Below, in pieces: positions 1-60,000 of a stretch of 60,000 nt of DNA (the first letter of the stretch is position 1; each line of letters starts with the position of its first letter). The DNA lies in assembly GCF_026151205.1 (NCBI RefSeq), contig NC_087083.1, positions 7,668,460 to 7,728,459 of the forward strand, written 5' to 3'. The notes under the pieces are model-generated. The model did no database searches, was not told the origin of the DNA, and was given only the letters and a program-made list of their open reading frames with translations. Source of the DNA: Bolinopsis microptera (lineage: Eukaryota > Ctenophora > Tentaculata > Lobata > Bolinopsidae). The position numbers were made by a program, and so were the translations under genes.

Positions 1-614
1 AGTGCTGGCAAGTGAAACCGTTGATTTGATAGTTCTATTCAGATTTTTTTTTAATGAGTATGTTATGTTATTTAAATTTTATGAACGTGTCATTATAATA
101 CACGTGTTGATATTTCACTTTTAAACGAGTACATGTTATTTAAATCTTACTTTTAGACAAATGTGCGTTATATTATTATTCATATTTGACTGTTAGACAA
201 ATATATTATGGGTTATTAAGTTATTATGATCTTACTTTTAGACGAGTATGGGTTATCAATATCTTAAAACGAGTATGGTAGCTTAATTAAACTTAAATCA
301 TCGATTATTCTTATTAATTCAACTTGTCATATTTAAGGCAAATCATGGGGGGTGATTCGGAATCAGCGTCCAAAAATACATCGATCTAGACCACTTTCAT
401 GCCCAAAGGGCCTTTTCACAAGAATTTTCTTAAAATTTGGGCGAGCGATTTAGTAGGAGCGCATATTTAACTTTAAGAGATTATATAGGTAGTATATATT
501 CGTCCAAGAAAAACAGAACTCCTCCAAAATCATGAAAACGATTTAAGCCGTTCATAATCATTATAATCACAGTGCTGGCAAGCACGACCGTTGCATTTAT
601 TGTGGGTATACTAT

Positions 615-695
615 GTTCCCCATTTACTATTATACCCCCTTTACTATTATACCCCCTTTACTATTATACCCCTTTTACTATTATACCCCCTTTGG
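615..695. repeat. 16 bp minisatellite, about 5 copies
   Basis: The unit CCCTTTACTATTATAC is repeated with small variations. The same motif flanks the MITE at 31250-31591, which shows that both places derive from one element family. Short overlapping reading frames across it are artefacts of the repeat. Confidence 0.85.
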
Positions 696-717
696 TACAC
701 GTTACAAGCCTCTTTCG

Positions 718-775
718 TGCACGCGAAGCGTGCACTCCGGCCGGAGGCGGAGGCCGAAGGCCGCCGCCTCCGGCA
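718..775. other. two adjacent GC-rich hairpins with GAA loops
   Basis: Positions 718-734 form GCACGC-GAA-GCGTGC with extra flanking pairs. Positions 741-773 form a 10 bp stem, CCGGAGGCGG with CCGCCTCCGG, and a nested GGCC-GAA-GGCC tip. The first tip contains GCGAAGC, a sequence known to form an exceptionally stable DNA mini-hairpin. They sit inside the CAGTG-ended unit and contrast sharply with the surrounding AT-rich DNA. Confidence 0.75.
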
Positions 776-999
776 GGAGTTTTCCAGGCATTAAGACTCA
801 TCGGAAGTCGTTCAGCAGATTTATTTTTAGTTCAAAACATTCTAATTTGATGTCAAAGAGGACAGGAATAAGAATAGTTATGTTCAGATTTTTAAGAAAT
901 TTGCATAAAATACTCGCCAGCACTGTTATACGAAATTCGGTAAAAAACCCAAAATCGCCATATTCAGGTGCCCTAAAAACCTTTTTAAAATTGAGTTAG

Positions 1000-2170
1000 A
1001 GATCTGAAATTTTTCAGGGCGTCTAGACGTTGACCAAATTGACTGCAAAAAAAGTTTCAGGTTTCAGGAGCATCGGGAAATGGGTTTTCTAGAACCCCTG
1101 TTTTACGACAGATTGTCGGGACATATACATACAGATATACAGATATATATATTCAGGGATAGACGCTTTGCCAGTCAATTGTAGCCTGTATTTAAGTGTC
1201 CATAGATTCAAAAGTATAAAAGATACAGCCATTTCCGACCACAGGTCTTGCAAATAATTGTTTACACTTTAGTTTACATTGTATAAAAAATTTATTTGAC
1301 GTCATAAACACCCCTTGATGACGTCATCAAGTTAACCGTTTTTAAAACTTGATTTTTGACAAAGTAATAACTTTTAAAATTAATTTTAACCCATTAAGGA
1401 GTAATTTTATTCAAAATCTGAGGAAATTTTCACCTTAGATAATTGTTCAAGCATTCTGAAAATCTACCGGAAAGTTTTTCTAGCTTGCTCCTTCATAAAG
1501 ATATTTGTCATTAAAGTTTGTGCTTTTTTGAAGAATTATTTTATAAAAACGTCAATTTTGCGATTTAGTATTCTTTGGTGTTGGGCCATGCCTTGGGTTG
1601 TGGAGCTCAGTTCTGCTTCCTATAGGTATAAATTGTGCATTAGGCTAGTTTTAAAGTTGAAAATCGAAAAGATGCACACGTGGGGACACGCCCAAATTGA
1701 TAGAAAATTGCTAAAATCACTGAAAATTGCTGTTTTCGTCATTTTCTGTCAACTTTAGAGTGCCGTTGTGATTACAGTTCTTCTTGAAATACTTTGAAAC
1801 TTTGCATGCTTATCAAGCTATATATAAAACAATTACATGCAAAAATTTACGGCGATTCAATATTGGATGCGCATGCAACGTCCGCTCAAAGTTTGCACGT
1901 GCGAAAGGTGAGAATTTTGCTCATTCGTGATTTCCAACAAATTCTGCTTTGCCACGACAGTTTAATGTCATTATATATGAATTTAATGTCAACTTGAATG
2001 AGTATTAAGTGGTATATTCAGTCAGTGATGGACCGATATGCTTACCTAAACACAAGGAAATGTTTTTAAAGGAAAAATTTCGAAATCGTTGAAACTTCCT
2101 CCTTATTATAATGAAGATATCAGTTTATATTTCGACTTTATAAAGTACCCTGACATTATAATCAAAAAGA
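1000..2170. other. non-coding stretch, nothing recognised
   Basis: AT-rich sequence with only short open frames (up to about 76 codons) that have no recognisable motifs or splice context. I see no gene, RNA or element boundary here. Confidence 0.5.
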
Positions 2171-2176
2171 GATGAT

Positions 2177-2684
2177 ATTTTACCAAAACCCATAATCATG
2201 GGTAGAGTGGACCGCTGCCAGTGGCTCTCTTTCCCAAACAAAAGGAAATGATATTAATTTGATTGACCGTTCTCAAATGCAAAATGATACCGAGAATGAA
2301 ATCGGTCGCTCGCTTTTCCCATTCATTTACAATTGTAATAGATTAAGAAGAACTACCCAAAGGCAGCTGTACTCGGCAATAAAGATTCAATAAACTTCAG
2401 CTAATGCAATAAGTGATAACTACCACCCTTACCCCGAAATACTAGGTATCGACCCGAACGCAACCCAAAGAGATTTTTACAGCATCTGATTGACATGTGA
2501 TCAATCGAAAATTATTACAATTCGTAAGCCGTGAATGAATGGGAAAAGCGAGCGACCGATTTCATTCTCGGTATCATTTTGCATTTGAGAACGGTCAATC
2601 AAATTAATATCATTTCCTTTTGTTTGGGAAAGAGAGCCACTGGCAGCGGTCCACTCTACCCATGATTATGGGTTTTGGTAAAAT
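2177..2684. mobile_element. 508 bp element with 154 bp terminal inverted repeats
   Basis: Positions 2177-2330 and 2531-2684 are inverted copies, each 154 bp, differing at about one base by eye. They begin ATTTTACCAAAACCC. The 200 bp centre is unique and non-coding. No convincing target duplication is visible. The long inverted repeats fit a fold-back or MITE-type non-autonomous DNA element. Confidence 0.85.
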
Positions 2685-2804
2685 TAGGGTTTATATAATG
2701 AGGTAATTAAATATTTACTACAATTAAACAATTTGGCCGACTACAGTTCTATAAACATATCTCCAGCACGTGCTGCAGAAATGTAGTAGACGGCGTTGAT
2801 TTAC

Positions 2805-2946
2805 TTACTGGGCGGCGCTCAGCCTGTCATTCCGACGAATCTTTACTAATACTAATAATAATATTATACTGGGCGGCGCTCAGCCTGTCATTCCGCCAAA
2901 TCTCTATTTTATATATTGTTATGAATATTATAGCCTGGGGTCCCCA
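2805..2946. mobile_element. short GC-rich mini-element, copy 1, with internal duplication
   Basis: Reverse orientation relative to the copies at 34841 and 52015. It contains two tandem copies of GGGCGGCGCTCAGCCTGTCA and ends with the palindrome CCTGGGGTCCCCAGG followed by TAA. The ends TTACTGGG and CCCAGGTAA are the short inverted ends seen in the other copies. Confidence 0.65.
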
Positions 2947-2965
2947 GGTAATGATTCATTTACGT

Positions 2966-4418
2966 TAGGGTTGCCATTATCGGTACAATTTTTTTAAATC
3001 GCGATAATCGATAACTTTTTCAAAATTATCGCGATAATATCTGATATCGGTTATCGGCGATAAATCTGGCAAGATAATAGAATTAATATTTTTCTGCACT
3101 ATGCATACTTGAATTATTCTCCTATGCTATGTAACCTTGTTACATCATCATTATATAGTTACAATATCATTAATTGAATTTAATTCCCAAAAATCGGTTA
3201 AATTCGAACTTTGAAAAAAAAAAATTTTAAAAATAGCAAACTTTAATAGCATTATCGTTGGCTTTATCATTTTCTATAGAATTGCTTAATGCTTTCCTAT
3301 AGAATCAATTGCAATATTGGCATTGCCCTTTAATCAAGCCCATATTTCATCGACAATATGGCCTATTGTTTCTCTGCAGAGTGAGAGAATTAGAATTACT
3401 TTAATAGAATTATCGTGTGCTTTATTCTTTTCTATAGAATTGCTTCATGCTTTTCTATAGAATCAATTGCAATATATAATATTGGTATTGCCCTTTAACA
3501 AGCCCATATTTCATCGACAAATGTTCTTTAGGCATATTGTTTCTCTGCAGAGCATTAGAATCACGTATCAAGGTTTACTTAGTGATCATTTTTTAGTCTT
3601 GATATGCATCTGCAGCTAGAATACCGGGGTCCGAGTAGAAACTAGAACGTTACCAGCGATCATACAAAGTTAAGGTTCTTTCTCTAATATCTTGACATAT
3701 CATGTACGTAGCCTATCAAGAAGGGTTCGAGAAAGTGGCGAGTCTATCTTTTGACTCTTCCAGCTTGCAATCAATAAACTGAACATTCACTTCTGCTAGC
3801 TTGAGGGAGATTGTTGTCTCTTTAACACAGTCTTAATGATGTCAAACTCATGTCTAACTCAGTCTATCCTGTATTCTGTATTAGATTACCTAACTCCGAG
3901 TCAACCAAAACTTCGTTCACTGCATCAGTTATCCGGTCATATCTCTTCAACATACTACACACCACACAGCAAACTCGAACATGTTTTGCAGTCTCGTTGC
4001 AGTATGAGTTTCTTTCCGTGTATCAAAAAACAGAATAACTGCGTCTGATCATACAACCTCCAAGCTACCTACTTAACTCATAACTAACTAGATGCGATAA
4101 TATAACACGACGTTTCAATTTTCACTGCCGCAAATTCATAAAAACTACAGACTACATAGCACGTCAGCATCTGCATGCCATTGTCCATTACATTGCAAAT
4201 TATGGTACTGGTAGCAGTCGGGTTTAACATGACAAACAAAGAAACAGATAAGAAAAATATGTTAAATTTAGGCTATTTAACATATTTAATAAAAATAATG
4301 TTAATAAAAATTGGTCGATTATCTCGATAATTCTCGAGAATAATCGCGATAATCGATAAAGATCTTTGGCAAATTATCGCCGATAATTATCGGCCGATAA
4401 TATCGGTTGGCAACCCTA
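2966..4418. mobile_element. hAT-like non-autonomous element with 8 bp target duplication
   Basis: The left end is TAGGGTTGCC and the right end GGCAACCCTA, a perfect 10 bp inverted pair. The flanks are ATTTACGT (2958-2965) and ATCTACGT (4419-4426), an 8 bp duplication with one change. An 8 bp duplication and this type of terminus are typical of hAT elements. Both subterminal regions are packed with palindromic TATCG/CGATA motifs, which may be transposase sites. There is no transposase. Positions 3240-3390 and 3400-3560 are a diverged internal tandem duplication of about 165 bp. Confidence 0.8.
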
Positions 4419-4429
4419 ATCTACGTGCT

Positions 4430-5435
4430 TCTTTCTATTTTTAAAAAACTTATTATTTCAATAAGTCTACTTAAGCGGTCACGACCGGGTCCAACTCCAA
4501 AAAGTTTGATACGATCATCAGCTACACTCACAAAAATGTTTAAGGCGATATCTGCTGACCCGGGTGATTGGTGAAATATACAACATTAGAATTAGGCAAA
4601 AATTTCAATTTTTCTTTTTTCAACCTTGTTTGGTCTGTAACTTCGTCATTTATTGTTTAATTATATAATCCTTTGACCTTTCAAGGGCTTCTTGTACGGA
4701 TTGTAAGACTAAGTAATGTTTAGTAAAAACATCAGCTAAAAAACGTTTGAAATGATTAAAATATCGGCATTACAGTGACAGACTTCTCAAAATTTCCAAA
4801 ACTTTCGTAAAAGAAAATATTTATTTTTTCGAAAGTGAGTGCTCTCAAAAATAATTTGTTATGTATCAAATCTTGTTATTTTTATGTATACTTTCTCAAT
4901 ATGAAGTTAACTACAGAGCCCCGGCATAAAACGTTTTTGTATATGTCCCCTTAAGAACTTATAGAAAATAATATTTATTAAATAAATATAATTTTATTCT
5001 CATGTTGAAGAGCTGGGTCCGGTTCTAATTTTGTCCCTGGCCCGGCGCCTGTCGGTAACAGCATATTTCAGTGACAAGTTTATGGGCCCTAGGCGAGCCT
5101 TGATATTTATTAATTAAGTCTATTGTTATTTTAATATCGACGAGCGGGTTTAATTGCTTTTCCTGGCCCCGTAACCTGTCGGAGACAGGGATAAATGTTT
5201 ATGGGCCCGAGATTTTTATTAACTTATTACATTATTTAGGGTTTAAGTTTATTCGAAATAACTGTATAACATTAAGTATGTGTCTCATCGGATGAAGATA
5301 AAAAAGGCAGTCTCTCAGATAGAACTCCAGGTTAAAGAACCAGTTTTTACTACCGAGAAGTAATACGTTAATCATCCATCATAGTATCCTGATGTCTTAT
5401 CTGTGGAACACTGTTGTGACACTACCCAGTTGTAG
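4430..5435. other. non-coding stretch, nothing recognised
   Basis: AT-rich sequence without convincing frames. A short GC-rich motif, CCTGTCGG followed at a distance by TTTATGGGCCC, occurs twice (about 5045 and 5172), suggesting an old small duplication. Confidence 0.45.
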
Positions 5436-5442
5436 CACATAA

Positions 5443-5509
5443 AGGTCACACAAAGGTCACACAAAGGTCACACAGAGGTCACACATTGACAAAGGTCACA
5501 CAAAGGTCA
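5443..5509. repeat. 11 bp tandem repeat carrying six AGGTCA half-sites
   Basis: The unit AAAGGTCACAC repeats about six times. Most neighbouring AGGTCA motifs are separated by 5 bp, which is the DR5 arrangement bound by some nuclear receptors. Whether any protein uses it is unknown. Confidence 0.8.
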
Positions 5510-6428
5510 CTGTTAGATATAAATGATGGAAAACCAATAAGTTGTTCGACTTTATCGCAGACGATTTAAACGAAATATATGCTAATAAGCTTGTTAAATG
5601 AATAATAATGATTCAATACAGGTATAAAGTAGTTCATCATTATAACAATGTTTAATTCGGTAGTTAGACTAGCTCATAAAATCTAAATTTAACATAACAC
5701 AATATATCTAGTTGGCGATTATTTTTACAGCTGATATTATAATATTAAAGAAAAATAGTTTTTTTTAAGTAGATTACGTAAAGATTAAGAAAAGAAGGTG
5801 TTTATGGTTCTTATATTCAAACTGATATTATAATCGCCAATAAGGTAATTTATGTACAAATATCACCTAAACCTAAAATGATGAAAAGTTACTAAATATG
5901 TTTTCTAAGTATTCTTCTTCGAAGACGAAAAACAAATGAAATTATATTTTATAAGGGGCTGCAGTGAGTGCAAGTCGGTCACTTCAAAATAAGACATTGG
6001 AGTCCAGTGCATATCTCGGTAACTAATAAACATTTTTCAGACAACAAAGCATTGATCTACACAACATTAGGATCTACCAAAGCGATTACAAAATTACAAT
6101 AATGCCGTTCAAACAATGACATTCTGTTTCAGTCGATCATCACCAACTGTTATGGTAAAAAAGGATCCGTGATGCTTTTCTGATCTTGAGATGAAATCTT
6201 ATTTTTAACTGGACAAATGTGGAACATGCCGATATTACCGATTCATGTAAGACTTTGTTATCACTAATTTTGTAATTATGGGTATGAATTCACATAACAT
6301 TTGCACTGCGACAAAAGCTACTAGCCAGAACATAAAGCTGCACCTAAACATGATTACATTGACCTGCCGCGTCTTTAACGGACTTACCGCATAATTTCTA
6401 GTGCAACTAATGGAATTAAAAACGGTTA

Positions 6429-6510
6429 GCAACAAATCACCGTTAATCGCAACAAATCACCGTTAATCACAACAAATCACCGTTAATCGCCATAAATCAC
6501 CGTTAACCAC
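6429..6510. repeat. 20 bp tandem repeat, about 4 copies
   Basis: The unit contains ACAAATCACCGTTAATC, repeated with small changes. It lies in AT-rich non-coding DNA between 5.5 and 7.5 kb, where I see no other gene. Confidence 0.8.
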
Positions 6511-6649
6511 TTCAATTTCAACGTGTCGGACTACCGGATGTGACTAGAGCTTAGTGGTACAATAATGCAGGTGTTTGTCAATGCTTTGCCTGTTATTATA
6601 ATCCAACTTTTGGCAGGATACGACGATAGACGCCATTGGGAGGGTCCGT

Positions 6650-6679
6650 CACGTGGTTCGTCACGTGGTCCGTCACGTG
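6650..6679. promoter_or_regulatory. three CACGTG E-boxes at 12 bp spacing
   Basis: CACGTG occurs at 6650, 6662 and 6674 in a 12 bp tandem repeat (CCGTCACGTGGT). The palindrome is the canonical bHLH-zip site. The regular spacing shows it arose by tandem duplication, so function is speculative. Confidence 0.5.
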
Positions 6680-7543
6680 ATTTGACGTTTCACAAATACC
6701 AGGTATGATCTTGCATTGTAGATTGTAGCTTTTCAGTTCTTTAAAAGGACTCATAGCAATATTTAGAATGTACTGTACACACAATGCGACTCCAATCGAA
6801 GTCCTACTATTGAAGTCCTACTGAGTTTTATGCCTTTTAAATCATCACTGGAAGTCTTAAGTAAGTTGCAATAAATAGGTTGCACTGAATAAAATCCACA
6901 ATGCCATGGTTAAAATCATGATACTTTTTAAAACTGTAAATATTAATCTTGCTTTGGTACTATCCTAGGATTTTAAGGTTCTAAAGCTAACGTTTCATTT
7001 CAACCAAACAAATAACCAAATAAACAATTTCACTTTTCGATGTCCATTCAGCGACTTTAAATAAACTTGAAATCGTTCAAAGTATCATCAAGTTCTTTAT
7101 TTTTTAATCATAAGTGTTATTTACAAGTTTTAAATAACCAACGAGTGTTTTTTGATCTTTTTGGTCTGAATTCTGATTGGAATCAAAGAATTTCTTTAAG
7201 TCTTTTTCTTCTTCTTGAATTGGTGTCCTAGTATAGGCTTAGCTTTTAAACAACGGTAACAATGTGTAGTGCATATCTGAAATTGTATGGTGGTGTAAAT
7301 TTCAGCTTAACATAAACAATTGGTTCATACAAATATACAGCTAACTTTACAATATGTTATTTATGCCTTATTGCTTATAGGGCATTATTTTCGATATCAT
7401 ACGTCCCCATTAAAAAAACAGAAGTTTCCACAGAATGAAAAAATCACTTAAATAATCACTAAATAATCACTAGATAATAACTAGATAATAACTAAACTAA
7501 CCACGATCATTCCAGGGAAGATAACTTCAGAGAGACCATCTCG

Positions 7544-10500
7544 TCAACTAAAACCAAACAGACTATTGATGATATCGTCATCATTGACATTAACATTCTG
7601 TCTTACGCAGCCACATTCTTGGATTATAGCTACATTATAAAATACCACTCTGCCGTCATAGCAAATCATTCGGAATGTTTCCACTCCCCATCTTATTGGT
7701 ACGTTCTCACTGATTGGGTGAGGAGAAATTAGAAACAAATTGAAGAAAGAAACTCAACGTTTAGCAAGCATGGTTGTACATATATTTATAGTTTACAGAT
7801 ATTTACATGCTGATATCTGGATATTATCCGGTTGGAAGAGACAAGGACAAGTGAAACAAGGAAGTTAGGAGTAAGGGCAAATTTTCGGCGTCAACGCCAT
7901 CTTCAGGCTAAAATTGTTATAAATGTTAGTATATAATAAATGCTTCTATACTAGTTAAAATGCTAAATTAAAATTACACACACTGAATACAGGTTACATC
8001 AAATGGTATTGTACATTACATTGAAAATAGTGATGTACACACGTTTTACACTCTGTCCAAGTTTTGTACTTGGACAGAGTGTAAAACGTGTGTACATCAC
8101 TATTTTCAATGTAATGTACAATACCATTTGATGTAACCTGTATTCAGTGTGTGTAATTTTAATTTAGCATTTTAACTAGTATAGAAGCATTTATTATATA
8201 CTAACATTTATAACAATTTTAGCCTGAAGATGGCGTTGACGCCGAAAATTTGCCCTTACTCCTAACTTCCTTGTTTCACTTGTCCTTGTCTCTTCCAACC
8301 GGATAATATCCAGATATCAGTATTTCAATCATGAGACTAATAAACAGCGAACTACTCCGTTATTTGATATTTACATGGTTCAATTTTGCTTATACAATTG
8401 TTATTTAAAATCTTTATTTTTATTGAAAAAATTCCGAGAGACTCTAACTTGTAACCTCAACCTCACTAACCTGTTGTGGTCTTCACAGAGCCCGACACAC
8501 CACTTGTTTCTCACAACCTCCGTACTTTGACATCCATCATGCACGAAATAAGTTTCTATAGGCTTTTCCAGCTCGTATATGTTACTCAGGGATCTTATCG
8601 GCTCCTCGCACGGACAAACCTGAAATAATTATCATTAGCATATTATTTTGTAGGTAATATCCGGATGGGAACATTATTTATTAGTCGCATTGCTGAAATG
8701 ATTCCATGGGGTAAAAATTGTATTGTTCCCGTTTGTTGCGACAAGGAAAAGGCTCTGATCAGGATAAGGAAATTTAGCTTTAAGCTTGCATTTACAAACA
8801 TGAATAACGCTCATTCGCTCAATGTTCAATAGTTTAAAAGTGCAAGTATATTAGTATATGGTTTCTTTCCCAAAATAATGTATGATTCAAACGTGATATC
8901 ATCGTGCCATTATGCCTTTATGTTTTATATTTCTTTATATCATCGATGCGTTTACTAAAAATAATGGTAACGAATTGTTATATACATAACATTCATCCCA
9001 GGTGACCTCGCGGGGAAGTTAGCGGAGTGAAAACTATCGTCAATGGTACTTCCTTTCTCAGAGAGAGAGAGAGAGAGAGAGAGACGTAATGTGAACTGTA
9101 AAGACAATGTGAAGAATTAAGGTCATCGCTTACCATCTTTTATTATGTGAATATCATGATTTAACTTTAGAAAAACTGTTGTTTAAGGTGTAGGACACAG
9201 GTACTAAATTAATATCTTCTCACGCATTTCCTCCAACATTAAATTTTTTTTTTAAAGAGAGGCTGGGCCAAGATAGCCCACGAGAGGATAGCATTGAGAT
9301 GCTCTGCCTACCTCTGGGGTGTGGCAACCCTGGGGAAGGTTGCCGGTGAAATCGGAGTGAATGGTGGAGGATGGTGTAAAAAGTGACATGAGTCAAAATG
9401 ATACGCTTAAGTGCCAGCTGGGTTTGGAAAAGTAAAACGAGACGAGATAGACAGCATATGAGATAATAAGTCACCCCGGTCTGATCCAGCTCTTCCGGCA
9501 CAATTAAGCGTTTGGTGCGGTTTGCGAAATTGACAATCGTGGTGATGTGTTGGTTGTCGAATATGTCATTGACAGAGAGGTAGTAGTACTGGAAATATTG
9601 ACCTCTAATTTGGGCAATAGCCGGACACTGTCCAAGGAAGTGTGAGACAGTTTCCTGATTTCCTCTCCGTCGCCGCATATAGGACAAGCACTGGTGTTTG
9701 ATTTGCAAATGGTGTGAAGGTGTTTGTTTAAGCTGCAGTGACCCGTGATGAGGTGAACTGCAGTTCTGTAATCTTGTTTGTTGTTGCTGAGTGTAGTGTT
9801 GAGGTTTTTTATGATCATTAAATATTGTCGTGTATTGTATTCATGTAGTACAATCAAATATTGGCCAGTCGCTACCCTGTGATCCTTGTGTTCTTGCATT
9901 CCTTGTATTCATTGGCTTTATTTAAAGACTTTTATCTATTTGACTTTTTACAGTAGATTATTTACTTATTCTCAAAAAAGGGCAGTTTCTAGTGATTATG
10001 TTTCAACAGGAAATGATACATCGTTTAACTCGTATCCCTTGTTTCTTTTGGTTATTATGAACGTAGTCTTAAATTTAAACCTCCTATAATTACTTGATTA
10101 GTGGCAAGGTAAAGTAGGGTGACAGTGCGAGTTTCTGACAGTCACCTGGCAAACATTATAATGTAACAAACTTATGTTTCCGGATACTTACATAATTTAA
10201 TTGTACTATAATACATGGGCGCAGCTGTAGACCACAACGCCTATTATTAGGCAAGCATATTATCGAATGCCAGCATTTGCTCTTTCCTCTAAATTTGATT
10301 TTTAATGTAATTATTTTGAGTTACAAACTATTCGGATGTGCAAATATCACAAGATTTGTATTTTCGACCTAGTCTTATTTTCATCCAAAGTACAAACAAT
10401 ACTGTTGTTTTTTGGATTTCTTTTCAGATCTTTGAACCTTTCAAGTACCATAAATTTAACCCTCCTACAACTCCAACAAGTGTCCACTGTGAAACATGTC

Positions 10501-12654
10501 TTTAATCAGTACCGGAGGGACCTCATATCCTGATATAATCTTCATCTTGTTCCTGATCCTCCCTCTTGTGGCATCTTCTGTCCTGAACCCAGCTGTTTTC
10601 TATTATAACTTCAAGTGAGTCTTTGCTGTTCTTTTTTAGTTTGTGTATGAGTAGTAGCGAAGTGCTTCCATTTTTATCAAGCAACAGAACACAACTTTCA
10701 ACTTTCCCTTTCCATAAAGTCACATGTTTTGTCTACAAAACGCCAAGAACTGTTTCATAGTTAATAATTAATAATTATACTTCATAGAAAGGAGTCCACA
10801 GTGCCCAGGTTCCTTTACAAAGTTCTTGCAGTATTTGACTTTCTGACATGTTTGATTTTGCCTGTAATCTTCATCTACAAGGTGCGTTACAAAGAAATGT
10901 TTTACTATTACTTACCAGAAATGTTTGATCTTTAAATTTATTACATTAGTTGTTCTATGATAGTGAATACGTGACTAGTGACTACTGACATTACACTACG
11001 TGGATCTATTTTTCCTGACCACGTACCGTTTCTAACGATAAATCAAAAGTTTCTGAGAAATCGGAAATCCTTAACACGCACCCATAAGATATCGATAAAA
11101 GAGGACCCCAACTGTTACTTCTACGAATACTATGAGATGTACCACTGCAATGCTAACTTTGGGCCGAAGCTTTGGGAGAGAGTGATGGGAGTTGCTATCT
11201 ACACCCTGCTGGTTACCCCGAATTGTATTTTGGCAGTGTTGGCTACCATCAGATACGTTCAAGTTAGTATTTGTTGTCTCTTTTCAAACACAAAGATTTA
11301 TTTTATAGTGCAAGAATTAATATGTTTTAGCAATAAAACCATGTTTTAATATCTTTTGTCATTAAAGTCATCTTACAGGTAATTTCTCAATAACCTATTC
11401 TGAACAAGAAGCTTATTAATTTTTATTTATCAGATAAAGAACCCGTTCGGCCGTCTGAAGATGCGATACAGTGTAATGTTTATAGTCCTTTACCTCATAT
11501 ACGTGATCACGGTGTTTAGCGTCATGTTCTCGGGTAAAACTTCTTTCTAATGTCAAGTTTGATAATAAAAAGTTTGATGGCGTAACGATTTAAATTGATT
11601 TCATTGATTCGAGGTAAGAGGTACGGGTAGTGTGTACAGGGAGCAGGACTCTAGAGCGGGGGACTCTAGTGTACTCGTCGGTTTGCTATTGACGTTTAAA
11701 GACTTATCAAATTGGGCACAATAATTGGGTTCTGCAATCTGCATAGAGGCCTTGGCTTGATCCCAATAATCAAATGTTAAAAGATCCAAGCCTAATGACT
11801 TTATTTTTTGATAAGTTGGCTTACGATCAAATCCTTGGTTATGCATTTTAGGAAGAAAACTATCAAGGACATATCAAATCGGTCGCAGTAATTGGTATTT
11901 GCAAATGTATAATGGCTCAGCACCAAAAATCTTGCTTATCATGAAAATATCTAAACCTAATGACTTTCTCCTCAGATAAGCTGGCTTACTATCTGTCCCT
12001 GTCACAAACAGTTGAGAACATCTTCATACTGACCAGAGACTTTAATCAGACTCAAGGTTAGTTGAAAAACAATCCAACTATACTGCCATAAGCCATTCAA
12101 CTAGTATGCTTTATTATAAATCAGATTAAGAAACTCTCGCATATGGTCGGAATCCGAGTCGGAATCTTAATAACAAAATTCATAATTGATTTTTTAGACA
12201 TGATTGACAATGTTTTTGCGGTCTTGAACAGACATACCCCGAAGGTACTATGTCGTATATGGTATCCGGGAGCTATTCCTGTCCCCAATGTCGACTGAAT
12301 GCAGCCTATTTGTAGACGCTCCTATATTTAGTGATCCTATATTTATAGTTCCATGTATTGAAGGTTCCTGAACGATTAGAGGTGATATGTAAATATGATA
12401 TCCGATAACCAATACCCAGGAAACACTGTTTAGTGAACCCTATTTTATTGGGGGTTGAGCACGCGAGTAAGTAGAAATTCGCAAACATTATCAAATTTAT
12501 AATTAAGAAAAAAACACAACGTTTAATATTGAAATTGCCTTCACGATGCACTTACATTCAGAACTTCTGTCAGAAGTTAAAAGTTCCTGTTTGCAGATCC
12601 TCTAACCCCTTTGTCTCAAGGTTTATGTTAAGATAAGTTTATGTTTCTGTTTTT

Positions 12655-12685
<31 letters not shown>

Positions 12686-14157
12686 TAACACCCCTTTTTA
12701 CTTCAGGTATGAAGAGTATGATAACCACAACCATGCTATCCTGGGGGCCCTGTTTTCTTTGTCAGTTGGTGTCTTTTGTCTGCTCTATACTGGCTATCAT
12801 TCAATTATACTACTATTCAACTGGTATGTGGTTTATTATAATTCAGACTAGGATACTCTTGCATATGGTCGGAATCGTATATTTCCAGATAGATTATGAT
12901 TCAATAGTTGCTATATTTGACTCGAACCTTTCGGCTTTAAAACCTTGATTTATATTTATCATTGAAACCGTGTAGTGTGACGTCAAAGAAGCCAATAATA
13001 GAATACTTTAAATCCAGATATAACCTCTTACTCTAAAAATAGTAACAATTTGACACTTTGTCTGCATGTTAGACACGCTTTAAGAATAGCTGTAATTTTA
13101 CAATCAAGTTGTCAAAATCACAGTAAAAGTGCCCGAGTAATGGTGTGACATTTGGCAATCTTCCAGAAGCAGAACGTTCTGGAACCAAATCCCAAGTAGA
13201 CAATTGTAAGGCCACTTTGAGGATTTTCATCGCAAACGCAGGTGGACTGGTTTACACAGTGATGCATCTGGTAAGATTACTGAAGAGTTTGATTTCTATT
13301 GATTCTGGTCGTAAAGAATTCGAACGTTTAAAGCAATGCCAGCAATAACGTGTCTCAATGGGTAAATTACCTGTTTTTCAGGTTTGGTACTTTGGCCTGT
13401 CAGACTGGGAGACATCTAGACTTCAAGTGATCTGTTTCTACATCTACAACAACCTCTTACCCCTCTACCTCTCTTGCTTTAACCCCATCATCTTCATATG
13501 CTTTACAAACAACTTCGTGAATGAGCTGAGATCTAACCGAAGTGGAGCACCGCGTGGTGTCTACTCAGTGGGGAGTACAGCGAACAATGGTGGTACTGCC
13601 AAGACGTGTTCAAGACAAGGCACTATTATCACCATGCTCAGTAATGACCCGAATTTGGACAAGAATGTTTTCTAATTTGTACTGTGGTTTGCTTCATTAA
13701 CGGATGTATAAAGGGGCTTTTAGTTTAGATCCCAAACATAGTTTATGTACAGTTGTATGGTTGATGGGTAAAATGACAAGTTAACGGTACACCATCGAGC
13801 TCTTAACGATCTAGACAGGGAATTTTTTTGTTTCTTGTCACAATTTATGTTTGACAATTCCGGTAATAAAAATTTGTGTTTCTATTTCGACTTAGCTGCA
13901 TATTTGCCAATTATTATAGTATAAAAATATACACGTAACAATTGGATAAGCTGAAATATTCTTTAACGCAGAATGACTTTAAAATGTTTCGTTTAAACTA
14001 CCCACCTCACATAATGCCCTTTCTTCAACTTTAGAACAATCATGTCTTTTTCTGACTCTGGTTCCCAGGGGAAGCTTGAGACTACGCTTCATAACACTCT
14101 TTCCGCAGCTAGCTTCACAGTTGCCCCATTCGGACCATTCGGATACTTCTACGCAAT
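7544..14157 (-). CDS. secreted TSP1 plus C-terminal cystine-knot protein (CCN-like), 3' exons
   Basis: Three minus-strand exons join in frame with consensus splice sites: 14157-14006, 8619-8471 and 7709-7544 (stop TGA 7546-7544). The first encodes a thrombospondin type-1 repeat: WSEWGNC, then CEASCG, then two later cysteines. The second carries VCPC, DGCQS and KWCVGLC; the third carries ICYDG and ECGCV. Together these make a C-terminal cystine-knot pattern closest to that of CCN matricellular proteins, which also place TSP1 directly before the knot. Phases match at both junctions (0 and 2). The protein is expected to be secreted and to bind growth factors or matrix; that comes from the family. 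The 5' part is uncertain (see the upstream exon entries). The 5.4 kb intron 8620-14005 contains a GPCR gene on the other strand. Confidence 0.82.
7810..8320. repeat. perfect giant palindrome, 253 bp arms and 5 nt loop
   Basis: Positions 7810-8062 and 8068-8320 are reverse complements with no mismatch that I could find by eye, around a loop of 5 nt. Each arm includes CTGAAGATGGCGTTGACGCC and GAAAATTTGCCC, a motif resembling 3' tails of Penelope-like elements. It lies inside the intron 7710-8470 of the cystine-knot gene, so its transcript would fold into a 253 bp double-stranded RNA. Confidence 0.93.
9060..9084. repeat. short GA microsatellite
   Basis: A run of GA dinucleotides about 25 bp long in non-coding DNA of the large intron. 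Confidence 0.9.
9424..9899 (-). pseudogene. decayed LINE 3' end (C-terminal zinc-finger tail)
   Basis: Two minus-strand frames share one protein family. The first contains LITGHCSLNKHLH and ACPICGDGEE. After a frameshift near 9660 the second continues ETVSHFLGQCP. This H...H, CPxCG, ET..H.L..CP pattern is the tail after the reverse transcriptase or RNase H in several non-LTR retrotransposons. No reverse transcriptase remains. The fragment lies in the intron of the TSP1/cystine-knot gene and is certainly inactive. Confidence 0.75.
10496..13675 (+). CDS. rhodopsin-class (class A) seven-transmembrane receptor, 8 exons
   Basis: Exons: 10496-10614, 10788-10881, about 11104-11262, 11434-11533, 11976-12056, 12707-12823, 13167-13270 and 13382-13675 (stop TAA). 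All phases agree and all introns are GT-AG, giving about 355 residues. The ATG is preceded by an in-frame TGA two codons upstream. TM1 ends SVLNPAVFYYN; TM2 is VLAVFDFLTCLILPVIF. TM3 ends in ATIRYVQIKNPF, a variant of the DRY motif with Ile for Asp. TM4 is in exon 4. TM5 contains SWGP. TM6 lacks the usual CWxP. TM7 has SCFNPIIF, a variant of NPxxY. A short Ser/Thr-rich tail follows. The start of exon 3 is uncertain: 11050 and 11089 also keep the frame. The ligand is unknown. The whole gene sits within an intron of a minus-strand gene. Confidence 0.9.
11690..11990. repeat. diverged tandem duplication of an intron end plus exon start in the GPCR gene
   Basis: The sequence before and into exon 5 (CCTAATGACTTTCTCCTCAG then ATAAGCTGGCTTAC at 11976) has a degraded copy about 165 bp upstream (CCTAATGACTTTATTTTTTG then ATAAGTTGGCTTAC at 11811). 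The upstream copy has lost the AG acceptor, so it is a dead pseudo-exon. Confidence 0.65.
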
Positions 14158-14307
14158 CTGAAATGTTTTCATTACAGCTCCATTGGAAAACAGTTTATTG
14201 TTTTTGTTAAATGGGAAAATGGGGTTTATGGTTTTTATTATACTGCACTCAGTCTCCTTATATCGCCCATACGTCGAATATGGTGGGTAACAATCCCTGT
14301 TATGATT

Positions 14308-14370
14308 TTAGGAGGTTACTTAGGAGGTTACTTAGGAGGTTACTTAGGAGGTTACTTAGGAGGTTACTTA
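14308..14370. repeat. 12 bp tandem repeat, 5 copies
   Basis: The unit TTAGGAGGTTAC is repeated five times without visible change. Because the period is a multiple of three it stays open in two frames, which makes small spurious reading frames. Confidence 0.95.
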
Positions 14371-14866
14371 TCTCTATACTTCGACCCGGCATTTCTGTCT
14401 GCAATCTGTACAATCGAATCCAATCTTCAACGAACGGCTGTAATGGCCCCCACATATTCACATGAAGCCATGCTGTTACAGTTGGTCTGATTCAGCAGAT
14501 GACCGTCATACAGGCCCAAGACGATAATATTAAGTAGTGAACTTTTACTTCACTCTCTTAATTAAAACTGTAAAGAATCAGAACTCATATGATTAAGAAT
14601 CAGGATTCGTGTTGATAAATGTTTGTCTGAGAATTAAGCCCTTGTGGTCCGTATGTTGTCGGCAAGTGTCATCAATTGTATCGGCAAAACAACAAACATT
14701 GGTGCCACATGATGGTCATTAAAAGCCACTTACAATTTACATGTTCATTCATTTGGCAAATAACCAAGACAGTAGACACATATAATTTACAATGAGCACC
14801 TACAAAGTAAAGAAAGCAAGGAAGCTGTTTTACTTGGCCTAGACCTGATTAAAACTGAGAATTACA

Positions 14867-14918
14867 ACTTCTGTTAATTAAACTTCTGTTAATTAAACTT
14901 CTGTTAATTATTAGAAGT
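14867..14918. repeat. 17 bp tandem repeat, 3 copies
   Basis: The unit AACTTCTGTTAATTAA occurs three times in a row in a non-coding stretch (14500-15320) in which I recognise nothing else. Confidence 0.85.
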
Positions 14919-15328
14919 AAAACTTCCTAATGATCCCACAACAGCCGGACTTAACCGACCACCTCCTTCGCGAACCCATCAAAGCTAATTAGTGCTGGAC
15001 CAGAAGTTGGATTATCAGTCTAGGACCCTGGAGTTCGAGGTAGACTTGCACCGAGAACTACAGCTAAACCTGGCTGCAATGTAGCAAATATTGGTATATA
15101 TGTACCTGGTTGTCAGTCTTGGTTAGCTTGAAAACCATCCGAAAATGTTAGTCCCGGAGACCCTTAATTTCCTGGAGTCGCAAGCTTATATTTTATTCGT
15201 CTACCGCTGCCCCGGACTGGTTTTTGTTGATTTCAGCCGGTTACAAAAAGAGTCGTTTTGTCTTGATATGACAAGGGCTCGGACCACGAGGGAAAGGGGG
15301 ACAAGGGCTCCCTTCTCACAGGCTTCTC

Positions 15329-15382
15329 CACGTGCATTATCACGTGACACGTGCACGTGGGCGGTCACGTGACTCTCACGTG
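15329..15382. promoter_or_regulatory. dense E-box cluster, six CACGTG in 54 bp
   Basis: CACGTG occurs at 15329, 15341, 15348, 15354, 15366 and 15377. One is inside GTCACGTGAC, the form preferred by MITF/TFE-type bHLH-zip factors. Spacing is irregular, so unlike the cluster at 6650 it is not a simple tandem repeat. A regulatory role for the minus-strand secreted gene or an unseen promoter is inference. Confidence 0.5.
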
Positions 15383-15782
15383 ACTCCACTAACGAACAGT
15401 TTGAGATCTTGTCTAGCTCGGCCGGGATCGTAACACTGTGATTATAAGAACGGACTCGTGTATCTCCTTACACAGGAAGGTACGGTTAAGGCTGAACTGT
15501 TAACCCGGCAAAATCAAAGACTTTTTGAAGTCGGACCGACGATGATGTTTTTTTGCTGTGGTTTTTAAAAATTGGCTTGATTGATTTTCTCTACCTTCAA
15601 AAATACAGTGGCCTCCATGAACCCGTCAAAAATTAGTGCATTTTGCTACAAATAGCAATAATAGCATGAAAAATAGTCTACAAAAATATCCTGACACACT
15701 GTAACCCCGTCTACGTATCCCAACCTCAATCTTACCTCAACCCGACCTCAAGTTAACCAACATCCAACCTAAACCTGACCTC

Positions 15783-16113
15783 TAGACTTCGGGCTCCCCT
15801 GTATTTGGGCTCCCCTGTATTTGGGTTCCCCTGTATTCGGGCTCCCCTGTATTTGGGCTCCCCTGTATTCGGGCACCCCTGTATTCGGGCTCCCCTGTAT
15901 TCGGGCTCCCCTGTATTTGGGCTCCCCTGTATTCGGGCACCCCTGTATTCGGGCTCCCCTGTATTTGGGCTCCCCTGTATTCGGGCTCCCCTGTATTCGG
16001 GCACCCCTGTATTCGGGCTCCCCTGTATTTGGGTTCCCCTGTATTCGGGCACCCCTGTATTCGGGCTCCCCTGTATTCGGGCTCCCCTGTATTTGGGCTC
16101 CCCTGTATTTGGA
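15783..16113. repeat. 16 bp minisatellite, about 20 copies
   Basis: The unit GGGCTCCCCTGTATTC varies at T/C and A/G positions, so several unit types are interspersed. It is GC-richer than its surroundings. Since 16 is not a multiple of three, all frames on both strands read through it, and the overlapping open frames of about 100 codons are artefacts. Confidence 0.95.
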
Positions 16114-16215
16114 TCTATGCAAATGATATAAAATGGTATTTTAGCCTGACCGACTGGGAAATTATATAAAATATAGAAGATTGTAAGATCGGACGATCAA
16201 GCAAGATTTACTTAC

Positions 16216-16252
16216 TTTGATGACACATTCTGCCTTGAGGTTGAAAGCTAGA
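16216..16252 (-). CDS. possible small exon upstream of the TSP1 exon
   Basis: A 37 bp stretch is bounded by TTATCAG and a GTAAGT donor on the minus strand. It starts in phase 0 and ends one base into a codon, which is what the TSP1 exon (14157-14006) needs. It encodes about 12 residues (SSFQPQGRMCHQ). The evidence is only the splice sites and the phase match, so it is tentative. Confidence 0.3.
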
Positions 16253-17171
16253 CTGATAAGAAACTTCTAAGATAGCAGATAGGTCTGTGTTTTTTTTTAG
16301 CTGTAATGCTCCTTTCTGTTCGTATTGGTGGTCGATATTATACTTTAAATCACTGAAACAAGTTAGTATTCAGTAAAAGAGTAATTAGTAAAGTAGAAAC
16401 AACAAATCACATATATTGATATATTTAGATTTGTATAGCAGGTCCCGTTACTGTTGGGTTTTTGAAGCAAATGGATTATAAATGTACAGCTGACTGCAAG
16501 GAGTTTGTGGCTTTTTTGCTAGCGATCGACTGATTTACATTTAAATTTTTTTTCTTACTTGCTGGTCCAAATGATCTATGTTAAATGGCTTCAAAAGTTT
16601 AAATCCCGGCCTTGTTAAAAAAGGAGAAAGAATTGATCCCCACGAAGTCCCAGATATTCCGTTAAATTGACAATCATTTCAACAGAATTTTCAATATATA
16701 AATTAATGCGGTACTTATTAGACCAAAATTTATTTTAGACCACTTTCTCAAGATTGAAAGACTATTTATGTCCGTTTTTCAGTTTTATTATGTCAGATAG
16801 TGGCAGACTAATTTTTGGTAAACGCTATCACCATGCTACGCTCTAACGACTTCAGCAAGAGGTGTACGTGAATACCTGGCCAAAAATTGTTACCGGCTAG
16901 TTTTTTAAATCATTAAAGAGTGAATTAACGGAGTGATCATTAGATTCTGCACTTTTTGCAGAAAATAATCACCTTAGAAGTGTAGGTTCAGGTTAAATGA
17001 TAAGTTCGTTTGAGTATTATTACATTCAAGTATGCTCAGTCTTCTTCAATTACAAATGACGCAGCCTTTACTCAAACTTACAAGTTGGGTTTTTTCCGCA
17101 GAATTGTTAGTTCCAGGAATTCAAAAGTACACCAGTAATCCAAATTGTGGTATCATAATAACATTACTTAC

Positions 17172-17276
17172 TGAAGGACTATTACCGTTATCTTTTAGAA
17201 ACGTAAAACTTGTTTGTGCAAGACACATGGTGCAACGTGTAATATCTGTATCATGATTGATAAACATTGCCAGACA
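17172..17276 (-). CDS. possible Cys-rich exon of the TSP1/cystine-knot gene
   Basis: On the minus strand an acceptor (GATGACAG) and a GTAAGT donor enclose 35 codons in phase 0-0. The peptide contains RCTMC and an N-terminal Cys, a pattern loosely like a von Willebrand type C fragment. It would join in phase to the small exon at 16252-16216. It is too short for a domain call. Confidence 0.35.
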
Positions 17277-17740
17277 CTGTCATCATCACAAATATGATGT
17301 ACAGTAACATTAACACTGGTTTATCCGTCACCTTATTAATGTGTACGTTAGATTAGATTGAAATTATTAGATTTCCAAATTTTACAAATTTTTCAAATTT
17401 CTCTACTTGACTGGACAATATCATATTTTTATGAAAACATGACGGAACTTATCCGTTATTCCATTTTTTTGAGAAACTTTCTTTGATAGCGTGCAATACG
17501 TGACTTTGGAAGATTCTGAAAGATCTATATGTCAACCGTTCACAAACGGTTCCTGAACGCTTACCCAGCTTGTAACAGACGGTTCACGGACATGGGCCGA
17601 CTCGGTTTGTCACGAACGAATAAAGTGAATGATTATTATACACTTATCGATAAAAGACAAAATCTTTGAATTGGAGTTCTCATCAAAGGCTCACAAATGA
17701 GACGGTGTATTAAAATTAATATTTTTAAAAATTAGATACA

Positions 17741-17818
17741 GTGAAACCTCTATACCGGGCCGATCTTGGGGGAAATAAAAAGTGCAGGGTAAAAAAACCC
17801 CCGGTATAGAAAGGTTTT
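17741..17818. mobile_element. pogo/Tigger-like terminal repeat fragment
   Basis: The sequence begins ACAGTGAAACCTCTATACCGGG and carries an inverted partner CCCCGGTATAGAAAGGTT about 45 bp later. CAGTG-AACCTCTATA is a common start of pogo-type Tc1/mariner elements. No transposase is present and the ends are not defined. Confidence 0.4.
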
Positions 17819-17906
17819 GATTTATCAAAAAAAATTTAAAAAATTAACCATCTCATATATTTTTTATAAAATGTAATGCAAATTTTCAAAATAAATGATA
17901 ACTCAC

Positions 17907-18407
17907 TCTGAAGTAGAACTAAGAAAGAAAATGTATCGAGTGTAGCTCTTGACAACACTTAGGCAGGAAGTTATATGCGTGCTCACACCTTCCACTGTTA
18001 TTATGTTCTGAACGTTAACTACCCGCGGGGTTTTGTAGATGCAGTCCACTTCAATTATCGCCCTCTGAAAAAGGTTAGTCAGTTGTTTGTGTTGTATAAT
18101 GTTATAACATAATGTTGTATAATGCTGCATAATGTTATAACATAATACAACTTGTATTACGTTAAAGTTTTATGCATTTTTGGTATCATTGATATTGCAG
18201 AGTGATAAAAAAAAGCGCCCAAAAATGACCAGTATTAAGAAAAAAGAGGAAGTATAATAGATGAAAGGGAAAGTTTAAAGTGAAAGGGAAAGTTTAAAGT
18301 TAAAGAGAAAGTTGAAGTATGAAGAAACGTACCTACCGCGAGCAGAGTCCTCGGCCCCAACGGTTCAACGTTTAGCACCTTCCCCGTCAAAACCACTTCT
18401 GAGGTTT
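17907..18407 (-). CDS. two exons of an agrin/neuregulin N-terminal-like module
   Basis: Two minus-strand exons, 18407-18337 and 18064-17907, have strong acceptors (GATTTGCAG, CTTTTTCAG) and donors (GTAGGT, GTGAGT) and join in phase 0. The first encodes SEVVLTGKVLNVEP. The second encodes IIEVDCIYK, later SCL and RYIFFL. The order VVLTGKV, a strand with Cys, a second Cys, then YIFF resembles the OB-fold-like N-terminal region of agrin (NtA) and of neuregulins. The exons are collinear with the TSP1/cystine-knot exons downstream. The last donor is in phase 2 and does not fit the next candidate exon, so a missing exon or a separate gene is possible. The domain call is pattern recognition, not a search result. 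Confidence 0.5.
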
Positions 18408-18419
18408 CTGCAAATCTGT

Positions 18420-20470
18420 GGGGTCCAATTGTTAGTTTTAAGTTGCTTAATCATGGACGTGAATGATAGTTTGTTTAAACTTTCACCCAAAATGTAAATT
18501 AAGCCATTCTTGATTAGAATTAGATTGGCCCAGGAAAACCTTCATGGTTTTGTTTGGTGTCGATTTTGAACTCGGGAAACAGGTCAATAATTAAGCAAGG
18601 CATCTAATTCTAATGGCATCTAATGGCATCTACGGAAAAAATACAGACTCTCAACAATAACACGAGGTCTATAAAATACCCTGTGAAATTCCCTGCGATC
18701 CTAAAACACCGATTTTACTTTAAAACTATTGTATCAGATATCACATTGTGTCCAAAAGCCCAACATCGTGATACTCGGTTTACCACAAACTCTGTCTCGT
18801 GGATAACTGATTTACAAAATCCACCTCCACTCTTGAAGTTCCCTCCATATTTATGATTTTTTATTGTCATTGAGTCAACGTATACTCATACTTCAATATA
18901 ACCTTTACGTCAGCGGTCAGCCTTCTAATGTCTAGTATGTAAAATAGAACTCTACAAGCCGTTCTACGATAGCTATAATATGTACTATGTAGTGGTAATG
19001 ACGCAACAGCCATATTGATATAGTGGCTATACACCGACCATATACCGACCGTTAAGCAACCATTTACCGGCCATTAAGCGGTTACATCCTGGCCATTCAA
19101 CGGGCACAAGTCTTCATTACCATTACCTTTGATACAAGGAATTTTTAATCATACGTGGCTCTATGAGTATGATATTTACGTGACTGTAAATATCCTTGTT
19201 GGACTTTAACATCTTGTAGCGATCAAAGCTAGAAAATTAATTAACCTTAACACGTCCGACCTACAAAAATGCTTGTACATCATCTCCTTGTAGTAATCCC
19301 AGCATATTACTGATATGACACGAAAATTAATAATGCCCCGTCGTTCCGCGTGTGTTCCGCACGCGTTTCACGTTTGTTCCACGTGCTTTCCACGTATCAT
19401 ATACTCTAGCTGCAGGGAAGACCCTTGTTTGCGACAGTTACAAGCTTGTGCAAGATTGTCGGCGGACTCCTCCGCTACAATATTCTGTTACAACATTACA
19501 TGCTTACAATGGAGCTTATTTTTAGCAACACGATTGACACGATCAGCGAAAGGGTTTATTTTCGTGGCGTCAGCCGTCAACTGTAAAAAACTGAGTTTTG
19601 CTCAGAACCATCATGGTTTTTCTATATCTGACATGAAGTAATATGTTTTTGTGTTAAACTGGAAAGTTAACTCGTATAAACTGTCTCAAACGAAGTCACA
19701 TGTTTTTGTCTTTAACTGGACAGCTGTATAGTATAAAGGAATAAGAATCCACTGTAGCATTCTAACACGTGGTGAATCATTTTAACAAGCAATAATCTTG
19801 TATTGATAGAGTTGGAATTTTCGGCGCCCTCCAGCCGGACAGTCTCTATCAGTCTCTATCACAACCACACTACTTAATACAATCCGTGACTCCGTGCAAG
19901 ACGTGACAAATTTGATGAAAATATTATGCTAATTCATTAAGGTGGCGTCGCCAGCACTGATTGATTATAGAGCAAACGCTAAACGGTTCTGCAGACGGAA
20001 ACTTGCAAGATTTAATTGCTCATGTTAAGACCAAATATTATCTGGAAAGTTCCTGGCGGAATTTTTAGGGGTCTGTATTACAAAGTTATTCCTGTAAGGC
20101 CGCATGATCGTTAAACTTGTGAATGTTAAACGGTTGAAATTGGAAAAGCAAATGAACGCCAGTTCTATTTTGATGGCTGACTTTTACTGAGACACTCATA
20201 GGTTATTAGGTCTACCATCAGCCATGGTTGTGTTACTGACCACAGACCGACCATGGTGACCACAACAAAAAAGCAAAACCACCCACAGAATCATTCCTCA
20301 ACCCACTTCAATTGACGTCAGCTATGAAACTGGCGCAAAGCCAGCTGATATAACCACGATGGTCCTTTAATGATCTGAAGATGCTAACCGATTTTTCTTC
20401 GGTCGAAAACCAGCCAAGCTAAACAACGAGCTACTAAAATGATTACGTTTAGAGAAAATGATTATGAATT
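18420..20470. other. non-coding stretch, nothing firmly recognised
   Basis: AT-rich DNA. A Cys-containing plus-strand frame at 19315-19641 has no recognisable domain and no clear splice context. The missing 5' exons of the minus-strand secreted gene could lie here but I could not identify them. Confidence 0.4.
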
Positions 20471-20477
20471 GAATACA

Positions 20478-21575
20478 AAATCACAGCATAATCGCTGAAA
20501 TAAAACATGTTAAAAATTAATGAATAGTTCATTACCGAGCCAATTCGTCGGACGGTATTTTTGAAGGAGGACCGTTGCAGGTAAACATTGCGGTGGCTTC
20601 TTTCAGGAAAAGTGATATCAGAGTAATTGAGAGGAAATTCATTGCAACTGTGATCTGATCTAATCCATCGGAAAATGGGTTGTTATTAATCATAATTTAA
20701 CTGTAAATATTATCTCATTATATAATACGCAGTTTTTTATTTGAGGGGGAAATGAATTACCACGTACCGGCTGTCCCCCGGTGGCAATACTACGGGACGG
20801 ACTGTGTGATACTGAGAAAAGCTTAATAGCTATCTGATACTGAGGATAATTGGCAAGTGCGGTACAGTATGAAACCAATGCATAAAATTCATTTTACGTC
20901 TGCATTGATAGTTAACTTCTCAAAGTTCACAACAAAATCTGATAATCGCCAATTTTCTGCCTGATCGATAAAGGGCTACTGTTGTGTTTGCACTACTTTC
21001 AGGCTTCAGCCGAAATATAAACGTGGCTATATTTCTCTAAATAGCAAGTGGGTCACGCACCAATACTTTTAGAGAACGAAGAGTACCGAACAAACGATAT
21101 ATAATATATATATTTAAATATATTTAAACATTATCATGTTTATATTTCAAGCACAAATAAATGATAAACCCAATTATACGTAAAATTATTTAACAAATTG
21201 TCACCAAGTATCAAAACAAAAGCAGTTCAAGTCCAAATTAAACTCCGATTAAGGCAGTAACTGGAAACTTTTTAAAAACTAAACGCAGGAAAAAGTAAAT
21301 CGAATCATCTAGATCAGCACAGTACTGATCAGGTAGCATTAAAAGTTAAAACAAATGATATTTTAAAGGTAAAATAGTGCTATCAAGTCACGTAAAAATT
21401 AGACGATAAAGTGAAGTCAATTCGGAAAAAGAGCACGGCAGTGGAAGTTGCACTTATAAAAATGTGCACTATTTAAATGGTTTCAAATGGTAACGATACC
21501 AATTTTTTTTGAAATAATGAAACAGTTACAAAAACTTTGGCTAGCTTTCCACCCTCCACAAAGATCGAAATCAAA
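20478..21575 (+). repeat. segmental duplication, copy A
   Basis: About 1.05 kb matches 23767-24800 in the same orientation with scattered substitutions and small indels. Shared landmarks include GAGGACCGTTGCAGGTAAAC (one base differs in copy B), GCTTCAGCCGAAATATAAACG and GTGAAGTCAATTCGGAAAAA. It has no convincing coding frame. A hAT MITE lies just beyond its right end. Confidence 0.85.
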
Positions 21576-21605
21576 CAATCAAATTAACAAAATTCGGGGT
21601 ACTTG

Positions 21606-21894
21606 CAGAGGCGTAACGTTGCCTGTTGGCGCCCCCCTGCCGAAAAAAGCGCCCCCCTGTTGGCGCCCCCTCCCCTTTTGGTGCCCCTCCCTAAAATTGA
21701 ACAAATTAGGTGATTTTAAAGAATACGCCGGTAAAATCTCTAAAAAAGTGTGTATCTAGAGCAAAACGCGCAGTTTTGCTAGTACTTTAGTTAAGTTTTC
21801 GAAATTGTCCCACATTCAAACGACGATTTGGCGCCCCCCTAAGACGGCGCCCCCCTGCACAGCGGGGTCAGCAGGGCCTTTCGTTACGCCACTG
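21606..21894. mobile_element. complete hAT-type MITE with perfect 8 bp target duplication
   Basis: The 289 bp element starts CAGAGGCGTAACG and ends CGTTACGCCACTG, a 13 bp inverted pair with one mismatch. GGTACTTG flanks it exactly on both sides (21598-21605 and 21895-21902). Inside are several GGCGCCCCCC runs. CAGTGGCGTAAC-type ends and an 8 bp duplication are diagnostic of hAT elements. No coding capacity. Confidence 0.92.
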
Positions 21895-22162
21895 GGTACT
21901 TGCCATCGAATTTGTCTGGGAAATTGACAATTTGGAACAGCAAGCTTGTAACTTCTCACCGCGCGGGAAAAACACACAGAAAACGTAATAACTAGACGGG
22001 ATAAGGTCTATGAAGAAAGTATCAGTTATCAGTCCCCACTGATGACGTAAAACTACAAACAGGATCTGCGGAAACAAATCATGGGACATATTAATGGATT
22101 ATTATTGTAAAGCGTCTAGCACAGAAGACTTACAAGTTACAACTAATTAGAAAAAGTGTTTG

Positions 22163-22338
<176 letters not shown>

Positions 22339-22399
22339 CAGTAGAGATGCAGGATGATACCCCCACCGAAGACGGTGCTACAGATTTATCTGATCACTA

Positions 22400-23720
22400 T
22401 CTCCACTGAGTGCTCCTATATACTACATAATAACGGAGAGTGAGTGAGAGTGATAATATAAAGCCTAATTTGATTGTGTCTGCGGCTGCCTGGTGTCACG
22501 TCGAACACAAGCCAAATAAGTAAGGTCACTTCCCGCCGTCAGGATCACGGATCAGAGCTCGTGTAGACTTGTAAACAGGGAACCTAGTGACTTAGCGACC
22601 ACCAGGAGATATACCCGTTATTTGATCTTCAAGACAGACGTTTCCTTGGTAACAATGTAACCCCGGTAACGCAGACCCTTTGTTTGATGAGAGCCGCGCA
22701 CTATGGAGGCTGGATCCTCACGGCACGATTAAATATTTATCAGTGCAAACGCATTTTATTTAGACTGGTAATAAGGGGGTGTAGGGATGATTGAGGAGAC
22801 TTCAGAGGGTATTCAAAGCGTGTACTGACATGAATTTGTAACTGCGTCACTTTAGCTGGATGTGATATCTAGTTCGCAGTACAATTATATCAAAGTCGGA
22901 GACATTTTGCTACATATTGTAACACTAATTTTGTGAATTATTATTTAGGTCTTTAGTGTGGGTTATAATAATCTGGAGCGAGATATTATGGAGGACATCA
23001 TCACTGGGTTCAGAGGACAATTAAATCATGTTTATAACCTCATCAGGAATATATCTAGACGACAATAATATAATGTGAATACTAATGACTAATGACTAAT
23101 GCGTTCGCATAGAGGGGGATTTAAATCGTTCATCCTAGGTTTTTCGTTTAAAATTAACTTGTTATTTTTTCGAGGGAGAGCACAAAATTTGTGGACGTAT
23201 GATGGCCACGATCTAGCACTTAATGAAACAAGATGAAGAGGAAGTTCAAGGTGACAGAAAATCGTTGCAAAACACCGTCTTAAATCAGAGAATTAAAGAC
23301 GCTTTTTAATATTTTATCTAATAATTTCACCTGTCGACCTAGTTCGTGAAAGAAAACTGCACATGAAATCGATAAAATTTCGTTTGTATTTGTTTGTCGG
23401 AAATTTTAAAAGTTTTGCTGCGATGATAAAAGAATTAATGGCACTGTTAACAGGTCACTCTGTTATCGTAATTAAAATATATATTTTCAGTTAAAAACAA
23501 ATTCTGGTAGACTTCTCAATACCCGATAAACAAGCTAGAAAGTGACATCAATAAGGTATTTTAGAATGTGAATAAATCGAAGCAAAATGCTATCTGTGTT
23601 TAAGAAAAAGGGGGATGCTTCCACAAAAATAAATACGCTGCTTATTTTCAATTTGTTCTCTGCTTGACTTCTTATACTGCTTCCTTATATGGGCATCACG
23701 TGACAAGCTTCAGCTTGATC
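22400..23720. other. non-coding stretch, nothing recognised
   Basis: No frame above background, no element ends and no RNA gene that I can identify between the GA tract and the second duplication copy. Confidence 0.45.
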
Positions 23721-23766
23721 CCTAGTAATTACCGGGAAATGTCTAAGGACGTTTTGGCATTTCTTA

Positions 23767-24800
23767 AATCATAGCATAATCGCTGAAATAAAAATTGTTA
23801 AAATTTAATGGGCATTTCATTACTGAGCCATTTCGTCGGACGATATTCCTGAAGGAGGACTGTTGCAGGTAAACATTGCGGTGGCTTCTTTCAGGGAAAG
23901 TGATATCAGAGTAATTGAGAGGAAATTCATTTCAACTGTGATCTGATCTAATCCATCGGAAAATGGGTTGTTATAAATTGTAATTTAATTGTAAACATTA
24001 CCTCATTATATAGTGCGCAGAGGGGGGAAATGAATTGCCACGTACCGGCTGTCCCCGGTGGCACTATCACGGGACGGACTCTGTGATAATGAGAAAAGCT
24101 TGATAGCTATCTGATACCGAGGATAATTGGCAAGTGCGGTACAGTATGAAACCAATGCATAAAATTCATTTTACGTCTGCATTGATAGTTAACTTCTCAA
24201 AGTTCACAACAAAATCTGATAATCGCAAATTTTCTGGCTGATTGATAAAGGTCTATTGTTGTGTTTGCACTACTTTCAGGCTTCAGCCGAAATATAAACG
24301 TGGCTATATTTCTATAAATAGCATAAATAGCAACAAAAGATTTAAAAGATATTTAAAACATTAATATGTCTATTTTTCAAGAACAAATAAATGATAAACC
24401 CAGTTATATACGTAAAATTATTTAACAAATTGTCACCAAGTATCAAAACAAAAGCAGTTCAATTCCTAATTAGACTACGATTAAGGCAGTAACCGTAAAA
24501 ACTAAACGCAGGGAAAAATTAATCGAATCATCTAGATCAGCAGTACAGTACTGATCAGGTAGCATTAAAAGTTAAAACAAATGATACTTTAAAGGTAAAA
24601 TAGTGCTATTAAGTCACGTAACAATTAGACGATAAAGTGAAGTCAATTCGGAAAAAGAGCACGGCAGTGGAAGTTGCACTTATAAAAATTTGCTCTTTTC
24701 AAATTAAAATGGTTGCAAATGGTAACGATACCAATTTTTGTCTGAAATAATGAAACAGTTGAAAAAACTTGGCTAGTTTTCCACCCTCCACAAAGACCTT
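23767..24800 (+). repeat. segmental duplication, copy B, between 44 bp direct repeats
   Basis: This copy matches 20478-21575. It is bracketed by 23724-23767 and 24808-24851, which are direct repeats of 44 bp differing at about two bases and containing GGGAAATGTCTAAGGACG. Copy A lacks these repeats. That suggests the segment was inserted here and created a long flanking duplication, or arose through a local tandem event. Confidence 0.75.
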
Positions 24801-25151
24801 TATCTTTAGTAATGCCCGGGAAATGTCTAAGGACGTTTTGGCATTTCTTAATCCTAATCTTAAACACGTTTTTGGCAAGACCAGTTTAAGAAGAGCGCTA
24901 AACCACGACCGTACCATTTCCATACCCAATATTAGTATATTAACCCAGCAGCTAAAATAAATAAAATAGCAAAGTTTCCTCGAATTATTTATTAATTTTA
25001 TAGCACGCTCGTAATAACCACAATCTTTAAAATTAAATAGCATAAATTTATTAAACTAAAATTAAGGAGAGTAAATTATGACAAATTGAACCGTTCGAAT
25101 GAAGCAGGGTCGTCTAAGCCCCAGTGTCCATAACATTAACCAAAGTAACAC

Positions 25152-25243
25152 CACGTGATCCATTAAAGAAATAGCACGTGGTCGCCCCTACGTGTCACGT
25201 GGAGTTTCCCTCATGGTTTATTGGTTGCATGGCAACCCACGTG
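25152..25243. promoter_or_regulatory. E-box cluster, four CACGTG in 92 bp
   Basis: CACGTG occurs at 25152, 25175, 25196 and 25238. It is the third such cluster in the window. The function is unknown and there is no identified neighbouring promoter. Confidence 0.4.
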
Positions 25244-25431
25244 ATATTACTCAGTATGGGCTGCCGACGGAAATGGGCCAAAGTCTGTCAATTTCTTCCT
25301 TGAGGAGATATATGTTCGCCCAACATATGGTTTGACTAGTACGAGCGGATACCACTCTCGGTATGGCGCCGGTGGAGCGCCCTACCGACGGTCTACCGGC
25401 GCCCGACCGGAGCCCTACCGGCAGCGGTATT

Positions 25432-25545
25432 CTCTCGTACCGCCATGATTTGTAAGGTGACGCATCTTTTACCTTGTGTATAATAGCTCTCGTACCGCCA
25501 TGATTTGTAAGGTGACGCATCTTTTACCTTGTGTATAATAGCTCT
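25432..25545. repeat. 55 bp tandem duplication
   Basis: A 55 bp unit beginning CTCTCGTACCGCCATGATTT occurs twice without visible change, preceded by a GC-rich stretch of CCTACCGGCG-type motifs at 25360-25430. Confidence 0.9.
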
Positions 25546-25599
25546 CCGATATTAACGTTCAGGTTATCGTGCCGAAATTCATTTATGATCATCATTATT

Positions 25600-27590
25600 T
25601 GCAGAAATTCTACATGCATTGAAATAACGAATGCGTTATGGAACAATGGTTAAAAATGCATGCAAGGACCAAAATACAAAATGGGCAGAATATGATGATG
25701 TGGGTGCATAATGAACTGAAAAGATGCAGGGTATGTGCAAGCGATGGGTGCAGGATGTTGAAAAATGGTTGGTGCAAGATTGACAAGATAGGTATGTGAG
25801 CAAGAAGATAGGTATGCGAGCAAGAAGATGAGATGTTCGCAGGATACATTCCTTCTAGACACGTGCAAGTCACAGATCACAATTTATTTGCCGTGAAAGT
25901 ATTCTGGCGCGCTATCTATCATTAGTGATGACTGCATCTAGTTCTTAACGTCACACTTCTATAAGAGTATAAAGGTATAAGTATAATCTATATTCGGCCA
26001 TGATTGATAAAATCATGGCTGTTAAACGATGATATTTGTATTCTTGATTCTTGATGGAAGGCGGGAAGGCCTCTCGGCCAGACAAAGGTTAAGTATTCTG
26101 TGACTCGATAAATCTTGAACTTGGGTGTCATTGTCAATTTTCATTCACATGGATGATATCGAAAATCTGGAGAAACACACGGTGAAAAAAGACATTTATC
26201 TCAATAAATTGGCTTGATGATAAAATTCTTTGCAAGTCTACTTGTTAGAATAGCAACTGAAGGGTAAGGAATATTCTAGTAATGAACAAAGCGTACTGCG
26301 TTAAACCGGTCTGAAAATACGAAACTACCTGATAAAAACGAGGAGAACTGAAAGATAAGCAATCAAATTTCAGCTTTAAAGTACCGACGTCGAATTTTCC
26401 AGGACATTCTAGAACCTTGGAAACATATTTAATCCTGATTAAGACTTCCGGTTGTCCCGTGGATGAGGGCCAGCCGCCAGAGAGATATTTAGGATGTTTC
26501 AAGTTTTCAAGAAGATCTAACTTATGTAATCCTATATTTAATGCTTCGAAGGGGAAATTAAATATTAATCGAATCCTTCATCAATTTCTTCCTCATTTGA
26601 CGTCAATGAAGTTAGTCTTTAGTAGAAAGGAAAATAACCGGGAATATTAGATTGCTAAATTGTTGAATTATATTCTCCCCAGCCAGATAATCTAATGTAT
26701 AGTGATTGTGTTTGGTAAAGAGACCTGACCCAAAAATAGGAAGGAACTCTTACTTCGGGGGAGGTGAGAAGAGGACGACTTTAAAACCTCAGGACAGATG
26801 GATATTAATGGAAGATGGATGTAGGATTAATGGCAGCGAGGATTTTATTGTGTATTGAAATCAAATGCTCACAAATATTAAGTGCACTTAGATTGAGAAA
26901 ATAGAAAATTGCTCCGACAAATTGGAAAAAAAAGTCAAAGAAGTAAGAACTATACAAAATGTTGCGTCAAAGTGCTTAAAAGGTTTTTCGCTTTAGAAGT
27001 ATTTTCAAGAAAATGTCGATGGACAAATTTAAAGTAATAAAATGGCGGGAATCAATCGAGGTCAATAATCAACATCCATTATACACATTACACACTACGT
27101 AATATTAATGAATTATTTTGTTCAATAGACCATGACTCAATACTTTAATTAGATAAGGACCCTTTTATTATTTTATTAACCTATTCCGTTAATCATTGCT
27201 GTACACGGAAGCCATTCATAATGAAAACCCGGAAATCTTTTTTTTAATGAAGACCAATCGTGAAAAAAAAACAAACAAAAAAACACACTAAATCTAAATG
27301 TTACGAAACAGCTACGATACGACACGAAATGAATCGATAATTTTTCTAAGAATCATGAACGAGCAAACTCTTGCAGAGAAAGAGTCAAATGACTTGGAGG
27401 TCTTAATCCAAGAATCAAATCAAGTCACTTAAGAAGTGGTTAAATACAAGTTCAAATCAAATTGTCTAAACTATTTCTAAACTATCCGGCTGATAATAAG
27501 CTTAATCTTAAATGTTCAATTAGATCTACCGGGATGGTTCGTGATACAACATTTCATTTGCCAAATCTACGTTTGAAAAACTAATTATGG
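25600..27590. other. non-coding stretch, nothing recognised
   Basis: Only short frames without motifs. I see no splice-bounded exon with a recognisable product and no element ends. Confidence 0.4.
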
Positions 27591-27601
27591 TCTGTGCTTA
27601 C

Positions 27602-27833
27602 CTGAAATAAGATTATGTAGTTGCTCCAGACTCCATGAACGAAAAAAGCTACTAAAAATAAATGAAATCTCGTCGTTTTTCATTAGATTTAGTACTCCTG
27701 ACAGAGCTTTGATCTTTTCAGCAGGAGGAGGATGAGGAGGAGAAGCGAGGTCTGGCTCGGCCAATGACGTCTGAATCTTGTTGACAGTGAGTCCCGCAAA
27801 GTAGCAGAATTGTTGCTGTATGCGGGGTACCAT
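27602..27833 (-). CDS. possible first coding exon of an unknown gene
   Basis: A minus-strand ATG at 27833 opens 77 codons ending in TTTCAG followed by the donor GTAAGC at 27601-27596. The peptide has a Pro-rich segment (SPPHPPP) and a C-terminal half rich in hydrophobic and basic residues (SWSLEQLHNLIS). I do not recognise it and found no matching downstream exon. It may be real or chance. Confidence 0.3.
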
Positions 27834-27959
27834 TTTATCAATTTATCTTTAAAACCCAATTTTAATTTCTTAATCGAACGATCTAATCTACAATAATAAC
27901 AAATTGGGTATTATTATCAACAAGTCGCCAAGCCATAATTTTGACTTCAGTCCTAAGTG

Positions 27960-29290
27960 AGTCATGATTAAATTTATTTTTTTTAATTTATGGAAAGTTT
28001 CGTATTTTAATATGAACCGTTGAATTATCGGTGAGGATCTGACCACGTTGCTCGTTGGTGCACTAACAATAACAATGAAAGGACTGTGACATCATTCAAT
28101 CAATAACCATGCACTTTCATTCAAAATTGTAGTAATAAAATACGAGAGATTATTTTCAAATTTCCATGGTCGTCTTAGATACATAAAAAAACGTTACCTT
28201 TAAAAACGATTATAAGACGAAACACTAATAAGTTAAGATAAAATAACTTATTTGTAACCCTCCTAGTTCCTTTTATCTACTCGTTTGAAAACCAGTCCTT
28301 TATTGTAACAGTTCATAACCTTGCGTCTGCATGACCTAAGATGCAATACCGTGCCGACTATTAAGTCTTTGTTGGAGAATGGAGATCCTTACTCTCCAGT
28401 CCCCGCCTTAATACGTCTCAGTGCGAAAATAACTATAGGAATCACTTTCCTGCCAGCAGTTTATGTTTATTTATTATGATAAAGCTTAAATCCTGAAAAG
28501 AAGGGCGACTTATTATAGGACAATTATCCACCGTTACAACAATTAACGATGATTTTAAGTCTAAATAAATGTTTCACATTTAAATATATGAGTGATTGAA
28601 GTGATTCTAAATTTGCTTTGGTTATCTTAGACACTTTTAAAAACCTTGCTCTTAAAAAACAATCGCCATTTATTACACTGATCATGAAGACACCACATTA
28701 ATATTATTATGTAATTTCCGAGCTCGTGCAGGTTTCTTTTTTGTAAATTTAACCGTTATTTACTCTGGACTATAAGAATCGCTTTATGGCTAGCAGTTTT
28801 GGATTATTTATTATGATACAACTTAATCATCGTCTTTGAGGAGACAAACCACAATCTCATTTTCAAATCCTTGAAATTGAATGAATCATGAGTAATTTAC
28901 GGAAAAGATTCGTGTTTTAATAATAATATTATTAAATAATATGATAATAATAATAATATTATTAAGTAATATGAAACGCTGTATTATTGAGATGGATTCG
29001 ACCCTAAAAACCTTTAAAAATAATGGATAACAAAAAAAATAACTTATTTTTAGCCCTCCTGGTTACTAAGAAATTAGATTTCTTTTTAATTTTCATTTAT
29101 TCATCAAGAAACTAAACCTGTACTGTAACAGAAAATAATTTTGCGCTTGCAAATGCAATGTCGTGCCGACTATCATGGAGCCCTCGTCGAAGGTCCTTAC
29201 TCTCCATGAGTCCCCTTATGTCTCGAAAATATAGTGTTCTTATGGACTGACAGGAATACATTTCCGGCTAGCAATTATTAGGTGTATTTA
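27960..29290 (+). repeat. two to three strongly diverged tandem units
   Basis: Blocks near 28240-28500 and 29030-29290 share ordered landmarks: AACTTATTT, CCCTCCT, CTGTAACAG, CGTGCCGACTAT and CCTTACTCTCCA. A third partial copy at 28770-28830 shares AGAATCGCTTTATGGCTAGC and TTTATTATGATA with them. No coding frame survives. This is an old local duplication. Confidence 0.55.
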
Positions 29291-30218
29291 TTGTACGTTT
29301 TTAACCTGCCGAGCTGTGTCTCCTTGCTGGGTCTGTTTGAAACAAATATTTCAAATATTTACTGGTATCCTTATCTTTGATATATTGGAAGCTTGATCAT
29401 GAAAATGAAGAAGACAAGAAGGCCAATAACAAGTTGTCAAACTAGAAACTGTTCAAATTGAAGTATGTGAGTCCTCAATGTTTCAATTGATGAAAAAGTT
29501 GCACATTTAACCCGAACCCCTGCATAATCGATTAAGATTGAACCAAGTTTTAGAGTAATTACTAATTAACACGGGTTATTATAAAAATCGCCGATCATTT
29601 TGGTCACACATTTATTGGAATACAATTTATTGGACAATTACAAATACTCCTTATCGTTTATTTTCGTTATTTGTAAATCTAGTGATGATATTATATCACC
29701 ATGATATATACCCTAATTATAATTGCACCTTTAAGTTGCACCCGCTTCAAACCACACAATAAAGCCTGAAATCTAAAGACCATGTGTCCACGCAGAAATC
29801 TTCTTACATAAAGAATCGTGTTATCAATGGCTATCTGATAATAATATTCTCTAACAAGGAAGAATAATGAAGCAATCGCCAAAATAATATTACAATCATG
29901 GAGGCGTGACAATATTCAAAAAGTTGTTTGCATGACAATTGACAGGCATACAATGAATACAAGGTTAATCGAGAAAGCTGACATCTTACTATATATAAAG
30001 CGAGACAATATAAGCGTGACAAAGTAAACTATGTTTTCGTCAAACTATATATTGATTGAGCACTGTAAGCAGACGACGCCACCCACAATTATATATATAT
30101 AAAAGTTTTAATACTTTCAACACTACTATATAACAAATAATTTGAGATTATGGTGATAATGGATGTAAAGGTACTTCAACCGACTTAACAATCCAACCGT
30201 GTGTATGACGTGTCCCAG

Positions 30219-30282
30219 TAGCCAATCATAATATATTATATATTATATACTATAGTGTATATATATATATATTATATACATA
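30219..30282. repeat. TA-rich microsatellite
   Basis: TATATATTATATA-type sequence at the truncated 5' edge of the Penelope-like remnant. Confidence 0.85.
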
Positions 30283-31165
30283 AATGTTATGTTTGTAAGC
30301 AAAATTTCCTGTCCCCCTGTTCCAATTTTAGTAGTCACCATTCTAAACAAGTTTTCCCTATAACTAAGTATATATCTTGTCAGAGTTATAACCTCATTTA
30401 TTTAATGGAGTGTAAGACTTGTAAACAGTCGTATGTCGGTTATACTACCTCAAATCTCCCTAAGAGATTCTCTAACCATAAGAGTCACATAAAGAAAGGT
30501 ATAAGAAGTTGTAAATTAGTTAACCATTTTTTAGATATTGATCATGATTTAGATTTTAGTACCATAGCCTGCTATAATTCCTCACTTAGTAAGCACCTTT
30601 CTGTCATTATAGTAGACGCTTTAGTATTTGAGCCTAATATTAGTAAAGCAGACAAAGAAAAGGCTATGGAAGCTAGAGAGGGGTTCTACCAGACCCAATT
30701 GAAAACCCTTGAACGGTTTGGGGGTATGAACACCCTTGATAGTAACCATCTACTTTTTAAATCTGCCGGAGCTTAGTTTTAGTTTTAGTATATTTTGTAG
30801 ATTTTATTTAGTTATACCATTATTCCAGAGACGTGCATATTACATTTTTTACTTAAGTATAAATTTTACAGGTTTTTGTTGTGATTTTAAGTGATTTTCC
30901 GAGAATCCGTTATCAGTATTTAGATAAGAGATAAGATAAGAGTACATTTTTAACGGCTTTCAGTTTCTTTTTTTAAATTTCAGTTCATCAGATTTTCCCA
31001 CTGCTTTTAGTTTGTATTTATTCCCAATTGTATATGATTCGTATTTGTTGTAGTTACTTTAATGATATAATTTCTCAGAATTGATGTAAATAAACGATGC
31101 AAAGACTTTCGAAGATCTAATCACAACCGCTTTCTTTTATTGTGTAGAAGTCCAGCCATGAAATA
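30283..31165 (+). mobile_element. 5'-truncated Penelope-like element with GIY-YIG endonuclease
   Basis: An open frame to 30776 encodes the C-terminal GIY-YIG endonuclease of a Penelope-like retroelement. Visible are a CYVC pair, then IYLMECKTCKQSYVGYT (the GIY-YIG core with its CxxC), RFSNHKSHIKKG, and AREGFYQTQLKTLERFGGMN, the usual tail. The frame is uninterrupted, but the reverse transcriptase is missing. About 390 bp of 3' sequence follows, ending near a TA tract at 31165. An intact frame suggests a fairly young copy. Confidence 0.85.
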
Positions 31166-31185
31166 TATATATATATATATATATC

Positions 31186-31625
31186 ACAGTGCTGGCAAGC
31201 ACGACCGCCGCCCTTATACTCACCATACTATTTACCCCCTATACTATTAGGCAGTATCCAGATAGCCCGACTCCTGTTCGCGAATGCAAGCTTGCATCAA
31301 GATATAACTTATAGTATGGTAGGTAAACTGTGCTACACTTCAGTCTGTTACTATGATCTGTGATAGATTTAAATCAAATTAAAATTTGTCACTGTTCAAG
31401 TAAAAGATAATGTGAACCAACCGTGCTTGCGATGATGTGAACCCTGCTTGATTCAGTGTCAAGGGGTTCACATCATCGCAAGCAAGTCTGTGTACTGTTA
31501 TTATGCAGTCATATGATCTGGTAACCATCAAGTCATAAGTTGTTCACGAACACCTGTTCGCGAACAGGGGTCAGGCTATCTGGATACTGCCTACTATAAT
31601 TATACCCCCTTTACTGTTTAGTAAT
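31186..31625. mobile_element. second copy of the CAGTG-ended unit, interrupted by a MITE
   Basis: CAGTGCTGGCAAGCACGACC begins at 31186 and is followed by the same ACTATTATACCCCC minisatellite seen at 615-695. This is split by the 342 bp MITE at 31250-31591. The far end of the unit was not found. Confidence 0.65.
31250..31591. mobile_element. 342 bp MITE with 35 bp inverted repeats and 8 bp target duplication
   Basis: The ends are GGCAGTATCCAGATAGCC and its reverse complement, continuing inward to TGTTCGCGAA with two differences. The flanks are TACTATTA and TACTATAA, an 8 bp duplication with one change. It is non-coding. The interior has a long imperfect hairpin made from the TTGCGATGATGTGAACC motif. 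A partial copy is at 50592-50771. Confidence 0.85.
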
Positions 31626-31658
31626 TAAGACTCACCGTCTTAATAATGCCTGAAATTG

Positions 31659-32038
31659 TTATAGACTCCTCCCAATGACCAACTCTTTGATGCTCCTAAT
31701 CCTAAGAACATGAAGCCAGGGGTGAAAGAAGAGGAAACTGTAACTCAAGAGAATAGAGTAGAACTCACGCTGGTAGTTTACATTATCAAGGAGGCTTTCC
31801 TGGTACATGTAGGTAGTAATTCGGACATATGTAACCGGGAATTTGGTAAGGACGAAGGATAAAGTTACCAGCATGACCACAATGTAGCTTTGTATCAGCT
31901 TCGTATTCATTTGGGATCTTTGTTGAACTGTGTAGTACCCTGACGACCCCATCTGAACCACTAATTTCAGGATAATCAAATTGGAGACCAGTATGATTAG
32001 CCAGGAAATTCCTGAAATGATCCCAGGGATTATCATCT
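31659..32038 (-). pseudogene. GPCR fragment, TM5 to TM7
   Basis: One minus-strand exon, opened by the acceptor GAGGCAG at 32041-32039, encodes three hydrophobic helices. They are TM5 (IIPGIISGISWLIILVSN), TM6 (SYIVVMLVTLSFVLTKFPV) and TM7 (SFLFFHPWLHVLR), with HPWLH where rhodopsin-class receptors have NPxxY. TM1-TM4 were not found upstream, where a 1.2 kb hexamer array begins within 420 bp. It may be the last exon of a receptor whose 5' part was displaced, or a pseudogene. It is not a close copy of the GPCR at 10.5 kb. Confidence 0.65.
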
Positions 32039-32455
32039 CTGCCTCATGTTAACCAGGTACGAGTTTACTGACAATCGAAGTATCGCGGTCGCACCTTATT
32101 GGGTTGTAGTGATCAGACATTTTCCTTTCTCCATCGATATCATCGTTTGGCTGTGTAACATACGCAGTTGATTAGAGGACTACTCTCGTTTAGACTTAAC
32201 TTCATGTGTTTAGGTAGGGAAAGAAAAACGAGTACCATTCTTAGTAGAATGATAGTATTGGTCTTGAATGAAATTCCTTGCGTTGCGATATGCGAATACA
32301 AATCATCAAATATGAAATACAATTAGTTGCACTACAATAGCCAACTTTGTCGATAGTTATAGAATATAGATTGAGAATCTCGGAACAAACAGTGGTACAA
32401 AATTATTTTACAGTCACCATGGGCAAAGTTTTTTCAGTACATTTATTAAAGGGGC

Positions 32456-33688
32456 AGAGGAAGAGGAAGAGGAAGAGGAAGAGGAAGAGGAAGAGGAAGA
32501 GGAAGAGGAAGAGGAAGAGGAAGAGGAAGAGGAAGAGGAAGAGGAAGAGGAAGAGGAAGAGGAAGAGGAAGAGGAAGAGGAAGAGGAAGAGGAAGAGGAA
32601 GAGGAAGAGGAAGAGGAAGAGGAAGAGGAAGAGGAAGAGGAAGAGGAAGAGGAAGAGGAAGAGGAAGAGGAAGAGGAAGAGGAAGAGGAAGAGGAAGAGG
32701 AAGAGGAAGAGGAAGAGGAAGAGGAAGAGGAAGAGGAAGAGGAAGAGGAAGAGGAAGAGGAAGAGGAAGAGGAAGAGGAAGAGGAAGAGGAAGAGGAAGA
32801 GGAAGAGGAAGAGGAAGAGGAAGAGGAAGAGGAAGAGGAAGAGGAAGAGGAAGAGGAAGAGGAAGAGGAAGAGGAAGAGGAAGAGGAAGAGGAAGAGGAA
32901 GAGGAAGAGGAAGAGGAAGAGGAAGAGGAAGAGGAAGAGGAAGAGGAAGAGGAAGAGGAAGAGGAAGAGGAAGAGGAAGAGGAAGAGGAAGAGGAAGAGG
33001 AAGAGGAAGAGGAAGAGGAAGAGGAAGAGGAAGAGGAAGAGGAAGAGGAAGAGGAAGAGGAAGAGGAAGAGGAAGAGGAAGAGGAAGAGGAAGAGGAAGA
33101 GGAAGAGGAAGAGGAAGAGGAAGAGGAAGAGGAAGAGGAAGAGGAAGAGGAAGAGGAAGAGGAAGAGGAAGAGGAAGAGGAAGAGGAAGAGGAAGAGGAA
33201 GAGGAAGAGGAAGAGGAAGAGGAAGAGGAAGAGGAAGAGGAAGAGGAAGAGGAAGAGGAAGAGGAAGAGGAAGAGGAAGAGGAAGAGGAAGAGGAAGAGG
33301 AAGAGGAAGAGGAAGAGGAAGAGGAAGAGGAAGAGGAAGAGGAAGAGGAAGAGGAAGAGGAAGAGGAAGAGGAAGAGGAAGAGGAAGAGGAAGAGGAAGA
33401 GGAAGAGGAAGAGGAAGAGGAAGAGGAAGAGGAAGAGGAAGAGGAAGAGGAAGAGGAAGAGGAAGAGGAAGAGGAAGAGGAAGAGGAAGAGGAAGAGGAA
33501 GAGGAAGAGGAAGAGGAAGAGGAAGAGGAAGAGGAAGAGGAAGAGGAAGAGGAAGAGGAAGAGGAAGAGGAAGAGGAAGAGGAAGAGGAAGAGGAAGAGG
33601 AAGAGGAAGAGGAAGAGGAAGAGGAAGAGGAAGAGGAAGAGGAAGAGGAAGAGGAAGAGGAAGAGGAAGAGGAAGAGGAAGAGGAAGA
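32456..33688. repeat. pure hexanucleotide array (GAGGAA), about 205 copies
   Basis: Over 1.2 kb of GAGGAA with no interruption visible in 20 consecutive lines of sequence. One strand is all purine. Such purity means very recent expansion or assembly consensus smoothing. The 545-codon frame that reads it as Arg-Lys is an artefact. Confidence 0.98.
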
Positions 33689-33713
33689 TGGGATCGGAGG
33701 AGGAGGGGAGCCG

Positions 33714-33945
33714 GGAGGAGGGAGGAGGGAAGGAGGGGAGGAGGGGAGGAGGGGAGGAGGGGAGGAGGGGAGGAGGGGAGGAGGGGAGGAGGGGAGGAGG
33801 GGAGGAGGGGAGGAGGGGAGGAGGGGAGGAGGGGAGGAGGGGAGGAGGGGAGGAGGGGAGGAGGGGAGGAGGGGAGGAGGGGAGGAGGGGAGGAGGGGAG
33901 GAGGGGAGGAGGGGAGGAGGGGAGGAGGGGAGGAGGGAAGGAGGG
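33714..33945. repeat. octanucleotide array (AGGAGGGG), about 26 copies
   Basis: It follows the hexamer array after a short linker (ATGGGATC...GCCGGG). The repeat is again all purine on the plus strand, so the two arrays form a homopurine tract of roughly 1.5 kb with G-runs of four. Confidence 0.96.
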
Positions 33946-34840
33946 GAGGAAGATGAGCGTGCTAAATCACTTTACACTCGGTGATTCGATTGTCAATATT
34001 TTTCTAAAGGGCCCGACAGTTCAAAGCACACAAATTGCGAGCATTGTAATAACTTCTTTCAAACTTCATGAATCGAGATCAAATCTTTTTCAATGTATTC
34101 AGAATCAATATATGCACTTGAATGAATTTATAGGTTTACAACCTACTAAAACGCGCGCGCCCGCCGAGTTGGACTCGTCGACGGTCTTGTTATTCAAAAC
34201 AAATATTTTACGAGTATCACCCGTACCGTTAAAATGAATCACTTACGGACTTATTAACTTTAATGAATCACTAATGGAACACTTTTGAAAGATAATCCGA
34301 ATAATAAGATCAAGAATGCTATTGTATTATTTCTCTGTAAAAAGCTCACTAGCCTAATATGAATACCATGAGTAATATTTTTTGTCAAGTTGCCTTGAAA
34401 GTGATGTTAAACTAGGGGGTGCACGGTAAAAATAAACTTGCTCGGATTTTCAAAATTTTTGTACCATTGTTTTCTAGAGACTGTGAGAATTTTCACAGTA
34501 CCAAATTTGTTTTACCTTTTTGGAATGGTCAGTGAGTTTCGCCTAGGTACGTGCCATATTTGATGGTGCGCGGCTTTTGGAGCAAAATGAGATGTAAAAG
34601 TCGCGTAATTTGACGAAATTCGTTGATTTTTGTCGTATTATTCTGTCATATCTTTGGTTCCTGAACATAAATCATGCTGAAAATTTGTAAGAACCTTTCA
34701 ATCATATTTAACTACCGAACCTAAATTAGTTGGGAGATATTTGCTTTGATTAAAAGGTCTAAAAATGACAAAATAGGTATAAATTCGTTGATAACTCAAA
34801 TTCTGACCATCGAAATTGCTCAAACTAATTTAGGTTCAGT

Positions 34841-34911
34841 TTACCTGAGGACCCCAGGCTTTAATGTTGGTAAAGATTAGGCGGAATGACAGGCTGAGCG
34901 CGGCCCAGTAA
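34841..34911. mobile_element. 71 bp mini-element, copy 2, with perfect 9 bp target duplication
   Basis: It starts TTACCTGAGGACC and ends GCGGCCCAGTAA. AGGTTCAGT flanks it exactly (34832-34840 and 34912-34920). The body contains GGCGGAATGACAGGCTGAGC, shared with the copies at 2805 and 52015. At 71 bp it would be among the smallest inverted-repeat elements. Confidence 0.8.
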
Positions 34912-35371
34912 AGGTTCAGTAAAACATAAGTTTTTAATAACGTGAGCTGACAAAATTTCAACAAAACTATTAAATGGGAAGTATTATAACTTTTTGATTG
35001 TTTCCAAAATAATGTGCTGGCCGAAATACGAGCTAAAAACCATGTTCAATGGTCAGCGCGCGCGTCTTACGGTCGATGGCGCACGGCCTAGTTAAACAAC
35101 AAACAAGGCCCGTTCAATTTTGGTTGATACACGACAACTTAGTGCAAAATAATTAAGCAAGTTATAAAACTATAACATACGTATTTGACCATTGTTAATG
35201 ATCTGGCCCGGCGCGCGCTACTTCGTAGCTCGTGCCATTTCGAGAAGAAAGCGGCGCGCGTTACTTCGAAGAAAGTTAGACGAGTAACATCCGTCAACAT
35301 ACTTGGAGGACTTCCAACTTCGCCGCTTCGACGCGCCGCGCGAACTCGCATTCTTGCTTCGTATCGAAGTC

Positions 35372-35922
35372 GTCTATCGAAGTCGTCTATCGTCGTCTAT
35401 CGTCGTCTATCGTCGTCTATCGTCGTCTATCGTCGTCTATCGTCGTCTATCGTCGTCTATCGTCGTTTATCGTCGTCTATCGTCGTCTATCGTCGTCTAT
35501 CGTCGTCTATCGTCGTCTATCGTCGTCTATCGTCGTCTATCGTCGTCTATCGTCGTCTATCGTCGTCTATCGTCGTCTATCGTCGTCTATCGTCGTCTAT
35601 CGTCGTCTATCGTCGTCTATCGTCGTCTATCGTCGTCTATCGTCGTCTATCGTCGTCTATCTTCGTCTATCGTCGTCTATCGTCGTCTATCGTCGTCTAT
35701 CGTCGTCTATCGTCGTCTATCGTCGTCTATCGTCGTCTATCGTCGTCTATCGTCGTCTATCGTCGTCTATCGTCGTCTATCGTCGTCTATCGTCGTCTAT
35801 CGTCGTCTATCGTCGTCTATCGTCGTCTATCGTCGTCTATCGTCGTCTATCGTCGTCTATCGTCGTCTATCGTCGTCTATCGTCGTCTATCGTCGTCTAT
35901 CGTCGTCTATCGTCGTCTATCG
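35372..35922. repeat. decamer array (CTATCGTCGT), about 54 copies
   Basis: A near-pure 10 bp array with only two visible variants (about 35467 and 35661). Ten bases is close to one helical turn. Because 10 is not a multiple of three, all plus-strand frames cycle through the same decapeptide (SIVVYRRLSS), so the 271- and 223-codon frames are artefacts. Confidence 0.97.
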
Positions 35923-35945
35923 TTGCTCTGCTTCGCAGAGCAACG
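35921..35945. other. perfect hairpin closing the decamer array
   Basis: CGTTGCTCTGC, TTC, GCAGAGCAACG: 11 bp arms and 3 nt loop. On the minus strand the tip reads GCGAAGC, the same stable mini-hairpin motif as at 718-734. Confidence 0.9.
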
Positions 35946-36469
35946 ATCGAGATCTCGACGGATCGACATCGTAGATCAATCAACATACGTATTAAATTAA
36001 ATTGACATGTGGCTGTGCCATGTGCTTTCGCGGGGGATATGGCACGCACTTTCAGTTTTCACTTTTTGGCTTAAGTAATTTATTGTTACACTTTTTAAAG
36101 TGACGCAAGCAGTAAGGATGGTAATCAATATTGCACGCGGCGCGCCGGCGCCACGCGTAATAGTTGATACGGCCAACTAGCATGCCAATTACTTACTTCA
36201 CGTTAATTGTAGCTAGGCCCGCTGCACACTCGTGCGCGGCTCACAGAGGGGCTGAAACCAGGTTTTCGATCAAACGACAAACGCTGCCATTTGTAGTCAA
36301 ACTTAGCCAAAAGCAATTAACTTCATAATACAGTTGCTCTCGTCCAATGAAATCGCTGCATTTTTCAAATCATTATGCATAATTGAATTGCATATATTCG
36401 TATGCGGCGCTTGGCTTACATAATAAAAAATACAAATTTTTACAAATTTGAATTTTGAAAAAAAGCTGC

Positions 36470-36625
36470 AACTCTAAACTAACAAATCTATCTCTGAGAT
36501 CTATGTAGTCTTTCCTGGTACCCTTTCCTTTGGGCCATGCACGTTCGGCTGCTCTCCTCTTTTGACGTAGCAAACTGAGGTCTAAGTCAAGCCAAGGCAT
36601 GGATTTTATTTTAAGCCACGGCATG
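36470..36625 (-). pseudogene. LINE fragment (linker between endonuclease and RT)
   Basis: The minus-strand frame reads PWLDLDLSLLRQKRRAAERAW followed by a basic stretch. The PW...L...RR..AERAW pattern is typical of the linker between endonuclease and reverse transcriptase in CR1/Jockey-type LINEs. No flanking LINE domains are seen. Confidence 0.5.
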
Positions 36626-36639
36626 GATTTTATTTAATA

Positions 36640-37880
36640 TGTATACAATAAAGTAATTCAAGTGTTGCAATTGGCCGAGCACAATACAGAGGTAACAGAA
36701 ATTGTCCACTGCTACCAATATTATATAATATGAAATATCAACAATCAGATATATACACATCTACTCCATCATAGGGGCAGGGATGAGGTTATAATATATA
36801 AGAGACTTCTGATAGTGGTGTCTCATATTTGCTGTCCAACGTTTTTGATTTAAATCAGAATGAATGGTGTGAATTGCTATATATTTGGTTTATATATTTT
36901 TATTTAGAGTCATTGTGACATTATGTGTATATTGTTTGAATAATTGTTTGAAATTACGTATTTGATTGTGATAGCATTCATAGGCATAGATTTGTTGAGA
37001 ACATGTATTCTGCATGGCTATCTATTCAAGGTAATTGAGGAAAACAGCTCTTCTCGACCAGCTTCAATTATGAATATGTACTCTTTTATCTCTTAGGATT
37101 TTAATTTTTATGTCTTAGGCAATGGGAATTTTATGAATGAACTATTTGAAAATCACATTATTTTCGACTATATAGTTTGCAGGGTTAGATAATGCATAAT
37201 GGTCATGTACATGCAGTACTCACCCAGTACCTTACAAGACATTCTGACTCGACTGGTATAAATTCATTCACTAGTGCTGCTGAGAGCAGCCCCCCCCCCC
37301 CCCCCCCCTTGTTTTTTATATTAATAGAATGAATGAATAATGAATCGAAGTGATATCAATTCTGGATACACTATCACATACAACTGTTAGCACCTCTTGT
37401 TCACATTATCTTCTTTACATACAAACTAAGGTCATTATTTGGATTGGTTATTATTTACAGCTCTAGCTCAGCAAAAGCTGGATGCTACACCAAAATATAA
37501 CACTGAGCAAAAAGTTTAATAATTTGTAATTCTGATTCGAAATGGCGTCTCTCTATATAAGCATAAGTTTATAGAAAACCTTTATTTTTACATGCTCATT
37601 TCACTTTACTTAACTGTGAAGTAGAAGTAAAGTCAAATTTATGACATCACATCATCACACACGTCTACGAAATATCATCACACTTTGAAGGCCAGTTATA
37701 TCGTAACCATTTAAAACAAAGATGGCCAGAACAACCATGATTTAGATGAACCATTACTGCCCGTCTAATTGACCATGATCAATTGTTCAACAATTGTATT
37801 TTTCGAAATCTCATTGAACAGCCTATCCAATTTAGGATAATTAGCTTAGCTCACAATTTAAGTCCTAATCCAATCTTTTC
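36640..37880. other. upstream region of LARS, including an apparent intron end
   Basis: No gene is recognised. A 19-base C run lies at 37290-37308. The end of the stretch, CCTAATCCAATCTTTTCCAG at 37864-37883, looks like a branch point, pyrimidine tract and 3' splice site 46 bp before the LARS start codon. It may end a 5'UTR intron or serve as a trans-splicing acceptor. Confidence 0.55.
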
Positions 37881-37887
37881 CAGTTAC

Positions 37888-37908
37888 ATGAACACAACAT
37901 TGCTGTAA
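37888..37908 (+). promoter_or_regulatory. short upstream ORF before the LARS start
   Basis: ATG AAC ACA ACA TTG CTG TAA lies between the apparent 3' splice site at 37883 and the LARS ATG at 37929, out of frame with it. If the leader starts at 37884 it contains this 6-codon ORF, which includes two Leu codons. A translational role is speculative. Confidence 0.35.
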
Positions 37909-37928
37909 GACGTATTTTGGGCTCTCTC

Positions 37929-40900
37929 ATGTCTACTGCTAAAAGAGATTTTCTCATTGATATTGAGAAGAAATATCAGAGGAAATGGGAGGATGAAAAA
38001 ATCTTTGAATCAAATGCTGAAAAACAGGAGTCAGAGAAATATTTTACATGTATTCCCTACCCATATATGAATGGACGTCTTCATTTAGGGCATTGTTTCA
38101 CCATCACTAAAGCTGAATATGCATCTAGATATCAACGTTTGAAAGGCAAGAATGTTCTTTTTCCTTTTGCTTATCATTGTACTGGAATGCCTATTAAGGC
38201 ATGTGCAGACAAACTGACTTATGAAATGGCTACTTTTGGATGTCCTCCTAACTTTCCTGATGAAGACGATGAAGTTCAGGTAGAGGAAACTGTAGACTTT
38301 GAGAAAGATCCTACTGCGTACAAAAAGAAAAAGGGTAAATTGGAAATGAAGTTTGGCAACACTAAATATCAGTGGGGTATCATGGAAGGCATGGGAATCC
38401 CTGCCAATGAAATTCCAAAGTTTGCAACAACTGATTACTGGCTCTCTTACTTTCCCCCTCATTGTATGCAAGATCTTAAAGACATGGGCTTGTCTGCAGA
38501 TTGGAGGCGTGGCTTCATCACCACAGAAGTGAATCCTTACTATGACTCATTTGTTAGATGGCACTTTAATACTCTAAAAGAGCGTCAAAAGATCAAATTC
38601 GGAAAGAGATATTCAGTTTTCTCTCCAAAAGATAACCAGCCCTGCATGGATCATGACCGTAAAACTGGTGAAGGTGTGGCACCTCAAGAATATACTGGAA
38701 TTAAGATCAAACTGCTAATACCATTTCCAGCTGCTCTAAGCGGCCTTTTTGGAAAGAAAGTATATTTGGTAGCTGCTACCCTCCGCCCTGAAACCATGTA
38801 TGGCCAAACAAATTGCTTTGTTAAGGATGATATTGAATATGTTGCATTTGAAGCAAAGAACAATGAAGTTTACATCACAACAATGCGTGCTGCAAGGAAT
38901 ATGGCATGGCAGGAACTTACTCCTGATTATGGTAAAGTTAATGTTTTAATGAAACTGACTGGTAAAGACCTGATGGGTGCTGCAATTAAAGCACCAAGAG
39001 CCACATTTGATAAGGTTTATGTTCTCCCTATGATGGGAGTGAAAGCTAACAAAGGAACAGGTGTTGTAACTAGTGTTCCCAGTGATGCTCCAGATGACTA
39101 TGCCACTTTAATGGACCTCAAAAACAAACAGCCCCTAAGAGAAAAGTATGGTATTGAAGATCACATGGTAGATTTTGATCCAGTTCCTATCATTGATGTC
39201 CCTGGTTTTGGAAATCTATCTGCTGTGACTGTTTGTCAAGAACTTAAAGTTAATTCTCAGAACGAGAAAGATAAGCTTCTTTTGGCCAAAGAAAAATGTT
39301 ACAGAAAAGGCTTTGAAGAGGGTGTTATGCTGGTTGGAAACCATGCTGGAAAGAACGTGAAAGTTGTCAAACCAATCATCAAAGAGGAAATGATTGCTGC
39401 TGGTGACGCCTTTAAATACCAAGAGCCTGAAAAAGAGATCATATCGAGATCCGGAGATGTGTGTGTCATTGCTCTTTGTGACCAGTGGTTCTTGGAATAT
39501 GGCGAGCCTGTCTGGCAGAAGAAGACTGAGGGATGCTTGAAAAATATGGAGTGTTACTTTGATGATACAAGACAGGCATTTGAGAGAACGATTGACTGGT
39601 TACACGAGCATGCTTGTTCTAGAAGCTATGGGCTCGGTACCAAGCTGCCCTGGGATGAACAGTGGCTTGTAGAATCTCTATCAGATTCAACTATCTACAT
39701 GGCTTACTACACTGTTGCTAATCTTCTGCAAGGTGATATTTATGGAGCTAAATCTGGAAGTCTGGACATTAAACCTGAGGATATGACCCATGGGGTGTGG
39801 AACTACATCTTCTTCAAAGATAGTCCATTGCCTGAAACAACTATCCCTAGGAGTAAGCTTGATGTTATGCGAAATGAATTCCAGTATTGGTATCCAGTTG
39901 ACATGAGGTCATCGGGAAAAGACTTGGTCCAAAATCATTTAACATACTTCCTGTATAACCACACCGCTGTGTGGGATAATGAACCTGAGAGGTGGCCTCA
40001 GTCAGTTCGAGCTAACGGACATCTTCTGATGGACGGAGAGAAAATGTCTAAATCTCTAGGCAACATTATTTCCCTAAGTGAGGGAGTCCAACTTTACTCC
40101 GCTGATGGAATGAGACTGGCTCTGGCAGATGCTGGAGATGTTCTGGAGGATGCAAACTTCAACACTCCCGCAGCTAATGCTGGTATTCTCCGTCTGTATA
40201 CCCTTATAGACTGGATACAAGAAACTGTTGATGACCTCCACAACCTTCGGTCAGGTCCCACTAATCAGTTCTACGACAAGATCTTCGCTAACGATATAAA
40301 TGTTGCAGTATCACAAGCTGACAAACATTACTCTAACACCATGTTTAGAGAGGCTATGATCACCGGTTTCTACGAGTTCCTCTCAGCCAGAGATCGTTAC
40401 AGGGAACTCTCAGCTGCTGGTAAAGGTATGCACAGAGGCCTAATCAAACAGTACATAAAAACACAGATGATCCTGCTAGCACCTGTGTGTCCTCATGTTG
40501 CCGACTATGTCTGGAGAGAAGTGCTGAAGGAGGAAGGGTCGGTGGTTAATGCTCGCTGGCCTGAGTACTCTGCCCCTGATGATTCTCTTACTAAGGCTGC
40601 TGCTCATCTTATGGAATGTGTCCACGATTTCAGGTTTGTGTGTGTGTGTGTGGTTTGTGAAACGTGATTTATTCGTTGTTAAATGTGACATTTTATTTTA
40701 TATTTACAGTTCAGTCTGCACTCAGCTCTAATAACATGTAATTAAACTATTTAGTTAGAATTTAATTTATAATTTTACATTACATGTGTCTCAGCTATGT
40801 GCAGTATGCGCTAGTTTAACTGAGTTTAACTTCTCTTATTTTCAGACTGAAGCTGATGGCCTACACTAACCCCAACATCAAAAAGAAAGGAAAAGCTGTC

Positions 40901-41590
40901 ATACCAAACGAAACACCCAACCACATGACAATCTTTGTTGCTAAAGACTACCCAAAATGGCAGGAAGTGACACTGAACCACCTGAAGAGTAACTACAATC
41001 CATCCGCAGATCTTCCCTTCCCTGAGAACCAAGTTATCTTGCAACAGCTGAAGACCATGGCGGAAGTGAAGCCCATGCTGAAGAAGGTTATGCCGTTTGT
41101 TGCGTTTGTTAAGAGCCAGGTTAAAGAGAAAGGTCCGTCTGTTCTTGAAAGTCATCTGTCGTTCATTGAGAGTGAGGTTTTTGAACAAAACAGAGGTTAT
41201 ATCCTGAGATCTCTGGACTTGGACTCGCTGGACATCTGTGAAGCATCATCGTACCATGATCAGAAACTAGTGGGAGATGTTTGTCCTGGGAAACCAATGT
41301 GTAAGTTCGAGAAACGAGAGCTGGACCCCGTGGATAAACCCTCAGCTCAAGTAACGTTTGTGAACATTCAACCATGCACACCCTTCTTCAAGCAATCCCT
41401 CAACATCTACGACACCGACACCATCGAGGACATCATCGCACGACTGAAGCGAGCTGATAGAAAGTTAAAAGCAAAACAAGTGGAAGTTTACAGATACGTA
41501 GACCCAGTGAAGGGTCCGAGACAGCTGCTGGCATTTGATCAGCCCATGATGTGGAACAAGAGGAAACTGTGGAGAAGTTGGAGAAGATAG
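37929..41590 (+). CDS. LARS1: cytosolic leucyl-tRNA synthetase (LARS1)
   Basis: Charges tRNA-Leu with leucine in the cytosol; in animals the eukaryotic enzyme is also a leucine sensor for TORC1. Exons 37929-40633 and 40846-41590 join across a 212 bp GT-AG intron in phase 2, giving 1149 codons as sequenced. Human LARS1 has 1176. The class I motif HLGH is at residues 52-55 and KMSKS at 705-709. The CP1 editing domain has TLRPET from about 284 and GTGVVTSVPSDAPDD beyond. The ATG at 37929 is chosen because homology starts there (STAKRDFL). The last nine or so residues (NKRKLWRSWRR) do not fit the family. The expected ending is in another frame up to a TGA at 41662-41664, so the sequence has a one-base frameshift between 41539 and 41587. 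Confidence 0.96.
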
Positions 41591-41664
41591 AGTACTGTCA
41601 GAGTAGCGGGTTAAAGTCCGGGCAGAATCTGATAGGGGACACTCTGTGCTATGTTGTGAGCTGA
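41539..41664 (+). CDS. LARS1: LARS C-terminal codons in the shifted frame
   Basis: This frame is open from 41539 to the TGA at 41662-41664. It encodes a tail containing VEKLEKIEYC and then IGDTLCYVV, which aligns with the extreme C-terminus of human LARS1 (IGDTMIYLVH). Restoring the frame by one base would bring the protein to about 1175 residues, nearly the human length. The break is either a sequencing or assembly indel or a real recent mutation. No intron fits. Confidence 0.8.
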   Translation, partial: SAHDVEQEETVEKLEKIEYCQSSGLKSGQNLIGDTLCYVVS

Positions 41665-42440
41665 TTCTTTAGAATTAGGTTAATTAATTGATTAATTAAT
41701 TAAGTTAGGGATTTTTAAAATAAGTGGTAGAATGTCTCTTTTTAAATGGTAGTTTTGAGCCGTTTGTTGAGATCAGTTGATTTGATCGATATAACATGGT
41801 TGATACTTGATGGATAGTATTTAGGTTTGATTTTTATAGATCATGTAAATCTTTGAAGGTCTCTGTTATTCTAAAGAGATAGTATTAGTATTTATTAAGT
41901 TTTCACTTTACATTTTACATTTTCACCTTTTGATAAGGAACATGCAGGTAGTTTGTTCTTATTGTATTTGACTGTGGTACAATTTGACAAGTTTTAGAGT
42001 ATAAATATACATATATCCTTAAAGATAACTTATTACTTAGTTTTACATCAGTTTATTTAGATGGATTTCATTGATAGTTTATATTTGATAAATGAACTTT
42101 CTTCAGTATTTATTAGATGGTATTAACTTCTGGGGATTTCCATGATTCTTTTGTGATAATTACTAATTAGTATATTAGGTTATTTGGTACTCATAATATC
42201 TAGCATTGAATAGAGATGTTCACGGAGTTCAGAGTTTTACTAAAATAGATTCTTAGGTTATATATTAAGTTAAATTTGGTTTAATAGTCGCGTAAAACAT
42301 AAAAAGTTGATAAATCTGTATTCTGTACTCTGTTAAAAGCATGACACTTTAGTTAATCAAAAAGCAGTATATAACTAAGCTAGATACCCGTGCCATAATT
42401 TAAGTTTAACTGACGTTAAACACATCACATACCTTTTACA
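41665..42440 (+). other. probable LARS 3'UTR and downstream sequence
   Basis: AT-rich DNA with no open frames. I saw no clear AATAAA near the expected end, so the polyadenylation site is not located. Confidence 0.45.
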
Positions 42441-42539
42441 CATCCTGTGGAATGCCAACATGCCACATAACATTGCTCAACGTTCTGCAGATCACTGACA
42501 TTTTTCGTGTAATCTGGTGTTACAACACATGTGACGTGC

Positions 42540-42580
42540 GCACTGTGCACTGTGCACTGTGCACTGTGCACTGTGCACTA
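42540..42580. repeat. 7 bp tandem repeat (CACTGTG), about 5 copies
   Basis: GCACTGTGCACTGTGCAC continues without change for about 40 bp. Confidence 0.93.
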
Positions 42581-42949
42581 GCAGTAATCAGTATGGACAT
42601 GTTGCAATTAATTAATATAACTAGATATAAGTAACTAAGTGAAGAAGTAAGCTGTAAGTTGTTTACTCACTTTATTTCCGCCCTAATCTCAGTACTGTTA
42701 TATTATATTAGTATCACACATACTTGTAATATTACAAATAGCTGAAATGTGTAATAGCTTGTTCACATTGTAACTTTATAATTATAACAATGAACCTGCC
42801 TGTCTGTTGGCTGCAGCTACTCACTTAACCTCAATACAATACAACTACCTAACAGAATTCCCAGCATACCTCTCTTCTAACAATATCAAACACTACATAT
42901 TTTACTACTGCAGTATGATTCATTGTACTAACAATATACTGCACTACTG

Positions 42950-43190
42950 TTGTAACACTGCAATTAATTAACCAATGATACTCGCTCATTTCCCACACAA
43001 GTATATGTTACAATAGTACAACTATACATTGTTACACTACTGTAACACTGCATTGTTACACTACTGTAACAGGGTGTAACACTGCATTGTTACACTTCTG
43101 TAACACTGCATTGTTGTACTATTGTAACACTGCATTGTTGTACTGTAACACTGCATTGTTACACTACTGTAACACTGCATTGTATGCATT
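42950..43190. repeat. imperfect repeats of TTACACTACTGTAACACTGCA
   Basis: The roughly 25 bp unit contains the inverted pair GTTACA...TGTAAC and is repeated with indels about eight times. The same GTTAC/GTAAC core dominates the satellites at 43.7, 46.6, 47.4 and 57.8 kb. Confidence 0.8.
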
Positions 43191-43448
43191 GTTTACTGTA
43201 CGTGCTGACTCCTGGAATAGTTGGCATGTTCCGTAATTATATTCTGGATACGTTGGAATTTAGTGGGGAAATTATGGTATTTACGGTGTTTATAAATTAG
43301 TTAAATTAAATGAAACAACCTAAGTTACCATCTAGCCTGTATACTATATTATGTTGCATAGTGTTGTAACGATATTAAATGCTATATTTGTTATATTTTA
43401 CGCAGTACACATTGTACATGATTGTCTGTTCATTAAATCATGATAACA

Positions 43449-43522
43449 AGCATTGCACGTGCAATGTTCATGACAACATCCATTGCACGTGCAATGTTCA
43501 TGACAACATCCACTGCACGTGC
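43449..43522. repeat. 32 bp tandem repeat with TTGCACGTGCAA palindrome
   Basis: About 2.5 copies of a unit containing CATTGCACGTGCAATGTTCA followed by TGACAACATC. Confidence 0.85.
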
Positions 43523-43743
43523 GCCCTGATAAACAGTATTATATCAGATCTCACTGCTCGGACTAAAGTTCTCTCTCTCTCTCTATATTAAGTTAATAAC
43601 AGGCAGGAACTGTAGTGATGACAGCTAGAATCTACATTTAAACTGTATATTAGATCATATTACCAGCAAACAGCGAGGGAGAGGTGAGGGAGGATATTGT
43701 AGAGTTTAGTATTTTGTTTGTTGTGTTTGTCATACTGGAACCT

Positions 43744-43905
43744 AGATACCGGTTACTAACCGGTTACTACTGGTTACTATTGGTTACTATTGGTTACTAC
43801 TGTACTGGTTACTATTGGTTATTGCTGGTTACTACTGTTTACTATTGGTTATTGCTGGTTACTATTGGTTACTACTGGTTACTGCTGGTTACTACTGGTT
43901 ACTAC
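43744..43905. repeat. GGTTACTACT satellite, left of the LINE
   Basis: About 16 copies of a 10 bp unit GGTTACTACT with variants (TATT, TGCT). The same array resumes at 46573, so the LINE between them inserted into it. Confidence 0.93.
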
Positions 43906-46570
43906 TTTTTTATTAAATACTTTTCAAATTTTACAGAGTACAGCAATAGATGAATATAAAATAGAACCGTTCAAAATATCGCCCCCATCTGTAAAATATG
44001 ATGGGCACCCAAACACGGTAAACACATAGTGAACTATGTCCACAGTAACTTGGACCCATTACATCGAATTAATCTAAATCCAAAAATTTATGAAAAACTA
44101 TTTAATAACAAACAAATCCATGGTGAATAACTGTGGATATAGAGTCAAAATTGGTAATTCAATACGTCAAATTCCAGATACATTAGATACAGGTCTGAAA
44201 TGGTCATTAATGTGTGAGAAGGTGTGCGGGTGAAGTGTGATATGATGTTGAAAGTATAGGAAGGTAGATAAAAAATTAATAAAACAAAAATAATAATAAT
44301 ATGGGGAGCAAAGAGACTAGGCTAGACTGTTGTTTCACTATCCAATAAACATTTCCATAGATGCTTAGTGACCTCAGCTTTGAAAAGACTAGTAGACACA
44401 ATCTGTCTTACCTGTAAAGGGAGTCCATTCCACAGTATATGGGTTCTGTAGAAAAATGATTTTGCCAGTGGGCTATTTGAGGTACATGTGGTGTGTGAAT
44501 TCTGACTTAACTTAGGTAAAATTGATGACACAATAGACAGACTGTCGAGGTGGCAACGTCTTAGTCGAGAAGTGCCCTGATATAAAGAGAGATAGTGAGG
44601 CAGCGATACAGGAATTAAATTGTTAAGAACTTTGTAGAAAAAAATAAGATCATTCAAGTCAAACTTTTGAGACAAAGGGAGAATGTCGACAAGCTTGCAC
44701 TTTTTGACATATTGCTCAGGTGGATAACTGCGGCCCTCTTCAGACAGAATCCATTTAATAGCTCTCTTTTGGAGACTTTCTAATTTATCACTAAGTGATT
44801 TATTACAAGGGCGCCAGATTATGGAACAATTTTCGAATTGGCTACGAACCAGGGAGAGGTAAAGTGCCCGGCGACGTTTCTGATCAATGACAATATGGCC
44901 ATCTCTTCTGACCATACCAAGTTGTTGGCAGGCCTTAGTATAAATTCTGTCGCACTGACTATTCCAACTTAGCTTAGGAGTAACATCGACTCCAAGATCT
45001 TTTTCTAACTCTACATACACAAGAGGAGAGCCATCAAGATTATATGCGAATGGAGGAGATAAAGATGGTTTTCCTGAATCAATAAGCACTTTACATTTTG
45101 CTGGATGGAATCGCATTTTGTTTCTTAGTGCCCAGTCAGAGAGATAGTCTATATCCATTTGTAAATTAGTATTATCAGAAGATGAATGTATTTTACGCCA
45201 GATTTTTGTATCATCGGCATACAAAACAATATCAGTATTATCCGAAAGGCCAGGAGGAATATCATTGATAAACAATACAAAAAGTAAGGGACCAAGAATA
45301 GAGCCCTGGGGGACACCAGAATTAACTGAGAGGGTAGATGACATCTCATTACCAATAACCACTCTTTGGTAACGGCCTTGAAGGTAATTGGTAAGAAATT
45401 TGAGAAGTGTACCATCAATGTTATATAAGGTCTTTAGCTTATGAAGAAGGATATCATGATTTACAGAATCAAATGCCTTAGCAAAATCAAAATACACAAC
45501 ATGATTGATAATGTTTTCGTTAAGAGACAATGCCAGGCTATCACAAAAGTCAACCATATTGGTTGTGCATGACTTGTGCTCTAGAAAACCATGCTGCCTG
45601 GGATCAAGAAGGGTACTTGTCAAAGAAAGCAGTTTACGTTTAACAATGCGCTCAAAAACTTTCATGACTAAACAAGTAAGGGATATTGGTCTATAGTTTT
45701 CAACCTCACTTTTCTTACCTTTCTTAAATATTGGGACAACATTTGCAAGTTTCCATTCTTGTGGAATGTAGCCGCTGTTGTAAGATCCACGAAAAATGCA
45801 TGTTAGAGGGTAAGCTAAACCTACGGAACAATTTTTGAGAATTTTACCGTGTATGCCATCTGGTCCCTGGGCTTTATTTGAATTAATATTTGAAAGAAGC
45901 TTACGAACATCCCGATGATCGAAGTCAATATCAAAATCAACATCATTGACATAGGAGATGTCAGTGTCATAAAGTGAAGGATCCGAAAACTGGTTATAAA
46001 AGAAAGAATTGAAAAGTTCAGCTTGAGCTTTGGGTTTGAACCGAAGCTGTCCAGAATAACTAACACAATTAGGAATACGGCAGGAGTTAGATTTATACTT
46101 AACATGTGACCAAAACTTCTTAGTTATAAGCGCTGGATCATCACTATTGAAAAGATTGTCTCTTATTTTGGCTGATGAAAGCCTCTTAAAATCTTTACGG
46201 CTAGTAACAAACTTTAACTCATCAGAAATAGAACCAGAAATTTTAAATTTAGCTCTGAGTCTATCTTTTTTACGGCATGAAGAAAAAAGTTCACTATCGA
46301 ACCACGGGGGTTGAAACTCTGATTTAATAGTTACTTTAGGAATATGTATATCGACTAAATTCATAATGCAGTCTTTAACTAACTTCCAAGACGAATCAGG
46401 ATCTAGGCATTCTAGGACTTGCCAATTAATCGAGCATAATTCACGATTAATCATGTCCCAGTTTGCTTTCTTATAATTATAGATTTTACGTTTAGGAGTT
46501 TTCTTGCGGGAAAAGGAGCTTTTAATTGAAAAAGTGACAGGAAAATGATCAGATTTGCACACGGAATGAG
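43906..46570 (-). mobile_element. 5'-truncated CR1/Jockey-superfamily LINE inserted in a satellite
   Basis: The minus-strand frame 46562-44322 (746 codons, no internal stop) starts inside the end of the APE endonuclease (SDHFPVTF). A full reverse transcriptase follows: NVVPIFKKG, FDFAKAFDSV, SGVPQGSILGPLLF, then YADD near residue 445. It ends with the typical tail RTHILWNGLP...F...L. Most of the endonuclease is absent, so it cannot move itself. The 3' end has an ATT tract at 44290-44303 and finally AATAAAAAA at 43906-43914 on the minus strand. An intact frame suggests recent insertion. The target duplication cannot be read because both flanks are the same satellite. Confidence 0.92.
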
Positions 46571-46572
46571 GA

Positions 46573-46860
46573 ATGGTTACTATTATATTGGTTACTACTG
46601 GTTACTACTGGTTACCAAAAAACAGGGTGAGGACGAGCCCACTCTTCGGTTTATATTGCACACAATAACTAGTTCCGTGTTTTTTGTGTACCCGATTCGT
46701 TGTTGTAGGGGTTATAACTTAGGCACTGCAACTGGTTACTGTAACCTATAAACTGGTTACTGTAACATTGCTTATGGTTACTGTGACCTTGCTTAGTTGC
46801 TTTTGGTTACTGTAACCCCGCTATTGGATGATGTTACTTAGATACTGCTTACTAGTTGGT
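46573..46860. repeat. GGTTACT satellite, right of the LINE
   Basis: Begins with the same 10 bp unit as the left flank, then degrades into looser GGTTACTGTAACC motifs, which are self-complementary. Confidence 0.8.
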
Positions 46861-46973
46861 TATTCAGAAGTTCGTAGTTTCTTGATTTTCAGGTCTCTTG
46901 TCTGGGTTTGTTGATTGTGCTATAGGAAGTTCCAGTGATTGAAATGGTATTATGTGTAGTTTACTGAAAAGGT

Positions 46974-47360
46974 TTAAATTATGACTTGGAAACTGTGACC
47001 CACAGGTACTGGTCACTTTAACCCACAAACTGGTCACTGTTACTTATCACTTCGTTACCACAATCCTCTCACTTATCAGCAGTAAATGTTACATTGGTTT
47101 CAGTTACCAATTACTACATTGAACTTAAACTGTTCGGTTGTTATTACAGTCATTTCATTTTTGGTAGTCAGTGTGAACATAAGGAAATAAACGACTACCA
47201 ATTTTCCGGCGATTAAATATTCCTGGAATTTATCTCTTAAGTCTTATGTATCACGTGACGTCGTATCACGTGACACGTACGTTATCATGCCCAAATTATA
47301 CGGATTTGACCGTGATTTGCTGGCGTGTTCTAGTATACGTAAGCTTACATTCTCTCTTAA
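46974..47360. other. non-coding stretch with degenerate GGTCACT/GGTTAC motifs
   Basis: No gene. Two CACGTGAC motifs lie at about 47253 and 47269, one on each side of a GACGTC. Confidence 0.45.
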
Positions 47361-47365
47361 TGTTA

Positions 47366-47775
47366 CCTAGATACTGGTTACTGGTTACCTAGGTTCTAGA
47401 TACTGGTTACTGGTTACCTAGGTTCTAGATACTGGTTACTGGTTACCTAGATACTGGTTACCTAGATACTGGTTACCTAGATACTGGTTACCTAGATACT
47501 GGTTACCTAGATACTGGTTACCTAGATACTGGTTACCTAGATACTGGTTACCTAGATACTGGTTACCTAGATACTGGTTACCTAGATACTGGTTACTTAG
47601 ATACTGGTTACTGGTTGCCCAGATACTAGTTACCTAGTTACTGGCTAATGGTTACCTAGATACTCGTTACTGGTTACTTAGATACTCGTTACTGGTTACC
47701 TAGATACTGGTTACCTAGTTACTGGCTACTGGTTACCTAGATACTGGTTACCTAGATACTGGCTTTATAGTTACT
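47366..47775. repeat. 15 bp satellite (TAGATACTGGTTACC), about 25 copies
   Basis: Tandem TAGATACTGGTTACC with occasional extra TACTGGT blocks. Its core GGTTAC is the same as in the neighbouring arrays. Confidence 0.93.
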
Positions 47776-48016
47776 GGTTTACATGATACTCTCACGAGTT
47801 TGCTGCCCTGTCACGGTTATTTGATGGTTGCGTGTAATTTCTGTCATCAGCTTAGCTACTGTGCACTGTATATTTCATAATCTGTCATATGTTGTTATCT
47901 ATCGAGTTAATTTGAAATAATTATCAGTTAATAATATTCTTAACGACAGCTAAATTGAAATCTGTCAGATGTGAAATTTCTCTGTCAGTGGCCGGTAGAG
48001 TTGTTTAAAACATTTA

Positions 48017-48639
48017 CCCGGGTACCAGCCGGTAGATTATGTCTAGTAGTTAACAACAGAATAACAGTTGCTGATAACAGTTAACCAATTAATTAATTAA
48101 TTAATTAGCAACTAACTTATGAACTACCAGATTTAGGTCTAGCGATGTGAAATATACCCGGGTACCAGCCGGTAGATTATGTCTAGTAGTTAACAACAGA
48201 ATAACAGTTGCTGATAACAGTTAACCAATTAATTAATTAATTAATTAGCAACTAACTTATGAACTACCAGATTTAGGTCTAGCGATGTGAAATATACCTA
48301 TACCCGGGTACCAGCCGGTAGATTATGTCTAGTAGTTAACAACAGAATTACAGTTGCTGATAACAGTTAACCAATTAATTAATTAATTAATTAGCAACTA
48401 ACTTATGAACTACCAGATTTAGGTCTAGCGATGTGAAATATACCCGGGTACCAGCCGGTAGATTATGTCTAGTAGTTAACAACAGAATAACAGTTGCTGA
48501 TAACAGTTAACCAATTAATTAATTAATTAATTAGCAACTAACTGATGAACTACCAGATTTAGGTCTAGCGATGTGAAATATACCCGGGTACCAGCCGGTA
48601 GATTATGTCTAGTAGTTAACAACAGAATAACAGTTGCTG
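48017..48639. repeat. 140 bp satellite, 4.4 copies
   Basis: Units start at 48017, 48157, 48303, 48443 and 48583, each with CCCGGGTACCAGCCGGTAG and a run of ATTA repeats. The spacing is 140 bp except one of 146. Copies are nearly identical. The last one stops where the candidate exon at 48640 begins. Confidence 0.97.
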
Positions 48640-48723
48640 ATGGTGGCGCGCAGCACCAGAGAATCTTACCTGTTAGAACAACTGGAGGCGGACAAGCGCT
48701 TTCATTCTCTCAGTGATGAGCAG
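48640..48723 (+). CDS. possible first exon, unknown gene
   Basis: The ATG at 48640 opens 28 codons ending in CAG at a GTAATT donor, phase 0. An in-frame TAA lies 12 bp upstream, so the ATG would be the start unless AACAG at 48633 is an acceptor. The peptide (MVARSTRESYLLEQLEAD, then KRFHSLSDEQ) is hydrophilic and codon-like, but I do not recognise it. The GC content rises locally. No continuing exon is identified in the window. Confidence 0.4.
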
Positions 48724-48729
48724 GTAATT

Positions 48730-49340
48730 AGTAATAAGTAATTAACATGTAATTAGTAATTAGTAGGTGATTGGCAAGTAATTAGAGGATAATTTGTGGC
48801 AAAAATTAAAGTACAAGTTAAAAATGTTTTATATTAATGCTTTTCATGCAAACAAGTGAAAACGAATCTTTTATGTCATGTATCCAGGGTTTGGACTGGA
48901 ATTGCTTAAAGAACTTCCATCGCGTTACATTACATAATTTTCTCAATAAATGTAATAGATTTGTAGTGTTGTAATTAGTTTAAAACTATGTTATATTTAC
49001 TAGTGTTTGATGTCACTTATCTATATTACTATCTAATATAACTAAGGATATAATTCTCAATGATGAGAAACTGTTTTTTTATATATAAAAAAGTAAAGTT
49101 CATTTGACATACTATGACTATTTACAGTTTACATATTATTTACCCTAGTAATAAGTTAAAGTCTCCAATTTTAAGTGGATTAAAACTGGATTTAAGTATC
49201 TAACTTAGGCTGGATCCGTTTAAGCTGCTATTATATTAGACAATTAAGCTACTTAAATTTATAGTTTTAAAGCGTACAAACTTGCACTGTACTGTACTTG
49301 TTTTCCAGCCAGGAACTCGTAAGTTTATAATATAACTTGC
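48730..49340. other. non-coding stretch, nothing recognised
   Basis: AT-rich DNA with repeated TAATTAGTAATTAG motifs near 48725-48780. It could be intron of the candidate gene starting at 48640. Confidence 0.4.
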
Positions 49341-49357
49341 ATATTACGTCAAACATA

Positions 49358-49526
49358 CCTCTCAAAAAGGCGCTTCCTTTTTAATGAACTTCCTCGCGAG
49401 CTCAATTTAAGTTAGTTTCGTTTATAACTCAGTTACATATACCGTATAATGTATATGTTTATACGTAAAAGACGCCTCTCAAAAAGGCGCTTCCTTTTTA
49501 ATGAACTTCCTCGCGAGCTCAATTTA
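49358..49526. repeat. 52 bp direct repeat, two copies 117 bp apart
   Basis: CCTCTCAAAAAGGCGCTTCC and its continuation to GCGAGCTCAATTTA occur at 49358-49409 and 49475-49526 without visible change. Confidence 0.9.
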
Positions 49527-50362
49527 TATTAAGTTAGATTCGTTTCTTGACATATTTTATTTTGTAGCTCAAAAAAAAGCTTTTAAAAACTTCTTTTTAC
49601 GTCCGTATATGGTTTAAATCGTAATCGAAAATCAAATCGACCTTAGATATAATATAGCAAGATATTGTGTCATTTATTCGACTTCACTGTCTCTGTTAAG
49701 TCTAAGAGCCTTTTTATCGCTCGAAACGTTTAGTTTCTGTTTAGTTTCTGTTTATGGCTGTTTAGTTTCTGTTTATAAACGGTTTTTATGGCTGTTTTAA
49801 TACTGGATACTATCTTGCGCTTTCTGATCCACACGATTGAGTCCTTCTCCAAGGTTTGTTTCTACCTTTAAACACGAAACCGTGCAAATTTAAAAACTTA
49901 TGGCAATTTCTGCCATGTTGGCAGTTCTATTATTTTGGCAGTTAACATTATCTCTTCAACACGATTTAACCCTTGATTAACACGATTTAACCCCGCCAAC
50001 CACGGTACGTGGTCATGCTTTTATAAAAGTAAGCTTCCACTGCCAATATCATAAAGCCATTTCAGTGCCAACAGACCAGAAACCCGTCGAACCGACGTCC
50101 GACATTGATGTTTAAATAGTTCTTCTGAAGTTCTGTTTTCTAATCTATGTTTTAATTCATCATAATATCGTCCGTGTTGCAAGTGGCATGTTAATACATA
50201 ATTGCAGCGAATTTAAGTCGAACCTCGAAAGTCAAGATTGGAAATATAATCGCATCTAACCCTCCTTAATTAAGTATCTAGGAGTCGGGTGACTAAGACT
50301 GTGTGATTTGACACAGTCTCAGTGTTTCATTTAAAATTTGCATCTTTGTGCGTATATTTGAT

Positions 50363-50452
50363 ATGCATCTTTTCTCGCCCTACTCCTGGAATCCTAATGA
50401 ACCTTCACTAGTACTGTACACAAGCGAACAAGACATATCTTCTTTAATTGAG
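50363..50452 (+). CDS. candidate exon, paralogue 1 of a duplicated pair
   Basis: ATG at 50363 opens 30 codons to GAG at a GTTAAT donor, phase 0. It shares PNxPSLxL(Y/F)T, then ISSL(I/V), with the exon at 51116-51181. The DNA similarity extends into the flanks. Differences fall often at third codon positions, which favours coding. The product is unknown. Confidence 0.4.
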
Positions 50453-50591
50453 GTTAATTGGCTTAACGCCAGATAAAAGTAAACATTTTGCTTTTGAATA
50501 TGATATTGAAATACCACAACTTTTCTCACGTGTTAGTATGAGTTGTATGAGGCATGAAAATTGAAATTCAGAAGTTTCAGCACAGTTTACC

Positions 50592-50807
50592 CACCATACT
50601 ATAAGTTATATCTTGATGCAAGCAAACTACAGTGTCAAGGGGTTCACATCATCGTAAGCAAGTCTGTGTACTGTAATTATTATGCAGTCATATGATCTGG
50701 TAACCATCATGTCATAAGTTGTTCACGAACACCGCCTGTTCGCGAACAGGAGTCGGGCTATCTGGATACTGCCCCCCCCCCCCCCCCCCCCCCCCCCAAC
50801 GTCACGT
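50592..50807. mobile_element. partial copy of the 31250 MITE, ending in a C run
   Basis: The right half of the MITE (GTGTCAAGGGGTTCACATCATC to GCTATCTGGATACTGCC) is preserved to 50773 and followed by about 32 C residues. Its left end begins with GTTTACCCACCATACTATAA, which is inverted relative to the full copy. The C run starts exactly at the terminal CC of the element. Confidence 0.75.
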
Positions 50808-51115
50808 GCGGTACTAAGTGTATGAGGAATGAAATTCAGAAGTTTCAGCCACCTAACTCAAAACTAGAAAGTCAAGATTTGCAACACGATCTCTGTATAA
50901 TCCCCGTTAATTAAAGTAAAGGCACTTGGCACAGTCTTTGTTATTAATTTGCAGGTTTTATGTGTATACATTCTTTAGTTTATGCATCTTTTCAGTTTTC
51001 TCTCTTTTCAGCCTTCTGAAGGTATTTTGACCAAGTTTGGCCATACAGCCACTGCCCACTCTTGGCTTAGATAAGGCTTACCATTTTGTATCACGGGTGG
51101 CTATAATATTTCACT

Positions 51116-51181
51116 ATGGATCCAAATGTTCCTTCGTTAGAGCTGTTCACAGACGGACATTACATATCTTCTCTCGTTCAG
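51116..51181 (+). CDS. candidate exon, paralogue 2 of a duplicated pair
   Basis: ATG at 51116 opens 22 codons (MDPNVPSLELFTDGHY, then ISSLVQ) to CAG at a GTTGGT donor, phase 0. It is paralogous to 50363-50452 with the same donor position. The upstream flanks of both also match (GAAAGTCAAGATT, CACAGTCT, TTATGCATCTTTTC). They may be alternative first exons of one gene continuing beyond the window. Confidence 0.4.
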
Positions 51182-51192
51182 GTTGGTATGTT

Positions 51193-51325
51193 AGTTACAC
51201 TTGATACACTTGTTACACTTGTTACACGTGTTACAATTGTTACACTTGTTACACTTGTTATACTTGTTACACTTGTTACATGTGTTACAATTGTTACACT
51301 TGTTACACTTGTTACACTTGGTATG
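51193..51325. repeat. 9 bp tandem repeat (TTACACTTG), about 14 copies
   Basis: TTACACTTG with variants TTACACGTG and TTACAATTG. It reads as a Val-Thr-Leu repeat directly after the candidate exon, but lies beyond the donor site and is probably intronic. Confidence 0.9.
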
Positions 51326-52014
51326 CAGAGCCAAACTTTAAATGTTTTACTTTTGCATTATAATATGTTAAATATTTTCCTTAATTACTTTGTGTATTGG
51401 GTCTATTACACAATACAACTTTTAAAACATCAACAAGTGAAACATGACTGTATTTGAAAGTCCTATTTTGACTATTACAATTAATAATTTAGACCTGTGG
51501 TTGAACGGTAATGGAAACTGTGGGGGGGTACCAATGGCATAAATGGCATAATGGAGAATTGGCCAAACAAAATTTCCATTTATGCCATGAAATTTCTATG
51601 CCATTTGATGAATTTTATGCCATTTGTCTCCATTCTATGCCATTCGAAATATTAAATTTTAAAACTTTGAACTGAGAATTTAATAACGAATAGTCTGCAC
51701 CCCACTAGTACTGTCACCTTTATCTCTATTTGTTGTACTGACCCTGGTCATTAGAAACACCCCTAAACAAAAAATTGAAAACTTCTGTAATTTCATTTCT
51801 GTTTTAGTTACGCATTTGATTTTTGGTATGCGTATAGAAAATCGATACGGCTTTAAAATGAGATGTTCGGCGACCTCCTAGCTCACTCACTAGACTCAGT
51901 AGGAGTGATTTAACTGCGAGGGACAATTGAGGCTAACAAATTAGCCTCACCACTTTCAAAAAAGAACTTTCTCATGTTACGTCCATGATATTCAAGTTGC
52001 AAGTATAATCCATA

Positions 52015-52112
52015 TTACCTGGGGACCTCAGGCTATTATGTTCATAAACATAGAGATTATGTTCATAAACATAGAGATTTGGCGGAATGACAGGCTGAGC
52101 GCGGCCCAGTAA
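52015..52112. mobile_element. 98 bp mini-element, copy 3, with 8 bp target duplication
   Basis: It starts TTACCTGGGGACC and ends GCGGCCCAGTAA. AATCCATA flanks it exactly (52007-52014 and 52113-52120). Inside, ATGTTCATAAACATAGAGATT is duplicated, which accounts for its extra length over the 71 bp copy at 34841. Confidence 0.85.
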
Positions 52113-52142
52113 AATCCATAGTGATTATACTTGATCGAGATC

Positions 52143-55100
52143 TAAGCTTTAAATATTCGAGGTGAAAATGAAGCTAACCACCTTTTGAGAGGGTGAAATG
52201 AGGCTAACAAGTATACTTTTGTGTATATTTTCGAGTTGGTTCGGTATTGTGACTATCTAATATGTCAACAATAAAGATTGATTCATCCTCTTCAAACTCA
52301 ACATTTCAGAAATCGCCGAGTCTACTTGTAGGAGGCCAAAATGAGGCTAATAAATAATTCGACCGCATTTTAACTTTAATGTACTACTTACTTGATTAGG
52401 TCTCCTCAATCATTCGAGTGGCCTGCACCAATGAACTCCCGTTTGTGACGTATCATCTCCCTCCAAAGTTTGCGGTCACTAGCCATCTCGCTCGCTCCTT
52501 CTAGGTCTATGTCAGTGTTTCCTGTAAACGCTGCAGCATCTTCCAGCAAACATTTCCTCCAGTTCTTTCTTGGACGGCCCCTAGATCTTCTCCCATGGGC
52601 AGGGGTCCAGTTAAGCAGGTACTTAGGAAGCCTAGTGTCTGGCATTCTGGTGACATGGCCAAACCAACGCAGGCGGTTTGCTCCTATGTACGTCTCTACT
52701 GGATTTATCTTTGCACCCTCCAGCACTTCAGTGTTTCCAACCCGATCGAGCCATCTTATCCTAAGTATTCTCCTCAAGCAACGCTGATGGAACACCTCAA
52801 AGCGATGTAGCTGCTTTTTGGTTGTGTTCCAAACCTCACTACCATATAACAATATTGTCAAAACCGCTGCCTTATAAATCCTGATCTTTGTATAAGACTG
52901 GATGTTGCGGTTTTTCCATATATTACTCAGTTGATTGAAGGATCCGGAAGCTTTCTGAATCCTAGCTGACAACTCACGGTCGATAGTACCGTCGCTGGAA
53001 ATAATTGTACCTAAGTACGTAAAATCACTAACTTGCTGCACTGGCGTGTCTTCAACAGTGATGTTCACTGTGGCTTCTTTCGTGTATGGCCGTTGAGAGG
53101 TTGCTTTACCAATGACCATAGCCTCAGTCTTTTTACCATTGATTCTAAGACCTCCCTGGGCACCATACATACACAAAAGGTCAGTTGTTTCTTGAAGACC
53201 TTCCTCGCTGTTATCCAGTACAGCCATGTCATCTGCATAATCTGTATCTAACACAGTGATATCATCAACAAGCGGACTGATAGATCTTTGAAGAACCGCT
53301 CCGTGGGACACCACTTTGTTGCTTTCTGTTCTCTCAGCAGCCACATTGAGGCAGACATTAAAAAGTGGGGGACCCTGAATGTCTCCTTGGCCACTGCCTG
53401 AACTTACTTCAAACCATTCTGATAGTTCACCATTGTGTCTAACAGCACTAACAGTTCCATTAAAGAATGCCTGTATTATTCGAATGTATTTACATGGCAG
53501 GCCATAATGACTGAATGCTTTCCAAATATAATTCCTGTCGATGGAATCAAAAGCTGCCTTGAAGTCCACAAAATTTACATACAGGGGGAGATTATATTCA
53601 ATGCAGTTATGTATAATAGTGCGGAGTGAATAAATCTGATCAATGCATGATCTGTTCTTTCTAAACCCACACTGATTGTCTCGTAGCAAACTTTCTAAAC
53701 CGTCACTCATGCGTTGTAATATGATGATTTGATACAGTTTAGATGCTGTAGATCTTAGAGTGATCCCCCTATTATTGGAGCAATGAGAGGTATCACCCTT
53801 CTTTGGTACAATTATCACGATGCCTTTCAACCAGTCGTCAGGCACTGCTTCTGAATTCCAAACTTTAGAGAACAATTTCTCCATCCTATCCACAAGACCA
53901 CTTGCCCCATACTTTAACTGCTCATTAGAGATTTCGTCGATCCCAGCACTTTTGTGGTTCTTCAATTTTTTGAGACAGTTTAAAATCTCAAGTCTAGTGG
54001 GGGGACCATCACCATCACCAAGATAAGGAAAGCATGGAACCACTTCAAGATGGTCCAGGTCAGACAGATCCGCATTCGTGGGAGGAGGGTTTAATAGCTC
54101 CGAAAAATGTTCTCCCCATCTCTCTCTCTGAGCAGAAGGATCAGCAATCAACTTCCCGGATTTGTCTCTTACAGCAGTTGATTTTCGATTCTTCATACCG
54201 GACAGTGTTTTTATCCGTTGCCAGACTTCCCTTTGCCGGCCATGGACAGCAGCTGTTTCCAGATCTGCTGCAACTCTAAGAGCCCAATTCTCGTCGTCTT
54301 TCCTGCAGCTCTTTTTGACAAGTTTGTTGGCCCGAGAATACTCGCTCCTATTGTTGTTGTCACTAGGCGCCATCTGTTTAATCTTACTGCGTTCTGCAAT
54401 AAGGCTTTTTGTCTCCTGAGACAAATGCTGCTGCTTTCTGCGCCGGGGGCGCTCACCCAGTACCTCCATAGACACTTCTTTAATGGTATCCTTAACTAAT
54501 GTCCATTCTCCATCAAGATTCTCCTCCATTGGTAGGCAGCTAAAACGATTTTGAAGAGCAATGCAGTACTCTTCAACCTTGGACACGTTACTTGATATCC
54601 ATGTTGCACATGAAATTCCTTGGGATTATATTTAATCGGTATTTAAGCTTCAAATATTCGAGGTGAAAATGAGGCTAACCACCCTTTGAGAGGGTGAAAT
54701 GAGGCTAACAAGTATACTTTTGTGTATATTTTCGAGTTGGTTCGGTATTGTGACTATCTAATACGTCAACAATAAAGATTGATTCATCCTCTTCAAACTC
54801 AACATTTCAGAAATCGCCGAGTCTACTTGTAGGAGGCCAAAATGAGGCTAATAAAAAATTCGACCGCATTTTAACTTTAATGTACGGAAACAGGTTAACA
54901 ACTCACAAGTTACTTGATATCTATGTTGCACATGAAATTCCGTCGGATTATAGCTTCAAATTTTCGAGGTGAAAATGAGGCTAACCACCTTGTGAGAAGG
55001 TGAAATGAGGCTAACAAGTATACTTTTGTGTATATTTTCGAGCATGTTCGGTATTGTGACTATCTAATGTGTCAACAATAAAAATTTATTCATCCTCTTC

Positions 55101-55201
55101 AAGCTCAACATTTCAGAAATCGCAGAGTCTTCTTGTAGGAGGCCAAAATGAGGCTAATAAATGATTCGACCGCATTTTAAGTTGTAACTTTAGTGTACGG
55201 A
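52143..55201 (+). repeat. three ~300 bp tandem repeats rich in GAGGCTAA
   Basis: Copies at about 52143-52387, 54645-54888 and 54952-55201 are highly similar. Each carries ATGAGGCTAACCACC, ATGAGGCTAACAAGTATAC and ATGAGGCTAATAAA. The period is 301-306 bp once the RTE insertion is removed. More GAGGCTAA motifs lie just outside (51928, 55380, 55412). They are non-coding and confined to the transposon. Confidence 0.92.
52397..54596 (-). mobile_element. 5'-truncated RTE-like LINE with 9 bp target duplication
   Basis: The minus-strand frame 54586-52406 (726 codons, intact) encodes a reverse transcriptase: IVIIVPKKGD, VDFKAAFDSI, then YADD near residue 449. The C-terminus contains YGSEVW, LRWFGHVTRMP and RGRPRKNW, typical of RTE-type endonuclease/RT proteins. 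The endonuclease is missing. Only nine bases follow the stop codon, and very short 3'UTRs are characteristic of RTE. TTACTTGAT at 52388-52396 and 54588-54596 is the target duplication. It sits between internal repeats 1 and 2 of the host transposon. Confidence 0.9.
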
Positions 55202-55677
55202 AACTAGTATCTTTGTTTCACACAATAGAGCATAAGTTTTGTGGTTTATCCACTGGGCTTAGAGTTTGTGTTTAAGCTACCAAATTTTATTATTATTATT
55301 ATTATAGACCCACTATAAAACTTGTAACTGTAGCCCGAAGGTTATTGAGACTTTATCGAAACTTATGTGAGGTTGGATTGAGGCTACCTTCCCTCCTTGA
55401 GGCAAAATTGAGGCTAACAGATACACTACGCAGACAATTGTCACTGTGCCAGCTATCAAGTAGTTGCTGAGCAGCAGCAGCAGTTAGATGAAGAAAATGA
55501 AGTTGAGGAAGGAAATGTATTAGAGCTGTTGGCTAGAGTAGGCCCCTTACTTCTATGGAGCTCTCTGGCCAATTGCTCTGGCAATGCTCTCCATGGGGCC
55601 ATGTAATATCACATGATCTGATATCATGCCAAATTAGACTCTAAACTATAAAGTATAATAAAAATGGAACTGTTTGA

Positions 55678-56712
55678 GAAAAAACATTTTTCGTTACTTG
55701 GAAAGAGAATACTTACTCAGCTGTCAGCATAACGAATCAGACGTACCTTGATCTTATATGTACTTGTGACGGTCTTATTTTGTATTTAACTCTGCTGAAG
55801 AAGCAATTCCCTAATGCTGAAATCGTCACTTATTACCTTGGAAGTGATCAGAATGAGCAGCTGTTTGCATTTATTCGGGTTTCTTTTTCATCTGGTCGCT
55901 CAAGAAATATGGATGCGATAACTATGGCCCATGGAATGGAGAGAAAGAATGTGTACAGTGCTTTATCATTACATGAAGACACATCTGCAATTGCACATGC
56001 ACGTGGAAGTACAGTTTTGCATCCTACAGTTCACCTCAAAAAGGTTAAATCTACAGGCCAGAAAGCAGAACGAGTGAAATGGACTGGTGGTATGATAAGC
56101 CTAGGCAAGTTGGCAAAAACGCTGGACAGGGCATCGAGGGACTGCATTCGAGAAGGGAAAAGAAACAATTTCCCTGTGTTCGCCGCAGTCGCAGATCCTG
56201 AAGAACAGAGTGGGAAGCCAATCGTCCATGGCCAAGAACTTTCTTGGGAAGCTGTAGATGATGAAGCTGGATGCCTCGAGGATGAGGACGACTTAGCTTA
56301 TGAGGTAGAACCTGGAGTTGATGATTGTGATGATGGAGAAACGATATCAACAGATAAATATGGAACACTATCCTTCCGGTCTTTTGAGACACTCACGCTC
56401 AATGGAGGAAGAAGCACTTTATCAACAAAATCTCGTCTTTCAAGATTCAAGGGGGACGCGTTTGGAGTGTCTTCTGATGTTCGCATATACAATCAATCTG
56501 AATGCGGATGTTCAACAGTTTTGAAAGCTGGCAGTACAGAAACTCTTAAAGTCTTCAAATCTCAGCAGGACTTTGCAACAGGAGTGGTTAGATTTATTTC
56601 TTATAAGTCATGCCCCATGAAGTACTACTGCCAGGAACATAGCCTAATCAATGGATCTCCTAATGTTTGGCTACTCGTCGAAGACAAATACATCAGATGC
56701 ATTGTTCCTTGA
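55678..56712 (+). CDS. last exon of a P-element-like transposase
   Basis: The frame is open from 55678; a 3' splice site (TTACTCAG) ends at 55717, and there is no good ATG. The start of the product reads TNQTYLDLICTCDG, then LLKKQFPNAEIV, then GSDQNEQLFAFIR. The last string matches the D-x2-E-x2-F-x2-IR motif holding the final acidic residue of the RNase H-like core in P-element/THAP9-type transposases. An acidic segment (EDEDDLAYEVEPGVDD) and a Cys-containing tail follow. Upstream transposase exons were not found between the repeats, so the copy is non-autonomous. The family assignment is inference. Confidence 0.6.
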   Translation, partial: EKTFFVTWKENTYSAVSITNQTYLDLICTCDGLILYLTLLKKQFPNAEIVTYYLGSDQNEQLFAFIRVSFSSGRSRNMDAITMAHGMERKNVYSALSLHEDTSAIAHARGSTVLHPTVHLKKVKSTGQKAERVKWTGGMISLGKLAKTLDRASRDCIREGKRNNFPVFAAVADPEEQSGKPIVHGQELSWEAVDDEAGCLEDEDDLAYEVEPGVDDCDDGETISTDKYGTLSFRSFETLTLNGGRSTLSTKSRLSRFKGDAFGVSSDVRIYNQSECGCSTVLKAGSTETLKVFKSQQDFATGVVRFISYKSCPMKYYCQEHSLINGSPNVWLLVEDKYIRCIVP

Positions 56713-57129
56713 TGACATTCAAAATCGTTGTGTTGTCAATGTTTGTATTCTGTACATTTTGAACATCTCACAATTTGCTTTTCTTGAATAGTGAAATGTT
56801 TGGTATATATTTGATATAATACATTTCTATTTTCTTTATTTGTCATATGAATCTTTGACTTTAACGATCATTCCAAGCGTTATAAAGCATGAAACATGTC
56901 TCTTATTCAAGTACTAATAATATTTGCGAATTTAAAGTCATCCTAAAGGTCAAATATGAAGACCTAAATTCATGGCATAAATTGGCATAAATGGAGAATT
57001 GGCCAAACAAAATTTCCATTTATGCCATGAAATTTCTATGCCATTTGATGAATTTTATGCCATTTGTCTCCATTCTATGCCATTGGTACCCCCCCCCCCC
57101 CCCCCCCCCCCCAAACTGTGTCATGTCTG

Positions 57130-57770
57130 AGGAGTATAACTGTGTCTACAACATTGCTACCATTTGTCACTAACAGTACCATCATTTGTCACTATTATGT
57201 CATTTCTAAAAGAAAAACTCCAGATCCATGTCAACTAGGATACATAACGTCACTTTAGCGCTCACCTTTTTAGTCCAATGCTATTTTTCTCCTCCATTTG
57301 TGTGTGGTCACCGTTATGAGGTATTTGACCTTCAAATGAGCCTAACAGGAAGCCTTAATTCCATACAGGCATGTTAATATTTTAGTGGACTGGGCTGGTC
57401 TAGTAGGATATGACGTCATAACTACAACATTAGGTAATGTAAGGCATATGCATAGTTTACATACCATGCCAGTTTATTTCTTTCTATACAATTACAATCT
57501 AATACTCATTACTCAATATCATAAATTTCACAATTTTGTTGAAGACAAATCATTTGCTAATTACAATAATATGTTGGTTGATATGTTAAAGAAGATAATA
57601 TCGGTATTATATTGAAGCTCGTAAGCAGTCTAATAGATTCGTTATATGAAAGGCATGAAAGGTATGTACATTTTTGGGTTGGTCAGGTGTTTTAGCAGGA
57701 TGTTATGTCACTGATACACAACATTCCATAGTTCTCCATCACTGATAATGAACCCGTGTAACCCACTAGT
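57130..57770. other. non-coding stretch, nothing recognised
   Basis: AT-rich DNA between the transposon and the next satellite. A 76-codon frame at 57385-57615 has no recognisable features. Confidence 0.4.
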
Positions 57771-57774
57771 TATT

Positions 57775-58430
57775 GTATCCTAGCAACTGTAACCTAGCAA
57801 CTGGTAACTGTTACCTAGCAACTGGTAACTGTAACCTAGGCACTGGTTACTGTAACCTCGTAACCAAGCAACTGGCAACTGTAACCTAGCAACTAGTAAC
57901 TGTAACCGAGCAACTGGTAACTGTAACCTAGCAACTGGTAACTGTAACCTAGCAACTGGTAATTGAAACCTAGCTACTAGTTACTGTAACCTAGCAACTA
58001 AGCAACTGTAACCTAGCAACTGGTAACTGTAACCTAGCAACTGGTAACTGTAACCTAGCAACTGGTAACTGTAACCTAGCAACTGGTAACTGTAACCTAG
58101 CAACTGGTAACTGTAACCTAGCAACTGGTAACTGTAACCTAGCAACTGCACTGGTAACTGTAACCTAGCAACTGGTAACTGAAACCTAGCTACTAGTTAC
58201 TGTAACCTAGCAACTAGTAACTGTAACCTAGCAACTGCTAACTGTAACCTAGCAACTGGTAACTGTTACCTAGCAACTGGTAACTGTAACCTAGGCACTG
58301 GTTACTGTAACCTCGTAACCAAGCAACTGGCAACTGTAACCTAGCAACTGGTAACTGTAACCTAGCAACTAGTAACTGTAACCTAGCAACTGGTAACTGA
58401 AACCTGGTTACAGCTTTACAGTAACCTAGA
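57775..58430. repeat. 21 bp satellite (GTAACCTAGCAACTGGTAACT), about 28 copies
   Basis: The unit includes both GGTAAC and GTAACC. It is related to the GGTTAC arrays at 43.7-47.8 kb but mostly in the opposite orientation. A block near 58200-58390 repeats the variant order of 57775-57960, showing a higher-order duplication. Confidence 0.93.
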
Positions 58431-58439
58431 TACAGTAAC

Positions 58440-60000
58440 CACAGTAACCTAAACACAGTAACCACTGTAACAAACCCACATATTAAATCACCAAACCCAC
58501 ATTCCACAGTAAAGCCTCACCTTTAACCCACCGTCTTAACCTGGTGAGTGATATTACGAAATAACACACATATTTGTCATATCATCTGCGTAATAACGAG
58601 TGTTAACATCTTCCGTACACGCACACGTCACTTTACTGGGTGTACTGCATTGTTGAGGGGTTTCTCATTTTTCTTGGGAGTTCTTTCTGGTTTGGTTGCG
58701 TGAGTTTCTGTTTAATTTGTTACGTTTTGTATTACGAGTGTTACTCTGCGCGTTGCTAGTTGTTGAATGTTGATTTGTTGTTGGTAAGAAGCGAGGTATT
58801 TGTAGAGAGTTTGTTGGAGTTTGTTGAGTTTACTAACTTAATGTAAGTTTGTTAAGTTTACTAACTCAAGTTTGTTAAACTTAACGTATTATTATCTTTG
58901 TTATCGTATTACTGGTCTAATGTCTAATCTTTCTCAGCATTTTAAATAGTTCATTGAATTTTTGAACTGCTCTCGATTATGTTTCGATTACTCAGTTGCG
59001 TAACTTTTGATATCATTATATTCTTATCTTAACTTATCCAATCATGAAACGAATCTTTCTGCTTTATCTTTTTTTCGATACATTACTACTTCCATACCAC
59101 ACAATACATTCTTCATAGTCAACAATCGAGACTTACTTCGAGTGTCGACACTATATTTCGACACTATGTAATCTATACTACAATTTACAACTGCAATGCA
59201 TAGTGCTAGAATTTCAACAGAAGGAAATTGAAAGTTTAAAAGCAATTCTATCCGTCTTTAAATTGTTAAATTATCAAGTTAGTTGTAGAGTGTAACATTT
59301 TGCAACACAATACCCCTATTTCCGCTGTCAGTAAGTACTTGATTATATCTTGTGTCAATGAATTATTTGTAATCTGACGCCGATAATCCCATCAAATCTA
59401 TTGTAACAGTCCTCCTTTTCAACCGCTATTCTTTATGTCATGGAGGCTTAATTTACATACTCAACAATGAACCATTGCCAACATTGCCAAAATCAGTTGC
59501 TTATCTTTGGAATTTGCTGCACGAGACGCCCATTTTTTCTGATAAAACTAGCTAGGCAGCAGACAAAATTTGTAAATTTTGTAAATTTTGTAAAATTTGT
59601 AAATCCTGTTTAACTCCGGAAACAATACTCGTGTCGTTAGATGATTGTGCACGAGTGAACACTCAGGTTCAGCAACAAAATCTCAAGACCATTACTATAC
59701 CATACAAGTTACCTAACTTCTTTAAAAAGAGAAGAGTAAACTACAAACGGTACCGTACAAGGTAGGATTAACCTTACCTAGCTGCACTTCAAAACTAGGA
59801 GTGGAGTGCTGTACAAATAGTTCCGCGCATGTTACGCAAACTTTAAAAAGGAGTGGTGTTTACCAACTAAGTTATTGTCTCCTCCCCTAAGTATTACTAA
59901 CTAAGTTATTGTCTCTTCCCTGAAGAGAAATGGTATTTTATAACCTATGTGGGGCAGAAGGGTTTGTATAGAGTGACAGGAAACTTGCACTTGGGAAGTA
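58440..60000. other. non-coding stretch to the window end
   Basis: AT-rich sequence with short TTTGTTAAGTTTAC and AAATTTTGTAAATTTTGT micro-repeats (58790-58870 and 59570-59600). No gene, RNA or element end is recognised. Confidence 0.4.

Follow-up and report, generated by a model that had tools for sequence, protein, structure and literature searches.

The window, that is, the whole 60,000-nucleotide stretch of DNA analysed here, contains a transposon bounded by identical 8-bp direct repeats (Table 1). The sequence at its left boundary reads AAACTGTG, then six G, then TACCAATGGCATA, and direct reading of both junctions bore out the exact ends and the 8-bp target duplication given in a preliminary description of this DNA, along with its G/C homopolymer tips, longer in some copies (in the window copy, 6 G versus 24 C). 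The direct terminal blocks described on both sides are present as well: the 5’ and 3’ blocks, both rich in ATGGCATA, lie in direct orientation and are identical at 111 of 113 aligned positions, and their inner ends lack a G/C tip. Folded as DNA, the 5’ block is ordinary (z = -1.2; 25 of 200 shuffles fold equally well), and the 3’ block has a z of -3.5 (0 of 200 shuffles). Within the window, ATGGCATA and TATGCCAT are restricted to the element, except for one TATGCCAT at 45852, and so are GAGGCTAA and TTAGCCTC.

Table 1 Features of the window copy and its immediate flanks.
Feature	Position	Strand	Remarks
Left 8-bp target site duplication AAACTGTG	51515-51522	+	direct reading
Transposon (window copy)	51523-57112		both sides flanked by AAACTGTG
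Left inverted tip GGGGGGTACCAATGGCATA, 6 G in window copy	51523-51541	+	direct reading
Element’s own 5’ end, common to copies with other interiors	51523-51739	+	
5’ terminal block, imperfectly self-complementary	51534-51644	+	direct repeat of 56972-57084
Foreign segment holding GAGGCTAA tandem repeats, read as captured	51740-55680	.	left and right junctions by copy comparison
GAGGCTAA repeat unit A	52112-52384	+	
Nested retroelement insertion, reverse transcriptase	52385-54582	-	RVT_1 E=6e-26; boundaries by copy comparison
GAGGCTAA repeat unit B	54613-54891	+	
GAGGCTAA repeat unit C	54905-55204	+	
C-terminal part of putative DDE transposase	55681-56709	+	catalytic-E motif SDQNEQLFAFIR
3’ terminal block	56972-57084	+	direct repeat of 5’ block
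Right inverted tip	57076-57112	+	TATGCCATTGGTA at 57076-57088, then 24 C at 57089-57112
Right 8-bp target site duplication AAACTGTG	57113-57120	+	direct reading

The element belongs to a real jumping-gene family with more than 100 copies in the genome. Searching the genome for the same termini returned 271 exact matches to the tip motif (134 forward, 137 reverse), as against 0 and 0 for the reversed control. Among the loci with both ends read, to which the duplication test was confined (single-end loci were left out, here and in the block comparison below), the 8-bp duplications match in 19 of 21 copies or, counted per insertion, in 18 of 20, L074 and L075 being one duplicated insertion; mismatched end pairs agreed in 2 of 420 cases, both cross-pairs of L074 and L075. 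Further copies that share these termini and carry 8-bp duplications, on which the preliminary description staked its reading, thus do exist. The two exceptions are a copy in a pyrimidine tract (C5b) and one with an internal terminus (L078). Seven G and seven C make up the commonest tip in the copies read, and longer runs are peculiar to single copies. Homopolymer lengths may include sequencing error.

Pairing of termini among the first 100 listed tips yielded 46 pairs, of which two span <150 bp, 19 span 305-325 bp, three 350-2000 bp, 13 2-4 kb and nine at least 4 kb. The 305-325-bp copies are MITEs. At the small end stands a mini-element, L077, consisting of a solo block with a duplication; it is located within a 24-bp tandem repeat, so the intact adjacent units show the empty site. 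The family hence exists as MITEs, as a solo-block mini-element and as ~3-kb copies retaining only the transposase C-terminus. An autonomous copy with a complete transposase inside its termini was not found, the copies examined carrying at most the C-terminal part, and the N-terminal part had no match in any of them. Used as a query, the D1/D2 region of the related transposase L069 returned six rows at E ≤ 0.001; these correspond to about five loci, and the window element’s family was not seen among them.

Comparison of copies also separates the element’s own DNA from its interior. Of 37 rows, including two from the window copy itself, 18 lose homology to the window at 51738-51739, and the right junction at 55680 was placed by comparison with copy C6b only. 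The intervening segment holds the three ~300-bp GAGGCTAA repeats of the preliminary description, which are indeed three tandem copies and contain most of the motifs, although ‘saturating’ was too strong a word: the window copy has ten GAGGCTAA forward and one reverse. A ~3.3-kb copy at C7:13464075 has 11 forward, compared with a mean of 0.04 in 300 first-order Markov sequences. That these repeats are part of the element’s design did not hold up, as they are also found away from the window element’s family and look captured. A survey that scored 40 of 111 candidates placed the repeat at five loci that lie more than 10 kb from any listed exact tip (C1:9106185, C1:15877600, C2:12212571, C3:14235790 and C4:1365844), a comparison that would miss decayed tips and for which the exact-tip list was full for C1-C4 and partial for C5. 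It is on the homology break and on this occurrence far from exact tips that we judge the repeats to be foreign. In the window copy’s lineage, then, a tandem repeat that occurs elsewhere too fills the space from the 5’ end to the last exon. An intrinsic transposase-binding array was considered for the repeats and rejected, since they are missing from copies whose homology ends at 51739. Nested inside the foreign segment is a ~2.2-kb retroelement, which we take to be RTE-like; it is absent from the corresponding site of the C7:13464075 copy. This reverse-transcriptase insertion had been overlooked in the preliminary description.

As described there, the transposase is represented by its last part only, in an open frame at 55678-56712 (344 aa; coordinates include the stop codon) that contains DQNEQLFAFIR. 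Copy C6b prolongs this exon in the upstream direction, consistently with three full or almost full relatives from the same genome (L069, L082 and L083), in whose alignment D, D, DxxH and E follow one another; the resulting DDE plus [C/D]xxH assignment is made at motif level, the window element itself retaining only the E. The N-terminus of the relatives contains a CxxC and later histidines, and their D1-D2 spacing is 126-142. Searched against Pfam at E ≤ 10, eight members matched no transposase model; the only matches were weak ones to five unrelated families (best E 0.036). The exon drew four unrelated weak matches from the PDB (best, interleukin-1 beta, E 0.16), and L069 or the family profile drew none at E ≤ 10. 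The DDE assignment consequently rests on the motifs and the own-genome alignment; a single-sequence AlphaFold prediction had a mean pLDDT of 34 and so lends the assignment no fold support. No THAP domain was matched in L069 or L082, PF21787 was silent in the element’s own genome and likewise in all 14 control genomes, an Rfam search yielded nothing informative, and an IMG/VR scan returned two pattern stretches and no relative.

The preliminary description had called the exon P-like and proposed a profile check against P-element/THAP9, KDZ and hAT transposases. That check gave no transposase match in Pfam, nor was there one in the PDB or a match to THAP; what survives of the label is the motif order and a weak profile similarity. 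That this is an ordinary P-superfamily member, hidden from P models only by divergence, is nevertheless a serious possibility, which we rate at slightly below even. The order of motifs matches the P signature D...D...DxxH...E (PMC8230255), the 8-bp duplication is as in P (PMC7776569), ‘DPLHCAKKIRN’ resembles the P sequence ‘DTPHLIKLVRN’ and ‘SDLNEQGFAFVR’ resembles ‘NQDIVEHFFGSMR’, and hhalign sets the family’s E on E531 of the Drosophila P transposase, with a score equalled by 3 of 200 shuffles and not by the reversed sequence. Against this, the one-to-one hhalign comparisons with the P transposase (PDB 6p5a) gave E-values of 0.094 and 0.051 with only 37 columns aligned, and the D1-D2 spacing exceeds the 73 residues that separate D230 from D303 in P (PMC8230255). 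The transferred strand would moreover end in C here, whereas the GTP contact described for P is to a terminal G (PMC7776569). Among the GTP-binding insertion-domain residues given in that source, an equivalent of D528 is present, and equivalents of K400, V401 and S409 are unrecognisable by eye in the alignment.

KDZ, hAT and MuDR have Pfam models, and the Pfam matches of the eight members include no transposase family. To our knowledge, the E motif is also unlike that of hAT, MuDR and KDZ, which counts against those families. Membership in one of the three is therefore unlikely in our judgement, even though 8-bp duplications are usual for hAT elements and are also made by Zisupton (PMC12730594) and hAT and MuDR likewise have C/DxxH (PMC9587614). 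A further difference is seen in two Kyakuja families, whose termini are CA..TG and whose duplications measure 7 bp (PMC12730594).

KP is a truncated repressor of P elements, and the C-terminal exon might by analogy have been retained in many copies as a regulatory protein. In keeping with this, several copies have the 344-aa frame uninterrupted, and open frames of 521 aa (L073) and 560 aa (L072) are retained in two sister copies, with 521-aa open frames listed for further copies. The window copy, on the other hand, has no ATG in frame before the E motif, and among unique exon variants N/S was 0.74 of expectation (p = 0.21; 24 rows aligned end to end, 23 counted after dropping the C12 row, which is the window copy again). 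Such a near-neutral exon gives no sign of retained protein function. In the sister family, dN/dS was 0.80-1.10 in three pairs. A selected truncated protein was rejected on these two measures, and the regulatory reading, already disfavoured, is highly improbable.

The unusual architecture of the ends recurs beyond the window element’s family. The 2083-bp sister element L073 has GGGGG...CCCCC ends and the duplication TTTAAGGT, and the L070 and L086 families likewise have G-run 5’ tips; copy L070 lacks the right C-run, and no duplication was seen there. Direct terminal blocks of ~100 bp are present in three of three diverged families examined (111/113, 93/98 and 94/103 identical), with alignment scores of 212, 171 and 157 exceeding the shuffle maxima of 31, 33 and 28 (200 shuffles each). 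In the window element’s family, the 5’ and 3’ blocks of one copy have been homogenised with each other, much like those of retrovirus-like elements. Across 18 of the 21 copies (L075, as the duplicate of L074, as well as L077 and L078 being left out), block identity was 0.972 within and 0.944 between copies and was reached by 0 of 5000 permutations, which, the copies sharing ancestry, count inherited states, at least three of them visible.

KolobokP is the nearest precedent in the literature we consulted: it has long terminal direct repeats with inverted ends of their own, and solo copies with duplications, while Kolobok elements have RR..YY termini and a DxxH in the transposase (PMC9587614). 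The GG..CC termini, the direct blocks and the solo block with its duplication would all suit a Kolobok-like element related to KolobokP. That relationship is quite unlikely, and already disfavoured by duplication length, because the 19 matching copies have 8 bp rather than the TTAA of Kolobok or the 3-5 bp of solo KolobokP (PMC9587614). In addition, the inverted G/C tips stand only on the outer block ends, and no accessory nuclease was noticed in the copies, which are truncated.

Taken together, the window element very probably belongs, as a non-autonomous copy, to a family of cut-and-paste DNA transposons. Inverted tips, usually of seven G or seven C plus TACCAATGGCATA, cap ~110-bp direct blocks, with the 8-bp target duplications outside. 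Movement would be supplied in trans by a DDE transposase, possibly a distant relative of P, that cuts at the G/C tips and joins with an 8-bp stagger; the ATGGCATA/TATGCCAT motifs of the blocks may be its binding sites. Internal deletions and captured foreign DNA could both arise when the gap left by excision is repaired or when the direct blocks recombine, and either process could keep the blocks alike. The GAGGCTAA repeat may have been captured once, whereupon the lineage multiplied, and the long G/C runs presumably lengthened by replication slippage after insertion. More tentatively, and less probably than not, the family may represent a separate DDE superfamily with homopolymer G/C tips, forming a sister group to P and Kolobok. 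Its members would resemble a DNA transposon at their extreme ends and an LTR element just inside them, with direct blocks that recombination or gap repair keeps identical and that can be shed as still-mobile solo blocks.

That the family is undescribed, as first suggested, is plausible: no such element appeared in the literature among the matches listed, Repbase and Dfam lying outside the search. Should the architecture be borne out, it would mean that a DNA transposon can maintain homogenised, LTR-like direct repeats within its inverted tips, and the family would offer a natural system for studying how gap repair between repeats yields MITEs, captured foreign DNA and matched ends. The transposase also helps to test the age of the P-like DDE lineage, the host probably being a comb jelly and its branch an early and contested one among animals. 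The tips themselves make a simple search motif for annotation.

Among known systems, the P superfamily (Drosophila P, THAP9/Pdre) shares with this family the 8-bp duplication, the order D, D, DxxH, E, a D-xx-E at the catalytic E as in D528/E531, and internally deleted non-autonomous copies; here, by contrast, no Pfam P model matches, no THAP was found, D1 and D2 lie further apart, and the ends combine G/C-run tips with direct terminal blocks. The duplication length is also that of Zisupton, the KDZ difference being the missing Pfam protein match. Like the MITEs of other DNA transposons, the short copies are internal-deletion derivatives that retain their termini, but the 324-bp L076, unlike usual MITEs, has two direct blocks in addition to its G/C tips. 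With KolobokP, the only element with terminal direct repeats and solo copies in the literature consulted for comparison, the family has in common direct repeats bounded outside by inverted tips, a solo repeat with a duplication, RR..YY termini and DxxH (PMC9587614), and it differs in its 8-bp duplication and in its ~100-bp blocks tipped only on their outer ends.

The window element belongs to a real family of non-autonomous DNA transposons. By direct reading it is 5,590 bp long and lies between two copies of AAACTGTG, with a left tip of six G followed by TACCAATGGCATA and a right tip of TATGCCATTGGTA followed by 24 C. Across the B. microptera genome (264.65 Mb; 232 contigs, including 13 large ones, here C1–C13), exact GGGGGTACCAATGGCATA occurred 134 times in forward and 137 times in reverse orientation, with no occurrence of the reversed control. 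The first 100 tips listed formed 46 pairs of facing termini and left eight tips without a partner; pair spacing was <150 bp in 2, 305–325 bp in 19, 350–2000 bp in 3, 2–4 kb in 13 and ≥4 kb in 9. Tip runs of seven were the most frequent (9/21 left ends, 10/21 right ends), while single copies reached 27 G or 39 C; we interpret such lengths as post-insertion slippage or, partly, sequencing error.

Coordinates of the window element, its surroundings and selected loci (plain numbers are window positions)
Feature	Location	Remark
Window element	51523-57112	
5′ terminal block	51534-51644	
3′ terminal block	56972-57084	
Foreign segment	51740-55680	tandem repeat units
Nested retroelement	52385-54582	minus strand; reverse transcriptase
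Putative C-terminal transposase exon	55678-56712	
Microsatellite	51187-51330	imperfect TTACACTTG, just upstream of the element
Further long C runs	50772-50797; 37290-37308	without tip motif; not recognised as transposon ends
L069	C11:13821644-13823941	766-aa frame intact
L074	C4:5404302-5409097	
L075	C4:5579047-5583882	
Tandem family copies	C5:19873762-19883227	3.84 kb apart; right flanks match
L079 with L011	C5:70576-77421	6.8-kb family copy; C-rich array well over 1 kb between its ends

The same 8-mer stood on both sides in 19 of the 21 family copies with both ends read (tip G or C being allowed to count as target), as compared to 2 of 420 mismatched end pairs. Both control matches were cross-pairs of L074 and L075, which have their flanks in common and represent one duplicated insertion; merging them gives 18/20 insertions. 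These two copies share the target duplication GATCGGTT, lie 175 kb apart in opposite orientation and constitute an inverted segmental duplication. The copies failing the test were C5b, situated in a pyrimidine tract, and L078, with an internal terminus. L077 is a 136-bp insertion, G and C runs included, within a 24-bp tandem repeat whose surrounding intact units display the empty site. The two tandem family copies on C5 probably reflect a local duplication taking in flanking DNA.

Both terminal blocks of the window element are imperfectly self-complementary (DNA fold z-score of −3.5 for the 3′ block, only −1.2 for the 5′ block) and form direct repeats. Direct blocks were present in all three families for which both blocks were available, with 111/113 (window element), 93/98 and 94/103 identical positions; their alignments scored 212, 171 and 157 versus shuffle maxima of 31, 33 and 28 (200 shuffles each), and inverted alignment of the same blocks scored 66, 72 and 47. 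Over 18 copies having both blocks, 5′–3′ block identity was 0.972 within the same copy versus 0.944 across copies, a likeness reached in 0/5000 permutations; without the 324-bp MITE L076 and C5b, the values were 0.978 and 0.965 (0/5000), these permutations counting inherited states, at least three of which were discerned, and not independent events. Block variants (among them GATGATTTTT versus GATGAATTTT, and AAGCA with GACGA) recur in the 5′ and the 3′ block of one and the same copy, and the ends differ within a few copies (C13:8137561, C5b, C6b, L074).

G-runs also open the 5′ ends of sister families. L073 is a complete element of 2,083 bp, running from GGGGGTAATGCAACG to CGTTGCATCACCCCC between two copies of TTTAAGGT; its exact tip occurs 10 times (reversed control, 0). 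L070 starts with G17-CAATGGCATAAAATGGCATA, a tip found 22 times (reversed control, 0); in this copy the right C-run is missing and no target duplication was seen. Two copies read from the L086 family start with a G-run plus CCAAGTGG.

Of 37 rows compared (the window copy itself included twice), 18 lost homology to the window copy at 51738-51739, 17 of them exactly at 51739. At least nine matches without a 5′ end started nearby, at window 51736-51740 or 51767, corresponding to query 222-226 or 253 (40/441 candidates scored). At the right junction, copy C6b has transposase coding sequence up to a shared AAAACATTTTTCG at 55681, upstream of which the window DNA is unrelated. Units of GAGGCTAA recur elsewhere in the genome in tandem at ~310-bp spacing (at least 99 matches; 40/111 candidates scored), and at five C1–C4 loci no exact tip was listed within 10 kb. 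Homology stopping at both junctions, together with units far from exact tips, indicates that the repeat found in the window copy and its lineage is not their own. The nested retroelement is missing at the corresponding site of the C7 copy (C7:13464075); a close relative sits elsewhere in L074 and L075, within their transposase exon.

The 344-aa exon had no Pfam match at E ≤ 1 and, in the PDB, only four unrelated weak matches (best E 0.16). A six-frame genome search returned at least 123 matches, diverged relatives included (117/193 candidates scored). Among the relatives, L069 has an open frame of 766 aa, L082 and L083 are nearly complete, though interrupted, and L072, L073, L084, L085 and L086 hold C-terminal parts. 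Aligning the first three revealed D (L069 297, counted from the first Met), D (434), DxxH (482) and E (659), along with shared QDxxHxxKKxRN and SDxNEQLFAxxR-like motifs; for P transposase, passages of PMC8230255 give D230, D303, D339 and E531. With hhalign, the E region alone of the family aligned to a P fragment, in the right register (E 0.051); 3/200 shuffles scored as high, and the reversed sequence did not. A search for a THAP domain found no match, and the N-termini of L069 and L082 show CxxC, then later histidines. On this basis the putative transposase is described as P-like in layout, its superfamily membership being left undecided.

The N-terminal transposase part was absent from all family copies examined. 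When the D1/D2 region of L069 served as query against the genome, 9 rows were returned, of which 6, from about five loci, had E ≤ 0.001, versus dozens of C-terminal exons. A single partial close relative of L069 was found (C11:16937571, 81%), and no termini of L069 itself were found; L069 may represent either a domesticated gene or a last autonomous element. Unique variants in 23 exon copies (26 synonymous, 59 nonsynonymous, 4 stops) were near expectation (20.5, 62.9 and 5.6; p = 0.21), and dN/dS was 0.80–1.10 in three sister-family pairs; the C-terminal exon therefore looks like a residue free of selection. Among the exon matches listed, all but one (90%) were ≥96% identical to the window exon. 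Several copies of the L086–L089 family (C1:10297300 and relatives) are 99–100% identical, so this family is probably very recent. Given these high identities, the window family and its sister families look recently active.

The end architecture of the family is uncommon. A search of published papers gave among the matches listed neither G/C-run tips with 8-bp duplications nor such a ctenophore element. Dada, another DxxH superfamily, targets small RNA genes; its insertions carry short duplications, and the Dada families covered in passages of PMC3706591 lack terminal inverted repeats. The P element shares the 8-bp duplications; passages of the review PMC7776569 describe no such terminal blocks. 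KolobokP, according to passages of PMC9587614, has terminal direct repeats bearing inverted ends, plus solo repeats, whereas its duplications measure 3–5 bp as opposed to 8 bp.
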